From Brevibacillus brevis (GTDB lineage: Bacteria > Bacillota > Bacilli > Brevibacillales > Brevibacillaceae): 64,000 nt of DNA. Position 1 is the stretch's first letter, and each line of letters opens with the position of its first letter. Under the pieces are notes generated by a model, which saw only the letters and a program-made list of their open reading frames with translations, searched no databases and had not been told where the DNA came from. Positions 1 through 64,000 of the stretch are shown in pieces. Position numbers and translations under genes: made by a program. The DNA lies in the NCBI RefSeq assembly GCF_022026395.1, contig NZ_CP041767.1:3876501-3940500 (forward strand), read 5' to 3'.

Positions 1-486
1 CCAACGATACTTATATGTTTCATATTACTGGTTTCGCGCAAAAAAGCCAATACGTCATTGGGACTAAGCCCAAATTTTGTCTCTTCACCGGATATATTGA
101 TCTGTAAAAAGCATTTTACGACATGATCCAGCGCTTCACCGCGTCGATTTAGCTCCTGTGCCAAAGAAAGTCTGTCCAGAGAATGGATGTACGGGAATCT
201 TCCTACGACTTCTTTTGCCTTATTCGTCTGGAGGTGCCCGATAAAATGCCAGATCCCTTTATCGCCGTGTAGCTCGTGCTTCGGCAGGGCATCCTGCACG
301 CGATTTTCCCCGATATTCTCAACGCCTACAGCGAGCAAGTCCCCAATGGCATCTGCGTCGACATACTTGGTCACGGCAATAATTTTTACTTCCTCACGTT
401 TGCGGTTCGCCCGATCGCAAGCAGCCTGAATTCTTGCCTCGATGGATTGCAGTCGTTCTTTTAACAATTCTTGTTCCTTGGTCATA
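1..486 (-). CDS. ylmE: YggS/YlmE family pyridoxal-phosphate homeostasis protein (C-terminus cut by window edge)
   Basis: This family binds pyridoxal 5'-phosphate through a lysine and keeps the free cofactor and amino-acid pools balanced; no enzymatic reaction is established. About 162 codons are present. The AVTKYVDADA segment holds the likely PLP lysine, followed by the family motifs GENRVQDA and WHFIGHLQTNKAK. The ATG at 486 follows the pgeF stop by 19 bases, so it is co-transcribed with pgeF as in the B. subtilis ylm genes. The rest of the gene lies left of position 1. Confidence 0.93.
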
Positions 487-505
487 ACGAACCCTTCCCT
501 TTCTT

Positions 506-1336
506 CTATAGGTTTTCCTTCCAGCCGATATAAGAAGCCATGCGCCCGGTAGTTCCTTGTATTCCGGCTTCCTTGCGATGAGAGAAAAACAAGTCTGTTC
601 TGCAGCTTGTACACCAATTCGTGGCTAAAATATTCCAAGAAGAAATTCCTGCTTCGAGCAATATCGCTGTGTTCAGTTGACGAAGGTCCAGCATATACCG
701 ATCCCCTGTGGTAGAGATCACTGCTTTTTCCCAATTGCCTGCACAAGTGCGTACCTGCGTCATGATTCGCTCATCAACTTCATAGCAACAGCCGCCAATG
801 GATGGACCAATTGCGACGAGAATGTCCTCTGGCTTTGCTTGATAGTGCTTCGTCATTGCCTTCACCATTTCCTCGGCAATACGGCCCACTGTCCCCTTCC
901 AGCCTGCGTGTGCAAGTCCGATTGCACCTGATTGGGGGGCTAAAAAATAGAGGGGAACACAATCCGCGTAAAACGAGGTCAGCATGACTCCTTTTTCAAG
1001 AGTAAACAAACCATCTGTTGCAGATATGACGTCCTCCAGACTTTCTTTTCCCGCACCGCCTGCTGTAACCTGGCATACCTGATTACCATGCACTTGATCG
1101 GCGCATGTCCACGCCGAAAATGACATCCCGACTTGTTCTGCCAGCTTGCGTCTATTGGCTACCACGTTCGCAGATTCATCACCCACATGCAGCCCCATAT
1201 TAAAAGACCCGTACGGTTGTTCACTTTCCCCGCCTGAGCGAATAGTAAACCCCGCCACTAATCCAGGAAATTGATGCTCCCACTCTGTTAACGATAAGAT
1301 TGACTTATCCTCTACCCTGACAAATGGTTCTCTCAT
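506..1336 (-). CDS. pgeF: Peptidoglycan editing factor PgeF (YlmD/YfiH laccase-domain protein)
   Basis: The 276-residue protein belongs to the multicopper-polyphenol-oxidase-like YfiH family. In other bacteria this family removes peptidoglycan precursors that carry a wrong residue at position 1 of the stem peptide. The family signature is visible: ADQVHGNQV, then TSFYADCVPLYFL with the conserved Asp-Cys, GLAHAGWKGTVG, and GPSIGGCCYEV. The ATG follows a GGAAGGTG ribosome site by five bases. The neighbours ylmC and ylmE match the B. subtilis order downstream of sigG. The older laccase label is probably wrong as a physiological role. Confidence 0.93.
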   Translation of the reverse strand: MREPFVRVEDKSILSLTEWEHQFPGLVAGFTIRSGGESEQPYGSFNMGLHVGDESANVVANRRKLAEQVGMSFSAWTCADQVHGNQVCQVTAGGAGKESLEDVISATDGLFTLEKGVMLTSFYADCVPLYFLAPQSGAIGLAHAGWKGTVGRIAEEMVKAMTKHYQAKPEDILVAIGPSIGGCCYEVDERIMTQVRTCAGNWEKAVISTTGDRYMLDLRQLNTAILLEAGISSWNILATNWCTSCRTDLFFSHRKEAGIQGTTGRMASYIGWKENL

Positions 1337-1384
1337 GTTGTCACCTTCCTCATATGGCTAATCATACCATAGCCGAAAAGAAAA

Positions 1385-1407
1385 GAAAGGCTATCCGTGC
1401 CTTTCTC
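1385..1407 (-). terminator. Possible terminator after ylmC
   Basis: On the minus strand GAAAGG and CCTTTC flank a nine-base loop and are followed by a pyrimidine-rich TTTTCTTTTC run. The stem is short, so read-through into pgeF is likely. Confidence 0.4.
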
Positions 1408-1418
1408 CCTTTACTCCG

Positions 1419-1697
1419 TTAGTATTCATCTCCACCTGAAGTTTTTACTTCAACTTTAAGTGCTTCTTCCATCCGAACAAGCACCACATCTTTCCCGATC
1501 TTCACAATATTGCGCCAAGGAATGACGTAATCGTTCCCGGCAGAAAAGAAGCCGAGAAACTTGCCTGGTCCCGGTACGACGATAGCCTCTACGCGCCCGT
1601 GACGCAGATCGATCTCCAAATCTGAAATTTGCCCAAGCCGTTTCCCATCAAGAATATTCACCACTTCTTTGGTCTGGAAGTCAGAGATTTTTACCAT
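1419..1697 (-). CDS. ylmC: YlmC/YmxH family PRC-barrel sporulation protein
   Basis: The 92-residue protein is a single PRC-barrel domain. The N-terminus (VKISDFQTKEVVNILDGKRLG) and the core GQISDLEIDLRHGRVEAIVVPG match the YlmC/YmxH family, which spore formers carry beside sigG. The molecular role is unknown; PRC barrels usually bind RNA or protein partners. An AAGGTGAGG ribosome site precedes the ATG. It lies between sigG and pgeF. The ylmA ATPase gene that sits here in B. subtilis is absent. Confidence 0.88.
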   Translation of the reverse strand: MVKISDFQTKEVVNILDGKRLGQISDLEIDLRHGRVEAIVVPGPGKFLGFFSAGNDYVIPWRNIVKIGKDVVLVRMEEALKVEVKTSGGDEY

Positions 1698-1808
1698 TCT
1701 TCCTCACCTTCTTTTCTCCGTTACTTACAGTATATGAGTCCAAAGAGGAATATGTCCGCTTCTTTGCCAAAAAGTAAGTCGATTGAAAACGAATGCTTCC
1801 GCTCGTAC

Positions 1809-1839
1809 AAAAAACCCGAACGGTACAAGACCGCCGGGT
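1809..1839 (-). terminator. Rho-independent terminator after sigG
   Basis: On the minus strand ACCCG-G-CGGT pairs with ACCG-TT-CGGGT around a five-base loop, and a run of six T follows. It separates the sporulation sigma genes from the ylm genes. Confidence 0.7.
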
Positions 1840-1857
1840 CACCTATGTGGTTTCTCA

Positions 1858-2637
1858 TTACGATTGAACGTGCTTTTGCATATGGGCAATTGCCGCTTTT
1901 TCTAATCGGGAGACCTGTGCCTGTGAAATACCGATTTCCTCTGCTACTTCCATCTGCGTTTTTCCTTCGTAAAAGCGCATGGATAATATCATTTTTTCTC
2001 GGTCACCTAGCCGCTGCATTCCCTCACGAAGCGCAATTTCCTCGACCCACGTGACATCTTTGTTCTTCTCGTCACTAATCTGATCCATGACATAAATCGG
2101 ATCGCCACCATCCTGATAAATCGGTTCAAACAATGAAACCGGATCCTGGATCGCATCGAGTGCAAACACGACATCTTCTTTGGCTACGTTCAATTCCTGA
2201 GAAATCTCGATAATGGTAGGCTCTCGCGAATGTTTGTTGGTCAGATTGTCACGCACCTGCAAGGCCTTGTACGCGATATCTCGCAAAGAACGGGAAACGC
2301 GAATCGGATTGTTGTCCCGTAAATAGCGTCGAATTTCTCCGATGATCATTGGTACGGCATACGTGGAAAACTTCACATTTTGCCCGAGATCAAAGTTGTC
2401 GATCGCTTTCATCAACCCGATGCAGCCCACTTGAAACAAGTCATCCACGAACTCCCCGCGATTGTTGAACCGTTGGATTACGCTCAGCACCAGTCGCAAG
2501 TTGCCGTTGACCAGCTTTTCGCGGGCTGCCAACTCCCCACTTTGCAGGCGCTCAAACAATTCCCGCATCTCTTTGTTTGTCAACACCGGAAGCTTGGAGG
2601 TATCTACCCCGCATATCTCTACCTTATTGCGCGTCAC
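1858..2637 (-). CDS. sigG: RNA polymerase sporulation sigma factor SigG
   Basis: Late forespore-specific sigma factor. The 259-residue product aligns along its whole length with B. subtilis SigG, starting TRNKVEICGVDTSKLPVL. Region 2 contains GNLRLVLSVIQRF and DDLFQVGCIGLMKAIDNFD, and region 4.2 contains QMEVAEEIGISQAQVSRLEK. The start is a GTG at 2637 after GAGGAGGG; the reading frame stays open upstream, but that stretch is leader and is not conserved. B. subtilis sigG also starts with GTG. It is the last of the three genes spoIIGA-sigE-sigG and probably also has its own promoter after the sigE stop. Confidence 0.97.
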   Translation of the reverse strand: MTRNKVEICGVDTSKLPVLTNKEMRELFERLQSGELAAREKLVNGNLRLVLSVIQRFNNRGEFVDDLFQVGCIGLMKAIDNFDLGQNVKFSTYAVPMIIGEIRRYLRDNNPIRVSRSLRDIAYKALQVRDNLTNKHSREPTIIEISQELNVAKEDVVFALDAIQDPVSLFEPIYQDGGDPIYVMDQISDEKNKDVTWVEEIALREGMQRLGDREKMILSMRFYEGKTQMEVAEEIGISQAQVSRLEKAAIAHMQKHVQS

Positions 2638-2740
2638 GTCTTTCCCTCCTCGAAGCAAGAAAAAAGTCCCTAACCCGGTTGTCTTGAAAGGCCGCGTAAC
2701 TGACGCGTAGCCGACCAAGAAGGTGGCAAAAACCACCATC
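2638..2740 (-). promoter_or_regulatory. sigG mRNA leader with three possible hairpins, one covering the ribosome site
   Basis: In the minus-strand RNA three foldbacks can be drawn. GGTGG pairs with CCACC at 2722-2738. CGCGT pairs with ACGCG, with GGC/GCC outside, at 2690-2712. A U-rich run (2658-2666) can pair with GAGGAGGGA (2644-2652) around a five-base loop. The third is nine continuous pairs but five are G-U wobbles; it would mask the Shine-Dalgarno sequence. A leader structure and GTG start that dampen sigG translation are described in B. subtilis, from memory; the function here is inferred. Confidence 0.45.
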
Positions 2741-2756
2741 TGTTTCGGTTTAGGAA

Positions 2757-2785
2757 CAGTATCCCCCCAAGCTGGGAAAATATGC
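2757..2785 (-). promoter_or_regulatory. Candidate SigF/SigG promoter for sigG
   Basis: Immediately after the sigE stop the minus strand reads GCATA, 17 bases, then GATACTG. The -35 fits the SigF/SigG pattern well; the -10 matches the SigG pattern at five of seven positions and SigF less well. sigG is transcribed by SigF and then by itself in B. subtilis, so position and sequence agree, but the match is imperfect. Confidence 0.4.
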
Positions 2786-2786
2786 G

Positions 2787-3509
2787 TTAGACCATCTTGT
2801 TGAATTCTTTTCGCAACCGTTTTATAATTCGCTTTTCCAAACGGGAAATATACGACTGTGAGATACCCAACAAATCCGCAACATCCTTTTGTGTCTTTTC
2901 CTCTTCTCCTGCTAAGCCGAAGCGCAGCTCCATGATAATTCTCTCGCGGTCAGACAGTTTATCCAGTGCTTTTTTCAGCAGCTTTCGATCCACTTGGTCC
3001 TCGATGTTTTTATAGATCGTGTCATTCTCCGTACCCAAAACATCTGAGAGCAACAGTTCATTGCCGTCCCAGTCAATGTTAAGCGGTTCATCAAAAGATA
3101 CCTCTGAGCGAATTTTATTATTGCGGCGAAGATACATGAGGATTTCGTTTTCAATACAACGAGAAGCATATGTTGCCAGCTTGATGTTCTTGTCTGGATC
3201 AAAGGTATTCACTGCCTTGATCAAGCCGATGGTGCCAATGCTGACCAAGTCCTCAATGTTAATTCCCGTATTCTCAAACTTGCGGGCGATGTAAACGACC
3301 AGACGAAGATTGCGTTCAATCAACATACCGCGGACAGCCGGATCACCGGACGGAAGTCGTCCGAGCAGCAGCTCCTCTTCTTCTCTGGTCAACGGTGGAG
3401 GCAATGCTTCACTCCCGCCAATATAATAGACTTCTTCGGCGCGTACACCAAGCCAGAGCAAGATTCGGTACCAGGTCAACTGGAGTTGTAGGCGAAGTTT
3501 TACATACAT
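2787..3509 (-). CDS. sigE: RNA polymerase sporulation sigma factor SigE (pro-protein)
   Basis: Early mother-cell sigma factor, made as an inactive precursor that SpoIIGA cleaves. The 240 residues match B. subtilis pro-SigE. The pro-sequence (about residues 1-28) has the amphipathic [15 protein letters not shown], followed by the cleavage-site region [15 protein letters not shown]. Region 2 contains [27 protein letters not shown], and region 4 ends with [25 protein letters not shown]. The gene starts two bases after the spoIIGA stop, which suggests translational coupling of the sigma factor and its protease. Confidence 0.98.
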
Positions 3510-3511
3510 GA

Positions 3512-4477
3512 TTAGCCCTCCTGTTTGAGAATAAAGGTTGATTCTTCCGCTTCATAAGTTTCCATCATGGCTGGGTGCACGATGGCCTGATACTTACCGT
3601 CAGCGGCCAATGGGATGGGGTTAAGCCCGATCAGCACCCGTTCTGTTTCAAAACGAATCCCATCTTGCACGACCATGACATGGTCTGGTTTGATTGCGAG
3701 TAAAAAATCCATCCCTCTTGACACGCTGCGATACGGGATCAAGCGTACCCGCGACTGCCATTCCAGCGGCAGATGGTCCCAAGATCCGTCCAGCTTCTCC
3801 CACACTCCACCGTTTTCATCGGCTTGTCGGAGAAGCGACGGCGGAAGCAAATGTGCGAACATGCGATTTTCCATTATCATGACGGGTATGCGTGTAATCG
3901 GTTCGTGGAGCTGGTTTCCTGTATCCACAAGTCCACGGCAAATGACTTTTTCCCCAGCTAACGTAACGACGACATCAACGAGAAAGGTTTCGATTCTTCG
4001 CGGCTCCTGAATCGCGCGGTAGCTCCTTTTCCCGAGGAAAAAGATCAGGATAAACCCAATCAAAACAATCGCCAAAGTAGGCTTGAACCCAACGCCAAAT
4101 CCATCATTATGCGTGACAACCAGTCCATTTACAATTTCACTCTGCGGTGCCAAAAAATACTGTAGCCCAAGCACTCCTCCTCCGAACACAAATGCGACAA
4201 AGTAAAAAATGATCAAGTTTTGCGCAAAAGACAACAACCTCCTATTCCCAAAAGCAATCCACAGCATGATGACAGAAAAGAGCAGTTTGACCCACCATTG
4301 ATACATCGGAGAAAACACAGGAAAAAAGAAAAAGACCAGATACGCGGAGCCAAACAGGGAGGCAAGTATCATTCTCCACCACACCATGCGCTCTTTACGA
4401 AAATAAGCAGTAAACCAGAGTAACAAGGTATCAATAGCTACATTCAGGAGTAGAATGATATCAAGATACACAACCAC
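3512..4477 (-). CDS. spoIIGA: Sigma-E processing peptidase SpoIIGA
   Basis: Membrane-embedded aspartic protease that cuts the pro-sequence from SigE at the septum after a forespore signal (SpoIIR). The N-terminal half (about residues 1-150) holds five hydrophobic segments. The C-terminal half is the protease domain, with the catalytic aspartate at residue 185 in [12 protein letters not shown]. Length (321 residues) is normal for the family. The start is taken as GTG 4477 after GAGGGGG; a second GTG two codons on is possible. It forms the spoIIG operon with sigE. Confidence 0.95.
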
Positions 4478-4569
4478 TTGCTTTCCCCCTCATCTTCTGA
4501 CCGACTTGGCAGCAAGCATATGTCCTAGCAAAAATGGTAAATAGTAGGACGACTTCTATCAGTAAAAGC

Positions 4570-4602
4570 AGTATATATCAATGTGTATGTAAAGTCTGTC
4601 AA
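4570..4602 (-). promoter_or_regulatory. spoIIG promoter with long spacer (Spo0A-activated type)
   Basis: TTGACA (4597-4602) and TATACT (4570-4575) are separated by 21 bases on the minus strand, about 90 bases upstream of spoIIGA. The B. subtilis spoIIG promoter likewise has near-consensus hexamers and an over-long spacer and needs Spo0A. A TTGTCTAA at 4629-4636 differs from the 0A box at one position; that assignment is weak. Confidence 0.55.
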
Positions 4603-4656
4603 TTCTTGACGGTGTTTTTTTGGTTTTTTTGTCTAACATTTTTCAGCTAATCAACG

Positions 4657-4695
4657 AAAAAAAGCCTTGTCCCCACTGACGGGAACAAGGCTTTT
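4657..4695 (-). terminator. Terminator after ftsZ
   Basis: On the minus strand AAAAGCCTTGTTCCC and GGGACAAGGCTTTT form a long stem around a seven-base loop, ending in a T run. It closes the dcw transcription unit before spoIIGA. Confidence 0.9.
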
Positions 4696-4712
4696 GACAG
4701 TCGTTTTTCACT

Positions 4713-5861
4713 TTAGTTTTTGTTGCGGCGGCGATTGCGCAGGAATGCTGGAATATCCAGATTATCCAGGTTGCCCATGGAGAAGAAGGATTTGTCTTCC
4801 TCTTCTTCCTTCGCTCGGCTGTTATTCGTATTGGAAACTGGTGTCGGACGATTGCCAGGCGTATTGACCGCCTGTTGTTGACGGCGAGGGGCTTCCGGAG
4901 CCCGTTGAGCATGCTCAAAGCCTGTGGCAATAACTGTCACGACCAATTCATTCTTTAATTCCTCGTTAATCACAGCACCGAAAATCATATTCACATCTGG
5001 GTCCGATGCGGAAGCCACGATGTCTGCTGCTTCGTTTACTTCGTACAAGCTCAGGTTGGTACCGCCTGTAATGTTCATGAGAACACCGCGTGCACCATCA
5101 ATGGAAGTCTCGAGAAGTGGGCTGGAAATAGCACGGCGAGCAGCTTCAGCCGCACGATTCTCTCCGCTGCTTACACCGATTCCCATGAGAGCGGAACCAC
5201 GCTCAGTCATGATCGTCTTCACGTCAGCGAAGTCCAGGTTGATCAAGCCAGGTGTTGCAATCAAATCGGAAATACCTTGAACCCCTTGACGAAGAACGTT
5301 GTCTACTTCGCGGAATGCTTCGAGCATTGGCGTATTCTTATCAACGATTTCCAAAAGACGATCGTTAGGAATCACGATCAGTGTATCTACTTTTTCTTTC
5401 AAAGCAGAAATACCGATTTCACCGTGCTGGGAACGTCTGCGACCTTCAAAGGAGAACGGACGGGTTACTACACCAACTGTAAGAGCACCCATCTCCTTGG
5501 CGATCTCTGCAACAACAGGTGCTGCCCCTGTACCCGTACCACCGCCCATACCAGCCGTTACGAATACCATATCAGCTCCACGCAGAGCGTTCTCAATCAA
5601 ATCACGACTTTCTTCCGCTGCTTTTTTACCGATCTCAGGATTCGCACCTGCTCCCAATCCACGTGTCAGCTTTTCACCAATTTGCAGCTTCATATCGGCA
5701 TTAGAGAGTTGGAGTGCTTGCGCGTCAGTGTTCAAGGTGATGAACTCTACACCTTTCAACCCTCCTGCGATCATGCGGTTTACTGCGTTACTACCGCCGC
5801 CGCCGCAACCAATAACTTTAATTCGTGCAAAGGATTCCATATCCATATCAAATTCCAGCAT
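4713..5861 (-). CDS. ftsZ: Cell division protein FtsZ
   Basis: Tubulin-like GTPase that polymerises into the Z ring and recruits the divisome. The 382 residues begin [23 protein letters not shown]. The tubulin signature [15 protein letters not shown] is intact, and the synergy-loop residues are in the [11 protein letters not shown] region. A variable linker (about residues 315-360) leads to the conserved C-terminal peptide ending [14 protein letters not shown], the FtsA/SepF contact. ATG 5861 is chosen over an ATG six codons upstream because GGAGG stands nine bases before it and homologues start there. ftsA lies 126 bases upstream. Confidence 0.98.
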
Positions 5862-5987
5862 ATTGCTAGTCCTCCCCAATTCAACATAAGAAAACTTCGT
5901 GGCTACAGAAGCCTGTCAACTAAACACAATGGAACGAATCGAAACCCGTCTTCGTCATTGTAGTTAAGCTCGATAAAGCGAACTCCA

Positions 5988-7244
5988 TTAAATAAATTCG
6001 CTAAACCAGTTTTTTACTTTTTCCATCAAACCGCCGCCTTCTGCTTTTGGCTTAGACGAAACAGTTTGCTTCTGAGTGCCCTTGAATGAGGGGGTGACGC
6101 GAATGCTGCGGCGCTCCATCAACTGCAAGGCATATTGAATCAAACCTACCCCGGTGGTGTAGGCAGGATCTCGCACTCCGATGTAATCAGGAATCGCAAT
6201 TCGAACAGGTGCGTCCAATTCTTCTTTTGCCAATTCCAACATGCCCGGCATAGCTACGGTACCACCCGTAAGAACATAGCCACCTGCAATTTCGTCGCGA
6301 TAGCCCAATTTGTATACAGCATCCTCGACTAATTGGAATATTTCCGCAGCGCGCGGCTCGATAATATTGGCCAAATCCACTTGCGTAAATTGTTTTTCGA
6401 CTTCACTGCCAATCCGGTTCACCTTGAACTTCACATCTTCGGATGCTTCGTCAATAAGGGCACAGCCGTTTTTGGTTTTCACACGATCTGCCACATCTGT
6501 ATGCGTTCGCAGTCCGAGTGAAATATCGCTCGTAATGTGGTCGCCACCGATGCCGATCACGGTGGTCGCTGCCAGTTTCCCCTGCTCGAATACACCGATC
6601 GTGGTAGAACCCGCACCGATGTCGACAAGAACGACACCCATATTTTTGTCATCTTTGGATAGAGCAACAGTGCTAGCCGCAAGCGGTTGCAAGAATATTC
6701 CAGCTACACGCAGATTGGTTCGTTGAGCACAGCGAACGATGTTATGTACGACCGTTTTCAACCCGGTCACAATGGTCCCTTCCATTTCCAGTCGGACACC
6801 AATCATCCCACGCGGGTCCTTAATACTCCCTTGTCCATCAACGATGTACTCCTTTGGGACTACCTCGATGATTTCACGGTCTGGAGGAATAGCCACGACC
6901 TTCGCTGCCTGAATTACGCGTTGAATATCTTCTTCTCGTATCTCACGGTCTTCGCTGGATACAGCGACAACCCCTTGGGTTTCATGCAGATCGATATGGT
7001 TTCCAGTGATCCCTACATACACTTCTTCGATTGAAACGCCAACCATGCGCTCTGCATGATCAACCGCTTCCCGGATGGCATGCACGGTTTGGTCGATGTC
7101 TACAATCACGCCCTTCTTGATGCCTTCTGAGTGTGATTGTCCGACGCCGATGATGTTGATGGAACCATTGTTGATCTCGCCAATCATGACGCGTACTTTG
7201 GATGTTCCAATGTCTAGGCTGACTATGAATTCATTGCTTACCAA
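5988..7244 (-). CDS. ftsA: Cell division protein FtsA
   Basis: Actin-like ATPase that tethers FtsZ to the membrane. The 418-residue protein opens with SLDIGTSKVRVMIGE (phosphate-1 loop), has VLVDIGAGSTTIGVF (phosphate 2) and GYVLTGGTVAMPG (adenosine motif). It ends in the amphipathic LMEKVKNWFSEFI, which fits the membrane-targeting helix. The start codon is TTG at 7244 behind GGGAGG; no other start in this frame fits. It is followed by ftsZ and preceded by sbp. Confidence 0.97.
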   Translation of the reverse strand: MVSNEFIVSLDIGTSKVRVMIGEINNGSINIIGVGQSHSEGIKKGVIVDIDQTVHAIREAVDHAERMVGVSIEEVYVGITGNHIDLHETQGVVAVSSEDREIREEDIQRVIQAAKVVAIPPDREIIEVVPKEYIVDGQGSIKDPRGMIGVRLEMEGTIVTGLKTVVHNIVRCAQRTNLRVAGIFLQPLAASTVALSKDDKNMGVVLVDIGAGSTTIGVFEQGKLAATTVIGIGGDHITSDISLGLRTHTDVADRVKTKNGCALIDEASEDVKFKVNRIGSEVEKQFTQVDLANIIEPRAAEIFQLVEDAVYKLGYRDEIAGGYVLTGGTVAMPGMLELAKEELDAPVRIAIPDYIGVRDPAYTTGVGLIQYALQLMERRSIRVTPSFKGTQKQTVSSKPKAEGGGLMEKVKNWFSEFI

Positions 7245-7386
7245 ACCTGTGACACCTCCCCTGCTACGTCTTTTTTCTTGCTAAAGTGAGAACACCTGCA
7301 TAAATTATTCCACACAGGACTACCATTCCCTTTTTTTCTTATTGATTTTTTGTAAAAAAATGACCATCTTCCCATTTTTCTTCGCG

Positions 7387-7734
7387 CTATTCTTGCTGAT
7401 TGATCCATTTGGATAGAACAATTCTCCTAATGACAGCGAGATTGTTGAACAACCGGACCCCGAAAGCCACGATCGCAGCCAAATACAGATCAATCCCCAA
7501 GAACCCTCCAATGAAGGCCAAGCCTGCTGCAAAAAGTGTGTTGAAAAAGAATCCAGACATGAAAATACGAACGTTAAAAGTACGCTCTAAAAACGAACGA
7601 ATCCCCCCAAAGATCGTATCCAATCCAGCCAAGAGGGCTATTGATAGATAGCTGCTATACTCCTGGGGCACACGCCAATCCAGCAGGAAGCCGACAACAA
7701 GACCGACAATCAGTCCGATAAGCGGGAGCCACAT
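7387..7734 (-). CDS. sbp: Small basic protein Sbp (DUF1290)
   Basis: A 115-residue membrane protein with three or four hydrophobic segments, for example LPLIGLIVGLVVGFLLDW and LYLAAIVAFGVRLFNNLAVI. It matches the Sbp/DUF1290 family found between ylxX and ftsA in Bacillales; the function is unknown. The ATG lies two bases after the ylxX stop region, so it belongs to the dcw transcription unit. Confidence 0.9.
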   Translation of the reverse strand: MWLPLIGLIVGLVVGFLLDWRVPQEYSSYLSIALLAGLDTIFGGIRSFLERTFNVRIFMSGFFFNTLFAAGLAFIGGFLGIDLYLAAIVAFGVRLFNNLAVIRRIVLSKWINQQE

Positions 7735-7736
7735 GG

Positions 7737-8495
7737 TTACGAATCTCCTTTTTGTTTCACAGGTTTCATAAATTGAATGACACGTGTTTCGTTATTCGCT
7801 GAAATCATCAGCTTGTCCCGTTTTTCTGCCAGCACCTTTTTATTCGCCAGCTGGAAGTTCTCCTCTACACCCTCCAGCTTCAATGCGGACAACAATACTT
7901 CAGGCTCCCCCAATGCTTTTATCTCATACGGAGCCCTGATCGTCCTGGTATCGATTTGGATGACGTCTCCCACATTGCGGATTGCAGTGGTAGCAATCAG
8001 TCGATGGCCATTAATGGAAACAGCTTGTGCTCCGTTTGCAAACAGGATATTTACCAACCAGCGCAAATCTTCATCGTCAATCGTATAGTCTCCTACAACA
8101 GGCACAGGCATATGTTCATCCAAAACTGGTTCTTCAGGCGTAGGGGCATCGACAACATCAATAACAATGCCTTCTCCCTCCATCCCTACCATACCAGCCA
8201 TCCGGCGAGTCCGTGCCAACTCCTCTTTCATAACGGAGATACTTTCATCTTCACTGAGGGAGGTTTCGTATTGGTAGTACAGCTGATTATACTTTGAAAT
8301 GTCTGCAAGCAGGTTTTTGTGTTTCTCCAGTTCTTTTTGCAACGTGGTCCGAAGTTCCGCGATGCTGCGAGACTCTTTATGCACAGGATGAAGACTGCTT
8401 CGTAATTGCACAGTCAACATCACACCTATGATAGCACTAATGATGGCAAGAATAAATGTGATTTTACGGCTTTTTTGTAACATAGGTAAACGCAT
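7737..8495 (-). CDS. ylxX: DUF881 family protein YlxX
   Basis: A 252-residue protein with one N-terminal membrane helix (about residues 10-28), a coiled-coil stretch (about 40-85) and a DUF881 domain containing VVGDYTIDDEDLRWLVNILFANGAQAVSING. The domain is predicted to face outward. It is a paralogue of the upstream gene and lies eight bases after it, in the order known from B. subtilis. Function is unknown. A second ATG four codons in has a slightly better-placed AAAAGG and could be the true start. Confidence 0.88.
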   Translation of the reverse strand: MRLPMLQKSRKITFILAIISAIIGVMLTVQLRSSLHPVHKESRSIAELRTTLQKELEKHKNLLADISKYNQLYYQYETSLSEDESISVMKEELARTRRMAGMVGMEGEGIVIDVVDAPTPEEPVLDEHMPVPVVGDYTIDDEDLRWLVNILFANGAQAVSINGHRLIATTAIRNVGDVIQIDTRTIRAPYEIKALGEPEVLLSALKLEGVEENFQLANKKVLAEKRDKLMISANNETRVIQFMKPVKQKGDS

Positions 8496-8503
8496 CCTTT
8501 TAT

Positions 8504-9214
8504 TTAGGAGTGTTTCGTTTTCGCGTCACCAACAAAGGCAGGCAGTTCAACCTTCTCTTTTTTGGCTACGCTTATTTGGACAAAGTCTTGCAAGGAGTGC
8601 AAAACACCTCCCGGCAAGTTCAAAGCACTGTCTAGTGTGTCGGGATTCCCTATCGCTGTTACTACGAATGGAGCGGCCGACTTGATGCCGTTTACGATGA
8701 TCGTAGGTCCAATGCAACGAATTTCGGAATTGCTCACCACACGCTGCCCATTAATGCTGATGGCCTCTGCTCCTGCTGCACGCAGTTCATTGACGACCAG
8801 ACGTACATCCTGCTCATGCACGATGTAGTTCGCGATGTCTGCGCTGTTCGCTGCATTCTGGCTATCCTGCATCGTTATGACGATACCCGGTCCTTCGACA
8901 GCGACTACCCCTGCCAACATCCGCGCTGCATCCAGTTGACTGAGTGTATCAGCAGCCTCCGATTTGCGCTCCGCCATCGCCTCTTCCACTTTTCCCACCT
9001 GACGCTGCAAATCGAGCAGTTGACTTTCCAGATGCCGATTTTGCTCCTTCTCAGCCAAAATCCGATCATTCAATTGCGTTTCCTGTTGGAACAGCTGATC
9101 ATTCATCCGTTCTTTGCGCGTAAGCTTGTTCGTTTCGAAGGAAGTGGCCACTAGAAAGCCGGTAGAAAACGTCACGATGGTTAAATACAAATGAAATTTG
9201 CGACGACGACTCAT
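8504..9214 (-). CDS. ylxW: DUF881 family protein YlxW
   Basis: A 236-residue paralogue of YlxX with the same layout: basic N-terminus (SRRRKFHLYL), one membrane helix, a coiled coil (about residues 40-95), then DUF881 with YIVHEQDVRLVVNELRAAGAEAISING and VVTAIGNPDTLDSALNLPGG. AAAGGGGA precedes the ATG. Lying between divIB and ylxX, it may act at the divisome or in the cell envelope, but no role is established. Confidence 0.88.
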   Translation of the reverse strand: MSRRRKFHLYLTIVTFSTGFLVATSFETNKLTRKERMNDQLFQQETQLNDRILAEKEQNRHLESQLLDLQRQVGKVEEAMAERKSEAADTLSQLDAARMLAGVVAVEGPGIVITMQDSQNAANSADIANYIVHEQDVRLVVNELRAAGAEAISINGQRVVSNSEIRCIGPTIIVNGIKSAAPFVVTAIGNPDTLDSALNLPGGVLHSLQDFVQISVAKKEKVELPAFVGDAKTKHS

Positions 9215-9236
9215 TGTCTACTTTCCCCTTTTTCAT

Positions 9237-10022
9237 TTACTGCTGTGGCTGTTCTTGCCCTTCCTGTATCGGAATAGCCCCTTGAGCCCCGTAAGGAATA
9301 AACCACGGCTGCTCAAACAAGGAGAGCACCCCTTTTGTATCTGGCGGCAATTCTTTCACGATTGCCGGGTACCAGTTCATCATCTTGTCCAGCTTGTAGA
9401 TGACGCTTCTTACTTCATTCCCATCGCGCATGTACAGTGTTACGCGTTGTTTGTCGTAAACCGTTGGCGTCAGTGTAATATCCGAAATCTCCGCGAGTAC
9501 ATCTGGTGATAATTTCGATAACGACTTGGCAAGATGGGGAAGGAGCTCAGGTGAGGCCCAGGAGCTAATCAATGGCCTGTCCACTACACGCTTGGCGAAA
9601 TTAACCTGTTTGAGCACATAGCCATTGTCCAGTAAGGCATAGCGGCTTCCGTCCTGCCCACTCCAAAAAGCGACGCGCTTTTGTTCGGTGATATGTAGCG
9701 TGATCAATCCGGGAAAAGAGCGGCTCACCGTCACATCTTTAATGGCCTCTAATGGTTTCAAGTTATTTCGTACACTGTTCTCCCATACGTTTAGAAACTG
9801 CATGTCCTTCACTAAGCCGGATTGAGCAACGATTTGCTCCGTCGTATAAATATCATTGCCAGTCACTCGAATCTCTTGCACCTTACTGTAAGGAGAACGG
9901 ATAAAAACGATGATGAGAATGGTAAGAAAAAACAATACCAGCAAAAAGACCAGCTTGCGGTTGCCCCTTCTTCTGGGGCGTTGTTGCTTGACTTGCGGAA
10001 TGCGTTCCTCATATACCGCCAT
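9237..10022 (-). CDS. divIB: Cell division protein DivIB/FtsQ
   Basis: Bitopic divisome protein that works with FtsL and DivIC. The chosen start, ATG 10022 after AGAGGAAGG, gives 261 residues. It has a basic cytoplasmic tail (QQRPRRRGNRK), one membrane helix (KLVFLLVLFFLTILIIVFI), then the POTRA domain beginning SPYSKVQEIRVTGNDIYTTEQIV. A start 15 codons upstream is open but lacks a ribosome site. The C-terminal tail is rich in Gln and Pro. It follows murA rather than murB, unlike B. subtilis. Confidence 0.94.
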   Translation of the reverse strand: MAVYEERIPQVKQQRPRRRGNRKLVFLLVLFFLTILIIVFIRSPYSKVQEIRVTGNDIYTTEQIVAQSGLVKDMQFLNVWENSVRNNLKPLEAIKDVTVSRSFPGLITLHITEQKRVAFWSGQDGSRYALLDNGYVLKQVNFAKRVVDRPLISSWASPELLPHLAKSLSKLSPDVLAEISDITLTPTVYDKQRVTLYMRDGNEVRSVIYKLDKMMNWYPAIVKELPPDTKGVLSLFEQPWFIPYGAQGAIPIQEGQEQPQQ

Positions 10023-10153
10023 GGCCGTACCCTTCCTCTTGTTTTTTAGGCTCATTGCCCAGAGCAAAGTAAATTACTGGATGTCTTTCGAATAAATGTC
10101 ATTGAACAAAACAGGGAAAGCGGCATAACATTATGCCGCCCACTCTCCCTCGG

Positions 10154-11410
10154 TTACATCGATACTCGTGATATATCGGCTCCTAATTGACGCAACTGCT
10201 CTTCCAGCCGATCGTATCCACGATCGATATGATGGATCTGGTTCACCGTGGTAATACCTTCTGCAGCAAGCCCTGCGAGGACTAAGGCAGCACCTGCTCG
10301 AAGATCAGTAGCTTCGACATTCGTAGCGGTCAATTTGTTGACACCCCGAATAATTGCGGAGCCAAGATCTACGTATATAGAGGCGCCCATTCGCGCCAAT
10401 TCATTCACATGTTTGAATCTTCCTTCAAAAATGGTCTCTTTGATGACACTTGTTCCCCTTGCCTGTGACAGAAACACCATCAGCTGCGCCTGCAAATCAG
10501 TCGGAAACCCAGGATACGGCGAGGTAATGATCCGGTCGTAGGCACGTGGACGGGACGTGCTTTTGATTTCCATTATATCATGGCGGGTCTTGATTTCAAC
10601 ACCGCAGCTACGGGCGACCTCAATCAATGCCATCAATTGCTCAGGCAATGTATTGGTCAATTCGATATGTCCCTGTGAAATACCGACAGCCAACAGATAG
10701 GTTCCTGTCACAATCCTGTCCGGTATGATCCGGTAACTGACGGAACGCAAACGAGGTACACCACTGATCTCAATCGTATCGGTGCCTGCCCCTCTAATTC
10801 GCGCTCCCATTGCATTCAGGAAATTCTGGAGGTCGATGATTTCCGGTTCTCGTGCTGCATTACAAATTCGAGTTGTGCCTTTTGCCAGCACAGCCGCCAT
10901 CATGATATTTTCCGTCGCGCCCACACTGGGAAAGGAAAGAAAGATATTGGACCCACGCAATTGTTTGGCCCGAAATGTAATGTAGCCTTCCGATTCTTCG
11001 ATTTTGGCTCCCAGCGCAGTCAATCCAGCCAAATGCAAGTCAATCCTGCGCTCTCCAATGTCACATCCACCTGGTCTGGAAATCGTGACCTCACCCAGCC
11101 GTGCGAGGAGTGGTCCCGCCAAAAAAATCGAAGATCGCATTTGGCTCATTAAATCATCCGGCACCTGCGGGACACAGACAGACGTTGTATCCAGATCGAC
11201 ACATCCGTCCTCATGCTTCGTATTCGCCCCAAGCAACGTCAAGATTTCGAGCATGACTTTAATGTCTTTTAGATGGGGGACGTCATAGATATAGAATTGC
11301 CCTTCCGCGAGCACTGCAGCGGCAAGAATGGGAAGAGCAGCGTTCTTAGCACCTTGGATCCGAAGCGAACCGGACAGAGGTCTTCCGCCTTCGATCGCAA
11401 AAGTCTCCAA
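10154..11410 (-). CDS. murA: UDP-N-acetylglucosamine 1-carboxyvinyltransferase MurA
   Basis: Catalyses the first committed step of peptidoglycan synthesis, transferring enolpyruvyl from phosphoenolpyruvate to UDP-GlcNAc. The 418-residue sequence has GSLRIQGAKNAALPIL at the N-terminus and the catalytic cysteine in SRPGGCDIGERRIDLHL, so the fosfomycin-sensitive form is expected. The start is TTG 11410 after GGAGGTG. The gene sits between murB and divIB; B. subtilis keeps its murA genes elsewhere. Confidence 0.97.
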   Translation of the reverse strand: METFAIEGGRPLSGSLRIQGAKNAALPILAAAVLAEGQFYIYDVPHLKDIKVMLEILTLLGANTKHEDGCVDLDTTSVCVPQVPDDLMSQMRSSIFLAGPLLARLGEVTISRPGGCDIGERRIDLHLAGLTALGAKIEESEGYITFRAKQLRGSNIFLSFPSVGATENIMMAAVLAKGTTRICNAAREPEIIDLQNFLNAMGARIRGAGTDTIEISGVPRLRSVSYRIIPDRIVTGTYLLAVGISQGHIELTNTLPEQLMALIEVARSCGVEIKTRHDIMEIKSTSRPRAYDRIITSPYPGFPTDLQAQLMVFLSQARGTSVIKETIFEGRFKHVNELARMGASIYVDLGSAIIRGVNKLTATNVEATDLRAGAALVLAGLAAEGITTVNQIHHIDRGYDRLEEQLRQLGADISRVSM

Positions 11411-11425
11411 ACTTTCACCTCCGTG

Positions 11426-12331
11426 TTACCCCTCGCCCACCACCAGGACTTCCGGATGCAGGTCTATCCCATTTTTCTCGAGAATGGTGCTCCGAACATG
11501 ATTAATCAAGGTGAGGACGTCGGCAGCCGTTGCTCCTCCGCAATTCACGATGAAGTTGGAGTGTTTTTCTGAAACCTGAGCTCCTCCGATCTGATAGCCC
11601 TTCAGCCCAGCTGCTTCAATCAGGCGACCTGCGTGGTCATTCGGCGGATTTCGGAACACACTGCCAGCACACGGCATCTGCAGCGGCTGCGTATTGCGCC
11701 GTCGTTCCTTATTGGCAGCGAGTGTGGCGGCAATCTCCTTGCGGTCGCCCGTCCTCAATTGAAAACGGGCCTCTAGCACGATCCCTTTTTGCTTTTGCAA
11801 AAGAGAAGTCCGATAGCTAAAGCTCAGTTCTTCGTTACTCAACACTTTACTTTCGCCGTTTTCGAAAAGGATCTCGGCATCAATAAGAATACGTGAAAGA
11901 TCAGATCCGTGTGCCCCCGCATTCATATAGACGGCGCCGCCTACCGTACCAGGAATCCCTCCTGCAAACTCCATACCTGTTAATCCCATCTTGCCTGTCT
12001 CCACCGCCAGGCGGATCATGGAATATCCGGCACCCACACACACCTCTTCGCCCCTGAACTCACAGTGGCTCAAGCCCTCGGCCACCTTAAGCACGGCTCC
12101 ACGTATCCCTCTGTCCCTCACCAGAAGGTTTGAACCGCGCCCGATTACACTCCAAGGAATTTCATGACGATGGATGATCTGCAAGGCTTTTTGCAAGGAT
12201 GCTTTATCCTTGGGTTGGATTAACAAATCAGCAGGACCCCCGATCCGCCACGTTGTATGATTAGCAAGGGGTTCATCGGTCCACACTTTGTCAATTCCTG
12301 CTTGCATGAGTTCATCTGCGATTTTTTTCAT
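11426..12331 (-). CDS. murB: UDP-N-acetylenolpyruvoylglucosamine reductase MurB
   Basis: FAD- and NADPH-dependent reduction of enolpyruvyl-UDP-GlcNAc to UDP-MurNAc. The 301 residues show NHTTWRIGGPADLL, GRGSNLLVRDRGIRG, MEFAGGIPGTVGGAVYMNAGAHG and the catalytic-serine region MPCAGSVFRNPPNDHAGRLIE, the short type II form common in Bacillales. ATG 12331 is chosen because AGGAGG stands seven bases upstream; a longer open frame has no support. It follows murG and precedes murA. Confidence 0.97.
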   Translation of the reverse strand: MKKIADELMQAGIDKVWTDEPLANHTTWRIGGPADLLIQPKDKASLQKALQIIHRHEIPWSVIGRGSNLLVRDRGIRGAVLKVAEGLSHCEFRGEEVCVGAGYSMIRLAVETGKMGLTGMEFAGGIPGTVGGAVYMNAGAHGSDLSRILIDAEILFENGESKVLSNEELSFSYRTSLLQKQKGIVLEARFQLRTGDRKEIAATLAANKERRRNTQPLQMPCAGSVFRNPPNDHAGRLIEAAGLKGYQIGGAQVSEKHSNFIVNCGGATAADVLTLINHVRSTILEKNGIDLHPEVLVVGEG

Positions 12332-12433
12332 TTGTGAACCTCCTGATACGTTTGCTAGGTCGGACCTAGTCTTCTCACGTGTTTGCTCCATACTATGCGT
12401 TCGCCCAGATCGGCGTGACAATCGCCTATCTGA

Positions 12434-13537
12434 TCATTTTTTTCGTGTAATCGCCTCTAATTGACGGACAATCTCCGTAGCTGCTTGCGGCATCCCCAAG
12501 GAAAGAGAACTATTTTTCATCTCTTCCCATTTTGCTGGATTGGCAAGAATATTTTCCAAGGAAAGTAGCAAGCTCTCTCCGGTAAGTTCCCGCTCTACGA
12601 TAACATGAGCTGCCCCTGCCCGCTCCAATCCCCTTGCATTTTTCTCTTGATGATTGTTCGTGACATACGGGGACGGAATCAAGATCGAAGGCACACCTAG
12701 TGCCGTAATTTCTGCCAAGGTAGATGCCCCTGCGCGACCAACCAATACATAGGTCGCTGCCAAAACATCCGGCATATTATGGACGAACGGAAGCACAGAA
12801 ATGTTACTTGGAAGTGTTGCCAATTCTCTAAGCTGTGCCGAAATTGTTTCATAATGAACGTCGCCCGTCACATATACAAAATGAGAATCGGCATATTTGC
12901 CCAACTGCGTAACAACCGAAAGCACCGCCTCATTGATTGCGCGGGCTCCCCTGCTGCCACCAAAGATCAGCACGATTTTTTTGCTATTGTCCACACCCAA
13001 AAAGCTACGCCCCGCCTCTGCATTACCATGCATGACTTCCGTTGCACGCGGATTTCCGGTCAGTACCGTTTTAGACGGGGGAAAATGGGCAAGCGATTCT
13101 TTGAACGAAACAGCCACCCGTGTAGCTGAGCGAGAAAGAAACTTGTTGGTCAAGCCTGGCACTACGTTTTGCTCATGGATCAGCGTTGGAATCCCCAAGC
13201 GAGAAGCTGCATATACGACTGGGCCACACACGTAGCCACCTGTACCAATTACGACATCCGGTTTGAATTCGCGCAGCATTTTCTTGGCATCACCAACAGC
13301 CCGGACGAATTTCCACAAGGTCTTCAGGTTGTCCAACGAAAGCTTGCGTTTCAATCCGCTAATTTCTACGGATTGGAAAGGAATATTTGATCTCGGAACC
13401 AAACCTGCTTCCAAGCCTTTTTTACTGCCAATATACAAAAAGGCAGCCTGCGGATTTTGGCGGGAAACTTCCCTCGCCACCGCAAGCGCCGGATAAATAT
13501 GTCCACCTGTGCCACCGCCTGTTAAGACGACACGCAT
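12434..13537 (-). CDS. murG: Undecaprenyl-PP-MurNAc-pentapeptide GlcNAc transferase MurG
   Basis: Membrane-associated GT28 glycosyltransferase that converts lipid I to lipid II. The protein starts MRVVLTGGGTGGHIYPALAVA, the glycine-rich acceptor loop. It continues with DVVIGTGGYVCGPVVYAA and the UDP-GlcNAc site LVGRAGASTLAEITALGVPSILIP, for 367 residues in total. The open frame runs about 100 codons further upstream, but that part overlaps spoVE and is not MurG-like. The ribosome site (AAAAGGGTG) is moderate. Confidence 0.97.
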   Translation of the reverse strand: MRVVLTGGGTGGHIYPALAVAREVSRQNPQAAFLYIGSKKGLEAGLVPRSNIPFQSVEISGLKRKLSLDNLKTLWKFVRAVGDAKKMLREFKPDVVIGTGGYVCGPVVYAASRLGIPTLIHEQNVVPGLTNKFLSRSATRVAVSFKESLAHFPPSKTVLTGNPRATEVMHGNAEAGRSFLGVDNSKKIVLIFGGSRGARAINEAVLSVVTQLGKYADSHFVYVTGDVHYETISAQLRELATLPSNISVLPFVHNMPDVLAATYVLVGRAGASTLAEITALGVPSILIPSPYVTNNHQEKNARGLERAGAAHVIVERELTGESLLLSLENILANPAKWEEMKNSSLSLGMPQAATEIVRQLEAITRKK

Positions 13538-13614
13538 ACGTTCACACCCTTTTTTAGAAGGAGTAGCAATGAGCTGATGTACATTCCTATTGCGTACTCC
13601 TGTTGAGGTTTCTG

Positions 13615-14709
13615 TTATCGAGAAAAACGAGAGATGTTCAACAAGACACCTACACCTGTGAGCATCAGTGTCAATGATGAACCGCCGTAGCTTAAGAATG
13701 GCAACGTGATTCCTGTCACCGGAAACATCCCTGTTACAACACCAATATTGATGACAACCTGGATGGCAATCATTCCAATGATTCCTAGCGCAAGCAGGCT
13801 TCCGAACAAATCCGGAGCCGTAATCGCCGTCCGCATTCCCCTCCACAACAAGAGGAGGAAAAGCAGGAGAATGAGCGTGCCTCCGATAAAGCCCAGCTCC
13901 TCCGCGACAATCGAGAAAATAAAATCATTGTAAGGCTCCGGCAAGTACAGATGCTTCTGTCTGCTTTGTCCAAGACCAAGACCCAACAAACCACCGGGAC
14001 CTATTGCGTAAAGGGATTGGATGATTTGATAGCCGGTATTGAGCGGGTCAGACCACGGATCGAGGAAGGACGTAATCCTTTTGATTCGATAAGGAGCTGA
14101 CAAAACCAATCCGATGAAGCCAACCACTCCGATCATTCCCAATCCGACAAAATGACTGACCCGCGCACCTGACGCAAAAATCATGACAACCGCTGTTCCC
14201 ATCAAAACCGTCCCGGTGCCCAGGTCCGGTTGCAACATGATCAATCCAAAGCACAGAACCGGGATTCCCAAGGCAGGCATAAGACCTTTTCGGAACAAGA
14301 CAATTTGCTTCTGATTATCTGAGAGCCACTTCGCGAGAAATGCAACAACGCCCAGTTTCGCAAATTCTCCTGGTTGAATTCCAAAAGCGCCAAATCCAAG
14401 CCAGCTTTTCGAGCCATTTACCTCGATCCCGATGATCAAAACAAGAATCAACAGACCGATGCTCGCCAAATATCCTGCCTTGGCCCATTGCTTCCACACC
14501 CAGTAATCAATATTCATCGTAATGTACATGGATGTAATCCCTAACAGAGCGAAGATCAGTTGCCGCTTGGCAAAGAAATACGGATCGGAAAACGGCGGCT
14601 TTTGCGCCACGATCGCGCTGGCGCTGTACACCATCACGATGCCAATTCCCAATAAAAAAAGTGTTGCAAAAATAATTACGAAGTCGGGGGCAGAGCGTAC
14701 CTTGCTCAT
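13615..14709 (-). CDS. spoVE: SEDS-family peptidoglycan glycosyltransferase SpoVE (FtsW-like)
   Basis: Polytopic SEDS protein, 364 residues with about ten membrane segments, predicted to polymerise lipid II together with a class B PBP. Family motifs are KRQLIFALLGI, KSWLGFGAFGIQPGEFAKLG, MLQPDLGTGTVLMG and GMFPVTGITLPFLSYGGSS. Its place between murD and murG is that of spoVE in B. subtilis, where it acts with SpoVD in spore cortex synthesis. From sequence alone a vegetative FtsW role cannot be excluded. Confidence 0.88.
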   Translation of the reverse strand: MSKVRSAPDFVIIFATLFLLGIGIVMVYSASAIVAQKPPFSDPYFFAKRQLIFALLGITSMYITMNIDYWVWKQWAKAGYLASIGLLILVLIIGIEVNGSKSWLGFGAFGIQPGEFAKLGVVAFLAKWLSDNQKQIVLFRKGLMPALGIPVLCFGLIMLQPDLGTGTVLMGTAVVMIFASGARVSHFVGLGMIGVVGFIGLVLSAPYRIKRITSFLDPWSDPLNTGYQIIQSLYAIGPGGLLGLGLGQSRQKHLYLPEPYNDFIFSIVAEELGFIGGTLILLLFLLLLWRGMRTAITAPDLFGSLLALGIIGMIAIQVVINIGVVTGMFPVTGITLPFLSYGGSSLTLMLTGVGVLLNISRFSR

Positions 14710-14775
14710 TGTGCCAGGTCATCCTTTCTCATGCCGTCCCGCTTTTGTCATATTCGTGATGGTACCAGTGGGACG

Positions 14776-16140
14776 TTATGCTAGGCTTGTTTTAAGTCTA
14801 TGCACGCCGTCCTTAAACATGCTCCCCCTTGTCTCAAACGAAGGAAACATGTCCCAACTCGCACAAGCTGGGCTCAGTAAGACCACATCACCTGATTCAG
14901 CTAACCGGGAAGCAGCAAGAACGGCTTTTTCCACAGTATCGACATGGATACGCTCATTAATCCCTGCTTCCTGAGCACGTTCCAGTAAAATCGGAGCCGT
15001 TTGCCCAAGGGCGATGACTGCTTTTACCCGACCTTGGATCACAGGCAGCAGCTCCCGAAAATCAACGCCACGATCCAGCCCACCGCAAATCCATACGACC
15101 GGCTCCTTGCATGCTTGCAAGGCGCGTGATGCAGCTTCCGGGTTGGTCGCTTTTGAATCGTTGAAGTATTTGACACCGCGAATCGAATCTACGAACTCCA
15201 TCCGGTGCTCTACCCCCGGGAAGGTAGTAAGAACTTTTATAATCGATTGCTTGTCCGCACCTGCGAGCTTCGCAACAAGAATCGCTGCCAGTGCGTTGTC
15301 CAGATGAGGAACGGTAATATCCGCTATTGCAACAATTGGCTCTGTATTCCCATTCCCATCCGCAAACAGGATCAAACCATCCTTGACAAAAGCTCCCTTT
15401 GGCACCTCTTGACTCTTGCTAAAGTAGTAAATGGCTGCAGGGAGGTCTTTGCATTTTTCTACAATCTCTGGTTGGTCATATGGCAAAATAGCTGCGTCAT
15501 CTGCCGTTTGGTTGGCAAACATTTTCAGTTTGGCTACCAAATACTCTTCCATGGTGTGATGGTAATCCAGATGAGCAGGATACAGATTGAGTAAAACACC
15601 GATATGTGGGCGAAATTCCCTTGTCCCCATCAGTTGGAAGCTACTCAATTCGGCAACGAGCCATTCGTCGGGACCAGCTTCCTCTGCCAGACCGCACAAC
15701 ACGGTACCGATGTTGCCTCCTACCTTCGCATCCAGACCCGCTTCTTTGAGAATCAGTCCGACGAGCGTCGTAGTCGTCGTCTTGCCATTGGAGCCTGTTA
15801 TGCCGATAATCGGTGCCTTGGCAATCTGGAAGGCTAGCTCCACCTCCGTCACAACAGGAATGCCTAGTGACTGAGCCTGTTTGACGGGTGCTGCTTCATA
15901 CGGAATCCCCGGGTTTTTGACCACTAGGGATACACCTTCATGAATCAGATCATCAGGGTGATAACCGCAAATGACCGGGATTCCCAACGCTTCCAGCTCT
16001 TCTATCCCCACGGCTTCTTCACGTGGCTTTTTATCATTTACGACGACATGAGCACCAAAGCGGTGTAGCAGTTTAGCCACTGCGACACCGCTCTTTGCCA
16101 TACCAATAACGACGACATGTTTATTATGAAAACGCATCAT
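14776..16140 (-). CDS. murD: UDP-MurNAc-L-alanine:D-glutamate ligase MurD
   Basis: ATP-dependent addition of D-glutamate to UDP-MurNAc-L-Ala in the cytoplasm. The 454-residue Mur ligase has [13 protein letters not shown] at the N-terminus, the ATP loop [16 protein letters not shown], and the C-terminal [16 protein letters not shown] and [11 protein letters not shown]. The ATG overlaps the mraY stop by four bases (ATGA), indicating translational coupling. Confidence 0.97.
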
Positions 16141-17108
16141 CTGATTGTCACCACCTCAAGGTATACACCCAATCCAGCAAAGAACATACCGACGAGCCAG
16201 AACGTGACAACCACGCGCCACTCTGACCAGCCTGTTAATTCAAAATGATGATGCAGGGGACTCATTCGGAAAATACGCTTTCCACGCGTCTTAAAGGAGA
16301 CTACCTGCATAATGACAGAGAGTGTCTCAACAACGAATACCCCACCGATAATAGCCAAGAGCAATTCCGTCTTGGTCATGATTGCAATTCCCGCGAGCGC
16401 TCCACCAAGTCCAAGTGAACCGGTATCACCCATGAACACGCGTGCCGGATGTGCATTAAAGACGAGGAAGCCAAGTAGCGCACCTACAACAGCTGCACTA
16501 AAAATAGCAGTGTCATAATCTTGGCCAAACCATGCGATGATCGCATAAGCACCAAAAGCAATGGCTCCCGTCCCTGCCAATAGTCCATCTACCCCATCTG
16601 TGATGTTAACAGCATTCGTTGTACCTACCAAGAGGAACAACAGGAACGGGAAGTAGAAATAGCCAAGCTCCAGCTTCCACGGTGTACCTGGCAGATGAAT
16701 GGACGTGTCATGCCCCATCATGAGCAGCAAAATATAAGCGCCGATTGCCAAGACAATCTGACCAGCAAACTTCTGTTTGGCGGTCAACCCGAGGTTACGT
16801 TTTTTCTTGATTTTGATGAAATCATCCAGAAACCCGATTAAACCGTATCCGAGAGTCACCAATAACAGGAAGTAAATTTCCATTTTCGCATTGGCAAACT
16901 TCAACACGGTAAATATGAGTGCCAAAAGAATGATGGTGCCTCCCATAGTGGGAGTTCCAGCCTTCTTATAATGGGATTGCGGTCCTTCCTCACGAATTGC
17001 CTGCCCAAATTTCAGGCGGCGAAGGAAGGGAATAAACAATGGGCCAATGAGTACGGCGATGAGAAACGCAGCGACGATCGTGACGATTAGGACGTTGTCA
17101 ACGAACAT
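16137..17108 (-). CDS. mraY: Phospho-MurNAc-pentapeptide transferase MraY
   Basis: Integral membrane enzyme that transfers phospho-MurNAc-pentapeptide to undecaprenyl phosphate, giving lipid I. The 323 residues form about ten membrane helices, with the conserved [10 protein letters not shown] near the N-terminus, the Asp-rich [31 protein letters not shown] and the histidine motif [22 protein letters not shown] precedes the ATG. Confidence 0.98.
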
Positions 17109-17150
17109 GCCCGAGCCTCCTTTCTTTCGATGCAGTGTGTGGCATCTGTT

Positions 17151-18629
17151 TTATTCTTGGTTGTACCGGGCAATCGCTTCGCGCGCTACTTCACGGTCAT
17201 CGAAGGGCAACACCTGGTCTTTAATAATTTGATACGTTTCGTGTCCTTTTCCGGCGATCAAGATCACATCGTCCGGCTTTGCGAGCGAAACAGCATGGGC
17301 AATGGCTTCGCGTCGGTCTGTTAGTGCCGTATAACGATCAGGTGCCACTTCCGACAAGCCTGCCAGCATGTCATCGAGAATCGCCTGCGGCTCCTCCGAG
17401 CGTGGATTATCTGATGTTAAGACGGTCAGATCAGCATATTTCGTTGCAATTTGCGCCATGATTGGGCGTTTGGATCGATCCCTGTCGCCTCCGCAGCCAA
17501 CAATGCAAAATACGTTGCCACGGGCAAATTCCTTGACAGTCATCAATGCATTTTCCAAGCTGTCTGGCGTGTGTGAGTAGTCGACGAGCACCGCAAACGG
17601 CTGACCAGCATCTACTGCTTCAAATCGCCCATTTACCCCTGCTACCGCTTCCAGGCTCGCTTTAATCTCTTCTAGTGGAATACCTTCTGCGAGTGTAACC
17701 GCGATGGCTGCCAAAGCGTTATACACATTGAACTTTCCCATCAGCTTCAAGTTCAGACGCGCACTGCCAGCAAAGCTTTCGACTGTAAAAGAAGTTCCTT
17801 TACTGGTGATTTCGATTTGTTTTGCCCTTACATCTGCAGGTTGATCAATGCCGTATGTAATGACTCGCGCCGGTGTAACGGTAGCATATAATTCGGACGC
17901 CTCATCATCCGCATTCAGTACAGCGGTCTTTAGACGGTCTGTGTCATAGCTGTTGCCGAGCTGGGAAAACAACAATGATTTGGCGTAGCGATAGTTTTCC
18001 ATTGTTTTATGGTAGTCGAGGTGATCCTGGGTCAGGTTGGTGAAAACCGCTGTATGGATTTCGCAACCGCGGACTCTTCCCAGCTCCAGTGCATGAGAGG
18101 ACACCTCAATAATCGCATAGTCTGTGTTTACATCGCACATGCGGCGAAAGCTTCTTTGCAAATCTATGGCATCTGGAGTCGTATTTTTGACTTCCTCCGT
18201 TACGTCTCCAATTCTCATATGGATCGTTCCGATTAAGCCTGTTTGCTTGCTTTGATCGCGCAAAATTTTGTCGATCAGATGCGTAGTGGTCGTCTTGCCA
18301 TTTGTCCCCGTTACGCCAATGACTTTTACTTCTTTCGTAGGAGATCCGAAAATACGATCAGCCAGCATAGCCATTGCCCGCCGGGTATCCGGTACTTTGA
18401 CAATAGTCGCTGGCACGTCCAGATCTTGTTCGGATAACACGGCGACGGCACCATTCTTCACCGCCTGGGCCGCGAACGTATGTCCATCCACGGTATATCC
18501 AGTCAGACAGACAAACAAGTAGCCGGGCTTTACCTGGCGCGAGTCTGCTGTCAAACCCGTAATCTCCATGCTGTCATCCCCCGAAACCGTTACTGGCAAC
18601 AAAGGCATGAGCAGATCCCGTAGAAACAT
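17151..18629 (-). CDS. murE: UDP-MurNAc-tripeptide synthetase MurE (meso-diaminopimelate type)
   Basis: Adds the third residue to UDP-MurNAc-L-Ala-D-Glu. The motif TSDNPRSEEP, with the DNPR selectivity signature, marks meso-diaminopimelate as substrate, as expected for Bacillales. The ATP loop GVTGTNGKTTTTHLI and NLTQDHLDYHKTMENY are intact. ATG 18629 (MFLRDLLMPLLP) is chosen because GGGGTG precedes it by eight bases and it aligns with homologues; an upstream ATG at 18677 would add 16 residues. The product is 492 residues. Confidence 0.96.
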   Translation of the reverse strand: MFLRDLLMPLLPVTVSGDDSMEITGLTADSRQVKPGYLFVCLTGYTVDGHTFAAQAVKNGAVAVLSEQDLDVPATIVKVPDTRRAMAMLADRIFGSPTKEVKVIGVTGTNGKTTTTHLIDKILRDQSKQTGLIGTIHMRIGDVTEEVKNTTPDAIDLQRSFRRMCDVNTDYAIIEVSSHALELGRVRGCEIHTAVFTNLTQDHLDYHKTMENYRYAKSLLFSQLGNSYDTDRLKTAVLNADDEASELYATVTPARVITYGIDQPADVRAKQIEITSKGTSFTVESFAGSARLNLKLMGKFNVYNALAAIAVTLAEGIPLEEIKASLEAVAGVNGRFEAVDAGQPFAVLVDYSHTPDSLENALMTVKEFARGNVFCIVGCGGDRDRSKRPIMAQIATKYADLTVLTSDNPRSEEPQAILDDMLAGLSEVAPDRYTALTDRREAIAHAVSLAKPDDVILIAGKGHETYQIIKDQVLPFDDREVAREAIARYNQE

Positions 18630-18781
18630 GAAACAGGCACCCCATTCTCCAACTAGTATAGACAGAAATTTGAACATTTGTACTAGGCTACACCGATCAT
18701 TTAGGCGCAGTCTGGACGAACAAAGGCAGAGCGAACGTAGACAAGCCTACTCCCCTCCGCCTTCGAAATCTCATTTTATAG

Positions 18782-20710
18782 CTAATTGGTCGATTTGTCA
18801 CCAAGGTATATGCGAATTTTTCCGCCCTCATCAATTTTTACTCCGGGTGCAGGGGACTGCTGAATGACATACTGACCTTTCCCTGAAACGACTAGCGGCA
18901 GAGTATCATACGTTGTCACTACGTCTCTCATGGATTGTCCGACCATGTTTGGCACTTCGATTGGCGCCCTTTCTCCAAGTGCTTTGTTAATTTCCTTGGG
19001 GATGCCATCTTTACGTTTCGGTACATTCAAATGCTGAACGGAGGATTCCATGATGCTTTTTACACTCGGAGCGGCAATCAATCCCCCAAACGCCAGTGCT
19101 TTCGGATTGTCTACGGCGAAATATACGACGAGCTGTGGATCATCAGCCGGCGCAAAGCCGATAAACGACACGATGTATTCCCCATCGACGTAACGGCCAT
19201 TTTTTACTTTTTGCGCTGTCCCCGTCTTTCCTCCTACCCGATACCCTTCAATAAATGCCTTGTTACCCGTTCCTTGCGCGACCACACTTTCCAGTGCATG
19301 CCGAACTTTGGCGGAGGTCTCCTCTGTAATCACCTGTCGCACTTCTGTCGGCAAAGTCCTCGCTACGACATCGTGTGTCACACTATCCCGCCATTCCTTG
19401 GCGACAAACGGTTTCATAAGTTTGCCCCCATTGATGGCAGCTGAGACCGCAGCCATTTGTTGAATTGGCGTTACCGATACCCCTTGACCGAAAGAAGTCG
19501 TCCCCAGCTCTACGGGTCCTACTTTATTCAAATTGAATAACAGCCCGTTTTCTTCGCCAATCAAATCGATCCCTGTCTTTTGTCCGAAGCCAAATTTTTT
19601 GATGTAGTCAAATAGTCGTTCTTTTTGCAGTCGCTGGCCCATCGTCACGAAGCCAGGGTTACAAGAATTCTCTACCACTTCCAGCATCGTTTCCTGTCCA
19701 TGCCCCTGGCGTTTCCAGCAACGCAATCGCTTCCCTGCCACATTTATGAATCCCGGATCGTAAAAGCCCTCGTTCAGATTGATGACCCCTTCGTTTAAAG
19801 CAGCTGCCAGTGTCACAATCTTGAATGTGGAACCGGGCTCGTATGTTTTCCAGATAGGGAGATTTCTATTGTACACCTCGGAAGGATAGTCCCTGTACGC
19901 ATCCGGTTGAAAAGTCGGGCGACTTCCCATCCCCAATATTTCCCCTGTCTTTGGATTCATGGCGATCGCCAGAACATCATCGGGCTGATAAGCGACCACC
20001 GCTTGATCCAGCTCGCGTTCGATAAACGATTGGATGGTACTGTCGAGGGTTAAATACATGTCCATCCCATTCACGGGTGCTACGTAGTCTTCAGTTCCAC
20101 CTGGCAGTACGCGCCCTTTGGCATCTGAAGGAAATGAGATATGTCCCTCGGTCCCCATCAAGAAGGGATCATAAATTTTTTCTAGCCCTGTCAGCCCTTG
20201 ATTGTCAATGCCTGTGAAACCAAGAATATGGGCTGCCATATTTCCGTTCGGGTAAAAACGCTTCGTATCCCCTGCCAAGTATATCCCTGGCAGATTCAGT
20301 TCTTGTATTTTTCTCGCCTTTTCAACTGACAGTTTTCTTCCACCAGGAATCTGGTTGTTGCTCATTTCTTTTTTCGTAATGGCACGAAATACATCTTCTT
20401 CTTTTTGCTCCAAAATGACGGCGAGCTGTCTCGCTGTTTCTTTAGGGTCTTTGATTTGTGCCCCTACCGATACCAGTGTGGGGACGGTCATATTCGTCAC
20501 GAGCTCGTTGCCGCTTCTGTCCAGAATGCGACCGCGATTGGGTTGAAATTTAATTTCCCGCTTGAGCAGTTCATCTGACATTTGTGAGAGTTTCGGTCCT
20601 TCTATCAATTGAACATAACCCAATCGGGTGACAAGCGCTGAATACAAAACAACGCCTACAATCAAGATGATAAAAATACGACGGCGTACAGTAGCATTGG
20701 ATACCCGCAA
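18782..20710 (-). CDS. spoVD: Sporulation-specific class B penicillin-binding protein SpoVD
   Basis: Transpeptidase needed for spore cortex peptidoglycan, normally paired with SpoVE. The 642 residues contain one N-terminal membrane helix, the PBP dimerisation domain, the transpeptidase with active-site serine in YEPGSTFKIVT, SCN in ENSCNPGF and KTG in VGGKTGTAQK, and one C-terminal PASTA domain (from about residue 582). The start is TTG 20710 behind GAGGGGGG. The PASTA domain and location separate it from PbpB upstream. Confidence 0.93.
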   Translation of the reverse strand: MRVSNATVRRRIFIILIVGVVLYSALVTRLGYVQLIEGPKLSQMSDELLKREIKFQPNRGRILDRSGNELVTNMTVPTLVSVGAQIKDPKETARQLAVILEQKEEDVFRAITKKEMSNNQIPGGRKLSVEKARKIQELNLPGIYLAGDTKRFYPNGNMAAHILGFTGIDNQGLTGLEKIYDPFLMGTEGHISFPSDAKGRVLPGGTEDYVAPVNGMDMYLTLDSTIQSFIERELDQAVVAYQPDDVLAIAMNPKTGEILGMGSRPTFQPDAYRDYPSEVYNRNLPIWKTYEPGSTFKIVTLAAALNEGVINLNEGFYDPGFINVAGKRLRCWKRQGHGQETMLEVVENSCNPGFVTMGQRLQKERLFDYIKKFGFGQKTGIDLIGEENGLLFNLNKVGPVELGTTSFGQGVSVTPIQQMAAVSAAINGGKLMKPFVAKEWRDSVTHDVVARTLPTEVRQVITEETSAKVRHALESVVAQGTGNKAFIEGYRVGGKTGTAQKVKNGRYVDGEYIVSFIGFAPADDPQLVVYFAVDNPKALAFGGLIAAPSVKSIMESSVQHLNVPKRKDGIPKEINKALGERAPIEVPNMVGQSMRDVVTTYDTLPLVVSGKGQYVIQQSPAPGVKIDEGGKIRIYLGDKSTN

Positions 20711-20774
20711 AGCGAGTCCCCCCTCAAATAGGTTGTCTCTTCTTAACCTTATTCGCAGGGGGGACTAGTTAGAA

Positions 20775-23252
20775 CTATGGAGTTGTCAGCGTTTGCGTCG
20801 ATTGGTCTTCTGGTTTGTCAGGAGGAGGTGCCTGTCCAGATGCTGGCGGCTGTGCTGCCCCACCTTGCCCGGTTTGCTGACCGGAAGATGGTGGAGCCGG
20901 ATTGTTTCCTCCTGTTGAGTTTGTAGCAGGATTCGACCCCGAATTGTTTGGTGTGGTTGTAACGGGCACTGTGCTGCCCTCCTGACCAGGAGGAGGGGGT
21001 GTCGGTACAGGTGGTTCCGACACGGATTGCAGCGTCACCTGTAGCAGCTCTGTACCCTGGAGAACCGTTCCCGGAGGAATGCTTTGTTGGGTGACGAAAC
21101 CAGTTCCAGTTGATTTCATTTCGAGATTGATCAAAGAGCTGAACTCCATGACATCCCGCAATGATTTTCCTTTGAAATCAGGCATCTTCGTTCCTTTTAC
21201 CCTGTCCGTTACTAGGATGATCTGTTCACCAGGAATGACCTGATCATAGGCTTCCGGATATTGTTTGACGATTTTCGTACCTGTTCCGGCTACCGTGACG
21301 GTCAAATTGTCCTGCTTCGCCCGCAATTGTGCGGCTGTCGTGGACATCCCTTCAAACTTAGGCAATGTCTTCGGTGCAGCAGGTGAGGATGCCAGTGCTG
21401 CCTGCGCTTCTTTTTTCGGCGTCGCCTTTTCACTCTGTTTATTCTTGACTAAGGACAGATCAGGCTGCTGCTGCAAATATTGCAGGCTGCGTTCCATAAT
21501 GGATGTAAACATCGGAGCTAGCATCATTTGTCCCCACAATGCATACCATGCATCTGTTTGCGGATCGTCAATGACGACATAAACCAACAGCTTCGGATTG
21601 TCTTTTGGCGCAAAACCAATGAAAGAACCAACGTAACGGCCATCCATAATTTTCCCTGTGTTAGGATTATATTTTTGTGCCGTTCCCGTCTTTCCTGCGA
21701 CTTGATACCCTGGGATTTGATATAGTGTACCAGTCCCGGGCTTCTCTGAGACAACCTTACCCAAAATGTCGCGTGTCTGTTTTGCAGTCGCTTCACTTAC
21801 AACCCTGTCCACAACCTCACGTTGCGTGCGATTGACGACTGCTCCCGTGTGAGGATCGCGCATTTCTTTTACTATATGAGGTTTTAGAAGCTCTCCTCCA
21901 TTCGCGATTGCCCCTACAGCAGCAACCTGTTGGATCGCCGTAACCGTCGCTGCTTGACCATACGTTGTTGCAGCCCAGTCGCGTGGTGACCGAGGTTTTT
22001 CCAGGTTGATCAAGTTTCCTTCTTTTTCGTAAGGAAGCTCTATTCCGGTTTTTTGACCCATCCCGAATTTTTTGAAGTATTTCTTCAGACCCTCCAGTTT
22101 CAACCGTTCATAACCCAACTTAGCGAACAACACGTTACTGGATCGCTGAACCCCTTCCAAAAAGCTGATGGTTCCCCAACCGGCACCATTGTTGTGGTCA
22201 CGGATCGGAATCTGCCCCTTGATGGTGTAAGCGCCTGATTGATAGGTTTCATTCTGATTAAACATTTTTTCTTCGATTGCTGCCGCCAGCGTAATAATCT
22301 TAAAAGTTGAGCCCGGCTCAAACATCGTGGTGACTGCATGGTTGTTGTAGTTCTCAATCCCGTTGTAGTACGTATTCGGATTAAACTGCGAACGGTTGCC
22401 CATCGCCAATACCTCGCCCGTTTGCGGGTCGGCTACAACGACCGTCATGCCCTGCGGCTTGTACTGCTGTTCCACCTTGTCAAGGGCTTGTTCTACATAA
22501 TCCTGTATCTGGCGATCAATGGTGAGATATACATCTAAGCCGTCTATTGCCGGAATGTAATCTCCTTCTCCGTCTGGCAGTTGATAGCCTGCACGATCCT
22601 TTTGGTAGGCAATATGTCCCTTTTTGCCAGCCAATTGTTCGTTCAATTGCAGTTCGATCCCCATTTTCGGTTCATCATACAAATCAAGATAACCGATCAC
22701 GTGGGAAGCGAAGGCGTTATTCGGATAAACCCGGCGAGTCGTTTCAGTCAAATAGATTCCTGGGAGCTGATTCTTTTTGACCTTCTCACCACTTGGCAGT
22801 GTCGGATATTGCAAACTTAGAATGCGGTTCCTTTGCTCTTCACTGATCTTTTTCCCGTAGCGTCCCAATTCCACCACTTTGTTCGGCTTGGTCAAATTCT
22901 TCACCAATTCTTGAACAGGCGCATTCAAAATAGGAGCCAGCATATTCGCTGTGTAGTAGGGGTCTTTCACCACATCTTCGTCTCTCGCATCAAGTGGCTT
23001 CAGCCTTGCATTTACTGTGTATGCCTTACCATCATATGCCAAGATCTCTCCGTTTCGATCATAGATTGCTCCACGCTTCGGCTTCAAAACACTCTCTCTG
23101 TCCCACTGCTTTTGAGCCGTTTCCATAATTCTGGCAGCCTCTGCCGTTTGGATCCAATAAATCCGAAAGCTCAACGTCGAAAAGGTCAAGATCAGGCATA
23201 AAGCTACCACGAGAATTCGCCAATTTACTTTTCTCTTCCATTCCATCTCCAT
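20775..23252 (-). CDS. pbpB: Division class B penicillin-binding protein PBP2B
   Basis: Septal transpeptidase that partners FtsW. The 825-residue protein has a cytoplasmic tail, one membrane helix (residues 12-30), a dimerisation domain, and the transpeptidase with FEPGSTFKIIT, SSN in QRSSNVLF and KTG in VAGKTGTAQK. Two PASTA domains follow (about residues 600-740), then an extracellular tail of about 80 residues rich in Pro, Gly, Ser, Thr and Gln with no predicted fold. The tail makes it about 100 residues longer than B. subtilis PBP2B. Confidence 0.94.
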   Translation of the reverse strand: MEMEWKRKVNWRILVVALCLILTFSTLSFRIYWIQTAEAARIMETAQKQWDRESVLKPKRGAIYDRNGEILAYDGKAYTVNARLKPLDARDEDVVKDPYYTANMLAPILNAPVQELVKNLTKPNKVVELGRYGKKISEEQRNRILSLQYPTLPSGEKVKKNQLPGIYLTETTRRVYPNNAFASHVIGYLDLYDEPKMGIELQLNEQLAGKKGHIAYQKDRAGYQLPDGEGDYIPAIDGLDVYLTIDRQIQDYVEQALDKVEQQYKPQGMTVVVADPQTGEVLAMGNRSQFNPNTYYNGIENYNNHAVTTMFEPGSTFKIITLAAAIEEKMFNQNETYQSGAYTIKGQIPIRDHNNGAGWGTISFLEGVQRSSNVLFAKLGYERLKLEGLKKYFKKFGMGQKTGIELPYEKEGNLINLEKPRSPRDWAATTYGQAATVTAIQQVAAVGAIANGGELLKPHIVKEMRDPHTGAVVNRTQREVVDRVVSEATAKQTRDILGKVVSEKPGTGTLYQIPGYQVAGKTGTAQKYNPNTGKIMDGRYVGSFIGFAPKDNPKLLVYVVIDDPQTDAWYALWGQMMLAPMFTSIMERSLQYLQQQPDLSLVKNKQSEKATPKKEAQAALASSPAAPKTLPKFEGMSTTAAQLRAKQDNLTVTVAGTGTKIVKQYPEAYDQVIPGEQIILVTDRVKGTKMPDFKGKSLRDVMEFSSLINLEMKSTGTGFVTQQSIPPGTVLQGTELLQVTLQSVSEPPVPTPPPPGQEGSTVPVTTTPNNSGSNPATNSTGGNNPAPPSSGQQTGQGGAAQPPASGQAPPPDKPEDQSTQTLTTP

Positions 23253-23387
23253 TCAACTCCGTCACATCAAAGATCGCCCGCCTCCCAAGTAAGGCTGATG
23301 GGGGAGACGAACGCAACCTAGCCGAGTCAGGAGCAGACTCTGGCCCAGCTAAGAAAAAATGTTACCGCACATAAGGAGCAGTAACAT

Positions 23388-23801
23388 TTAAGGTTTTTTG
23401 TGTTGTGTTTGTGGCAGAGAACTCGCCTGTACTTCTGGTTTGCCGATCGTATGTACAGCTGCCGGATTGTATACCATCCCCTGCTTCTCTGCTTCTTTTT
23501 GCAGGCGATCCCGGTTGGTCATTTGTTCAATTTGCAATTTCAGCGTTGCATTTTTTTCTGCCGTTACACGGTTTTCATGTTTGGTGCTCTGGATATCGTA
23601 ATTCAACTGGGAAATTTGCGAGTAGCGGACACCCACTAGACCCATGCCGACGACGGTTAACGAGATAAATAAGAGATACAGCAATTTTTCTCCGGTCGGA
23701 ATCGTTGGCTTGATTCGAACCGTGCGTTTTGTTGTTTTCGTTACAGAGCGGGATTTTTGTTCCAACTCCATAGCTAAATTTCCTCGGTAGTAATAACTCA
23801 T
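23388..23801 (-). CDS. ftsL: Cell division protein FtsL
   Basis: Small bitopic divisome protein. The 137 residues consist of a basic cytoplasmic part (TKTTKRTVRIKP), one membrane helix (about residues 38-58) and an extracellular leucine-zipper-like coiled coil (ISQLNYDIQSTKHENRVTAE), with a Gln/Pro-rich tail. Position between rsmH and pbpB is diagnostic because FtsL sequences diverge strongly. GGAGGGAG precedes the ATG. Confidence 0.9.
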   Translation of the reverse strand: MSYYYRGNLAMELEQKSRSVTKTTKRTVRIKPTIPTGEKLLYLLFISLTVVGMGLVGVRYSQISQLNYDIQSTKHENRVTAEKNATLKLQIEQMTNRDRLQKEAEKQGMVYNPAAVHTIGKPEVQASSLPQTQHKKP

Positions 23802-23834
23802 CGCTTCTCCCTCCCCTTTCTCGTCGATCCCGGT

Positions 23835-24770
23835 CTACAGCTTCTCCGCTACCCGTAGTTTAGCTGATCGTGCACGATTGTTTGCTTCCAATTCAACTTC
23901 TGATGGCAAAATCGGCTTCTTTGTAATGACTTTTACTACCGCTTTATTTCCGCATGTACAAATCGGAAAAGCTGGCGGGCACGTGCACCCTTTGGAAAAG
24001 TCTTGATAAATTTGCTTGCAGATTCTGTCCTCTAAAGAATGAAACGTGATGACACTGACCCGACCTTCTGGATTCAAAACCTCAATTGCATCGACGACGG
24101 CTTCTTTGAATGCATCCAGTTCATCATTGACTGCGATCCGAATTGCCTGAAAGGTACGCTTCGCCGGATGGGGTCCGGTACGGCGCGCAGCGGCAGGAAT
24201 TCCTTCCTTGATCAACTCAACGAGTTCCCCTGTTGTTTGGATCGGCTGCTTCTTCCGTTGTTGAACGATTTGCCGGGCAATTCTCCGGGAAAATTTCTCT
24301 TCTCCATACAGCCAAATGATCTTGGCAATCTCTTCTTCGTCCCACTCATTGATAATGTCATAGGCGGACAATGGCGCTTGCTGGTCCATTCTCATATCCA
24401 AGGGTGCATCGGCATTGTAACTGAAGCCGCGCTCTCCCTCATCCAATTGCGGAGAGGATACCCCGAGGTCAAATAACACCCCGTCTACACCCTCCAAGCC
24501 TAAATCTTTCACAATGTCTTTGATATGGCGGAAGTTGCTCTTTACCAGCGTGACTCTGTCCATATAGGTAGCGAGTCTTTCGCGGGCATTATCCAGTGCC
24601 CAGTCGTCCTGATCGATGGCAATAAGTCGACCGCCCTCCGTCAACTTCGAAGCAATCAAACTGCTGTGCCCAGCTCCGCCGAGTGTACAGTCTACATAAA
24701 TGCCTCCAGGACGAATGTTTAGCCCTTCGACAGCCTCATCCATCAAAACGGTTACGTGATGAAACGACAA
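23835..24770 (-). CDS. rsmH: 16S rRNA (cytosine1402-N4)-methyltransferase RsmH
   Basis: SAM-dependent methylation of C1402 in 16S rRNA. The motif [14 protein letters not shown] binds [22 protein letters not shown] and [14 protein letters not shown] are family signatures. I choose TTG 24770 (311 residues) over GTG 24779, because the AGGAG ribosome site directly abuts the GTG and lies eight bases from the TTG, and the length then equals that of B. subtilis RsmH. It is the second gene of the dcw unit. Confidence 0.95.
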
Positions 24771-24796
24771 TGTCGTCACTCCTGTTCTTCTCGCTG

Positions 24797-25228
24797 CTAC
24801 AAATTAAAATCAACCAGTTTTTCGGCAATTTCTCCAAAAGAGCCTTCTGACTGGGCAAAATAATCTTCCCAGCGTTCCTTGCTCCATACCTCTACACGGT
24901 TTGACACCCCGATGATCACACATTCTTTTTGCATGCCTGCATGCTCACGTAAATTGGGTGGTATGTTTACCCTTCCCTGCTTGTCCCACTCGCATTCGGT
25001 GGCACCTGAAAAGAAAAATCGTGTAAATGCGCGAGCATCTGCTTTTGTAAAGGGGAGAGACTTGAGTCTTTCCTCTAGTTGTTTCCACTCATCTTGCGGA
25101 TAAGCAAACAAACATTGGTCCAGCCCGCGGGTAATAACAAAGGAAGTGCCTAGCCCTTCACGGAATTTGGCTGGGATCGTCAGGCGGCCTTTTTCGTCGA
25201 TGCTGTGCTGATATTCCCCCATGAACAC
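24797..25228 (-). CDS. mraZ: Transcriptional regulator MraZ
   Basis: AbrB-like DNA-binding ring protein that represses its own dcw operon in other bacteria. The start is GTG 25228 ([15 protein letters not shown]), seven bases after GGGGGA, giving the canonical 143 residues; an internal ATG two codons on is possible. Two AbrB-type repeats are visible, the first with [17 protein letters not shown] and the second with [17 protein letters not shown]. It is the promoter-proximal gene of the cluster. Confidence 0.96.
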
Positions 25229-25239
25229 GCCCTGGTCCC

Positions 25240-25284
25240 CCACTTTCCTGTCGGTTGGCTCCACTTTCCCCCACTTTTCCCCAC
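25240..25284 (-). promoter_or_regulatory. Putative MraZ operator: four phased GTGG repeats
   Basis: On the minus strand GTGG occurs at 25281-25284, 25271-25274, 25261-25264 and 25240-25243, spaced 10, 10 and 21 bases, that is one, one and two helical turns. MraZ proteins bind TGGG-type direct repeats with about 10-base period just upstream of mraZ, so this fits autoregulation. The last copy overlaps the mraZ ribosome site. Confidence 0.65.
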
Positions 25285-25300
25285 CTAGTACCTATTTGTT

Positions 25301-25329
25301 ATTATAAAAAAAAATCCTGCGTTTGTAAG
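25301..25329 (-). promoter_or_regulatory. Candidate SigA promoter of the dcw cluster
   Basis: TATAAT (25301-25306) lies 17 bases from CTTACA (25324-25329) on the minus strand. The -10 is perfect, the -35 matches four of six positions. The -35 lies in the loop of the ahcY terminator and the -10 follows directly on its T run, so the two signals share the same DNA. Confidence 0.5.
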
Positions 25330-25340
25330 CAGGATTTTTT
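25305..25340 (-). terminator. Terminator after ahcY
   Basis: AAAATCCTGC and GCAGGATTTT form a perfect ten-pair stem with an eight-base loop; on the minus strand eight or nine T follow. It separates ahcY from the dcw cluster while overlapping its promoter. Confidence 0.9.
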
Positions 25341-25379
25341 CGCATATTTTTTTGCCGGGAAAAGACGGGATTCGAGGAA

Positions 25380-26639
25380 CTATTCGACCCAGCTTTCCAG
25401 GTAGGATTTTTGCTCATCTGTCAATTTGTCGATTCCGATGTTCAGAGCTTCCAACTTGTACTGAGCAACCATTTGATCCAACTCGAATGGTACGTTCAGC
25501 ACTTTTTTGCCAATGTTTTTGTACTGTTCATTGACATAAGCCAAGGATACCGCTTGCAGAGCAAAGGTCATATCCATGATTTCAGCCGGATGTCCGTCGC
25601 CAGCAGCCAAGTTCACGAGGCGGCCTTCTGCGAGCAGATACACTTTTCGACCATCAGCCAGGACAAATTCTTCAATATCTTTACGCACAATACGGGAAGA
25701 AGTCGACATTGCATTCAGATCGACCTTGTTTACTTCGACATCGAAGTGACCCGCGTTGGACAAGATTGCGCCATCTTTCATCACAGCAAAATGCTCTTTG
25801 CTGATGATATCGCGGTTACCTGTCACTGTTACGAAGTAGTCACCATGCTTCGCAGCTTCGAGCATTGGCATTACTTCAAATCCATCCATGTAAGCTTCTA
25901 CCGCTTTGATTGGGTCGATTTCGGTTACGATGACTTTTGCGCCCAAACCTTTTGCACGCATCGCTACACCTTTACCGCACCAGCCGTAGCCAGCTACCAC
26001 CACCGTTTTACCAGCTACTACAAGGTTTGTAGTACGGTTGATACCATCCCATACGGATTGACCCGTGCCATAGCGGTTGTCGAACAAGTATTTGCAGAAT
26101 GCATCGTTTACAGCAACCATCGGGAACTCCAGCTTGCCTTCTTTCTCCAACGCTTTCAGACGCAGAATACCTGTTGTTGTTTCTTCTGCACCACCGCGTA
26201 CTTGAGACAACAGATCACGGCGCTCGCTGTGCAAAATAGTGATCAGGTCGCCACCGTCGTCAATGATCAGGTCAGGGCGAGTTTCCAGTGTTTTGATAAG
26301 ATGCTCTTTGTATTCTGCAGGATCTGGATTGTATTTCGCAAATACGCGGATACCGTCTTCCACCAATGCTGCGCAGATGTCATCTTGCGTGGACAGCGGG
26401 TTGGAACCGGTAATGGTTACTTCAGCGCCACCAGCTTGAACTACTTTTGCCAGATAAGCCGTTTTCGCTTCCAAGTGCAAGGAGATCGCAACTTTCAGGC
26501 CTGCAAACGGCTGCTCTTTTTCAAAGCGCTCACGAATGCGGTTTAGGACAGGCATGTGTTCTTTTACCCAATCAATTTTCAGATGGCCGTTGTGCGCCAA
26601 CGACATATCTTTTACGATGCTTTCAGACACTGTGTTCAT
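25380..26639 (-). CDS. ahcY: Adenosylhomocysteinase (S-adenosylhomocysteine hydrolase)
   Basis: NAD-dependent hydrolysis of S-adenosylhomocysteine to adenosine and homocysteine in the methyl cycle. The 419 residues contain SLHLEAKTAYL, NDAFCKYLFDNRYGTGQSVWDG, and the NAD loop VVVAGYGWCGKGVAMRAKGLGAKVIVTEIDP. The protein is the short type, without the insertion of about 40 residues found in many proteobacterial and eukaryotic enzymes, and its C-terminus (LTDEQKSYLESW) resembles archaeal and Thermotoga forms. B. subtilis uses MtnN and LuxS instead. AAGGAGGT precedes the ATG. Confidence 0.96.
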   Translation of the reverse strand: MNTVSESIVKDMSLAHNGHLKIDWVKEHMPVLNRIRERFEKEQPFAGLKVAISLHLEAKTAYLAKVVQAGGAEVTITGSNPLSTQDDICAALVEDGIRVFAKYNPDPAEYKEHLIKTLETRPDLIIDDGGDLITILHSERRDLLSQVRGGAEETTTGILRLKALEKEGKLEFPMVAVNDAFCKYLFDNRYGTGQSVWDGINRTTNLVVAGKTVVVAGYGWCGKGVAMRAKGLGAKVIVTEIDPIKAVEAYMDGFEVMPMLEAAKHGDYFVTVTGNRDIISKEHFAVMKDGAILSNAGHFDVEVNKVDLNAMSTSSRIVRKDIEEFVLADGRKVYLLAEGRLVNLAAGDGHPAEIMDMTFALQAVSLAYVNEQYKNIGKKVLNVPFELDQMVAQYKLEALNIGIDKLTDEQKSYLESWVE

Positions 26640-26733
26640 GTATGGATGGACCTCCTTTTATCTCATAAAGCAACCTTCTCTATCATATCATACGCAAGTT
26701 CAACCATCACCTGTTTTTCCTATTATCGGCAGT

Positions 26734-27624
26734 TTACGGTTCTGCGGTTTCTACCGTAAGCAACTCCAAAAAGCGCAGCAAAGCCTGTGGCATCCATTTC
26801 TTTTTATGGTAGACCAACTGCCGGAATACACGGATATCCGGATGGGAAAAGGGGAGTATAACGAGTGTACCATTTTTCACTTCTTCTTGTACGACAATTT
26901 TCGGAAGCAACGCAATTCCTAAATCATAGGCAACGCATTGTTTTATCGCTTCCAGACTGCCAAATTCAAAAGAAGATTCCACCGTTGCTCCTGCTTCACG
27001 CAACACCGCTTCCATCATCCCTCGGTAGCTGCATCCCTTTTCTGTAAAAATCCAGGTTTCCCCGGTAAAATCGTGGGTTTCTACCTTCTCTTTTTTCACC
27101 AGCGGATGGGTAGGGGCAGTAACAACGACTAGTTTTTCCTCACCTAAAACGACATTTGTCAGTTCAGATTGATCTTGGAGCCAATCGAGCACAAAGGCGA
27201 AATCGAACTTCCCTTCCTTTACCCCTTGCCTCAAATCTTGGCAAATGCCCGGTGCTAGCATGATCCGCATACGCGGCTGCTCCAAGCGAAATTTTTGCAA
27301 ATAAGGGGGTAAATAAAAGGCCGCCAATGACTCCACTGTTCCTATACTCAACGTTCCCGCCAGTTGCGCTTGCTCGGACAGATTCGCTTTTGCCTCATCT
27401 AATACGGCTTGCAGCTGTTCGCTGTAGCCGAGAAGCACTTCGCCTGCATGGGTAAGCCTGATTTTTTTGCCCCAACGCTCGAATAGGCTGACACCGAACT
27501 CCGATTCCAGGTTTTGAATTTGGGTCGTCACACTCGACTGCGCGTAGCCCAAAATTTCTGCTGCACGAGTAAAGCTTTGGCATTTTGCTACTTCACGGAA
27601 GGTTTGCAAATAACGAGTATCCAG
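26734..27624 (-). CDS. LysR-family transcriptional regulator
   Basis: DNA-binding regulator facing the divergently transcribed permease, which is its likely target (inference). The N-terminal winged helix reads LQTFREVAKCQSFTRAAEILGYAQSSVTTQIQNLE; the C-terminal periplasmic-binding-like domain spans about residues 95-290. I place the start at CTG 27624, because GAGGGGG precedes it and DTRYLQTF then matches the usual LysR N-terminus. A TTG at 27609 is the only other usable start and has no ribosome site. An in-frame stop lies three codons above the CTG. The inducer is unknown. Confidence 0.88.
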   Translation of the reverse strand: MDTRYLQTFREVAKCQSFTRAAEILGYAQSSVTTQIQNLESEFGVSLFERWGKKIRLTHAGEVLLGYSEQLQAVLDEAKANLSEQAQLAGTLSIGTVESLAAFYLPPYLQKFRLEQPRMRIMLAPGICQDLRQGVKEGKFDFAFVLDWLQDQSELTNVVLGEEKLVVVTAPTHPLVKKEKVETHDFTGETWIFTEKGCSYRGMMEAVLREAGATVESSFEFGSLEAIKQCVAYDLGIALLPKIVVQEEVKNGTLVILPFSHPDIRVFRQLVYHKKKWMPQALLRFLELLTVETAEP

Positions 27625-27662
27625 ATTTCCCCCTCATTTCATCGAAAAAATCGATTCGAATC

Positions 27663-27678
27663 ATCTAATATTATAGAT
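27663..27678. promoter_or_regulatory. Possible LysR operator
   Basis: ATCTA and TAGAT form perfect inverted arms around six bases in the 128-base gap between the LysR gene and the permease. This fits the size of LysR recognition sites (T-N11-A class) but is only one A+T-rich palindrome. Confidence 0.4.
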
Positions 27679-27752
27679 AACTCCGATTATTAAGTCTATG
27701 CTACACTTCAGTTACCAACGACAAGGTAAGTAAAAAAGCGAGGGATCTACCT

Positions 27753-29015
27753 ATGGGGAAATTATCTACGCAAGCCCCCGGTCTAGCCAAAACACTGCGA
27801 CTTCCGCAAATCGTCGCCTTATATATCGGGGCGGTGATCGGTTCCGGCGTATTGCTCATCCCCGGACTCGCAGCCGAGAAGGCTGGTCCTGCTTCCATTT
27901 TAGCTTGGCTCGTCATGTCTATTCTCGTCCTGCCCATGGCCATTACAATGGGGCTGTTATCTGCTCGTTACCCGAGCTCAGGTGGAGTCTCTACTTTTGT
28001 AAGGACAGCGTACGGAGATCGATTCGGAAACATGGTTGGCTGGTTCTTTCTCTTGTCTGTCCCGATTGGCGCACCGATTCTTAGTGTTACAGGGGCCAAC
28101 TACATTGCGATCCTGCTGAACTGGAATGAGTCGCAAGTTTATGCAGCGGCGGCTCTGCTTCTTCTCGCTGTCGTAATAATGAATGTTGTAGGTTTGCATG
28201 TAGCTGCACGTGTCCAAACGATTGTTGTCTCGCTGATTATCACGATTTTGATTTTGGCCGTTGTCGCCAGCATTCCGCATGCATCTGTGACTCACTTTAC
28301 CCCATTTATGCCAAACGGTTGGTTGAGTGTCGTGCAAGCCGCAGGTCTGATGTTCTGGTGCTTCATTGGGTGGGAAGCCGTGACGCATCTTTCAGAGGAA
28401 TTCGTCGATCCTGCGAAAAATGCGATTCGCGGTGTCTTGTGGAGTGCAGGAATCGTTGCTGTCTTATACTTTGCCGTAGCCTTTATGACTGTGGCTACGC
28501 ATAGCTATGGGGTCGGCATCTCCGCTGCATCGCTCAGTGTCATGGTTCAACTATCCTTGGGTCCGATCGGCGGATGGATTGTAGCCGTAACCGCCTTGTT
28601 CATTTGTATCGCGACAGCCAACGCGTACATTGGAGCTGCGTCACGCATCGCCTATTCGTTGGCTCAAGAAAAGATCGCTCCGCGTTGGTTTGGCACCCTC
28701 CACGTCAAGTACCGGACACCAATCGGCGGACTTCTGTTTCTCTCTCTTTGTTTTGTCGTCGTTCTTGGCGTACTCTATTTCGACGTGATCGACTTGTCCA
28801 GACTCATCGAGCTTCCCAATGCTACCTTTTTTGCGACTTACATCGGCGGGTGTCTGGCCGGGGTACGGCTGTTGCACAATAGTCGCGTAGGCCGAATCGC
28901 TTCTTGGACTTCTCTCGTATGTACCGTAGGGCTGTATCCTTTTTTGGGGTGGTCCGCTCTCTATCCGCTCGCGATTGCACTCGTCCTTTTTATTTGGCAA
29001 AAACGTCATGCCTGA
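27753..29015 (+). CDS. APC-family amino-acid permease/exporter (YjeH-like)
   Basis: A 420-residue membrane protein with about 12 hydrophobic segments. The APC signature is in the first helix (VALYIGAVIGSGVLLIPGLAAEKAGPAS), followed by YPSSGGVSTFVRTAYGD and GWEAVTHLSEEFVDPAKNAIRG. The overall pattern resembles E. coli YjeH, an exporter of methionine and branched-chain amino acids, but substrate cannot be read from sequence. GAGGG precedes the ATG. It is divergent from the LysR gene. Confidence 0.85.
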   Translation: MGKLSTQAPGLAKTLRLPQIVALYIGAVIGSGVLLIPGLAAEKAGPASILAWLVMSILVLPMAITMGLLSARYPSSGGVSTFVRTAYGDRFGNMVGWFFLLSVPIGAPILSVTGANYIAILLNWNESQVYAAAALLLLAVVIMNVVGLHVAARVQTIVVSLIITILILAVVASIPHASVTHFTPFMPNGWLSVVQAAGLMFWCFIGWEAVTHLSEEFVDPAKNAIRGVLWSAGIVAVLYFAVAFMTVATHSYGVGISAASLSVMVQLSLGPIGGWIVAVTALFICIATANAYIGAASRIAYSLAQEKIAPRWFGTLHVKYRTPIGGLLFLSLCFVVVLGVLYFDVIDLSRLIELPNATFFATYIGGCLAGVRLLHNSRVGRIASWTSLVCTVGLYPFLGWSALYPLAIALVLFIWQKRHA

Positions 29016-29021
29016 CACGAA

Positions 29022-29057
29022 AAAAGGCTGGGGTCATGTCCCAGCCTTCTTTTTCTT
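29022..29057. terminator. Terminator shared by the permease and SLH-protein genes
   Basis: AAGGCTGGG (29024-29032) pairs with CCCAGCCTT (29040-29048). A T-rich run follows on both strands, so it can end both converging genes. Confidence 0.88.
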
Positions 29058-30108
29058 ATTCATCTTTTCCAATCAGTCGAAACGTTTTGCCATCGCTCGA
29101 GGAAAGGTAAAACGTGCGATCGACGCTTCCGCCCAAATCCCCTGCGTAATATTGAACCGTCATTCTGTATTTATTCATTCCGATTTTTGCAAAGTACATC
29201 AGCTCATTGAACTGCGGAAACCGGATATAATCATACACTTCATATTGCATAAACGAAAAATGCTCGCGTAAAAACGATTCGCTCACAGGCAGATTGTTTT
29301 TCTTTACATACGCGACCAAGTCATCATAGCGTCGAATTTTTTGCTTATCCATCACATCACTTACGAATGACGAGACAGCTTGTGTCATTGCCTTTTTCTC
29401 GCTCTCCGGTACATTGCCAGGGTACAGCTCGTCTATTTTCGTTTCCAAACGATTTAATAGGACGACTGCCTGTGCTCTGTTGATTTTGTCATCAGGACGA
29501 AAGCTTCCATCTGGAAAGCCAGCCAGAATCCCCATTTTGTAGGCAGGGTAGACCGTCATCACCTGTGTTTCATTTTCGACCGAAAGATCCGTAAAAAATT
29601 TCGCTGTCGTTCCCCGATATTTTTCCCCTTCGGATTGATGCCCGATAGCTGCCAGCAAGGTTCTTGCCGCTTCTAACCGCGTCATGCTATCCATCGGTTT
29701 CCCCGATGGCATGATACCCGCAGAAGCCAAATGGTGATAGGTTTTTTCCGACCAACGTCCCGCAGCAGCCTGCAAGTAGGTCTCTTTGATATAGCCTTCA
29801 GGCTCATGACCTGTGAAGGAAGGTATGACGCGTTCAATCAGGGATAAAAACTGTTCTTGCGTCACCGTTTGCTCTGGCTTAAAGGTCCCGTCGGGAAATC
29901 CTTTGATCAATCCTTTTTTGGTAGCAATCCCTATTTCCTTTGCTGCCCAATGTCCATTCGTGTCGATAAATGCAGGGGAATTGACCACATATTCTTCCCG
30001 TGCGTCGGCCTTCTTCATTCCTGCGGTTGCGATGCCCGTCAATAAAACCGACAAGCTAACAACTAGTAGAGTGGCTTTTTTCCCGATTTGTTGTAATGTA
30101 ATCTGCAT
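29056..30108 (-). CDS. S-layer-homology (SLH) domain secreted protein
   Basis: A 350-residue exported protein. A signal peptide (GKKATLLVVSLSVLLTGIATA) is followed by three SLH domains, which bind pyruvylated secondary wall polymer. These are about residues 44-95 (FIDTNGHWAAKEIGIATKKG, GFPDGTFKPEQTVTQEQF), 105-155 (degenerate) and 175-225 (GILAGFPDGSFRPDDKINRAQA). A C-terminal domain of about 120 residues is unassigned. ATG 30108 is chosen for the AAAGGTGG eight bases upstream. S-layer surfaces are typical of Brevibacillus and Paenibacillus. Confidence 0.88.
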   Translation of the reverse strand: MQITLQQIGKKATLLVVSLSVLLTGIATAGMKKADAREEYVVNSPAFIDTNGHWAAKEIGIATKKGLIKGFPDGTFKPEQTVTQEQFLSLIERVIPSFTGHEPEGYIKETYLQAAAGRWSEKTYHHLASAGIMPSGKPMDSMTRLEAARTLLAAIGHQSEGEKYRGTTAKFFTDLSVENETQVMTVYPAYKMGILAGFPDGSFRPDDKINRAQAVVLLNRLETKIDELYPGNVPESEKKAMTQAVSSFVSDVMDKQKIRRYDDLVAYVKKNNLPVSESFLREHFSFMQYEVYDYIRFPQFNELMYFAKIGMNKYRMTVQYYAGDLGGSVDRTFYLSSSDGKTFRLIGKDE

Positions 30109-30214
30109 CCCGAGTACCACCTTTCCCCAAAAACAATCCATTACTACTAAGACGCAAAATTTGTCGGAAAAGTTTCGGCATAATTTGATGAAAAGTTTTC
30201 CATCTGCTTAAACA

Positions 30215-30258
30215 ACAAAAAAATAGCCGGGTCCACTTCTAGGACGATCCGACTATTT
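30215..30258 (-). terminator. Terminator after bshC
   Basis: On the minus strand AAATAG-T-CGG and CCG-G-CTATTT form an interrupted stem followed by seven T. Confidence 0.75.
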
Positions 30259-30269
30259 TGCGCTGCATT

Positions 30270-31892
30270 TTACAGGTAATAAAGTTGATGAGTACCATCA
30301 TGCGCGAATGGCGCATCTACTAATCGGTCAATCAAACCAAGACCATACTTATTTGCAAACGGGAAAAACGAATGCTTTCTTTCTTGCAGTCCACCTTCGG
30401 GCAACAAAGCGGTCTCAATTCGTTGGACGCGGACGTGTTCCACGTCATCTTTTTGCTGTAGCGAACGAATTAGACGTTCTTCCAAAAAGGAGACCTGCTC
30501 TAGCAGCAGCTTACTATTTTTCTCCGCCAGACCACGCAATCCGCCATCCAGAGAAACGACTTCCTCTACCAGCGGACGATAGATCGACATAATCGACTCC
30601 CGTGCCGAAGCGAATTGCTGCTCCAACGGATGTGGCCCCTGATTTTTGGACCACTCCGTTTTCCAAGCGGTGAAATCAGTCAAGACTTGTTCAACAGACA
30701 ACCCCAAGCTATCCAGCAGTCTCAGTTGAGCACCTTCCACAAGGGTAATGGACATCCGAGGCAATACGATCGGCATCTGCATCCCGAATAGCTCGAATAC
30801 CTCCCGATAAAACGCCCAATACGCAATCTCACCCGGACCTCCAATGAAGGCAAGCGTAGGAAAGAGATGCTCCTGCATCAACCCACGAGTAACGACGTTT
30901 GTGCTAAAACGCTCCGGGGTATCTGCAACCTGCTTGAGCAATTCATCGCGACTGTAAGAACGTCTCCGATTGATAAAGCGCTCCCCGTGACGTTCTAGCA
31001 GCAATCGATCATCGCCCTCATAGACGAACAGATTGGCTTGATGCTCTTCCACTTGCAATTGGAGTGGATAGCCAGCCGTTGAAATTCGATCCGCTGCCCG
31101 CAGCATCACCTTCGTCAATTGCTCATTGTTTTCGATGATCTGTGAAAAAATGGGTTGCTGCAGTTCACGAACAAACGGCAACGAGGATTCAACCAGAACA
31201 AGACCGTGCTTGCCAAACAGTTTTGCCATCAAGCGGGCAAACCACTCTGCGACTGTGCGCGAGTCTGATGCAGTCTGCGTCAGCAACTCACGAATCTGTT
31301 TGGTTTCGGTAGTCTCTGTCTGTCCCTGGAAAAACTTTTCCAGGAACTGCGTACACAGCTCAGGGTCCAAGGGTAGCGTACTTGCCGATTGACGGCCCTT
31401 TTTGTTCAGAGCCAGTCGCTCTTTGTGCAGGCGCTTTCCATCGTCCGCTCCCCAGTACACGTGATCGATCTCATCGATGTCATGATCTTCGCCAGCAATC
31501 CAAAACACCGGAATGACGTTCGCCTGAAGCTCAGCAGACAGCCTCTTCGCTGCCTGGATCAGATGAACAGCCTTGTTGACCGTATAGAGTGGCCCACCCA
31601 GAACTCCTGCTTGCTGACCGCCGATGACCACATAGGTGTCTGGCTGTTTGAGCAACTCGATATTTTTCAGTGTTTCAGGGTGAGTACCCATCTCTTTATT
31701 AAATCGATATAAACCTTCCACGAGCTGGTTCCGGTGAGGATAGGATTGACTTCGAAGCCATTCCACGCGTTCTCGATAGGACTGTTCACGGTAGGGATTA
31801 TGCTCAAAAAACTGTAATGCAGAGGCATTTTGCTGCTGGTACTCCTGTGCCAGCGGATTCGCCAATGGAAGCGCGAGACATTCAACATTCAT
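30270..31892 (-). CDS. bshC: Bacillithiol biosynthesis cysteine-adding enzyme BshC
   Basis: Final step of bacillithiol synthesis, adding cysteine to glucosaminyl-malate. The 540-residue length and the motifs TYVVIGGQQAGVLGGPLYTVNKA, IPVFWIAGEDHDIDEIDHVYW and FIGGPGEIAYWAFYREVFELF identify the family; a C-terminal coiled coil spans about residues 430-490. It lies near mraZ as in B. subtilis (yllA), although here the ahcY, LysR, permease and SLH genes are interposed. Confidence 0.96.
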   Translation of the reverse strand: MNVECLALPLANPLAQEYQQQNASALQFFEHNPYREQSYRERVEWLRSQSYPHRNQLVEGLYRFNKEMGTHPETLKNIELLKQPDTYVVIGGQQAGVLGGPLYTVNKAVHLIQAAKRLSAELQANVIPVFWIAGEDHDIDEIDHVYWGADDGKRLHKERLALNKKGRQSASTLPLDPELCTQFLEKFFQGQTETTETKQIRELLTQTASDSRTVAEWFARLMAKLFGKHGLVLVESSLPFVRELQQPIFSQIIENNEQLTKVMLRAADRISTAGYPLQLQVEEHQANLFVYEGDDRLLLERHGERFINRRRSYSRDELLKQVADTPERFSTNVVTRGLMQEHLFPTLAFIGGPGEIAYWAFYREVFELFGMQMPIVLPRMSITLVEGAQLRLLDSLGLSVEQVLTDFTAWKTEWSKNQGPHPLEQQFASARESIMSIYRPLVEEVVSLDGGLRGLAEKNSKLLLEQVSFLEERLIRSLQQKDDVEHVRVQRIETALLPEGGLQERKHSFFPFANKYGLGLIDRLVDAPFAHDGTHQLYYL

Positions 31893-31950
31893 GCTAGCTC
31901 ACCTTTCTTCGGGCCATGGTCAACCAAAATTATAACATGCTCCACAGCCA

Positions 31951-31984
31951 CAAAAAACAAGACAACCCACTTTAATGGGTTGTC
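31951..31984 (-). terminator. Terminator after the XRE-cupin regulator
   Basis: GACAACCCA and TGGGTTGTC form a perfect nine-pair stem with a six-base loop; on the minus strand a TTGTTTTTT tail follows. Confidence 0.88.
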
Positions 31985-32015
31985 AAAGTGTAATACAGGC
32001 TCGTTTGCGCTTGCA

Positions 32016-32573
32016 TTAAAATTGCGGAGGGGTGACGGACCAGATTAACAAAGCTTCCGTTTCTCCTGTATTTTCGATTGAGTGTGTTTTGCTGCTATCA
32101 AATGAAATACTGTCTCCTGCTTCCAATACATGCTCTTCATCGTTAAAGCGTGCTGTCACACTGCCAGTAATGACCGTGAAGCACTCTTCTCCCTCTGACT
32201 GCACGAACTTGTCGACAGCCATTTCTCCAGGCATCAGTCGCACTTCCAGCATCCCCAGCTTGGCACTACCTCCCATCGAGAGCAGCGAATACGTGCCCGT
32301 CGATTCAGGAAAGACCAGTTGTCTGCGTTTTTGCAAGCGAGTCACATGCACCTGCTTTTGATCAATATCTTCGAAAAAATGAATGATGGGTGACTCCAGA
32401 GCTTTGGTGATTTTCCACAGCGAATCCAGCGACGGCTGTGAAATTCCACGCTCTACTTGGCTCAGCAAACCTTTGCTTAACCCTGTCTTGCCTGCCATAA
32501 TTTCCAAGGTAAAGCCGCGTTCTTTCCGAATCATTCGAATCTTATGACCGATGGTCTCGATGGGAAGTCGCAT
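32016..32573 (-). CDS. XRE-family regulator with C-terminal cupin domain
   Basis: A 185-residue regulator with a helix-turn-helix at residues 5-60 (IRMIRKERGFTLEIMAGKTGLSKGLLSQVERG) and a cupin domain at about 105-180 (VDKFVQSEGEECFTVITGSVTARF, GDSISFDSSKTHSIENTG). Such proteins usually control a neighbouring metabolic or transport gene in response to a small ligand. ATG 32573 is chosen because AAGAAGG lies upstream. The likely targets, panE and the small membrane protein, are on the same strand upstream. Confidence 0.9.
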   Translation of the reverse strand: MRLPIETIGHKIRMIRKERGFTLEIMAGKTGLSKGLLSQVERGISQPSLDSLWKITKALESPIIHFFEDIDQKQVHVTRLQKRRQLVFPESTGTYSLLSMGGSAKLGMLEVRLMPGEMAVDKFVQSEGEECFTVITGSVTARFNDEEHVLEAGDSISFDSSKTHSIENTGETEALLIWSVTPPQF

Positions 32574-32625
32574 AGTTCCAACCTTCTTTCTTATCGGAAT
32601 AAATACGATATGTATCAACAGTGCT

Positions 32626-33024
32626 TTACACGACACCCATCGTTTTGATAATTCCGGTCGTAAACAGCACTATGTAGACGATTCCAAACCAGAGAAACGA
32701 CAATCGCCAGGCTGAAAATCCTACCTTTTTGAGGGAGAGCCGCCCCTTCAACTTCATCTGTACCCACCCAAGGAGTATGGTTACCACCAGGTAAAAACAG
32801 AATACCCACCACCAAGCGGAGAATGCCTCGGGCCAGATCAGTTCGTAAGCGGAAACGGCAGAGCGAATCACCAAAAGATTCGTGATATTTATCGCGAAGC
32901 GGCCTGCCAATTTCTTGTTCCGCGTCATTCCATACAAGATGAAATAAACGATCGGAAATCCGAGAAACGGCACAACCGTCAGCGTCCCCCACAAATAGGC
33001 CCAGACATTCGCCAAAAAGGTCAT
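32626..33024 (-). CDS. DUF3397-like small membrane protein
   Basis: A 132-residue protein with four hydrophobic segments (for example TVVPFLGFPIVYFILYGM and FCFYLVVTILLGWVQMKL). Size, topology and location between panE and bshC fit the DUF3397 family of Bacillales; I assign this from memory of gene order, so it is tentative. The ATG overlaps the panE stop by four bases, so the two are translationally coupled. Confidence 0.72.
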   Translation of the reverse strand: MTFLANVWAYLWGTLTVVPFLGFPIVYFILYGMTRNKKLAGRFAINITNLLVIRSAVSAYELIWPEAFSAWWWVFCFYLVVTILLGWVQMKLKGRLSLKKVGFSAWRLSFLWFGIVYIVLFTTGIIKTMGVV

Positions 33025-33986
33025 CTACTGTCGCCTCCCTCCTTCCGTATTCCCATGTCTGACTTTAGAAGGATAACGCGAAGCAAGGTTTCGTGCAGCG
33101 GAGTCGGAATCCCGGCTTTTTGCCCTAGTTGGACGAGATAGCCGTTGATAGACTGCACTTCCGTCGGTCTGCGCTTCTTAATATCCTGCAGCATGGAGGA
33201 AAGATTACGGGAAGTATTTCGGCAAATGGAGACAATTTCCTGCAAGTCTGCATCCTCGATTTTTTGTCCAGCATACGCGGCTACTGCAGCTGCTTCCACA
33301 AATAAAGCACGCATGAGCTGTTGCGTATGTGAATTTTCGAGGAGGGCACCATTTGGGATTTCAAAAAGCGCGGTTAACGGATTGATCAGCGCATTTGCGA
33401 TGAGCTTGCGCCAAGCGAAGGGCTGTATTGCCTTTTCATAGATAGCCTCCATGCCTGTTGCTATTGCCCATTCGACAAATATGCGAATCAGTGGATCATT
33501 GCAATCAGAAGTCTCCCAAGAGCCTACACGCAAAGTACCTGTACCGGTGTGCACGACTTCTGTAGGCGACAATCTCCTTGCTCCTTCCGTATTAATCGCA
33601 AAGAAGCACTGTGTCTCCGTTAAAACGGTTCGAAGCAATTCGTAATGACCCATGCCATTTTGCAAAGCGATTACTCTTGCCTTGAGGTCCAACCTTTGTA
33701 GAGCTGGGAGCAAGCTGTGCAAATCTGGCTGCTTTACAGTTAACAGATACAGATTCCCTTCAGGCAATCCTTCTTCAATGGAGCGAGCGGCTACGGGAAC
33801 AGTGACTGAATCCCCATTCAGCTTTTGAAAGCTGAGCCCGCGTTCATTTAGCTGATTCGCCTGGAGTGAACTGCGTGTAACAATCGTAACAGGTTGTCCA
33901 GCGTGTGCGAGCCTTGCTGCATACAGCAGCCCGACAGACCCTCCACCTATGACTACTACCTGAAACGTCATTGGTTCTAGCAGCAT
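33021..33986 (-). CDS. panE: 2-dehydropantoate 2-reductase (ketopantoate reductase)
   Basis: NADPH-dependent reduction of ketopantoate to pantoate in pantothenate synthesis. The protein shows the Rossmann loop VVVIGGGSVGLLYAARLAHAG, the catalytic lysine region QPFAWRKLIANALINPLTALF and the C-terminal KKRRPTEVQSINGYLV. I place the start at ATG 33986 after GTGGGTG, giving 321 residues; an ATG five codons on is closer to the Rossmann fold but lacks a ribosome site. It is coupled to the downstream membrane-protein gene. Confidence 0.88.
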   Translation of the reverse strand: MLLEPMTFQVVVIGGGSVGLLYAARLAHAGQPVTIVTRSSLQANQLNERGLSFQKLNGDSVTVPVAARSIEEGLPEGNLYLLTVKQPDLHSLLPALQRLDLKARVIALQNGMGHYELLRTVLTETQCFFAINTEGARRLSPTEVVHTGTGTLRVGSWETSDCNDPLIRIFVEWAIATGMEAIYEKAIQPFAWRKLIANALINPLTALFEIPNGALLENSHTQQLMRALFVEAAAVAAYAGQKIEDADLQEIVSICRNTSRNLSSMLQDIKKRRPTEVQSINGYLVQLGQKAGIPTPLHETLLRVILLKSDMGIRKEGGDSR

Positions 33987-34112
33987 TTGTTCACCCACAT
34001 TAATCAATGCTTATTTTTCAAGAATAACAGAGTTTTCGGGATTGTTCAATTGATTGCCACAAAAAAAGATCGAAATTATCGAAATATTCCTTGGCTCCCA
34101 CACCTTTTTTGT

Positions 34113-34146
34113 AAAAAAATAGGCTGTCGCCCATTGACGACAGCCT
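34113..34146 (-). terminator. Terminator of the leucine-degradation operon
   Basis: AGGCTGTCG (34121-34129) pairs with CGACAGCCT (34138-34146); on the minus strand ATTTTTTTA follows. Confidence 0.9.
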
Positions 34147-34156
34147 GACCCCTCAA

Positions 34157-35695
34157 TTATACGGGATAAACAGCATGCTTTCTGTCCGAAAAAACGTGAC
34201 GCTTTTCCTTGTAAACCTCGTAGCGCTGGATTAATTCGCGTCTCAGTTCGCTTGGAGGCACAACAGCATCCACAATCAAGTTCGAAGCCAGTAAGTACAG
34301 ATCGATGTCTTCCTGATACTCTCTGCGTTTTTCCTGAATAAACGCTTGACGCTCCGCCGGGTCCTCAATCGCCTGTATTTTGTTACTGTAGACGGCATTA
34401 ACGGCTGCTTCTGGTCCCATCACGGCGATTTGGGCTCCGGGCAGTGCGAGGCAAGCATCTGGTTCAAAGGCAGAGCTAGCCATTGCATACAAGCCAGCAC
34501 CATACGCTTTACGTACAATGACAGATATTTTCGGTACTGTGGCTTCCGCCATGGCGGAGATCATTTTTGCCCCGTGTCTGATAATACCTGCCCGCTCTAC
34601 GGCTGTCCCAATCATAAATCCCGGAACATCCGCCAAGAACAACAGTGGAATGGAAAACGCATCGCACAGCGTGATGAATCTAGCCGCCTTGTCAGCCGAA
34701 TCGACAAACAAGACTCCTCCTTTTACACGCGGCTGGTTGGCAATGATACCGACAGGTTTGCCATCCAGACGTGCCAATCCGGTAATCAGTTCTTGGGCAA
34801 ATAATTTTTTGATTTCAAAGAACGAATCCTCGTCGACCAATGCTGTAATGACATCATGCATATTGAAAGCTGCATTTTGGTTCTCCGGCACGATGCTCGT
34901 GATTTCTTTCGCTGTAGACACAGGAGCTTTTGCCAGTGCAGTCGGCGGCGTCAATGTATAGTTCGCCGGGAAGAAGCGCAGATAGCTGCGCGCTGCTTGA
35001 ATCGCTTCTTCTTCATTGGCAGCCAGTACGTCGCCGCATCCGCTGACGGAGCAATGCATGCGTGCGCCGCCCAACTCCTCCAAGCTCACTTTTTCTCCAA
35101 TCACCATTTCCGCCATGCGCGGAGAGCCCAAGTACATGCTCGCGTTTTTGTCGACCATGATGACAATGTCACAAAAAGCAGGGATATAAGCGCCACCAGC
35201 CGCAGAAGGTCCAAACAAAATGCACACTTGTGGAATTTTGCCCGAAAGCTTCACTTGGTTGTAAAAGATTCGGCCAGCCCCCCGTCGGCCTGGGAACATC
35301 TCCAATTGATCAGTGATACGCGCTCCTGCTGAATCGACGAGATAGAGAAGAGGAACACGCATTTTTTCGGCTGTCTCTTGAATGCGAATGATTTTTTCGA
35401 CGGTCCGCGATCCCCAAGACCCGGCTTTCACAGTCGAATCATTTGCCATCACGCAGACGGTTTGACCATTAACCTTGCCAATTGCGGTCACAACTCCATC
35501 CGCCGGCAGATCGCCTGCCATAACATTCGCGAACAGCCCATCCTCGACCATGAACTCGTCATCGAACAATAGCTTGAGGCGATCGCGGACGAACAGCTTG
35601 TTTTGCTCCTTGAGCTTGTCATGATACTTGGCATCGCCCCCTTGCACTACTTGGGCAATTTTTTCGTGCAATGTGTCTTCCAAATGTTTGGTCAT
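34157..35695 (-). CDS. yngE: Acyl-CoA carboxylase carboxyltransferase subunit (YngE-like)
   Basis: Carboxyltransferase subunit that moves CO2 from biotin to an acyl-CoA. In this operon the likely substrate is 3-methylcrotonyl-CoA (inference from neighbours). The 512 residues carry the N-terminal carboxyltransferase half with LVDSAGARITDQLEMFPGRRGAGRIFYN and GPSAAGGAYIPAFCD, and the C-terminal half with VPGFMIGTAVERAGIIRHGAKM and AYGAGLYAMASSAFEPD. ATG 35695 follows GAGGGGG by nine bases. Propionyl-CoA specificity cannot be excluded. Confidence 0.92.
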   Translation of the reverse strand: MTKHLEDTLHEKIAQVVQGGDAKYHDKLKEQNKLFVRDRLKLLFDDEFMVEDGLFANVMAGDLPADGVVTAIGKVNGQTVCVMANDSTVKAGSWGSRTVEKIIRIQETAEKMRVPLLYLVDSAGARITDQLEMFPGRRGAGRIFYNQVKLSGKIPQVCILFGPSAAGGAYIPAFCDIVIMVDKNASMYLGSPRMAEMVIGEKVSLEELGGARMHCSVSGCGDVLAANEEEAIQAARSYLRFFPANYTLTPPTALAKAPVSTAKEITSIVPENQNAAFNMHDVITALVDEDSFFEIKKLFAQELITGLARLDGKPVGIIANQPRVKGGVLFVDSADKAARFITLCDAFSIPLLFLADVPGFMIGTAVERAGIIRHGAKMISAMAEATVPKISVIVRKAYGAGLYAMASSAFEPDACLALPGAQIAVMGPEAAVNAVYSNKIQAIEDPAERQAFIQEKRREYQEDIDLYLLASNLIVDAVVPPSELRRELIQRYEVYKEKRHVFSDRKHAVYPV

Positions 35696-35712
35696 CAGCG
35701 TAATCCCCCTCG

Positions 35713-36486
35713 TCACTCTCCGCGGTATATCGGTTTTCGTTTTTCTTGGAAGGCTGCGAGTCCTTCTAGGCGGTCTTTCGTCGGGACGAGCAGCTTGTAC
35801 GCGTTGCTTTCAATCTGAAGTCCGCTACCTAGCTCGACTTCCACTCCACAATCGATGGCAAACTTGGCTTGGGCTAAGGCAAGTGGAGCATTCGCTGAAA
35901 TTTGCTCGGCCAAAGAAATGGCTGTCGCCATGAGTTGATCAGTGGGAACAATCCGATTGACTAACCCGATGGACATTGCCTCCTCTGGAAAAACACGCCT
36001 TGCCGTAAAAATCAGTTCCTTGGCGACGCCTTTTCCAACCAGCCGAGGTAGGCGCTGTGTTCCGCCGGCGCCAGGGATGATCCCGAGCGATGTCTCCGTT
36101 AACCCCATCTGGGCCTGATCACTCATGATCCGCAGATCGCACGCCAATGCCAATTCGGTACCGCCACCCAGTGCCAGCCCGTTAATCGCCGCGATGACAG
36201 GTTTCGGTAGCTTTTCCAGCTCTGTGAACGTATCTCGAATCGTTTGGATATAGACATCAACCTGCTGTGGTGACATGGAGCGTCGCTCTCTCAAATCTGC
36301 ACCAGAGCAAAACGCCTTGTCACCAGCCCCTGTCACAATGACCGCCCGGATGTCGCGATTATGGTTGATTTCACTGATCAAGCCGCGCAGTGTCACAAGC
36401 GTATCCAGATTGAGGCAGTTAAAAACTTCTGGCCGTTGCAGCGTCAGTACGCCGATTGCGCCCTCTCTTTGCAGGGAAACCGTCAT
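35713..36486 (-). CDS. yngF: Enoyl-CoA hydratase (YngF-like, probable methylglutaconyl-CoA hydratase)
   Basis: Crotonase-fold hydratase of 257 residues. The oxyanion-hole segments are VTGAGDKAFCSGADLRER and INGLALGGGTELALACDLRI. The catalytic Glu region is TETSLGIIPGAGGTQRLPRLVG, with both glutamates of a true hydratase. In leucine degradation it would hydrate 3-methylglutaconyl-CoA to HMG-CoA, between the carboxylase and the lyase encoded beside it. AGAGGGG precedes the ATG. Confidence 0.9.
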   Translation of the reverse strand: MTVSLQREGAIGVLTLQRPEVFNCLNLDTLVTLRGLISEINHNRDIRAVIVTGAGDKAFCSGADLRERRSMSPQQVDVYIQTIRDTFTELEKLPKPVIAAINGLALGGGTELALACDLRIMSDQAQMGLTETSLGIIPGAGGTQRLPRLVGKGVAKELIFTARRVFPEEAMSIGLVNRIVPTDQLMATAISLAEQISANAPLALAQAKFAIDCGVEVELGSGLQIESNAYKLLVPTKDRLEGLAAFQEKRKPIYRGE

Positions 36487-36523
36487 CTTCTATCCCCTCT
36501 TTGCGAATGTGTGGAAATACAGA

Positions 36524-37423
36524 TCATCCAGCTGGTTTACTTGCGAGCGATGCCCGTAGCACTTTTGAGGGGAGCTCTTTGCCCAACTGCTGCCCAATAT
36601 ACGCACCAGCCTCAATCAACTTCTCGAGATCGACTCCCGTTTCATAGTCCATTCCGTGCAACATGTAGACCAAATCTTCAGTCGAAATGTTGCCGGCAGC
36701 TCCTGGGGCATACGGGCATCCACCAAGCCCGCCGATTGAGCTGTCAAAGATTCGGATTCCTTCATCAAGCGCCGCTGCTACGTTCGCCAATCCGGTTCCT
36801 CTCGTATCATGGAAATGGGCGGCTAAGCGCTCGTTCGTAACATCTTTCACAAGTTCTCCAAAAACCTCATGAACCTGCTTCGGTGTTGCAACCCCTATCG
36901 TATCCCCGAGAGAAATCTCGTACACTCCCATTTCCAACAGATCCTCTGTCACCCTGCGGCTATTGTCCAGCGGAACGTTTCCTTCATACGGACAGCCGAA
37001 CACCGTTGAGATATATCCACGAACTTTCATCCCGAGAGCCAGCGCTTCCTGGGCAACCTCCCGCAGGATCGGATACGTGTCTGCTATCGGTTTATTGATG
37101 TTTTTTTGATTATGGGTTTCAGAGGCAGACATGAACAGGGCAATCTCTGTCAGTCCGCACTGGCGCGCCCGCTCCAGACCGCGAATATTTGGAACCAATG
37201 CGCTAAGCGCTACCTCTTGGCTGCGATTGATTCCCTGCAAGACCTCATCTGCATCCGCCAATTGCGGTATCCATTTCGGATTCACAAATGAACTTGCTTC
37301 TATCCGCTTCAAGCCTGCTGCCATCAGCTTATGAATCAAGGCAATTTTTGCTGCTGCCGGAACGATCGCGCTCTCATTTTGCAACCCGTCACGAGGACCG
37401 ACCTCCACGATTTGCACACGCAC
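36524..37423 (-). CDS. yngG: Hydroxymethylglutaryl-CoA lyase (YngG-like)
   Basis: Cleaves HMG-CoA to acetoacetate and acetyl-CoA, the last step of leucine degradation. The 299-residue TIM barrel has VEVGPRDGLQNE at the N-terminus, the metal ligands in AAHFHDTRGTGLANV and the active-site cysteine signature SSIGGLGGCPYAPGAAGN. The start is GTG 37423 seven bases after GAGGGGGGTG. Confidence 0.95.
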   Translation of the reverse strand: MRVQIVEVGPRDGLQNESAIVPAAAKIALIHKLMAAGLKRIEASSFVNPKWIPQLADADEVLQGINRSQEVALSALVPNIRGLERARQCGLTEIALFMSASETHNQKNINKPIADTYPILREVAQEALALGMKVRGYISTVFGCPYEGNVPLDNSRRVTEDLLEMGVYEISLGDTIGVATPKQVHEVFGELVKDVTNERLAAHFHDTRGTGLANVAAALDEGIRIFDSSIGGLGGCPYAPGAAGNISTEDLVYMLHGMDYETGVDLEKLIEAGAYIGQQLGKELPSKVLRASLASKPAG

Positions 37424-37475
37424 AACAAGTCACCCCCCTCGCCTAGCGGTCGCTCAGTTTAGAAGTATTCTAATC

Positions 37476-37688
37476 CTATTCCAAAACGACAATGATATCG
37501 CCATCATTGACAAAATCGCCAATATTCGCTTTAACTTCCACAACCTTGCCTGATGCTTGAGCCTGTACAGGAACTTCCATTTTCATCGATTCCAGTACAA
37601 GGACATCTTGTCCTTCATTGATCTCGTCACCTGGCTGCACCAGAACATTAATAACGGTTCCTGCCATATTGGCTGCTACTTGTTTCAT
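37476..37688 (-). CDS. yngHB: Biotin/lipoyl carrier protein (YngHB-like)
   Basis: A stand-alone biotin carboxyl carrier of 70 residues with the biotinylation motif ESMKMEVPV; the lysine carries biotin. It shuttles carboxyl groups between the biotin carboxylase encoded upstream and the carboxyltransferase encoded downstream. AGGAGAG precedes the ATG. Small separate carriers of this kind are typical of the B. subtilis yng operon. Confidence 0.93.
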   Translation of the reverse strand: MKQVAANMAGTVINVLVQPGDEINEGQDVLVLESMKMEVPVQAQASGKVVEVKANIGDFVNDGDIIVVLE

Positions 37689-37719
37689 GGATGGATCTCT
37701 CCTTTACATATCATGGATA

Positions 37720-39075
37720 TTAGCGTTTTTCCGTGCTTGACGCAGTTCCGCGCTCAGTAACAAACCATGTTGTATAGTTACCTGCTCGGAATTGTTCATT
37801 CTGTAATACTTCTTGCAAAAACGGAATGTTCGTTTTAATGCCAGTAATCAGAAAATGATCCATAGCCTTCTGCGCCTGCTGTACAGCCTCTTCTCTTGTC
37901 GCTCCAGAGACAATGACCTTTGCAATCATCGGGTCGTAAAAAGGAGTCACCTGTGTACCTGTCTCTACCCCATCATCAATTCTTACATCTTCAAATGCAG
38001 GTGGCTGGTACAACGTAATCGTCCCTGGCGATGGCAGGAAGGTGACAGGGTCTTCCGCATAGACACGCAGCTCAATCGCGTGGCGCAGAGCCTTGACGTC
38101 CTCTTGCTTGATCGACAGCGGGTGACCATCGGCAATGTCCAGTTGGAGCGACACGAGGTCAATGCCCGTCATTTCTTCCGTCACGGGATGCTCCACTTGC
38201 AAGCGTGTATTCATTTCCAAGAAGTAAAAGTTTTTCTGTTCATCTACGATAAATTCAACCGTTCCTACACCTGAGTAGCCCACTGCTTTCGCTGCGGTAA
38301 CCGCTGCATTGCACAAAAGCTCTCTTGTTGCTGTGTCCAAAAAGGGCGACGGGCTTTCCTCGAGCACCTTTTGATGTCTGCGCTGTATGGAGCATTCCCG
38401 TTCTAATAAGTGGATGACGTTTCCATGTTGATCAGCAACGACCTGCACTTCGATGTGGTGCGGACGTTCCACGTATTTCTCCATGTACATCGCATCGTTT
38501 CCAAAATACGCTTTTGCCCGACCTTTCGCCGATTGGTAGGCTTGACGCAGTTCGGCCTCTTCTCGGCAAATGTGCATCCCGATTCCTCCGCCGCCAGCAC
38601 TTGCCTTGAGCATCACGGGATATCCAATGGACATCGCGATGACAGCTGCTTCATCTGGAGAATCGATAGCCTGTTCACACCCCGGAACTACCGGCACTCC
38701 CGCAGCCTCCATCATACGGCGGGCAGTCAGCTTGTCACCCATTTGCCCGATGACCTCGGGGGTTGGCCCAATGAATAGAAGACCCTCCTCCAGAACACGG
38801 CGGGCAAAAGCTTCGTTTTCTGACAAAAGACCGTAGCCTGGGTGAATGGCATCGGCACCGGTGCTTTTCGCTGCTGCAAGAATAGCCTCTACGTTCAGGT
38901 AGCTGTGCGGAACGGGCGGTGGACCAATATGGACTGACTCATCTGCTTCACGTACAAACGGCAGATCCTTGTCTGCATCCGAATAGACAGCAACCGTAGC
39001 CACTCCTCTTGCCTTGCATGTACGGATAATTCGTCTGGCAATTTCACCACGGTTTGCGATTAATACCTTTTTCAT
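37720..39075 (-). CDS. yngH: Acetyl/propionyl/methylcrotonyl-CoA carboxylase biotin carboxylase subunit (YngH-like)
   Basis: ATP-grasp enzyme of 451 residues that carboxylates biotin. Motifs are KVLIANRGEIARRIIRTC, IHPGYGLLSENEAFA, the glycine-rich loop LKASAGGGGIGM and the catalytic FLEMNTRLQVEHPVTEEMTGIDLV. It is the first gene of the five-gene leucine operon, with a cre-like site and a SigE-like promoter upstream. The AMP-ligase and acyl-CoA dehydrogenase of the B. subtilis yng operon are not in this window next to it. Confidence 0.93.
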   Translation of the reverse strand: MKKVLIANRGEIARRIIRTCKARGVATVAVYSDADKDLPFVREADESVHIGPPPVPHSYLNVEAILAAAKSTGADAIHPGYGLLSENEAFARRVLEEGLLFIGPTPEVIGQMGDKLTARRMMEAAGVPVVPGCEQAIDSPDEAAVIAMSIGYPVMLKASAGGGGIGMHICREEAELRQAYQSAKGRAKAYFGNDAMYMEKYVERPHHIEVQVVADQHGNVIHLLERECSIQRRHQKVLEESPSPFLDTATRELLCNAAVTAAKAVGYSGVGTVEFIVDEQKNFYFLEMNTRLQVEHPVTEEMTGIDLVSLQLDIADGHPLSIKQEDVKALRHAIELRVYAEDPVTFLPSPGTITLYQPPAFEDVRIDDGVETGTQVTPFYDPMIAKVIVSGATREEAVQQAQKAMDHFLITGIKTNIPFLQEVLQNEQFRAGNYTTWFVTERGTASSTEKR

Positions 39076-39109
39076 GGCAACGCTCCCCTCTTTGACAAAC
39101 CGACTACAA

Positions 39110-39125
39110 CCGTAAGCGCTTCCAA
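39110..39125 (-). promoter_or_regulatory. Candidate catabolite-responsive element (CcpA site)
   Basis: The minus strand reads TTGGAAGCGCTTACGG, matching the consensus WTGNAARCGNWWWCAW at every position except the last two. It lies about 35 bases upstream of the biotin-carboxylase start and downstream of the predicted promoter, a roadblock position suited to repression by glucose. Confidence 0.6.
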
Positions 39126-39138
39126 ATTGTTTGCCTGG

Positions 39139-39165
39139 TTTGTATCATGTGATGCTACTTTCTAT
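39139..39165 (-). promoter_or_regulatory. Candidate SigE promoter of the leucine operon
   Basis: On the minus strand ATA (39163-39165), 16 bases, then GATACAAA (39139-39146) resembles the SigE pattern ATA-N16-CATACAnT. The B. subtilis yng and mmg operons are SigE-dependent, so the context agrees, but the match is partial. Confidence 0.45.
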
Positions 39166-39352
39166 TTTGCCACGAGAATGATCATAGTTCTAGGATGAAA
39201 TTTTAAATTTTTCCAAGGAAGCGAAATCATTTCCTGACAATCCCTCTATATAAAAAAAGAAAAACACTTCGGAAAAGCCTAACATCGTGTATAATAAAGG
39301 GGCGGGGCCAAAAGGTGGCCAAGGCAAAGAGCTGTGAGAGGAGTGGCTAACC

Positions 39353-39820
39353 ATGTTTGAAGTAAGACGTTTGCAAATCAACTATAAGACACTGGAGGAA
39401 TTCCAGAAGTTTCGCGAATTTGGCCTGGAGGAGCTTTCTATGAAGGAAGACCTGGAGGCGAACATCGTGGAAAATGATTCGGAATCTCCATTTTACGGTA
39501 TTTATGACAACGATCTTCTGGTAGCACGTATGAGCCTCTACAAAATTGACGGGAAATACGACCGTTACTTCCAACCTGCGCAAGACTATTACGAGCTGTG
39601 GAAGCTTGAGGTCCTGCCTGACTACCGCGGCAAAGATTACGGAACAGCTTTGGTTAACCACGCGAAGAGCTTTGGAGCTCCTATTAAAACCAACTCCCGC
39701 TGCCGCGCAGACGATTTTTGGTTGAAAATGGGCTTCACGCCTGTGAAGTACAACCTCATGCGTGATCGTGGTGAAAACCCGTACGTATGGTTGCCAGAGA
39801 GCGTAGAGCTGCAAGACTAG
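39353..39820 (+). CDS. ylbP: GNAT N-acetyltransferase YlbP
   Basis: A 155-residue GNAT-fold protein closely matching B. subtilis YlbP. The acetyl-CoA loop is represented by EVLPDYRGKDYGTALVNHAKSF. The acceptor substrate is unknown. GAGAGGAG precedes the ATG and a TATAAT at 39289 probably belongs to its promoter. It converges on the rsfA-like gene. Confidence 0.88.
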   Translation: MFEVRRLQINYKTLEEFQKFREFGLEELSMKEDLEANIVENDSESPFYGIYDNDLLVARMSLYKIDGKYDRYFQPAQDYYELWKLEVLPDYRGKDYGTALVNHAKSFGAPIKTNSRCRADDFWLKMGFTPVKYNLMRDRGENPYVWLPESVELQD

Positions 39821-39861
39821 CTCCCTCTTTACTAACATGAATGACAGATGAATGCGCAAAC

Positions 39862-39894
39862 AAAAAGAAGCGGATCAATCACCGCTTCTTTTTT
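39862..39894. terminator. Shared terminator between ylbP and the rsfA-like gene
   Basis: GAAGCGG and CCGCTTC flank an eight-base loop. A run of six T follows on the plus strand and TTTTTG on the minus strand. Confidence 0.85.
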
Positions 39895-39906
39895 CATACC
39901 TAGCGC

Positions 39907-40548
39907 TTATTTTTCCACGCGCTCTAAATTTCCGTTTTCATCCATTTTGAAGATCGCTTTGTTGGAATCTTCTTCCTGTAAAAAAGCAAGCTTGCGTGCA
40001 CGTTCCATAATCTGTACCAACGCACGGTAATCATCATTGACACCCTGAACCTGATCCAGCTCTTTTCTAGCGCGTTCGTGGGCTTCTTTCAATTCTTTTA
40101 ACTCCAACTCTTTTCCTTCCAACTCTTGTTCCAATTGTCGCAAGCGACGAGTCATTTCCTTTTGATTGACGAGCATGCGAATGACTGCTTCAATCTGCTG
40201 CTCCTCTACATCCGCGTACTTTTGCACCTCTGCTATTGGTGTCTCAGAACGTTTTGTATGCAACGTGACGACCTCGACCTCTGCCACCACAGGGGGCGGT
40301 GCTTGAATCCTCCCGAGCTTTTTCAATTGCTGCCTCTGGCTTTTCGCAATCGAAATGGCCGCATCGTACCGTTTACGTACGCAACTGTTCCAGCGGAAGC
40401 CGCACGCAGCTGCTGTCCTTCCCAACCTTTGACCCACTTCTTCAAATGCAGCAAGCTGTGTGCCGCCTTCGCGTATGTGGCGCAAGGTGACTTCCGCCAA
40501 CACTAGATCGTCATCTTCGGTCCATGCGTCTTGTCTGGAAGCTACCAT
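39907..40548 (-). CDS. RsfA/YlbO-family (Myb-like) prespore transcription regulator
   Basis: A 213-residue protein with an N-terminal Myb/SANT-like DNA-binding domain (about residues 8-60, AWTEDDDLVLAEVTLRHIREGGTQL) and a long coiled coil (about 110-185). RsfA modulates SigF-dependent genes in the forespore of B. subtilis, and YlbO is its paralogue next to ylbP, so this is the YlbO position. A weak SigG-like promoter (GTTTA-N18-CATACTT) lies about 90 bases upstream. GGAGGG precedes the ATG. Confidence 0.85.
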   Translation of the reverse strand: MVASRQDAWTEDDDLVLAEVTLRHIREGGTQLAAFEEVGQRLGRTAAACGFRWNSCVRKRYDAAISIAKSQRQQLKKLGRIQAPPPVVAEVEVVTLHTKRSETPIAEVQKYADVEEQQIEAVIRMLVNQKEMTRRLRQLEQELEGKELELKELKEAHERARKELDQVQGVNDDYRALVQIMERARKLAFLQEEDSNKAIFKMDENGNLERVEK

Positions 40549-40682
40549 ATGAGTCCCTCCCGTTACCTTTAAAAAGGATGATGTAATTCATCCTATGCTT
40601 TTCCCTACTCTTGTAGAATCGCTTTCTACTAGAAAAAGTATGTCCAAGCAAATAAATGTTTAAACGGAAAGGTCTACATCGA

Positions 40683-41450
40683 TCAGGACATTGGGCGCTT
40701 TGTCAGGAAGCTTTCCACTACGGAGACGTGCTCAGGGCTACCCCATAGATGCGCACATTGACTCACTTCACGCCGGATTCGTTCTTCTTGCGGAATACCC
40801 ATACGCTTCCACCGCAGGATCTGCATGTACGCTTCAATGCCAGCTAGTGGCTGGGCAGCGATTTTTCGAGCGAAACGATATACTTCCTCCTGGAGCTTCT
40901 CTTCCGTGTATACCTCGTCAACAAAACCGTAGGACTTGGCTTCCTCTGCACGCAATCTGTCACCAGTCAACAGGAGAGCGAGTGCTTTTGACTCTGGCAG
41001 CAAGTCCAACAGCCGACTTCCCCCACCCCAGCCTGTCGTAATATGCATACTGATTTGTACAAAACCGAACGTCGCCCGGTCACTGGCAAAACGAAAATGA
41101 CACGCGCCCGCAAACTCACAGCCACCTCCGACCGCGGCACCGTTAATCATGGCAATCACCGGTTTGGAATACTGATCAATGGCGGACAAAAGCCCCGTCA
41201 CTTTGCTGAGCAAAGGATGCGCCTGTTCAAAGCCACGAGCTGCAATAAACTGATTCAAATCGCCTCCGGAAACAAAGCTTCTGCCCGTCCCCGTCACAAT
41301 CAGAACCTTCACCCGAGGATCGGCTTGGCAGTCTTGCAGGACCTGATGCAGTTCGTCAACCAGCTCCACGCTGATGGCATTATGTACATGCGGTCGATTT
41401 AATGTGATCGTGGCAATACCGTCCTGTTTTTGCAAAAGCAAGGTCTCCAT
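40683..41450 (-). CDS. Enoyl-CoA hydratase/isomerase family protein
   Basis: A second crotonase-fold protein, 255 residues from ATG 41450 (METLLLQKQDGI), which follows GAGGTGGGAG. It has VTGTGRSFVSGGDLNQF and INGAAVGGGCEFAGACHFRFAS. The usual catalytic glutamate region reads QISMHITTGWGGGSRLLDLLP, which does not preserve both hydratase glutamates, so the reaction may differ (isomerase, hydrolase or decarboxylase type). It is not part of the leucine operon. Confidence 0.83.
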   Translation of the reverse strand: METLLLQKQDGIATITLNRPHVHNAISVELVDELHQVLQDCQADPRVKVLIVTGTGRSFVSGGDLNQFIAARGFEQAHPLLSKVTGLLSAIDQYSKPVIAMINGAAVGGGCEFAGACHFRFASDRATFGFVQISMHITTGWGGGSRLLDLLPESKALALLLTGDRLRAEEAKSYGFVDEVYTEEKLQEEVYRFARKIAAQPLAGIEAYMQILRWKRMGIPQEERIRREVSQCAHLWGSPEHVSVVESFLTKRPMS

Positions 41451-41504
41451 AAGAACTCCCACCTCTTTATCAGCTTGTGGCTTTATTTTACCTTTCGATG
41501 GACA

Positions 41505-41536
41505 AACAAAAAAGAGGAGGTCTTTCCCCCCTCTTC
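41505..41536 (-). terminator. Terminator after the Spx/MgsR gene
   Basis: On the minus strand AAGAGG-GG and CC-CCTCTT pair around a short loop and are followed by six T. Confidence 0.75.
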
Positions 41537-41537
41537 A

Positions 41538-41915
41538 TTAGGACAACAGATTTTTCATGGCGGAAGAATTGAATCCGACAATCAGGTTTTCACCGTCAGT
41601 CAGGATCGGACGCTTCAAAAGCTGAGGCTCTTCGCTAAGCATTTCGAGCAGTTCCTTCACCGACATATCATTAATATCGACATCCAGGTTTTTAAAACGC
41701 TGACTTCTCGTCGACAAGATTTCATCCAAGCCATTTGAAGTCATTTTGATAATATCCAGCAGTTCTTCTGCTGTCGGTGGATTTTTGAACAAGTGACGCT
41801 CTTCGTAATTCACTCCGTTTTCTGCCAGCCATGCCTTCGCTTTGCGACAGGATGTGCAGCTAGGATAAGTGAAAAACGTTAATTTTTGTGTTTGTGTACG
41901 TTCAGCAACGGCCAT
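41538..41915 (-). CDS. Spx/MgsR-family transcriptional regulator
   Basis: ArsC-fold protein of 125 residues that would bind RNA polymerase alpha and respond to thiol stress through the CxxC switch (Cys20-Thr-Ser-Cys23 in TYPSCTSCRKAKAWL). STRSQRFKNL and LLKRPIL are family motifs. The C-terminus stops soon after FNSSAMKNLL and lacks the tail of canonical Spx, and yqgY lies nearby, so MgsR (YqgZ) is the better guess. GGAGGGG precedes the ATG. Confidence 0.85.
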   Translation of the reverse strand: MAVAERTQTQKLTFFTYPSCTSCRKAKAWLAENGVNYEERHLFKNPPTAEELLDIIKMTSNGLDEILSTRSQRFKNLDVDINDMSVKELLEMLSEEPQLLKRPILTDGENLIVGFNSSAMKNLLS

Positions 41916-42161
41916 TGGTTACCCCTCCATCTCATCTATTACGCATGATTTCATCTATAAAAGTCTTACGATTTGCAGTTCTTGATGTTTGGTTCAGGCT
42001 CTTACAAAAAGTTAGCCAATAAAATTTCTTTCCTTACTTTGGATTTTAATGCTTCATTAACACTATGTCAATAGTAGTTAATTTAAAAACTAGATGAAAA
42101 TTCGTGTGATATCCTGTTGTAGCACACTGCTACCTTAACAAGTAACACAAAATGGGATACA

Positions 42162-42335
42162 CTTATGAAGATTGTTCAAAAAGTTGTCTTTTGATCACGA
42201 AGGAGTCCTGAAAGTTGGGTAACATCGAAAGAGGCGTTCACCTTCAAAGTCCGGTGCTCATGTAGGTCCCCTACACTCACCACTTTCTCGGTGCTGAAAA
42301 GACGACTTTTAGAATTTGATCTTATGGAAATTGTT
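42162..42335. repeat. 159-base element bounded by inverted repeats and near-identical direct repeats (MITE-like)
   Basis: AAAAGTTGTCTTTT (42179-42192) and AAAAGACGACTTTT (42297-42310) are inverted copies that can form a 14-pair stem with one G-U. Inside is a nested hairpin, GGTG...TGTAGG-TCC-CCTACA...CACC (42253-42281). Outside, CTTATGAAGATTGTT (42162-42176) and CTTATGGAAATTGTT (42321-42335) are direct repeats matching at 13 of 15 bases, exactly 159 bases apart. No coding frame is evident. A non-autonomous transposed element is the simplest reading. The remainder of the 438-base gap 41,916-42,354 holds A+T-rich DNA with nothing else I can support. Confidence 0.6.
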
Positions 42336-42354
42336 TTGAGAAAGGGGTATCGGC

Positions 42355-43053
42355 ATGGACCACGATGCGCAAAAGTTAACCAGTGCTTTAGCTGACCCCA
42401 CCCGTTTTTCCATTTACCAATTTGTCGCCTACAGTAAAGATCCCATCACGGTTCAGGATATAGCTGATCACTTCTCTATCCATCCAAATGTGGCACGCTT
42501 GCATTTGACCAAGCTGGAAGACGTGAATTTACTCACTGCTGTTACAGACAAAAGCGGTAAGGGAGGACGTCCCAGTCGGTTGTACTCACTTTCTGAACAG
42601 GTTGTGAGTCTGCAATTCCCACCTCGTGACTATCAGTTGTTGGCCGATATCGCGATTGAAAGCCTCCTATCGCTCGGCGAGGCTGGCGAAGCCGCTCTCA
42701 TTAAAATGGGACATCGCATTGGAACAGAGATGGCAAAACGGGCGGTTGTCCAAAGCGGAATCAATTTAGAAACAGCCTCTATGGAAGAAAAATTGGACCT
42801 GGTCCATCGGATTGTCGTGGCCCAGGGATTGAAACCAGACATCGAAGCAATGGATGAAGGAAAGCTGCGTTTTCGCGTGAATAATTGCACCTTCTCTGAC
42901 AGCGCAAAAAAATATCCGAATGCCGTATGCCAGATGCACAACGCTCTCTTGATGGGAATATTCGAAACGTACTTGGGGAACATTGAGTTACGTGAGGATG
43001 ATTCCAAAATTCGCGGTTGCCAATCCTGCAACTATACGGTGATTCAGTATTAG
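42355..43053 (+). CDS. Winged-helix transcriptional regulator with four C-terminal cysteines (SufR-like)
   Basis: A 232-residue regulator. The N-terminal ArsR/DeoR-type winged helix spans about residues 5-80 (ALADPTRFSIYQFVAYSKDPITVQDIADHF, GKGGRPSRLYSLS). The C-terminal part ends with Cys178, Cys192, Cys222 and Cys225 (NNCTF, AVCQMH, GCQSCNYTV), plus His195. This arrangement resembles SufR, which senses iron-sulfur status, so an Fe-S or metal cofactor is plausible but unproven. GAAAGGGG precedes the ATG. The target genes are unknown. Confidence 0.75.
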   Translation: MDHDAQKLTSALADPTRFSIYQFVAYSKDPITVQDIADHFSIHPNVARLHLTKLEDVNLLTAVTDKSGKGGRPSRLYSLSEQVVSLQFPPRDYQLLADIAIESLLSLGEAGEAALIKMGHRIGTEMAKRAVVQSGINLETASMEEKLDLVHRIVVAQGLKPDIEAMDEGKLRFRVNNCTFSDSAKKYPNAVCQMHNALLMGIFETYLGNIELREDDSKIRGCQSCNYTVIQY

Positions 43054-43109
43054 CACCGCAAGTCCAGTCTCTCCCCCTCGGGTGACAATAATCCGACATA
43101 CCTTTATCG

Positions 43110-43138
43110 TTTACACGTGTTCACCTGTCCTATATAAT
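43110..43138 (+). promoter_or_regulatory. SigA promoter of yqgY
   Basis: TTTACA (43110-43115), 17 bases, TATAAT (43133-43138), about 50 bases upstream of the gene. Confidence 0.75.
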
Positions 43139-43190
43139 GGGGGAGGAATCTTGTAAATCTTACCGTTCGAGGCAAAAAGGGGGGACAAAA

Positions 43191-43457
43191 ATGGATCGTA
43201 TGTATCGCGTTCTTGGTTTCTGGACCATTGTGATCGCGTTGATGGCGTTTTGGGGAGAATTGTACCCGATGGCGCTCATCTTCTTCAGTTTGACTGCTTT
43301 CTTCGTAGCATTGAGCTACATGAATCTGACTGAACGAGTATACTTAAACATTTTCTTCGGCTTCATGTTCCTGTCTTTTGTTGGATTCACGTATTACACG
43401 TTCTTCGTGATGCCTGTTGGCCCACAAGAGCACGCTTTGCTACAATTGATTATGTAA
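43191..43457 (+). CDS. yqgY: DUF2626 small membrane protein YqgY
   Basis: An 88-residue protein with three hydrophobic segments (VLGFWTIVIALMAFWG, MALIFFSLTAFFVAL, IFFGFMFLSFVGFTYYTFFV). It matches YqgY/DUF2626 of Bacillales; function is unknown. The ATG at 43191 follows AAAAGGGGGG by a few bases. In B. subtilis it is adjacent to mgsR (yqgZ) and yqgX, and relatives of both are in this window. Confidence 0.85.
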   Translation: MDRMYRVLGFWTIVIALMAFWGELYPMALIFFSLTAFFVALSYMNLTERVYLNIFFGFMFLSFVGFTYYTFFVMPVGPQEHALLQLIM

Positions 43458-43488
43458 AAAAAGATGCTCGCCATGAGCATCTTTTTTT
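43456..43488. terminator. Shared terminator of yqgY and the methyltransferase gene
   Basis: AAAGATGCTC and GAGCATCTTT form a ten-pair stem with a five-base loop; T runs follow on both strands. Confidence 0.9.
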
Positions 43489-43504
43489 GTGTTCCCTTCT
43501 TCTT

Positions 43505-44602
43505 TTACTCCCGGATGCCTTTTCCTTGGACCATAACCCAAAAACGCCCACCCAAGCCAGCAGGATCGATCAACTGCTGAATAGCCCGATTCCGTTTCAT
43601 CGCAACGCTCGTGAAAGGGTCTGTATCCATATGCGCGACCGCTTTATGAAGCAAGCCATTGCGCATCAAAAACCGATCCTGCCTCATATAGTCCATTTCC
43701 CGTAAACCAGCCTTTTCTCCATACTCTTGCCACGCAGAAAAATTCACATGTGTCGTCAAGTCTTGTTCGCCAATGTTGATATACGGATTCGTATGCGCCC
43801 GATGACGATGATAGCACATCAGTGTTCCGTTTTTTCTACTGGGATGGTAAAGCTCCTCTTGCAGATCACCGTAATCAATCGTAATGACGAACCCTTTTTT
43901 CAAGAGGGAGGAAACTTCTTGTGCCGCTTGCTCCATCGCCAAGTTTATCTCGATCCGCATGCCGATCGGCAGCTTCAAGTTCAGCCCTAGCACATATTCT
44001 CCTAGCGCTGGTGTCATCTCTCCCAGACACTCTTCCAACCCGTCCTCGGCAGCACGCACCCACACTTCCTGCCAGCCGAATTTGGTTTTTTCTACAATAT
44101 GTACCGGAAATGCGTCCAGCCATTCATTCGAAAAAATAACCCCTTCTATTTTTTCATGCTTGGCAGCTTCCTTCACGGAAGAATACCAACGCTTCGGACC
44201 CTCGTGCCACTCGAGTGCCTCCTGCTGCACTTTCCGGTGATACGGACTCGCTTCTATCAAAATGACCGTCAACTCTTTGTATACCGCTGGCTTGCATTCG
44301 CGGATACGCTCCAGCATGTGACGGCAGACAGCCCCGGTTCCACCACCAATCTCCACGAGAACAGGCGAAGTAATATCCGCCTCCTCCCATAATGCCAAAA
44401 CAGCATCCGCGATTGTTTCCGCAAAGACGGGATGCACCGATGCGCTCGTATAAAAATCTCCCGTTTTGCCTACTTTGGGTTGTTCAACCATATAATATCC
44501 ATGAGTATCGTGGTATAGGGCCAACTCCATAAAGCGCGCGAACGTAATCGCTTTTCCTGGTTGGTTTTCTATTTCCTCGCGAATCAGTTCGATCATCGTC
44601 AT
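43505..44602 (-). CDS. MidA/NDUFAF7-family SAM-dependent methyltransferase (DUF185)
   Basis: A 365-residue methyltransferase. The SAM site includes VLVEIGGGTGAVCRHML, and the family motifs are YHDTHGYYMVEQPKVGKTGDFYTSASVHPVF, GVIFSNEWLDAFPVHIV and FVITIDYG. The eukaryotic relative methylates an arginine of a complex I subunit; the bacterial substrate is unknown. AGGAGAAG precedes the ATG. Confidence 0.87.
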   Translation of the reverse strand: MTMIELIREEIENQPGKAITFARFMELALYHDTHGYYMVEQPKVGKTGDFYTSASVHPVFAETIADAVLALWEEADITSPVLVEIGGGTGAVCRHMLERIRECKPAVYKELTVILIEASPYHRKVQQEALEWHEGPKRWYSSVKEAAKHEKIEGVIFSNEWLDAFPVHIVEKTKFGWQEVWVRAAEDGLEECLGEMTPALGEYVLGLNLKLPIGMRIEINLAMEQAAQEVSSLLKKGFVITIDYGDLQEELYHPSRKNGTLMCYHRHRAHTNPYINIGEQDLTTHVNFSAWQEYGEKAGLREMDYMRQDRFLMRNGLLHKAVAHMDTDPFTSVAMKRNRAIQQLIDPAGLGGRFWVMVQGKGIRE

Positions 44603-44695
44603 AAGCTCTTCTCCTGCTATCCAAATTCAACTAGATAAGGCTATAATACGAAAAGAAGCATACAATATGGAAAGGCAAAAGCAAAAGGTGAAATC

Positions 44696-45769
44696 ATGCG
44701 CAAATTTCTTCTCGTCTTGTTCCTGTTTGTATGTCCACTAACGGTATTCGCACAGGAAGAGCCCGCTACCCCTTTGGAGCAGCTTATCCTGCAGCAGCAT
44801 TTTACACAAAAAGAGCTGGAGCGAACCCTCACCTTACTAAAGGAAGAAGAGACGCGGACATACGGGGAAATCGCTCAAATGGATCTCGACTTGCAACGGC
44901 AAAAGCTAGTGATGGAAGCCACACAACGTCGTGCCGGCGAAGTAGCGCGTGCCTATTACATGGGCGAGCGTACTAATCTTCTGACGTTACTATTAAATGC
45001 GGAAAATTTCAATCAGTTCTTATTGATGTACGACTTCTACGAGATCTTGTACGAGCGTGACATGTCTCGACTAGAGTCCTATCATACTGAGCGCACCAAG
45101 CTCACCGCGATGCAAACCGACAAAAAGAATCGATTGGAACAACTTCAGACGCTACGAAAAAAATACGAGCTTCAATTGTCAGAGATGCTCGCCGTTGCCG
45201 CTGAAAAAGAAAAGAATGTACAAAAGCTGGATGACCCGACCGTTGTGGAATCCATGATGAATCACTTGATTTTAGACTGGGAAAAACGTGGTTTGCCCGC
45301 ATTCCAGACCTTCTTCGGAATGCTCGCGCAGGTCATGGTTCAGGTTCCCGAGTTGGCGACGCCCGATCGAATTCAGTCAGAAGGTCTTCTTAAGCATACG
45401 CTAACCATTAACCAGACTGACTTCAACAATTTTTTGATAGAGAAAGATGCGTTGTTTAAACAATCGCATTTCTCCTTTGAGGATAACAAGCTGACCGTAG
45501 AAGGCACGTATGATCAGATGGAGCTCAAGCTCGTTGGTAACTATGAGCTCGTCTCTCCTACCCATCTCAAATTCCACATTACCGAGCTGTACTTTGACGG
45601 CTTTGCCTTGCCTCAATCGACCGTAGAGGAAATGGAGGAAGCGTACGATCTAGGATTTTATCCGGAGCTGATCTCCCCCAATATCCAAGTGCAGGGCATC
45701 ACGCTGATGGACGAAGAATTAAAACTCCAGCTACAATTCAATCTTCCCTTTGGATTCGGAAAGAAGTAA
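44696..45769 (+). CDS. Secreted coiled-coil protein with PcsB/CwlO-like N-terminal domain
   Basis: A 357-residue exported protein. A signal peptide (MRKFLLVLFLFVCPLTVFA) precedes a long coiled-coil region (about residues 25-190). Within it, VARAYYMGERTNLLTLLLNAENFNQFLLMYDFYEILYERD-type sequence closely resembles the regulatory domain of PcsB and CwlO, which the FtsEX complex activates. No NlpC/P60 or other hydrolase follows; residues 200-355 form a beta-rich domain I do not recognise. A role as hydrolase activator or adaptor is speculation. It stands alone on the plus strand. Confidence 0.7.
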   Translation: MRKFLLVLFLFVCPLTVFAQEEPATPLEQLILQQHFTQKELERTLTLLKEEETRTYGEIAQMDLDLQRQKLVMEATQRRAGEVARAYYMGERTNLLTLLLNAENFNQFLLMYDFYEILYERDMSRLESYHTERTKLTAMQTDKKNRLEQLQTLRKKYELQLSEMLAVAAEKEKNVQKLDDPTVVESMMNHLILDWEKRGLPAFQTFFGMLAQVMVQVPELATPDRIQSEGLLKHTLTINQTDFNNFLIEKDALFKQSHFSFEDNKLTVEGTYDQMELKLVGNYELVSPTHLKFHITELYFDGFALPQSTVEEMEEAYDLGFYPELISPNIQVQGITLMDEELKLQLQFNLPFGFGKK

Positions 45770-45797
45770 AGCCAGCTATTCATTAGCTGGCTTTTTT
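45768..45797. terminator. Shared terminator between the coiled-coil protein and CapA genes
   Basis: AAAGCCAGCT and AGCTGGCTTT form a ten-pair stem with a seven-base loop and a T run on the plus strand. Confidence 0.88.
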
Positions 45798-47039
45798 CTT
45801 GGAAACAACCTTATTGACATGAGCCGGCATTTCCTTCTGCAATTGTGTCATGTACTGGATCGCTTCTTTCGTCAGCGTCGGGTATTTCTGCCCCTGCTTC
45901 AGCTTCTCCAATGTTTCTGACACCGGGTAAATGACGTAGTTGCGCTTGTTATTTTTCCGATAAAAATGAACGTAGGTCGGAATCATTTCAGCACTTTCGA
46001 TGCTTGCCTCTCCTGACTCATTCTTGTACAGCACAAGCTTCAGGATTGCCCCAACATCCTTGTAGTCCCATCGCTGCGCAGAGATGAAATTGCCTAAAGA
46101 ATAGGTGATCAGTCCTTTGTGTTGACTTCCATCTTCGAGGGTAACCGTCTTCCATTCGTAAGGTTGTACCACATGTGGATGCGCGCCCAGTATGATATCC
46201 GCTCCAAATGTCAGAGCTTGCTCGGCGGTCTTGATTTGTTCAGGACTGGGCATTCGCTGATACTCATTTCCGAAATGAAGCGCCACTGCAACCAGATCGG
46301 CTCCTTTTTCTCTTGCCCGTGCGATGTCTTTCTTCATCAGCCCAGGCGAAATGAGATTGATCAGATACGGCTTGCCCTCTGGAATCGCGATTCCATTCGT
46401 TCCGTACGTATACGATAGCAAGGCTAGCGTGAATCCGTCCTTGGTCAACAGCAAGGGCTCATCTCGATCCTCAGGATTTGCAAACGTTCCCGTGTGCGGT
46501 AGACCGGCTTCATCGAGATATTTGATGGTTTGCAGAACTCCTTGTTCTTTGCGGTCCATCGAATGGTTATTCGCTGTTGTTACCGCAGTAAATCCAATTT
46601 CCTTCAACGCATGTGCAAGGGACTCAGGAGAATTAAACATCGGATATCCTGAGTATTTGGCCTCGCTACCACTCATCGTTGTCTCAAGATTGCCGATGAC
46701 CCAGTCTGCCTCGCGGAACATCGGGATGACATTCGGGAAAAAACGTTTAAAATCATAGCTTTTCGTCGCTGGGTCCCAAACGGCATCCAACTGCTCCTGA
46801 TGCATCATGATATCCCCAACGGCGAGAAGGGAGATACGCTGTTCCGGAAATCTTGACGGCAAAGTCGTAGGTTGTGTCTCCTGATGATTGGGCGCTGTCT
46901 GCTGTGGTGTTTCGGGATCGGGCACTTTCACGTCGGGAGCTTGGTTTGTCTTATCTGCTTGGGCGATGGGTGCCGCACACCCAACCAGACTCGTGCAGGC
47001 AATAACGAGAAGGAGTGCCCATTTCCATGTTCGCTTCAT
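45783..47039 (-). CDS. CapA-family (metallophosphatase-like) lipoprotein
   Basis: A 418-residue lipoprotein with signal peptide and lipobox LVGCAA. The CapA domain shows LLAVGDIMMHQEQLDAVWDP, VIGNLETTMSG, TTANNHSMDRKEQG and IILGAHPHVVQPYEW. Relatives function in poly-gamma-glutamate or capsule export, but no cap/pgs synthase genes lie nearby, so the role here is open. ATG 47039 follows AAAGGAGC by eight bases; the longer open frame lacks a signal peptide at its start. Confidence 0.87.
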   Translation of the reverse strand: MKRTWKWALLLVIACTSLVGCAAPIAQADKTNQAPDVKVPDPETPQQTAPNHQETQPTTLPSRFPEQRISLLAVGDIMMHQEQLDAVWDPATKSYDFKRFFPNVIPMFREADWVIGNLETTMSGSEAKYSGYPMFNSPESLAHALKEIGFTAVTTANNHSMDRKEQGVLQTIKYLDEAGLPHTGTFANPEDRDEPLLLTKDGFTLALLSYTYGTNGIAIPEGKPYLINLISPGLMKKDIARAREKGADLVAVALHFGNEYQRMPSPEQIKTAEQALTFGADIILGAHPHVVQPYEWKTVTLEDGSQHKGLITYSLGNFISAQRWDYKDVGAILKLVLYKNESGEASIESAEMIPTYVHFYRKNNKRNYVIYPVSETLEKLKQGQKYPTLTKEAIQYMTQLQKEMPAHVNKVVSKKKAS

Positions 47040-47132
47040 AATAAATAGCTCCTTTGGTAAATGGTGACCCCTTCCTTTTCTCCACCACCTGACAAAATCC
47101 TCTCCCAACCTTTATAAAGAATGATGAAGTGA

Positions 47133-47780
47133 CTAACGCAGCATGCCTGTGACAAACGGATTGTACGTTTTCTCGTAGTCGATCGTCGTCTTCGGACCAT
47201 GTCCAGGATATACAATTGTCTCATCATCGAGCTCAAACAGTTTGTCCTGAATGCTGATCATCAGTGTCTCATAATCTCCTCCGAACAGATCCGTACGCCC
47301 GATGCTCTGGTTAAACAGAACGTCGCCACCGAAGCAGTGCTGGCCAATTACGAATGAACAACTGCCTGGTGAATGCCCTGGCGTATGCAACACCTGAATA
47401 TGAAAACCTGCCAGTTCCAGAGTTTGACCATCTGCCAATTCGTTCTCAGCCCGCTCACAAACGATGAGTTCGGGCAGATTCCAGCGTCGAGATCCGTTGA
47501 GATCAGGATTGGTGAGCCATTCCTGCTCCAATGGATGAATGTAAACCGGTGCTTTTGTCAATTCTCTTACTTGGTTGAGACCACCAATATGATCCAAGTG
47601 GGCATGCGTCAAAAGAATAGCAACGACGTTTTTATTAGCAAGAGCGCGGAGCAACTGATCTGGCTCCATGCCCGGGTCAATCACAATGGTCTGGTTGGTA
47701 ACGGTGTTTGTCACCACATAGGCATTGGTTTGAAATGCTCCCAACGCATAAGATTCAATGGCAAGATTTTGATTTGTCAT
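47133..47780 (-). CDS. yqgX: Metallo-beta-lactamase-fold hydrolase YqgX
   Basis: A 215-residue glyoxalase II-like hydrolase. The metal-binding motif THAHLDHIGG is intact, as are HTPGHSPGSCSFV, GGDVLFNQSIGRTDLFGG and VYPGHGPKTTI. A role in thiol-linked detoxification is plausible, possibly hydrolysing bacillithiol conjugates (inference). ATG 47780 follows AAGGAGG by six bases; the open frame extends 67 codons upstream without support. Confidence 0.9.
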   Translation of the reverse strand: MTNQNLAIESYALGAFQTNAYVVTNTVTNQTIVIDPGMEPDQLLRALANKNVVAILLTHAHLDHIGGLNQVRELTKAPVYIHPLEQEWLTNPDLNGSRRWNLPELIVCERAENELADGQTLELAGFHIQVLHTPGHSPGSCSFVIGQHCFGGDVLFNQSIGRTDLFGGDYETLMISIQDKLFELDDETIVYPGHGPKTTIDYEKTYNPFVTGMLR

Positions 47781-47843
47781 AGGAAACCTCCTTGATTTTT
47801 TGATACGATAGAAAAAACACGATTGCAAACATGGGGGTATGAC

Positions 47844-48344
47844 ATGCGCCATATGTACGGAATTGAACTGAATGTACCAGCCGGGAAGCTCCCTGGCTTC
47901 TATGCTCAAGTCATACATAAAATCGGAGATCATGTCAATGTCTTTGATCGGGACAAACTGCTTTTTATTGTAGAGAACCAAGCCGAACAGGAGAAGCTAG
48001 AGACCATTTTGGAGAAATCCAACATGTTAGGCGATGCCTTTTCTCTATTGCTGCTCCCGTCAACAACCACCATCGATCAACTCGATGATATCGGTTTTGT
48101 CTCCCAAAATGAACATTTGTATGTATATGCAGATCAAGTTGCCATCGTAACGCCCGAGGCCCCATCCCAAACTGAAGATCAGTGGGCTGCCATGGAGCAA
48201 CTCCGTGAGCATGTTCTAGGCGTGATACCTGAAAGTACACAACAACCCGAAGCCTACCTGATTGATCAAAGCTTGATTCCACTCGCAGAGGGAATCGCAA
48301 AGGCTTATCAAGTGAAGCTCGTTTGGCTCCATCCGACCAAATGA
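47844..48344 (+). CDS. Hypothetical cytoplasmic protein
   Basis: A 166-residue protein I do not recognise. ATG 47844 follows GGGGG by six bases. It has no signal peptide or membrane helix and is moderately acidic, with alternating strand and helix propensity (HMYGIELNVPAGKLPGFYAQ at the N-terminus). It is divergent from yqgX, 63 bases apart. Codon use resembles that of the neighbours, so it is probably a real gene. Confidence 0.65.
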   Translation: MRHMYGIELNVPAGKLPGFYAQVIHKIGDHVNVFDRDKLLFIVENQAEQEKLETILEKSNMLGDAFSLLLLPSTTTIDQLDDIGFVSQNEHLYVYADQVAIVTPEAPSQTEDQWAAMEQLREHVLGVIPESTQQPEAYLIDQSLIPLAEGIAKAYQVKLVWLHPTK

Positions 48345-48356
48345 ATCCTTTCCATG

Positions 48357-48389
48357 AAAAAAGGGAGTCCCTGATAGCGAACTCCCTTC
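48357..48389 (-). terminator. Terminator after the unknown lipoprotein gene
   Basis: On the minus strand AAGGGAGT and ACTCCCTT pair around a 12-base loop, with six T following. Confidence 0.78.
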
Positions 48390-48395
48390 TCCTTA

Positions 48396-48935
48396 TTACG
48401 ATGATTTACGATCAAATCGGAACCACGCCACCTGATTGTCCACAAGACCAAAATTGGCGGTGTATTTGCTGCCTTCATACACCACTTCTTGTTCGCCTTT
48501 TCCTTTGCCGTACAGCTTCTCTAGCTGCCCAGCACTGTCAAACATCGTGAGTCCTCGATATGTTTTGAATTTTTGCGCGTCCTCACGGGGAACTCCACCC
48601 AGCATAATCGATGTCAATTCACCTTTGTGGACTTTGATCATCATCTGGCTTTGATCAACCAGCAGCATTCCCATTACTGCATCTCCCGCACCCTGCGCCA
48701 TTTGCTCTACCGTATAGCTTTGTCTTGTCACCATATCCATAAAATCAGCTTTTGTTGGCTTCAACATATCCATTGCTTCTTTTATGTTCTGCCCGATAAA
48801 AATGCCGTTTACTCCGTATTCCTTTGGATTTTCGGGGTCAAATGCAGCAGTTGGTTCCGACTGGGCCGAACATGCCACCAAGACAACTACTGTCAACACC
48901 CAAAACGCAGTCATTCGCAAGCATTTCCACATCAT
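48396..48935 (-). CDS. Hypothetical lipoprotein
   Basis: A 179-residue lipoprotein with a signal peptide ending in the lipobox LVACS. The mature part begins with a low-complexity linker, then a domain with GVNGIFIGQNIKEAMDML and LEKLYGKGKGEQEVVYEG. The repeated Gly-Gln-x-x-x-Glu/Leu pattern recalls small lipoproteins with stability or inhibitor folds, but I cannot name the family. AAAGGTGGG precedes the ATG pair. Confidence 0.7.
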   Translation of the reverse strand: MMWKCLRMTAFWVLTVVVLVACSAQSEPTAAFDPENPKEYGVNGIFIGQNIKEAMDMLKPTKADFMDMVTRQSYTVEQMAQGAGDAVMGMLLVDQSQMMIKVHKGELTSIMLGGVPREDAQKFKTYRGLTMFDSAGQLEKLYGKGKGEQEVVYEGSKYTANFGLVDNQVAWFRFDRKSS

Positions 48936-49018
48936 TCACTTGTGCCCACCTTTGCTACCGCTCTTTTGGTTATCTTAGCGTATCCGGCAAGCATCGGGCA
49001 ACTATAGGAAGACGAGCT

Positions 49019-49468
49019 TTATTCTCGTGTTCCGCTGACTTTGCGGCGCGGTCGATTAGGAGGCAAATTGCTGTCCACTGATTGTTTGAAGCTCTCTAAT
49101 ATTTTGAGGAGTGATGCGAAAAAAGGCGAGCCAAACACCGCAACAATTCCCCACATCCATGTTCCTAACTGCCACGAATCTTTTACATAAGCGGATTCAG
49201 CACCCGTTAAAATAAGTGCCGGGTCCAGACCAAGCATGCCAAAAATGACACCAGCAGCCAATACGGAAATAAGCAGATTGAAAAAGCGCTTGTAGTGCAT
49301 CAATCGAGCAGCATGATACTGATCCTCCCAGCAATTTTCTTTCGCCTCATAGTCTGTCGCCAAAAAGGGAATGACTGATTTAAAAGCTTCCGTAACTCCT
49401 GCTGCCGCGCTGGATACCGCTGTGATGTAAATCAAAAAAGAAATAGATGAATCCAACGTAACCATCAT
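49019..49468 (-). CDS. Hypothetical membrane protein
   Basis: A 149-residue protein with three hydrophobic segments (ISFLIYITAVSSAAAGVTEAF, FFNLLISVLAAGVIFGMLGL, WMWGIVAVFGSPFFASLL) and a basic C-terminus. AAAGGAGGG lies four or seven bases before a pair of ATG codons; either could start it. The longer open frame upstream has no ribosome site. Function is unknown. Confidence 0.65.
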   Translation of the reverse strand: MMVTLDSSISFLIYITAVSSAAAGVTEAFKSVIPFLATDYEAKENCWEDQYHAARLMHYKRFFNLLISVLAAGVIFGMLGLDPALILTGAESAYVKDSWQLGTWMWGIVAVFGSPFFASLLKILESFKQSVDSNLPPNRPRRKVSGTRE

Positions 49469-49604
49469 GCTTCCCTCCTTTGTACATATGTATGGAGTTG
49501 GAGGGACAACTTGCAAATTTTTTTGCAGTTTGTATATTTCCCCTTTGTTGTTTATGCGGTAAGATGTGAAGTGCATGTAAATATGAGGAAGGGCAGGGAT
49601 TGCT

Positions 49605-50081
49605 ATGCAGGACTTTTCTTTTGTATGGAATCAGTACGACTTGATTCGCGGAATGTTTTTGGCGAGATTGACGGAAATAACCGAGGAAGAAGCAGATGTG
49701 GTTCCAGTTGGCTTTAAAAACAACATTCGCTGGAATATTGGCCATATTCTTCTGACACAAGATTACTTGCTCTTCGGACCAGAAGGAATGAAATGTCCTC
49801 CGCATTACGCAGCCATGTTCGCTCCAGGAACCAAACCTGCTGATTGGCAAAAAGAAGCACCTTCCCTCGAAACCTTAGCTGCCGAGCTAAAAGAACAGCA
49901 TGTGCGTATCAAAGAAGAATTTCACTCCCGCTTGAATGATCCATTGCCAAAACCGTTTGAGCTAGGAGACAAAGGCACTATGCATACTTATGGGGAAATG
50001 ATGGTCTTCACTCTTTTCCATGAAGGAATGCACATCGGATGTATTTCGTCATTGCGAAAAGCAATCGCGGCTGCTAAATAA
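49605..50081 (+). CDS. DinB-family four-helix protein
   Basis: A 158-residue DinB/YfiT-like protein, a fold that often binds a divalent metal through three histidines. Here candidates are in NIRWNIGHILL and FHEGMHIG. Some relatives are bacillithiol S-transferases, but the reaction cannot be assigned. GAAGGGCAGGG precedes the ATG. Confidence 0.85.
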   Translation: MQDFSFVWNQYDLIRGMFLARLTEITEEEADVVPVGFKNNIRWNIGHILLTQDYLLFGPEGMKCPPHYAAMFAPGTKPADWQKEAPSLETLAAELKEQHVRIKEEFHSRLNDPLPKPFELGDKGTMHTYGEMMVFTLFHEGMHIGCISSLRKAIAAAK

Positions 50082-50092
50082 GGAAAATCAGA

Positions 50093-50126
50093 CAAAAACG
50101 CGGGATCGTTTATCCGCGTTTTTCTT
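50093..50126 (+). terminator. Terminator after the DinB-family gene
   Basis: AAAAACGCGG and CCGCGTTTTT form a ten-pair stem around a ten-base loop, followed by a T-rich run. Confidence 0.88.
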
Positions 50127-50143
50127 TTGCCTGCCAAATCTTC

Positions 50144-50174
50144 AAAAATGAAAACCGCTCCAATGAGGAGCGGT
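50144..50174 (-). terminator. Terminator of the candidate small RNA (and of phoH read-through)
   Basis: ACCGCTCC and GGAGCGGT form a perfect eight-pair stem with a five-base loop; on the minus strand TTTTCATTTTT follows. Confidence 0.8.
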
Positions 50175-50211
50175 CCTTGTCGAGCCCGAATTGCTTATGG
50201 GGTTCTACCGG

Positions 50212-50304
50212 TTATTCTCTTTGGCTCTTCAACCTCCGTCGTAGAGAAAAGTAGCTAAAGGAATCGGTGTATCTCCATACGACTTTCGTCGATTGCTTGA
50301 TCAT
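50212..50304 (-). CDS. Possible 30-residue basic peptide inside the small-RNA locus
   Basis: ATG 50304 opens a 30-codon frame beginning MIKQSTKVVWRYTDSF and ending in a basic tail rich in Arg and Lys. The ribosome site is weak (GTGG six bases upstream). Composition looks protein-like, yet the frame lies inside a region with strong RNA pairing. I cannot decide between coding and non-coding. Confidence 0.25.
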   Translation of the reverse strand: MIKQSTKVVWRYTDSFSYFSLRRRLKSQRE

Positions 50305-50378
50305 GATTATCCACGGATCTTCGCCTCCTGCAAGGCCTTTCGCCGTTTACTCACATGAATCAACGGGCTCGACAAAAA

Positions 50379-50407
50379 TAGTATGACCTCTTCGCAGTTT
50401 TTCATAC
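50379..50407 (-). promoter_or_regulatory. SigG-type promoter directly after phoH
   Basis: GTATG (50403-50407), 17 bases, CATACTA (50379-50385) on the minus strand. This matches the SigG pattern gnATR-N17/18-cATnnTA at every conserved position. It starts eight bases after the phoH stop. Confidence 0.65.
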
Positions 50408-50414
50408 ATCCTCT

Positions 50415-51749
50415 TTACAATAAATCTGCGGCCAGCTGTGCGAGCACACTCCGTTCGCCTTTTTCCAACTGAATATGTCCAGCCAGCTTTTGGTCTTTAA
50501 ATACTTCGACCACGTAGGTTAAACCGTTGTTGCTCTCATCCAGATACGGATGATCAATCTGCTCAGGATCACCCATTAACACAATTTTCGAGCCGTCCCC
50601 CACCCTCGTCAGGATCGTCTTCACTTCATGCTTTGTCAAGTTCTGGGCTTCGTCAATGATAATAAATTGTTCAGGGATGGAGCGCCCGCGAATATACGTC
50701 AAAGCTTCCACCTGCAAACTTCCCATGCCTGCCAAAATTTTATCCAAATCACCTGGGCGTTTTGTGTTGAATAAATATTCCAAATTATCATAAATCGGTT
50801 GCATCCACGGCCGAAGCTTTTCTTCTTTTTCGCCGGGCAAATAACCGATGTCTTTTCCAAGCGGAACGATAGGTCTTGCTACTAACAGTTTTTTGTATTT
50901 TTGCTGGTCCTCAATTTGCAGCAGGCCCGCTGCTAATGCCAGCAAGGTTTTTCCTGTACCGGCCTTACCGGTCATGGTTACTAAAGGGATATCATCTCGT
51001 AGCAGCAATTCGGTTGCCATCCGTTGCTGCACGTTGCGGGCTCGGATGCCCCAAATCGGATCATCATCTGAGATAAGCATTTCTAACATTTTTCCGTCCG
51101 GGTCGACTTTTCCAATCGCTGAAATAGATGGGTTACATTCGTCCTTCAGCACTAAAAATTGATGAGGATAAAAGCGATAGCGCGGAAAACAGGAGGCCAG
51201 CTGCAGTTTTCTTGTCGCATAGTAAGTCTTGATGATGTCGGATGCTACCATCATCTTCTGATACCCCGGGTATATACTGGAGAACTCTCCCACAACTCGA
51301 TCCGAAAGAAAATCTTCTGCGGAAATATTCAATGCATCAGCCTTGACTCTCATGAGAGCATCCTTACTTACCAAAATGACTGGTCTTGGCTGTGGTTTTC
51401 CATTTTCCTCCTCTTGTAAGTTTAGTGCAACCGCCAAAATGCGGTTGTCATTACTCATTTCCGTGAATTGTTTTTGAAGGCGGTGGAAAGAGGAATGATT
51501 CAGTTCCACCCGAAACAACCCACCCGTTTCAAGGGTAATGCCAGTGTGCAATTGCCCCAGCTCACGAAAACTGTCAAAGAGCCGAGATACGTACCGAGCA
51601 TTGCGGCCAATTTCATCCATGTACCGCTTTTTGGAATCGATTTCTTCCAATACGACAGCTGGTATGACGATTTCGTTGTCAGCGAAGGAAAACATCGCCC
51701 TTGGATCTTGCAGGAGTACGTTGGTGTCCAGTACGTAGATTTTCTTCAA
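50415..51749 (-). CDS. PhoH-family ATPase with N-terminal PIN domain (YlaK-like)
   Basis: A 444-residue fusion of a PIN-type ribonuclease domain (about residues 1-150; YVLDTNVLLQDPRAM with the metal-binding Asp) and a PhoH ATPase (about 240-440; Walker A GKAGTGKTLLALA, Walker B FIIIDEAQNL). Related PhoH2 proteins act as RNA helicase-nucleases. B. subtilis ylaK is the positional equivalent, next to ylaJ and near ylaH/typA. The start is TTG 51749, seven bases after AGGAGG. It is divergent from the YlaJ-type lipoprotein gene. Confidence 0.9.
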   Translation of the reverse strand: MKKIYVLDTNVLLQDPRAMFSFADNEIVIPAVVLEEIDSKKRYMDEIGRNARYVSRLFDSFRELGQLHTGITLETGGLFRVELNHSSFHRLQKQFTEMSNDNRILAVALNLQEEENGKPQPRPVILVSKDALMRVKADALNISAEDFLSDRVVGEFSSIYPGYQKMMVASDIIKTYYATRKLQLASCFPRYRFYPHQFLVLKDECNPSISAIGKVDPDGKMLEMLISDDDPIWGIRARNVQQRMATELLLRDDIPLVTMTGKAGTGKTLLALAAGLLQIEDQQKYKKLLVARPIVPLGKDIGYLPGEKEEKLRPWMQPIYDNLEYLFNTKRPGDLDKILAGMGSLQVEALTYIRGRSIPEQFIIIDEAQNLTKHEVKTILTRVGDGSKIVLMGDPEQIDHPYLDESNNGLTYVVEVFKDQKLAGHIQLEKGERSVLAQLAADLL

Positions 51750-51871
51750 AATCTCGCCTCCTATTACCCTTCTTATATACCCTATGCAATTTTTGGAGGG
51801 ATGCTCAAGTGCGGCGACGTGATGTACTACAGTCTATGTTCAGGTAGACAGAGATAGACGACCCAGTGGCA

Positions 51872-51901
51872 GAATGAAAATGGGCAGCCCAGAACAAAAT
51901 A
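51872..51901 (+). promoter_or_regulatory. Candidate SigG promoter of the first YhcN/YlaJ lipoprotein gene
   Basis: GAATG (51872-51876), 18 bases, CAAAATA (51895-51901), one mismatch to the SigG pattern, about 55 bases upstream of the gene. B. subtilis relatives are forespore-expressed. Confidence 0.4.
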
Positions 51902-51958
51902 CTTGTAACCCTGCCCTCCTCATGAAAGGAAGGCAATACTGGGAAAGGGAGAATGCCT

Positions 51959-52558
51959 GTGAAACGGATCATGATCTACTGCCTCGGTTTTAGCTTGTTG
52001 CTTACAGCATGTATGTCAGGCAATAAACCCCCGGCGAATCAGGCTGCACAACAGCCGAAGCATGCCAATCATACTCAGCGCGTTCAGCAAACTGCTCCTG
52101 AGCCTGCTTATAATCAATCTTCCCAAGCCACCGCTGATCGCCTCGCCCAACTGGCAACACGTGTGAAAAGGGTACACAGTGCCACTGCTGTGGTATTGGG
52201 CAAATATGCGGTAGTCGGTATTACAGTGGACCCGAATCTGGATCGCCCAGAAGTTGGCGTCATAAAGTATACGGTTGCGGAAGCTCTGAAAGAAGACCCC
52301 CAAGGAGCGAATGCTGTCGTAACTGCAGACCCTGCTATCGTACAGCGGTTACGGGAAATGAGAGATGATATTCGTCGCGGCCATCCTGTTGCCGGAATTA
52401 CGGAAGAGTTGGCGGACATCGTAGGTCGGATCATTCCCCAGTTGCCGCGCAGTGTGCAGCCTCGCGAAGAAACCCCTTCTCAAGTAAAAGAAAAACGCAT
52501 GCACAAAGAACCGCAGGGACAAAACAAAATCAACGCAAATCGTACAGGATCACCATAA
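51959..52558 (+). CDS. ylaJ: YhcN/YlaJ-family sporulation lipoprotein
   Basis: A 199-residue lipoprotein with signal peptide and lipobox LLTAC. The YhcN/YlaJ domain (about residues 60-165) contains LATRVKRVHSATAVVLGKYAVVGITVD and a conserved ADPAIVQRLREMRDDI. Such proteins are placed in the inner spore membrane and needed for efficient germination in Bacillus. I choose GTG 51959, seven bases after GGGAG; ATG 51953 directly abuts that site. Its position opposite the phoH-like gene fits ylaJ. Confidence 0.85.
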   Translation: MKRIMIYCLGFSLLLTACMSGNKPPANQAAQQPKHANHTQRVQQTAPEPAYNQSSQATADRLAQLATRVKRVHSATAVVLGKYAVVGITVDPNLDRPEVGVIKYTVAEALKEDPQGANAVVTADPAIVQRLREMRDDIRRGHPVAGITEELADIVGRIIPQLPRSVQPREETPSQVKEKRMHKEPQGQNKINANRTGSP

Positions 52559-52561
52559 AAG

Positions 52562-52606
52562 AAAAGAGGTATCCCCGGATTTAAGCCCGGGAGAATACCT
52601 CTTTTT
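52562..52606. terminator. Shared terminator between ylaJ-like gene and metC
   Basis: AAAGAGGTAT pairs with ATACCTCTTT, with CCCGG/CCGGG inside; T runs follow on the plus strand and TTTTC on the minus strand. Confidence 0.85.
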
Positions 52607-53768
52607 CTTTATGGACTGGTGTTTCAGACGGCAAATGATCCAGTGCTTGCTTCAAATCTGCCACCAAGTCATTGAAATCCTCTAAACCAGCTGACAATCT
52701 GATCAAACCATCTGTGATTCCCCTTGCAGCTCTTTCTTCAGCAGGCATCGCTGCATGTGACATCGTAGCTGGATAGGAAAGAATTGTTTCCACTGCCCCG
52801 AGACTGACAGCCACAATCGGCAATTTTACGCGATCAAACAACGCTTTTGCTCGCTCGCGGCTCCCTACATCAAAGGAAAGAACAGCCCCATGCCCAGTCG
52901 CTTGTTGTGTTTGAATCAGGTGCCCGGGGTGATCCGTCAGTCCCGTATAGTAGACTCGGCTTACTTGTGGATGCGTAGACAACCAGTCAGCCAAGCTCGC
53001 GGCTGTCTTCGCGCTCACATCCAGTCGGGCTTTCAATGTTTTCAGCCCACGCATCACGAGCCAGCAGTCCTGCACACCCAAAATCGCTCCCATGCCATTC
53101 TGGATAAAGTAGAGCTGCTCCCCTAACGAAGCGTCTCTGGTCACGGCCAGACCTGCCACCACATCGCTATGCCCACCGATAAACTTCGTTGCACTATGAA
53201 TGACCACATCTGCGCCAAGTTCTAATGGGCGCTGGTAATACGGGGTAAGGAACGTATTATCGACAATGACGAGCACGCCGTGCTCCTTCGCGATTCGAGA
53301 AACCGCTGCAATATCTGTCACCTTTAAGGTAGGATTGGAGGGAGTCTCCAGGTAAACCCCTTTTGTTATCGGTGTAATGGCTGCGCGAACGGCTTCAGTA
53401 TCTGTTGCATCCACGAATGTAACGGAGATGCCCATTCTCGACAATACTTTAGTCAAAAAACGAAACGTGCCACCGTATACATCCTCCGCCACTACAACAT
53501 GGTCTCCGGCTGAAAACAGCATGAAAACGCTGGAAATGGCAGCCATGCCAGATGAGAACGCGAAACCTCGTGCGCCTCCCTCCAGAGACGCAATGGCTTC
53601 CTCCAAAGCCTGCCTGGTCGGATTGCCAGATCTGGCGTAATCAAAAGTACCTGGCTGATCGATATCAGTCTGATGAAATGTGGAAGCTTGATAAATCGGA
53701 ACCGACGACGCACCTGTGAACGGGTCAATGCAAGTGGAACCGTGGAGGATCTTGGTTGCAAAATTCAT
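52581..53768 (-). CDS. metC: Cystathionine beta-lyase (Cys/Met metabolism PLP enzyme)
   Basis: PLP-dependent enzyme of 395 residues. The PLP lysine is in SATKFIGGHSDVVAG; other motifs are FDYARSGNPTRQALEE and YLETPSNPTLKVTDI. Together with MetI it converts cystathionine to homocysteine in methionine synthesis, as B. subtilis MetC (YjcJ) does. The ATG overlaps the metI stop by four bases. MetC and gamma-lyase members are hard to separate by sequence; operon and riboswitch favour MetC. Confidence 0.9.
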   Translation of the reverse strand: MNFATKILHGSTCIDPFTGASSVPIYQASTFHQTDIDQPGTFDYARSGNPTRQALEEAIASLEGGARGFAFSSGMAAISSVFMLFSAGDHVVVAEDVYGGTFRFLTKVLSRMGISVTFVDATDTEAVRAAITPITKGVYLETPSNPTLKVTDIAAVSRIAKEHGVLVIVDNTFLTPYYQRPLELGADVVIHSATKFIGGHSDVVAGLAVTRDASLGEQLYFIQNGMGAILGVQDCWLVMRGLKTLKARLDVSAKTAASLADWLSTHPQVSRVYYTGLTDHPGHLIQTQQATGHGAVLSFDVGSRERAKALFDRVKLPIVAVSLGAVETILSYPATMSHAAMPAEERAARGITDGLIRLSAGLEDFNDLVADLKQALDHLPSETPVHKEKEVFSRA

Positions 53769-54928
53769 CGTACACTCCCCCCTACGACCAAACTAGCATT
53801 CAAGGCCTGAAACAAATCGGCTATGACATCATCTGGATGCTCGATGCCAACCGACAGTCGCAATAATCGATCACAAACACCGACATGCTCTCTGACTTCT
53901 TGCGGGATATCCGCGTGAGTCTGCGTCGCCGGATACGTACACAATGACTCGACACCACCCAGGCTTTCGGCAAAGGACACGATTTGCAGATTTTGCAGGA
54001 ACAATCCCACCTGCTCTGCATCGCGTACGCGGAACGATACCATCCCACTATGCCCGGTCGCTTGATTCACCTGGATCTCATGCCCGGGATGCTCTGGTAG
54101 ACCTGGATAAAATACCTCCGCTACTGCCGGATGCTCACGCAGTTTTTCCGCTACAATCAACGCGTTGGATTGATGACGCTCCATCCGCAATGCCAATGTC
54201 TTCATCCCGCGAATGAGAAGCCAGCAATCCTGCGGTCCAAGTACAGCACCGATTGAATTGTGCAAAAACCGGATTTTTTCCGACAACTCTTCTCCTTTTG
54301 TTACGATGAGTCCAGCCAGTACATCGTTATGTCCTGCCAAATACTTGGTTGCACTATGTAAAACGATATCTGCACCAAGCTCTAGTGGGCGTTGACAATA
54401 GGGGGTTAAAAATGTGTTGTCTACAATCGTCAGGAGCCCGTGCTGTTTCGCCAATTGCGTTACTGCTCGAATGTCGGTAATCTGCATGAGCGGATTGGTT
54501 GGTGTCTCGACGAAGATGGCCTTTGTCTCTGGGCGAATCGCATTTTTGAGTGCATCAATGTCACGCAAATCCACGTACGAAAATGTCAGACCGTAACGAG
54601 AGAGCACTTGCTCGAACAATCGATAGGTTCCCCCGTAAAGATCGAGTGAAACGATCAGATGATCCCCCTGGGAAAACAAGCCCATGACGGTGTGAACAGC
54701 AGCCATACCAGAGGCGCAAGCGAATCCTGCATCTCCTGATTCCGCTTCAGCGATGGTTTCCTCCAAAATAGTGCGAGTAGGATTAGCTGTGCGCGTATAA
54801 TCATATCCAGTGCTCTGGCCCAAGGCAGGATGACAATAAGCCGTTGCATAGTAAACAGGAAAACTCACCGCCCCTGTTTTTTCGTCTCTGCCTACTCCCG
54901 CCTGAATCAACTTTGTTTCCAATTTCAT
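53765..54928 (-). CDS. metI: Cystathionine gamma-synthase / O-acetylhomoserine thiolyase
   Basis: PLP enzyme of 387 residues that joins an activated homoserine to cysteine (or sulfide). The PLP lysine is in SATKYLAGHNDVLAG, with YDYTRTANPTRTILEE and FVETPTNPLMQITDI. ATG 54928 follows GGAGGGAGA. It is the first gene behind a SAM-I riboswitch, so it is made when S-adenosylmethionine is scarce, and is translationally coupled to metC. Confidence 0.93.
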   Translation of the reverse strand: MKLETKLIQAGVGRDEKTGAVSFPVYYATAYCHPALGQSTGYDYTRTANPTRTILEETIAEAESGDAGFACASGMAAVHTVMGLFSQGDHLIVSLDLYGGTYRLFEQVLSRYGLTFSYVDLRDIDALKNAIRPETKAIFVETPTNPLMQITDIRAVTQLAKQHGLLTIVDNTFLTPYCQRPLELGADIVLHSATKYLAGHNDVLAGLIVTKGEELSEKIRFLHNSIGAVLGPQDCWLLIRGMKTLALRMERHQSNALIVAEKLREHPAVAEVFYPGLPEHPGHEIQVNQATGHSGMVSFRVRDAEQVGLFLQNLQIVSFAESLGGVESLCTYPATQTHADIPQEVREHVGVCDRLLRLSVGIEHPDDVIADLFQALNASLVVGGSVR

Positions 54929-54964
54929 GTCTGTTTCTCTCCCTCCAATAGTGTACGAGGGCAT

Positions 54965-55146
54965 CAAAAAAGCCCCCTTTCCTCTGAAAGAAGGCTTTGT
55001 TTACGTCACCGTAAGCAAATCCTTCTCATCTTTCAGAGTTTGATAACTCTGCAGGAATTAGCACCATTATCTCCCTGTTAAAATACAGGTGATTGGTTGC
55101 CGGGCATCATCGGGCCAGTCCCTCCGCCGCTCTGGATAAGAAGATT
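54965..55146 (-). promoter_or_regulatory. SAM-I riboswitch (S box) with terminator, upstream of metI-metC
   Basis: The minus strand has the complete S-box core: CTTATCCAGAGCGGCGGAGG, then GGCCCGATGATGCCCGGCAA, GGTGCTAATTCC and the closing GATGAGAAGG, which pairs with CTTCTTATC. A terminator follows at 54965-54998 (AAAGCCTTCTTTC with GAAAGGGGGCTTT, then T run). Binding of SAM ends transcription before metI. Confidence 0.97.
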
Positions 55147-55169
55147 GCTATTCAATTCGATTGACCCTA

Positions 55170-55199
55170 ATAGTAAAGGATCGGCAGGATTCTTGTCAA
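55170..55199 (-). promoter_or_regulatory. Promoter of the metI riboswitch leader
   Basis: TTGACA (55194-55199), 18 bases, TACTAT (55170-55175), placed about 25 bases before the riboswitch core. Confidence 0.7.
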
Positions 55200-55216
55200 C
55201 AATTTATTTCCACCCG

Positions 55217-55675
55217 TTAATTTGCATCTTTCAAGGCGGTCATAACTTGATTGTCCAGCTTCGCTGCTGCGTTTTTGTCATACGTTTTTTCATATTGTGG
55301 TTCTACGGAAATACGGGAACCGTAAAACATAATATCACGAACAGCCTCAATTTTGATCTCTGCCATGGCCAGCTTGAGCGGAACTCCTTCCAAGCGGTCT
55401 GTTTTAACGACAGCACGACCATTAATGGCAAAAGACGAGCCGGCACCGATCAAATGCAGGACAACCTGCGGTTCCTTCGCAATATTAGCCAAAATACGGG
55501 AGCGATTATCCACGGCAAAACGAATCGTATCGGCGCTGACAGCATACGTCCAGGACAAGGAGCTGAGCGATGGTGCCCCTGACTCATGGTCTACTGTGCC
55601 CAAAGTAACAAAGCGCTCCTTTTGCAAGAGCTTGAATAAATCTTCGGAAAGAGATTGGGAAACAGTTTCAGCCAT
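55217..55675 (-). CDS. Pyridoxamine-5'-phosphate-oxidase-fold protein
   Basis: A 152-residue split-barrel flavin-binding-type protein (LLQKERFVTLGTVDHESGAPSLSSLSW at the N-terminus, LHLIGAGSSFAINGRA centrally). Such small proteins bind FMN, F420 or haem, and substrate cannot be inferred. ATG 55675 follows AGGAGG by seven bases. Confidence 0.82.
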   Translation of the reverse strand: MAETVSQSLSEDLFKLLQKERFVTLGTVDHESGAPSLSSLSWTYAVSADTIRFAVDNRSRILANIAKEPQVVLHLIGAGSSFAINGRAVVKTDRLEGVPLKLAMAEIKIEAVRDIMFYGSRISVEPQYEKTYDKNAAAKLDNQVMTALKDAN

Positions 55676-55821
55676 TTCAAAGCCTCCTAACAAACGTTTT
55701 GTACGTTCATTTTACCCTTCGCACAGCTGATAGGCAAACGTTTCCTCTCCACCTTGATTCTGGTTGTCTTTTTCCCTAGACTGGTAGGTAACGATACCGA
55801 ATAGTGAAAGGGGATGACAGC

Positions 55822-56154
55822 TTGTCGCCTACAGACCGTCTCATGCAGCAAATTGATCAAGTTCTTGAAGAGCTTCAGGAAGTTCGGAAGGTAAATGAGC
55901 GGATGCACAAAATTGCGATGTTCCTGGAAGATATCCGACTAGCAGATGTAATCCAAAATTACACAGCCCCGCGCAAGCTGCTCTGGATCAATTTCCTCGC
56001 AGGTCTTGCCCGGGGTCTGGGATTGACGATTGGTACTGCTATCGTTTTGGCTTTCCTCGGCTCCCTCTTGACGCAATTTCTTTCGATCCCCATTCTGGGT
56101 GATTACATCAGACAATTGGTGGAGTACGTCGAGACTTACAAGCAGCGGCCTTAA
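55822..56154 (+). CDS. DUF5665-like membrane protein
   Basis: A 110-residue protein with an N-terminal coiled coil (RLMQQIDQVLEELQEVRKVNER) and a hydrophobic C-terminal region (GLARGLGLTIGTAIVLAFLGSLL) ending near a short amphipathic helix. This layout fits DUF5665, of unknown function. TTG 55822 is chosen as start because AAAGGGG stands eight bases before it; a GTG six codons upstream has no ribosome site. Confidence 0.72.
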   Translation: MSPTDRLMQQIDQVLEELQEVRKVNERMHKIAMFLEDIRLADVIQNYTAPRKLLWINFLAGLARGLGLTIGTAIVLAFLGSLLTQFLSIPILGDYIRQLVEYVETYKQRP

Positions 56155-56163
56155 TGATAGAGA

Positions 56164-57552
56164 CTAGTCTCTGTCCTCGTCATGATCGTCATCGTCATCA
56201 TCGTGATCGTCATTCCATTCCTTACCGTGCTTTTTCCAATAACCATACGCGTTGCCGTTGGGATGCTTATCTTTCTGCTTCCCTTTTTCTTTTTTCTTTT
56301 TGTCATCATCATCATTTTCATCGCCGTCTGTTGGCTTCACAGGCTCGACAATGACTTTTGTGCTTAATGCAACGTCAGCTTTCTTAACCAGCTTATCGTC
56401 TTCATACAGTGCGAATTGAATGGATTTGGCGCTAAAGGAACGATTCTTGTAAGACAAGGTCAAAGAAAACTCACCTTTGTCATTCGGTTCAATCTCTTTT
56501 TTCTGACCGTCTGGAGCGATCACAAACAGCTCAGTATCGTCCTTTTTGTTCCAGCCGCTTACTGTCCCTTTCACCTGAATGGACTTGGCGGCAGGATTGT
56601 TTACAGCAGTCGCCTTGATGGCATATTCGGTCGCTTGATCCTTATCAGGGGCGTTAACAATTTCTACCTGAACGGATTCGGAATCAACCTTCTTGCCATC
56701 CTCATAAACCTCGATCAAGGCTTTTTGATCTTTTGCTGCTTGTACATCCTTTACTGAAACCGTAAAGCTGCTTACGCCATCCCACAGCTTCTTCACGTTT
56801 GCGTCTTTTTTCACGCCATTATAGGTGACAGTTACTTTGTCTGCCCCCTGCTTGACAATTCCTTTTACTTTTAGTTCTTTTTTCTTCGCATCCAATACAG
56901 TCATGGTATGGATGATCATTTCCTTATCTTCTTCTGCTTTTGGAACGATCTTTACCTTTTCGCTATCGACCAGCTTGCTGCCTGCGTAGGCACTCACGGT
57001 TACATACGGTTCATAGGATGCATCCGGAGCTTCAAAGCTGACTGTAAAAGAGTGATCGTTGGTCGGAACGACTTCAATGATGTCAGAATTCGGCTTTTTC
57101 ACAACAACCTTGGTGACATCCGAAGTCACAATCCCCTTTATGTATACCTTGTTATTTTCAGTCTTGGCATTTACGCTCACGATTTCTTCAGCATTCTCTG
57201 TCAGGCGCACTTCCAGCCAGATATCGCTGTAGTACTCGTTGTAGATACGCTCCCACTCTGCTTTGTTTTCTTCCATATACGTTTGGAGCTTCGTATTCAA
57301 GTTAATCTCATCTACAATAATGTACAAGTGATCTGCCTGATTCTTCAAGAGCATGTTCAGTGTCGTTGGATCATTTTGGGCAAGTTCCTTAAGATTGTAG
57401 CGCGTGACTTGCTTCCCCTCGTCATTCATGACTACCTTTGTGGCACTTGGACTAGCAATCGAGCTTGCATTGGCAAAAATTGGCGTCAAACAGCCAAGAA
57501 TACCTGCCGCTGTCACCACTGCTAATACGGGCTTGGTCATGTACTTTTTCAA
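56164..57552 (-). CDS. Secreted protein with three Ig-like repeats and a poly-aspartate tail
   Basis: A 462-residue exported protein of unknown function. The start TTG 57552 follows AGAAGGGGG by eight bases and opens a signal peptide (TKPVLAVVTAAGILGCLTPIFANA), perhaps with a lipobox-like ILGC. After an N-terminal domain come three related beta-rich repeats of about 75-80 residues (about 134-205, 222-299, 323-402), each starting with an I-x-V-K-G-x-V strand and closing with Y-x-x-x-K-x-V. The last 55 residues are extremely charged, rich in Lys, then Asp runs and His. Calcium binding or wall attachment is possible (speculation). Confidence 0.7.
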   Translation of the reverse strand: MKKYMTKPVLAVVTAAGILGCLTPIFANASSIASPSATKVVMNDEGKQVTRYNLKELAQNDPTTLNMLLKNQADHLYIIVDEINLNTKLQTYMEENKAEWERIYNEYYSDIWLEVRLTENAEEIVSVNAKTENNKVYIKGIVTSDVTKVVVKKPNSDIIEVVPTNDHSFTVSFEAPDASYEPYVTVSAYAGSKLVDSEKVKIVPKAEEDKEMIIHTMTVLDAKKKELKVKGIVKQGADKVTVTYNGVKKDANVKKLWDGVSSFTVSVKDVQAAKDQKALIEVYEDGKKVDSESVQVEIVNAPDKDQATEYAIKATAVNNPAAKSIQVKGTVSGWNKKDDTELFVIAPDGQKKEIEPNDKGEFSLTLSYKNRSFSAKSIQFALYEDDKLVKKADVALSTKVIVEPVKPTDGDENDDDDKKKKEKGKQKDKHPNGNAYGYWKKHGKEWNDDHDDDDDDHDEDRD

Positions 57553-57742
57553 TGGTAGTTCCCCCTTCTCGTCTGTCAAAATCCCCCTGTATGCTTGGGG
57601 CATGAATATTGACGGGAAATCATTTTCAAAAGTTGCATGATCCAAGAAACCGCGTCTTATTACCTATGAAATGCGCATGATACAAAAAAACTCCACCCAC
57701 CTTCCGAATCATTTCGGCAAGTGGAGGGGAGTCATTGTCCCG

Positions 57743-58018
57743 TTAGTTGCAGTTGTACTTGGGTTCGCTTTCAATCGCGACCAATAAAGCTTCGACTGAT
57801 TCAGCAGGGTATCGCACTTCCACAGACTGTGAATCAGCGTTCCCAAATAGCACGTACCAGCTACCTTCCTGACGATAACCGATATCGCTCATTTGATGAT
57901 CCTCTCTCAGCAATTGCAAGAAAAAAGCAGCGGTATCCAAAGCAGAGCGGTCTTCTGGTCGCGCATCGGCAACCACTTGAATTTGGAGCCAATTAAAAAG
58001 TGCATCTTCACGCTTCAC
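57743..58018 (-). CDS. Hypothetical small acidic protein
   Basis: A 91-residue cytoplasmic protein I do not recognise. It starts with GTG 58018 behind AGGAGAA, ten bases after the YlaH-like gene, so the two are probably co-transcribed. It has an N-terminal helical part (KREDALFNWLQIQVVADARP) and a C-terminal strand region (GSWYVLFGNADSQSVEVRY). Confidence 0.65.
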   Translation of the reverse strand: MKREDALFNWLQIQVVADARPEDRSALDTAAFFLQLLREDHQMSDIGYRQEGSWYVLFGNADSQSVEVRYPAESVEALLVAIESEPKYNCN

Positions 58019-58028
58019 GTGGTTCTCC

Positions 58029-58358
58029 TCACTTTCGCCCAGTTTGCTCCGGTTTGATCCGTACCTTTACAATCACGAGTATCGCGATCGCCACCAGCAT
58101 TGCACTTTTCACAGGAAGCTGCACATCCAAAATAGCGAAAATGAGAGCTCCAACAAATAAAAGGATGTACAAGAGCACGTTTTTCAAAATAGGCATACGG
58201 ATACGGGTAGCAAAGCCAAGATAATAGACAATAATTAATTCCACAAACAAAATCCAGGCCCGATATTTATCAGCCCATATGCGAAAGCTGTCATATGCTG
58301 TGAGCTGATCTGGATTTGTTGGCACATAAGTTGATGCGATTTGTATCCAGTCCATCAC
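58029..58358 (-). CDS. ylaH: YlaH-like membrane protein
   Basis: A 109-residue protein with three hydrophobic segments (WILFVELIIVYYLGFATRIRMP, LLYILLFVGALIFAIL, SAMLVAIAILVIVKVRI). Pattern and location near typA match YlaH of B. subtilis, of unknown function. GTG 58358 and ATG 58355 are both behind AGGAGA; the ATG may be preferred. Confidence 0.78.
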   Translation of the reverse strand: MMDWIQIASTYVPTNPDQLTAYDSFRIWADKYRAWILFVELIIVYYLGFATRIRMPILKNVLLYILLFVGALIFAILDVQLPVKSAMLVAIAILVIVKVRIKPEQTGRK

Positions 58359-58586
58359 TTATCTCTCCTGTCTTCAAGCGGTGAAACTCCTACCGCTTCA
58401 CATGCCACCTCATAGGCGGAATGAAACGAATAGTTACTCCTTTTTTCTTAGGAAAACGCTATCTTTCTTACTTTATCAGGTGGTGCATTCTGTGTCAAAA
58501 AACGGTAGGCCCTTCCATGTGGCTGGCAAGATTTTCGCCGTACATGCTATGATGAGGGTATGTCAGTTGAAAAAGGTGGGAATAAG

Positions 58587-59060
58587 ATGAGCTTGTATGA
58601 TATTGCCGTCAAAACGATTTCCGGTGAAGAGCAGACATTGGACGCCTTCAAAGGCCATGTCCTGCTAATCGTGAACGTCGCCAGCCAATGCGGCCTTACC
58701 CCTCAATACAAAGGGCTACAGGGGCTGTATGAGCGTTATCAAGATAAGGGGCTGGTCGTTCTTGGCTTCCCTTGCAACCAATTCGCTGGGCAAGAGCCAG
58801 GAACAGAAGAGGAAATCGCAACGTTCTGCGATCGCAATTACGGCGTGACGTTCCCGCTATTTGCGAAGATCGATGTCAATGGTCCTGGTACCCACCCGTT
58901 GTATCAGTACTTAAAGGAACATGCTCCTAGCGAAGAAAATCCAGATATCGAATGGAACTTCGCCAAATTCCTCGTGGATAAAGACGGTCGTGTCGTGAAA
59001 CGCATCAGTGCTCGTACTCAACCCGAAGAACTCAGCTCAGATATTGAGAGTCTGTTGTAA
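58587..59060 (+). CDS. bsaA: Glutathione-peroxidase-family thiol peroxidase
   Basis: A 157-residue peroxidase. The peroxidatic cysteine is Cys35 in VASQCGLTPQY, followed by LGFPCNQFAGQEPG and the conserved Trp in EWNFAKFLV. Bacteria without glutathione usually reduce such enzymes with thioredoxin. ATG 58587 follows AAAAGGTGGG. Confidence 0.93.
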   Translation: MSLYDIAVKTISGEEQTLDAFKGHVLLIVNVASQCGLTPQYKGLQGLYERYQDKGLVVLGFPCNQFAGQEPGTEEEIATFCDRNYGVTFPLFAKIDVNGPGTHPLYQYLKEHAPSEENPDIEWNFAKFLVDKDGRVVKRISARTQPEELSSDIESLL

Positions 59061-59074
59061 GGACAAGCCCAAAT

Positions 59075-59118
59075 AAAAACGCCACTTCATCCCCAAACAG
59101 GATCAAGTGGCGTTCTTT
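59075..59118. terminator. Shared terminator between bsaA and typA
   Basis: AACGCCACTT pairs with AAGTGGCGTT around a 17-base loop; T-rich runs follow on the plus strand. Confidence 0.85.
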
Positions 59119-59129
59119 TCTTTTCAATC

Positions 59130-60971
59130 TTACGCTTGCGGTTGTGCTTCATAGCGTCTTTGCTTCTCATAGCGCTCACGATCTGATTTGTTCAGATATT
59201 TTTTGCGCAGACGAACGGATTGAGGCGTTACTTCGCACAGCTCATCGTCGTTCAGATATTCCAGTGCCTCTTCCAAAGACAACATGCGAGGAGCCTTCAT
59301 TTTGACAGTCTCATCTTTGGTCGCAGAACGTACGTTGGTCGCATGCTTTTCTTTACATACGTTCACAACAAGATCGTTGTCACGGTTGTGCTCGCCCACG
59401 ATCATGCCTTCGTATACTTCTGTACCTGGGTGAATGAACATGGTTCCGCGATCTTCTACGGACATCAAGCCATATGTGGTAGCTGTTCCTGTCTCATGGG
59501 AAATAAGTACCCCTGCGTGACGTCCTCCTACCGCTCCTGGTACAAGTGGACGATAGCTGTCGAAGGAGTGGTTAAGAATACCGTAACCGCGTGTAATCGT
59601 CAAGAACTCTGTACGATATCCGATCAAACCGCGGGATGGAATAATGAATTCCAGGCGAACTTGTCCGAAGCCGTTGTTGATCATGTTAACCATCTCGGCT
59701 TTACGTTGACCCAATGTCTCCATAACCGCCCCTGTGTACTCTTCAGGCACATCAATGATCAACAGCTCAGCCGGTTCCATTTTTTGGCCATCGATCATAC
59801 GAATGATAACCTCAGGCTTGGACACGCCCAGCTCAAAGCCTTCACGACGCATGTTCTCAACCAAGATGGACAAGTGCAATTCACCGCGTCCGGAAACCAC
59901 ATACGCATCTGGCGAATCTGTTTCATCTACACGCAGAGATACATCTGTCTCCAGCTCAGCCATCAGACGATCACGCAGTTTGCGGGAAGTCACGTGCTTA
60001 CCTTCGCGACCAGCAAACGGGCTGTTATTCACAAGGAATGTCATTTGCAGGGTAGGCTCGTCAATTTTCAGGAGTGGCAATGCCTCTGGATGATCAACGT
60101 GGCAAACGGTTTCCCCAACGTTGATATCGTCAATACCAGAAATCGCTACGATATCCCCTGCTCTTGCTGTTTTTTGCTCAACACGCTGCAAACCGGAGAA
60201 TCCGAACAGCTTTTGAATCCGTGCCTTTTTCACTTCGCCTTCGCGTGTAGTGACAGATACCATTTCATTCAGGTTCATGGTACCGCGATAGATGCGGCCA
60301 ATCCCAATACGACCCAAAAAGTCGTTGTAATCCAGCATGGTTACTTGCATTTGGAGCGGAGCAGATTCGTCTGCGTCAGGAGCAGGCATATGCTCTACGA
60401 TGGTGTCAAACAGTGGGCGAAGGTCGCCTTCCAGCTTATCTGGCTCAAGTCCTGCAATCCCTTGCAGACCAGAAGCATATACGATCGGGAATTCCAGTTG
60501 GTCTTCCGTCGCATCCAGATCAATGAACAGGTCGTACACTTCGTTGATAACTTCTTGAGGACGTGCATTGTCGCGGTCTACTTTGTTCACGACAACGATA
60601 GGGGTAACTTTAGCTTCCAGCGCTTTTTTCAATACAAAGCGCGTTTGTGGCATACAGCCTTCGAAGGCGTCGACGATCAACAGAACGCCATCCACCATGC
60701 TCATGATACGCTCAACCTCGCCACCGAAGTCAGCATGGCCTGGTGTATCCAAGATGTTAATCGTGAAATCTTTGTATTTGACAGAAGTGGTTTTCGCCAG
60801 GATCGTAATTCCACGCTCGCGCTCCAGGTCGTTGGAGTCCATCATTCTCTCTTCTACCTGTTGGTTCGAGCGGAATGTGCCCGATTGGATCAAAAGTTTG
60901 TCAACCAGTGTGGTTTTTCCGTGGTCAACGTGGGCAATAATTGCAATGTTGCGTATGTCAAGACGCTTCAT
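59130..60971 (-). CDS. typA: Ribosome-associated translational GTPase TypA/BipA
   Basis: A 613-residue GTPase of the EF-G superfamily that assists 50S assembly, especially at low temperature. The G motifs are [32 protein letters not shown] and [11 protein letters not shown]; the TypA-specific C-terminal domain contains [26 protein letters not shown] precedes the ATG. It is the ylaG equivalent, beside the YlaH-like gene. Confidence 0.97.
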
Positions 60972-61058
60972 GTGAACCTCCTCTATTATGCATACCTTCC
61001 ATATTAACAGGTAGTGAAACGCGGCACAATGGGCAGTTTTTTACGGGAGCCACTTCCA

Positions 61059-61087
61059 GAGTAAGAGACTTCGTTTTCGTCATACTA
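61059..61087 (+). promoter_or_regulatory. SigG-type promoter of the second YhcN/YlaJ lipoprotein gene
   Basis: GAGTA (61059-61063), 17 bases, CATACTA (61081-61087), with one mismatch in the -35. The spacing and -10 are identical to those of the promoter found after the phoH-like gene. Confidence 0.55.
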
Positions 61088-61110
61088 AGGAAAATGGAGG
61101 TGGCATACGT

Positions 61111-61722
61111 ATGAAACGGAGTGGCCCGAAATGTTTGGTTGGCTTGCTTTTGATTGCAACCATGATGACCGGATGCGCAAGCTCGAACAGCCATCCAAAA
61201 AATCAAGCGCACACACAAAGTACCACCAATCAGCAGGCCCCGGGTGCCAGGACTAGCCTCGCTCATGATTATCATGCCTACACTGGCGGAATCAATGCCC
61301 GCAATTATCACAAAGGCTATACGGTCAATGGTTTCAATCAGGATTTGGCTGAACAGCTCACCTTGGTCGCAGATGAAGTGCCTGGTGTGGAACGTGCTAC
61401 TGTTCTCGTAAGCGGCACAGATGCAGTCGTCGGAATTCGTGTTCGGAAAAACTTTGGCCCTGAGCAAACGCGCATAATCGAACAGCAAGTCCACTCAGCC
61501 GTTCGTTCACGTGTTCCCAACTTCTCGATCCAAGTAGCCTCCGACGCAGCCACATTTGATCGGATTCGTGCCATCCATGCAGATATTTATGAAGAAGCTA
61601 CGCATCGGACCAATCAAGTTGATGTGAGACCCAACATGAATAGTCAGATCACCAATACATCCACGGAATTTCGTTCTCTGCTCCATGATATTGGCGGCAG
61701 AATTCCTACTGTCACTCCATGA
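61111..61722 (+). CDS. YhcN/YlaJ-family sporulation lipoprotein (second copy)
   Basis: A 203-residue lipoprotein with lipobox MMTGC and a YhcN/YlaJ domain (about residues 75-180; LTLVADEVPGVERATVLVSGTDAVVGIRV, SDAATFDRIRAIHADIY). A Gln/Asn/Ser-rich linker separates the lipid anchor from the domain. It shares the domain but little other identity with the copy at 51.9 kb. GGAGG lies ten bases before the ATG and a SigG-like promoter just upstream, so forespore expression is likely. Confidence 0.83.
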   Translation: MKRSGPKCLVGLLLIATMMTGCASSNSHPKNQAHTQSTTNQQAPGARTSLAHDYHAYTGGINARNYHKGYTVNGFNQDLAEQLTLVADEVPGVERATVLVSGTDAVVGIRVRKNFGPEQTRIIEQQVHSAVRSRVPNFSIQVASDAATFDRIRAIHADIYEEATHRTNQVDVRPNMNSQITNTSTEFRSLLHDIGGRIPTVTP

Positions 61723-61744
61723 TGACAAATAGGAATCGAAGCTC

Positions 61745-61780
61745 CATATAAAAGAGGTGCGGAATCAGCCCGCACCTCTT
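61745..61780 (-). terminator. Terminator after speD
   Basis: AAGAGGTGCGG and CCGCACCTCTT form an eleven-pair stem with a short loop; on the minus strand TTTATA follows. Confidence 0.82.
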
Positions 61781-61801
61781 GAAAACTTTTCCATTTGTTC
61801 C

Positions 61802-62203
61802 TTACTTTGCCGCTTCAACCAGTTTCATTTCTGGCTCAACAACTTGCAGTTCACCCAAACCACGAACTAATTTCTTCGCGTAAGTTTTTTCCGGCTTCAG
61901 CACGGATACCAAGTAGTCGATAGCGATTTGCGGATCAACGGTTTCCCCACACGTGTAGCAATCCAGGGCAGCAAAGCCGCGCTCAGGATACGTATGAATG
62001 GACAGGTGGCTTTCCGAGAGAAGAACCAGTACGGTAGCACCCTGAGGAGAAAACTGCTTCGCTTGCACACTCAGTACCGTAGCACCGCATGCCTCAGCAG
62101 CCTCAATCATTTCCTTTTTCAAAAATTCTGCGTCGTTCAACAAATCAAACTGAACTCCCCATGTGTCAACAGCAACGTGTCTTCCGAAAGTCGAATATTC
62201 CAT
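61802..62203 (-). CDS. speD: S-adenosylmethionine decarboxylase proenzyme
   Basis: Pyruvoyl enzyme supplying aminopropyl groups for spermidine. The 133-residue proenzyme self-cleaves between Glu64 and Ser65 in LLSESHLSIHTYPE; the new Ser becomes the pyruvoyl cofactor. His70 and the cysteines of DCYTCGE complete the active site. AAGGGGG precedes the ATG, with a hairpin directly upstream. No speE lies in the window. Confidence 0.96.
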   Translation of the reverse strand: MEYSTFGRHVAVDTWGVQFDLLNDAEFLKKEMIEAAEACGATVLSVQAKQFSPQGATVLVLLSESHLSIHTYPERGFAALDCYTCGETVDPQIAIDYLVSVLKPEKTYAKKLVRGLGELQVVEPEMKLVEAAK

Positions 62204-62219
62204 CTTTCGGTTCCCCCTT

Positions 62220-62250
62220 CCTAACGAGTGTAATGTTAAACATCGCTAGG
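62220..62250 (-). promoter_or_regulatory. Hairpin directly before the speD ribosome site
   Basis: In the minus-strand RNA CCUAGCGA pairs with UCGUUAGG (eight pairs, one G-U) around a 15-base loop, and the AAGGGGG ribosome site follows at once. It could tune translation; no known riboswitch is recognised. Confidence 0.35.
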
Positions 62251-62340
62251 ACCTGCGTCATTCACTAACGGGGGCGGTTTCCGTTGTTATCCACCCTTTA
62301 AAGTGAATCCTGGTTCCTAATCCTGTTTCCAACGAAAACA

Positions 62341-62370
62341 ACAATACCATGCATCGGCCTAGTTTGACAA
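62341..62370 (-). promoter_or_regulatory. Candidate SigA promoter of speD
   Basis: TTGTCA (62365-62370), 18 bases, TATTGT (62341-62346). It implies a leader of about 130 bases, which fills most of the 319-base gap 62,204-62,522; I see nothing else in that gap besides the start region of the plus-strand acetyltransferase. Confidence 0.5.
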
Positions 62371-62522
62371 TACCCTTTTTCAATAATCTATAAGAACAAT
62401 ACAAATAGGCTGACGGCTGTCTCGACAGAATGCGGAGCCGACGCCTGCTACAAGTGGCCCTCACCTATTATGAAATATGCTAAACTTTTAGAAATGAACC
62501 AGAATGGAGAGGATCACAACAC

Positions 62523-63017
62523 ATGATTACTATCCGTAATGCCAAAGCAGAAGATTTGCCAACATTAATCGCCATCGAGCACCTTTGCTTCTCACCAGAT
62601 GAGGCTGCAACACAGGAAGCATTTGAGAAGCGTATTCGATTGATTCCTGACAGTTTTTTTGTAGCGGAAGCGGATGGGATCATTGCGGGTTTGGTCAATG
62701 GACCCGTCATCGAATCCACCTTCATTACCGATGATCTGTTTCAAACGATTAAAGAAAATCCGGCAACTGGCGGACATCAAACCATTTTAGGATTAGCGGT
62801 TTCTCCCGCTTACCAAAATCGCGGTATTGCCTCCATGCTCCTCGCACACCTGGAAGCCTCCGCAAGAGAGTCCAATCGTGAGACAATCACGCTTACGTGT
62901 AAGGAAAATTTGATTGGCTACTATGAAAGTCATGGATACCTCAACAACGGTGTTTCCAGCTCAGATCATGCTGGAGCCATTTGGTACAATATGAGCAAGC
63001 CATTACAATTGCGCTAA
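62523..63017 (+). CDS. GNAT-family N-acetyltransferase (arylalkylamine-type)
   Basis: A 164-residue acetyltransferase. The acetyl-CoA loop is in ILGLAVSPAYQNRGIASMLLAHLE, and the N-terminal ITIRNAKAEDLPTLIAIEHLCFSPDEAA resembles arylalkylamine acetyltransferase-like GNATs. Speculatively it might modify amines or polyamines, given speD next door. GGAGAGG precedes the ATG. Confidence 0.83.
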   Translation: MITIRNAKAEDLPTLIAIEHLCFSPDEAATQEAFEKRIRLIPDSFFVAEADGIIAGLVNGPVIESTFITDDLFQTIKENPATGGHQTILGLAVSPAYQNRGIASMLLAHLEASARESNRETITLTCKENLIGYYESHGYLNNGVSSSDHAGAIWYNMSKPLQLR

Positions 63018-63033
63018 GTGAAGGGCAAATAGT

Positions 63034-63072
63034 AAAAGCGGGACCTCTTGTTAGGAGGAAACCCGCTTTTTG
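63034..63072 (+). terminator. Terminator after the acetyltransferase gene
   Basis: AAAAGCGGG and CCCGCTTTT form a nine-pair stem with a 19-base loop that can itself fold (CCTC with GAGG), followed by T residues. Confidence 0.8.
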
Positions 63073-63093
63073 TTATTCGCTATGTGATCCAAT

Positions 63094-63119
63094 AAAAAAG
63101 GGCGCACCAGGCACCCTTC
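63094..63119 (-). terminator. Weak terminator after the last minus-strand gene
   Basis: On the minus strand AAGGGTGC and GCGCCCTT pair imperfectly and six T follow. Confidence 0.5.
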
Positions 63120-63124
63120 TTTCA

Positions 63125-63721
63125 CTAAACTTCTAATTCAAATAGACGTCGCGATAACGTTGCTAATCGAACATCAATTGCTGGAAGTTTTTCTGGGGCA
63201 GTTCTCTTTGCCCAATTACGCAAATCCAGCCATCGGTCCGTCTCTTGACGTAAGGACTCAATCTCCTGCTCGCTGCCATCCTGCTGGAACAAAGCCTCCA
63301 GCTCATTGGCCATGTGCAGAGAGTTATTTTCAAAGATGGACACTTCTTCGTCTCCGGTTAGCTCCTGAATGCTCACAACCGATCCTTGATCGTAGTGATA
63401 CACCATTGTGAAGCCGTCATAAATCCGGTGGACAATTCCATAGCCTCGGAACGCTTTCATTGCTTTTCTCATAGCATTTGCCAACTGCCGATCTCGAATT
63501 AGATACGAGCTGTCGCATGAGTAGCGGCTGCCAACCCGACAGAAATTCAATTGAATTTCTCCGGTCTTGTCATTCAAGATTACGTCACGATCGCCATTGT
63601 CACACACTTTGACTTGGACTGAAATGTGTTCATTGGTGAAAAGCGAAACGAACTGGTTCAGCTCTTCTTCATTCACCGTGAAATAGGCCTTGGCGTAATT
63701 AGTTGCTAAACGCTGTGCCAT
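63125..63721 (-). CDS. Hypothetical protein
   Basis: A 198-residue cytoplasmic protein I do not recognise. ATG 63721 is chosen because GAGGAGA lies just upstream; an ATG ten codons earlier is open but unsupported. The N-terminal part is strand-rich (ISVQVKVCDNGDRDVILND, VHRIYDGFTMVYHYDQGS). The C-terminal third is helical and charged (EIESLRQETDRWLDLRNWAKR). No motif suggests a function. Confidence 0.68.
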   Translation of the reverse strand: MAQRLATNYAKAYFTVNEEELNQFVSLFTNEHISVQVKVCDNGDRDVILNDKTGEIQLNFCRVGSRYSCDSSYLIRDRQLANAMRKAMKAFRGYGIVHRIYDGFTMVYHYDQGSVVSIQELTGDEEVSIFENNSLHMANELEALFQQDGSEQEIESLRQETDRWLDLRNWAKRTAPEKLPAIDVRLATLSRRLFELEV

Positions 63722-64000
63722 AAATATCTCCTCAATTCTTTTGGTTTGCATGGGCCGAGTACGACCGAACAGTTATCCAAAACAGAGGAGATACGCTAAG
63801 TATCAACAAAAGAACGCTGTAGAACCTGGCCTTGCCCTCCGCATCGAAAATCGATTTGGGTAATGAAGGCGGATCACCTACTTTTTGTTTTTCGCAAAAA
63901 AGCCATTTTTGACATCTTTATTATACCTCAGGTGCCCTCAAAAGTCTTGAGCAAAATGACGATGAATTTTAGCAAAAAACAGGAATATCCGCAATCAGAA
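63722..64000 (-). other. Leader or intergenic DNA upstream of the last gene
   Basis: This stretch holds no supported gene. On the minus strand a TATAAT occurs at 63921-63926 region with CTCAA-N5-TTGAG just upstream. The presumed transcript can form ATCGA/TCGAT within TCCGC/GCGGA around 63838-63876, so a structured leader of about 190 bases is possible. I recognise no known riboswitch. Confidence 0.3.

Follow-up and report, generated by a model that had tools for sequence, protein, structure and literature searches.

Predicted forespore small RNA family with twin GGAGG hairpins, found downstream of a phoH-like gene in Brevibacillaceae

Known forespore RNAs and the locus downstream of phoH

To our knowledge, few forespore RNAs have been described, and we found none with a settled mechanism; in the literature that we searched, no sporulation RNA is reported for Brevibacillaceae. 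Among the closest described systems, CsfG, catalogued in Rfam as RF00516 ('ylbH', opposite strand), is a spore-specific sRNA that is controlled by SigF and SigG and widely conserved in spore formers, according to its description (PMC3574147). A second report presents Bvs196/S547 as a 294-nt Bacillus forespore sRNA from the hinT-ecsA region that is driven by SigF and SigG, is specific to the forespore and has a reported effect on spore resistance (PMC9147052).

Here we analyze a 64,000-nt stretch of Brevibacillus brevis DNA (GCF_022026395.1, NZ_CP041767.1; hereafter, the window), in which an earlier note had proposed a SigG-dependent structured RNA on the minus strand, at 50144-50407. The sequence elements on which that proposal was built, namely, a SigG-pattern promoter after the phoH-like gene, a ten-base stem that closes the 5' and 3' ends on each other by exact complementarity, and an eight-pair terminator behind it, are all present (Table 1); a terminator scan extends the terminator stem to 11 pairs, with the eight as its core. 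Seven bases separate the phoH-like stop codon from the GTATG element of the promoter, and there is no terminator between the phoH-like gene and the RNA, so that phoH transcripts probably run through the RNA and, probably, are ended by the same terminator. In the family copies that were read, the terminator lies directly behind the closing stem P1, and promoter, RNA and terminator thus form one compact unit.

Like Bvs196/S547, which has a SigF/SigG-type promoter, the RNA appears to be an independently transcribed unit with its promoter a few nucleotides before the RNA, a strong fold and an intrinsic terminator, but it lies downstream of a phoH-like gene rather than in the hinT-ecsA locus, has a different architecture and has paralogues elsewhere. 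It resembles CsfG, which is spore-specific under SigF and SigG, in its SigG-type promoter and predicted expression, and differs from it in carrying GGAGG as a loop-proximal element, in contrast to the CU-rich loops seen in the CsfG of the same genome.

Transcription from this promoter would start at or next to 50373 and end at about 50144, yielding an RNA of roughly 230 nt; as the promoter is of the SigG type, the RNA is predicted to be made in the forespore, late in sporulation. A strict GHATR-N17/18-CATNHTA pattern, whose -10 element ends 5-6 nt upstream of P1, is found in 50 of the 58 copies, and most of the other eight have near matches to it. The spacing is fixed in orthologues and paralogues alike, and the flanks of the paralogues otherwise have nothing in common. 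In this genome, two genes for alpha/beta-type SASPs are preceded by a promoter of the same form (GAATA-17-CATACTA and GCATG-18-CATATTA). Given the conserved promoter and the compact unit, control by SigG and timing in the forespore are predicted with high likelihood, so that the link to SigG made in the earlier note holds as far as sequence allows.

Elsewhere in the window, the phoH-like gene adjoins a gene at 51953-52558 (plus strand) for a lipoprotein that, by eye, resembles the YhcN/YlaJ spore lipoprotein family, an arrangement like that of B. subtilis ylaJ-ylaK. An ordinary SAM riboswitch (RF00162, 92 bits) is located at 55023-55142 on the minus strand, near two genes resembling trans-sulfuration enzymes of the cystathionine synthase/lyase type.

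Table 1. Features of the RNA locus and its surroundings in window coordinates
Feature	Position	Strand	Basis or remark
phoH-like gene	50415..51749	-	ORF list; conserved upstream neighbour of the orthologous RNA copy, outside the RNA itself
Stop codon TAA of the phoH-like gene	50417-50415	-	read from the sequence
SigG-type promoter, GTATG-N17-CATACTA	50379..50407	-	sequence; conserved in family copies
GTATG element of the promoter	50407-50403	-	N17 spacer next, with CATACTA at 50385-50379
Structured RNA proper, 195 nt	50179..50373	-	first to last base of P1; fold, covariance models, covariation
Closing stem P1, 5' arm, GUCGAGCCCG	50364..50373	-	pairs with 50179-50188; covariation
Closing stem P1, 3' arm, CGGGCUCGAC	50179..50188	-	exact complement of the 5' arm; covariation
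Arm P2, stem UUGAUUCAUG / CAUGAUCAA	50297..50363	-	bears the first GGAGG hairpin; stem position kept
Apical hairpin 1, GCCUU-loop-GGAGGC	50323..50336	-	GGAGG at 50328-50324
Possible 19-codon ORF (GTG..TAG)	50255..50314	-	9 nt after the first GGAGG; start codon kept, coding doubtful
P3 hairpin, CGAC-GAAA-GUCG (GNRA)	50280..50291	-	within the genus, a feature of the phoH-linked copies
Arm P4, ACCGAUUCCUUUAG paired with CCAAAGAGAAUAACCGGU	50207..50268	-	bears the second GGAGG hairpin; covariation
Apical hairpin 2, CUCU-loop-GGAG(G)	50233..50246	-	GGAGG at 50237-50233
Intrinsic terminator with T tract	50144..50177	-	terminator scan; stem-loop 50177-50151, T tract to about 50144

Conserved structure, identity and distribution

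The segment 50374-50144, terminator included, folds at -87.7 kcal/mol, compared with -61.2 +/- 5.0 for shuffled sequences (z -5.3, with none of the 200 shuffles as good), and the 195-nt RNA folded alone yields a z of -4.0. Nearly all of the 55 unique copies that were folded individually adopt one plan, in which P1 is combined with arm P2, tipped by a GYCUU-loop-GGAGGC-type hairpin, and arm P4, tipped by a CUYU-loop-GGAG hairpin. When 27 diverse copies are aligned, 88.6% of the cells are paired versus 84.7% after shuffling, and compensatory changes occur in 37 cells versus 12.4 expected; neither value was reached in 500 shuffles. Sliding the partner by one column lowers the pairing to about 50%, a control that leans in favour of the structure because the counted structure itself came from folding the aligned copies. 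This bias does not extend to the compensatory changes of P1: in the 27 copies, 97.4% of the P1 cells are paired and 6 of the 10 pairs show such changes, so that the conservation of pairing across relatives, on which the earlier note had made its proposal depend, is indeed observed. In P4 (helix 5), both sides changed in 4 of the 6 pairs, with CUCUUU/AAAGAG giving way to CACUGC/GCA..GUG, UCAUU/AAUGA and others, and the P2 stem retains its position with different sequences, in relatives of the GGUGAUC / GAUCACC types. The pairing and compensatory statistics indicate that the RNA structure is under selection. All coordinates of the earlier note that were checked proved correct, and its sole overstatement concerns the GNRA hairpin (P3), which it counted among the ordered elements. 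This hairpin is present in the window but is not a defining feature: relatives have AGUA, AUUG, AUCA or CUUG in the loop, and the paralogues lack the hairpin.

No Rfam family matched the RNA, in line with the initial impression that no known class fits. RF00516 had no match anywhere in the window at the gathering score and was not among the matches of a relaxed search of 50080-50460, in which those to ctRNA_p42d, TD-2 and mir-244, all far below the cut-off, were rejected as due to the terminator or chance. Identity with CsfG was likewise rejected because the true CsfG of the same genome lies elsewhere (G000:C1:3705685-3705863); CsfG scores above the cut-off, at a separate locus, in 38 of the same 39 genomes. 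Within CsfG of this family, a segment of about 60 nt (CCGCGGAGAAGACUUACGUUUCCCCAUAAGCUCUUCCUCCGGUUUCUCCUCUCCCAUAAUUGAA) is unchanged in all ten genomes read, and the segment CCCCAUAAGC is shared with the phoH-linked RNA of the window.

By DNA search, each of the 26 genus genomes has a matching region. From these matches, a covariance model (R1) was built, which detected the RNA in 38 of the 39 genomes of the family and revealed paralogues, with a second copy in most genomes of the genus and five credible copies in one other genome. A second model (R2), built from 27 diverse copies, found 61 copies in 38 of the 39 genomes of the order, which, as searched, comprises this single family with 7 genera. 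Nothing credible was detected by covariance searches in about 360 genomes of the class outside the family (samples of 300 and 399). The combined pattern CATAMTA-N4-7-RTCGAGC-N160-190-GCTCGAY was found in 22 of 399 class genomes, all from this family, compared to one match for the reversed control pattern. A weak match in one further genome (G218, E 0.008) was rejected as a coding-like stretch with neither promoter nor closing stem, and an origin from mobile elements was rejected because the phage and plasmid collections contained no match to the RNA. As far as searched, the RNA family is confined to Brevibacillaceae. The order at this locus thus exceeds chance, as the earlier note held, judging by the shuffles, the presence in every genome of the genus and the family-only pattern; furthermore, covariation, the fixed distance of the promoter in paralogues and the terminator behind the closing stem bear out its view of an independently made structured RNA. 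The multi-copy family, the twin GGAGG hairpins and the dispensable GNRA loop go beyond that note.

In each of the seven genera, at least one genome read has an RNA copy directly downstream of phoH; deep-diverged phoH-linked copies in three genomes (G026, G028 and G029) were missed by the model. In one genome (G035), the copy at the phoH locus was lost, with a terminator following phoH directly, and no RNA copy was detectable anywhere in this genome although CsfG was kept. The family most probably descends from a gene that was linked to phoH in the ancestor, was later duplicated and, in one case, was lost. The second copy in the B. brevis genome (G000:C1:1540023-1540208, minus strand) has its own SigG-type promoter and terminator and closely follows a lipoprotein-like gene that is read in the same direction. 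Another genome carries a tandem pair of copies about 330 bases apart (G027:C1:821973-822677), both of which have a promoter and a terminator of their own.

The conserved structure, the promoter, the copies and the lack of an Rfam class make this a new family of RNAs, specific to the lineage and produced independently, apparently of a known kind, the forespore sRNAs, with an unusual twin-GGAGG design. Accordingly, the reading that we prefer, with a probability of about 0.7, is that of a gene for a small non-coding RNA, with predicted forespore expression from a SigG-type promoter, that belongs to a Brevibacillaceae family with a structure of two GGAGG arms; the RNA would be stable and act in trans.

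Twin GGAGG hairpins and alternative explanations

GGAGG is present in both arms in all 58 copies examined, followed by GA with 0-2 bases in between; in the three deep phoH-locus copies of G026, G028 and G029, arm 2 carries AAGGU instead. In hairpins 1 and 2 (helices 2 and 6), the strand opposite GGAGG varies one-sidedly, from C-G to U-G and from U-G to C-G, and no pair changed on both sides, in contrast to P1 and P4, where both sides change together. Because GGAGG stays fixed while its partner varies, the constraint exceeds the needs of pairing and points to recognition of the GGAGG sequence, so that we take the two hairpins to be the probable working surface of the RNA. In the predicted fold, GGAGG is partly paired (its GGA is unpaired with a mean probability of about 0.0-0.4) and therefore would have to open to bind. 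GGAGG is complementary to CACCUCC at the 3' end of 16S rRNA, and GGAGG with the GA behind it resembles the complement of that end.

Several other explanations can be weighed against these features. A role as a trans-acting antisense sRNA, in which the unpaired GAUGUGCC after the first GGAGG and the ACCCCAUAAGCA segment before P1 would pair with particular forespore mRNAs and the GGAGG hairpins would be structural, is possible but doubtful: both unpaired stretches are strongly conserved in alignment A2, whereas the ACCCCAUAAGCA segment is not conserved in paralogues and other genera, and the fold leaves little single-stranded sequence. We consider it rather unlikely that the RNA has a dual function or is a mini-mRNA, with the first GGAGG as the ribosome-binding site of an ORF of 7-20 codons translated in the forespore. 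A GTG, ATG or TTG start at suitable spacing is found in 56 of the 58 copies, with changes at this position staying within start codons, and almost every copy keeps the frame open. However, the start is absent in two copies, pN/pS in the ORF frame (0.75 and 0.70) is not clearly below that in the other frames, the peptides differ in length and do not align between genera, and frameshifting indels are found near the end in close relatives; a conserved peptide was rejected because there is no clear coding signal. That the locus is nothing more than a conserved 3' end to the phoH-like transcript, or order that arose by chance, is extremely improbable. The probable read-through from phoH would suit the former, but it is contradicted by the copies located away from phoH, which keep the same promoter, fold and terminator, and chance is ruled out by the shuffles and covariation.

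Two protein- or RNA-binding roles of GGAGG are also to be considered. One would be sequestration of CsfG, the second forespore sRNA, with the RNA as a sponge: CsfG has conserved CU-rich loops in which CCUCC is found. CsfG is present in 38 of the same 39 genomes, and its UCUUCCUCCGG and CUCCUCUCCC are invariant in those read; nevertheless, this appears quite improbable, given that joint folding of pairs from the same genome yields about 0 to -3 kcal/mol, weaker than the shuffled controls (-6 to -10), a result that is not final because joint folding is blind to kissing loops. Slightly less probable still is a CsrA-binding decoy, in which a CsrA dimer would bridge the twin GGA hairpins. CsrA is encoded in the genome and the seven copies examined contain 3-5 GGA each, but the GGAs of both hairpins are mostly paired in the predicted fold rather than exposed in loops, all five GGAGG bases and the GA are constrained, beyond what CsrA needs, and the motif AUGAGGUG of the Bacillus analogue contains no GGA. 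CsrA decoys of the CsrB/RsmZ type combine several GGA-bearing hairpins in one RNA, whereas the present RNA has just two conserved GGAGG hairpins, in which GGA is for the most part paired and the conserved sequence is longer.

Possible mechanism and comparison with Bvs196/S547

For the family of forespore-type RNAs that we favour, we can propose a mechanism only tentatively. The ends of the RNA would close on each other through P1 and hold two arms, each tipped by a GGAGG hairpin, and the pair of GGAGG(N)GA elements would serve as a Shine-Dalgarno-like bait for an RNA containing CCUCC. The first-choice partner would be the 16S anti-Shine-Dalgarno sequence of 30S subunits, and the bound bait would reduce translation or put it on hold during spore maturation, so that pairing with a CCUCC-bearing RNA might damp or store translation late in the forespore. 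This mechanism gains support from Bvs196/S547, which is unrelated by sequence and also repeats a GAGGUG-containing motif; against it, sequestration of ribosomes by an RNA would require a very high abundance. A 2024 study reports that translation is silenced twice in the course of B. subtilis sporulation (PMC11339384), an observation that fits the proposed mechanism and proves nothing.

The region upstream of hinT in 80 Bacillaceae genomes contains 2-7 copies of AAAUGAGGUGUUUGUCAAAGACA in most cases, with 237 instances in total; these repeats are not mentioned in the accessible part of the Bvs196/S547 report (PMC9147052). The copies lie about 150-900 bases upstream of hinT at irregular spacing and differ in number between genera, and in some Bacillaceae (L181, L201 and L219) a second repeated element, AAGGGGAUGGU(U/A)..., is found between the GAGGUG motifs. 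No Rfam match was obtained in the three hinT-upstream loci scanned. The GAGGUG-containing AAAUGAGGUGUUUGUCAAAGACA loosely resembles the twin UGGAGGU.GAUGUGCCAAAGAG elements of the Brevibacillaceae RNA. In most copies, the GAGGUG...CAAAGAC motif aligns best on the second GGAGG element, in arm 2, and about a third of 18 copies rank among the top few of 60 shuffles, so that the resemblance is one to the eye and statistically not firm; the family genomes contain only scattered matches to the Bacillus motif, with 2 mismatches. Because R2 has no significant match in 21 hinT loci and the motif similarity is not decisive, homology was rejected, and Bvs196/S547 is treated as the nearest known analogue rather than a homologue. 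A broader scenario, which we consider unlikely, is that forespore RNAs of different spore-former families, independently or jointly, would bind 30S subunits through repeated SD-like elements, such as the two GGAGG hairpins here and the 2-7 GAGGUG motifs of Bacillus S547, and shut down or store ribosomes before dormancy, in effect an RNA-based device for parking ribosomes.

The present analysis adds a whole predicted family of forespore-type RNAs, whose structure and promoter are clear and whose two recognition elements do not change. The small size of the RNA and the detection of two copies in B. brevis make tests by deletion feasible. Should the GGAGG hairpins contact ribosomes or other RNAs of the forespore, the shut-off of translation before dormancy would become directly testable.
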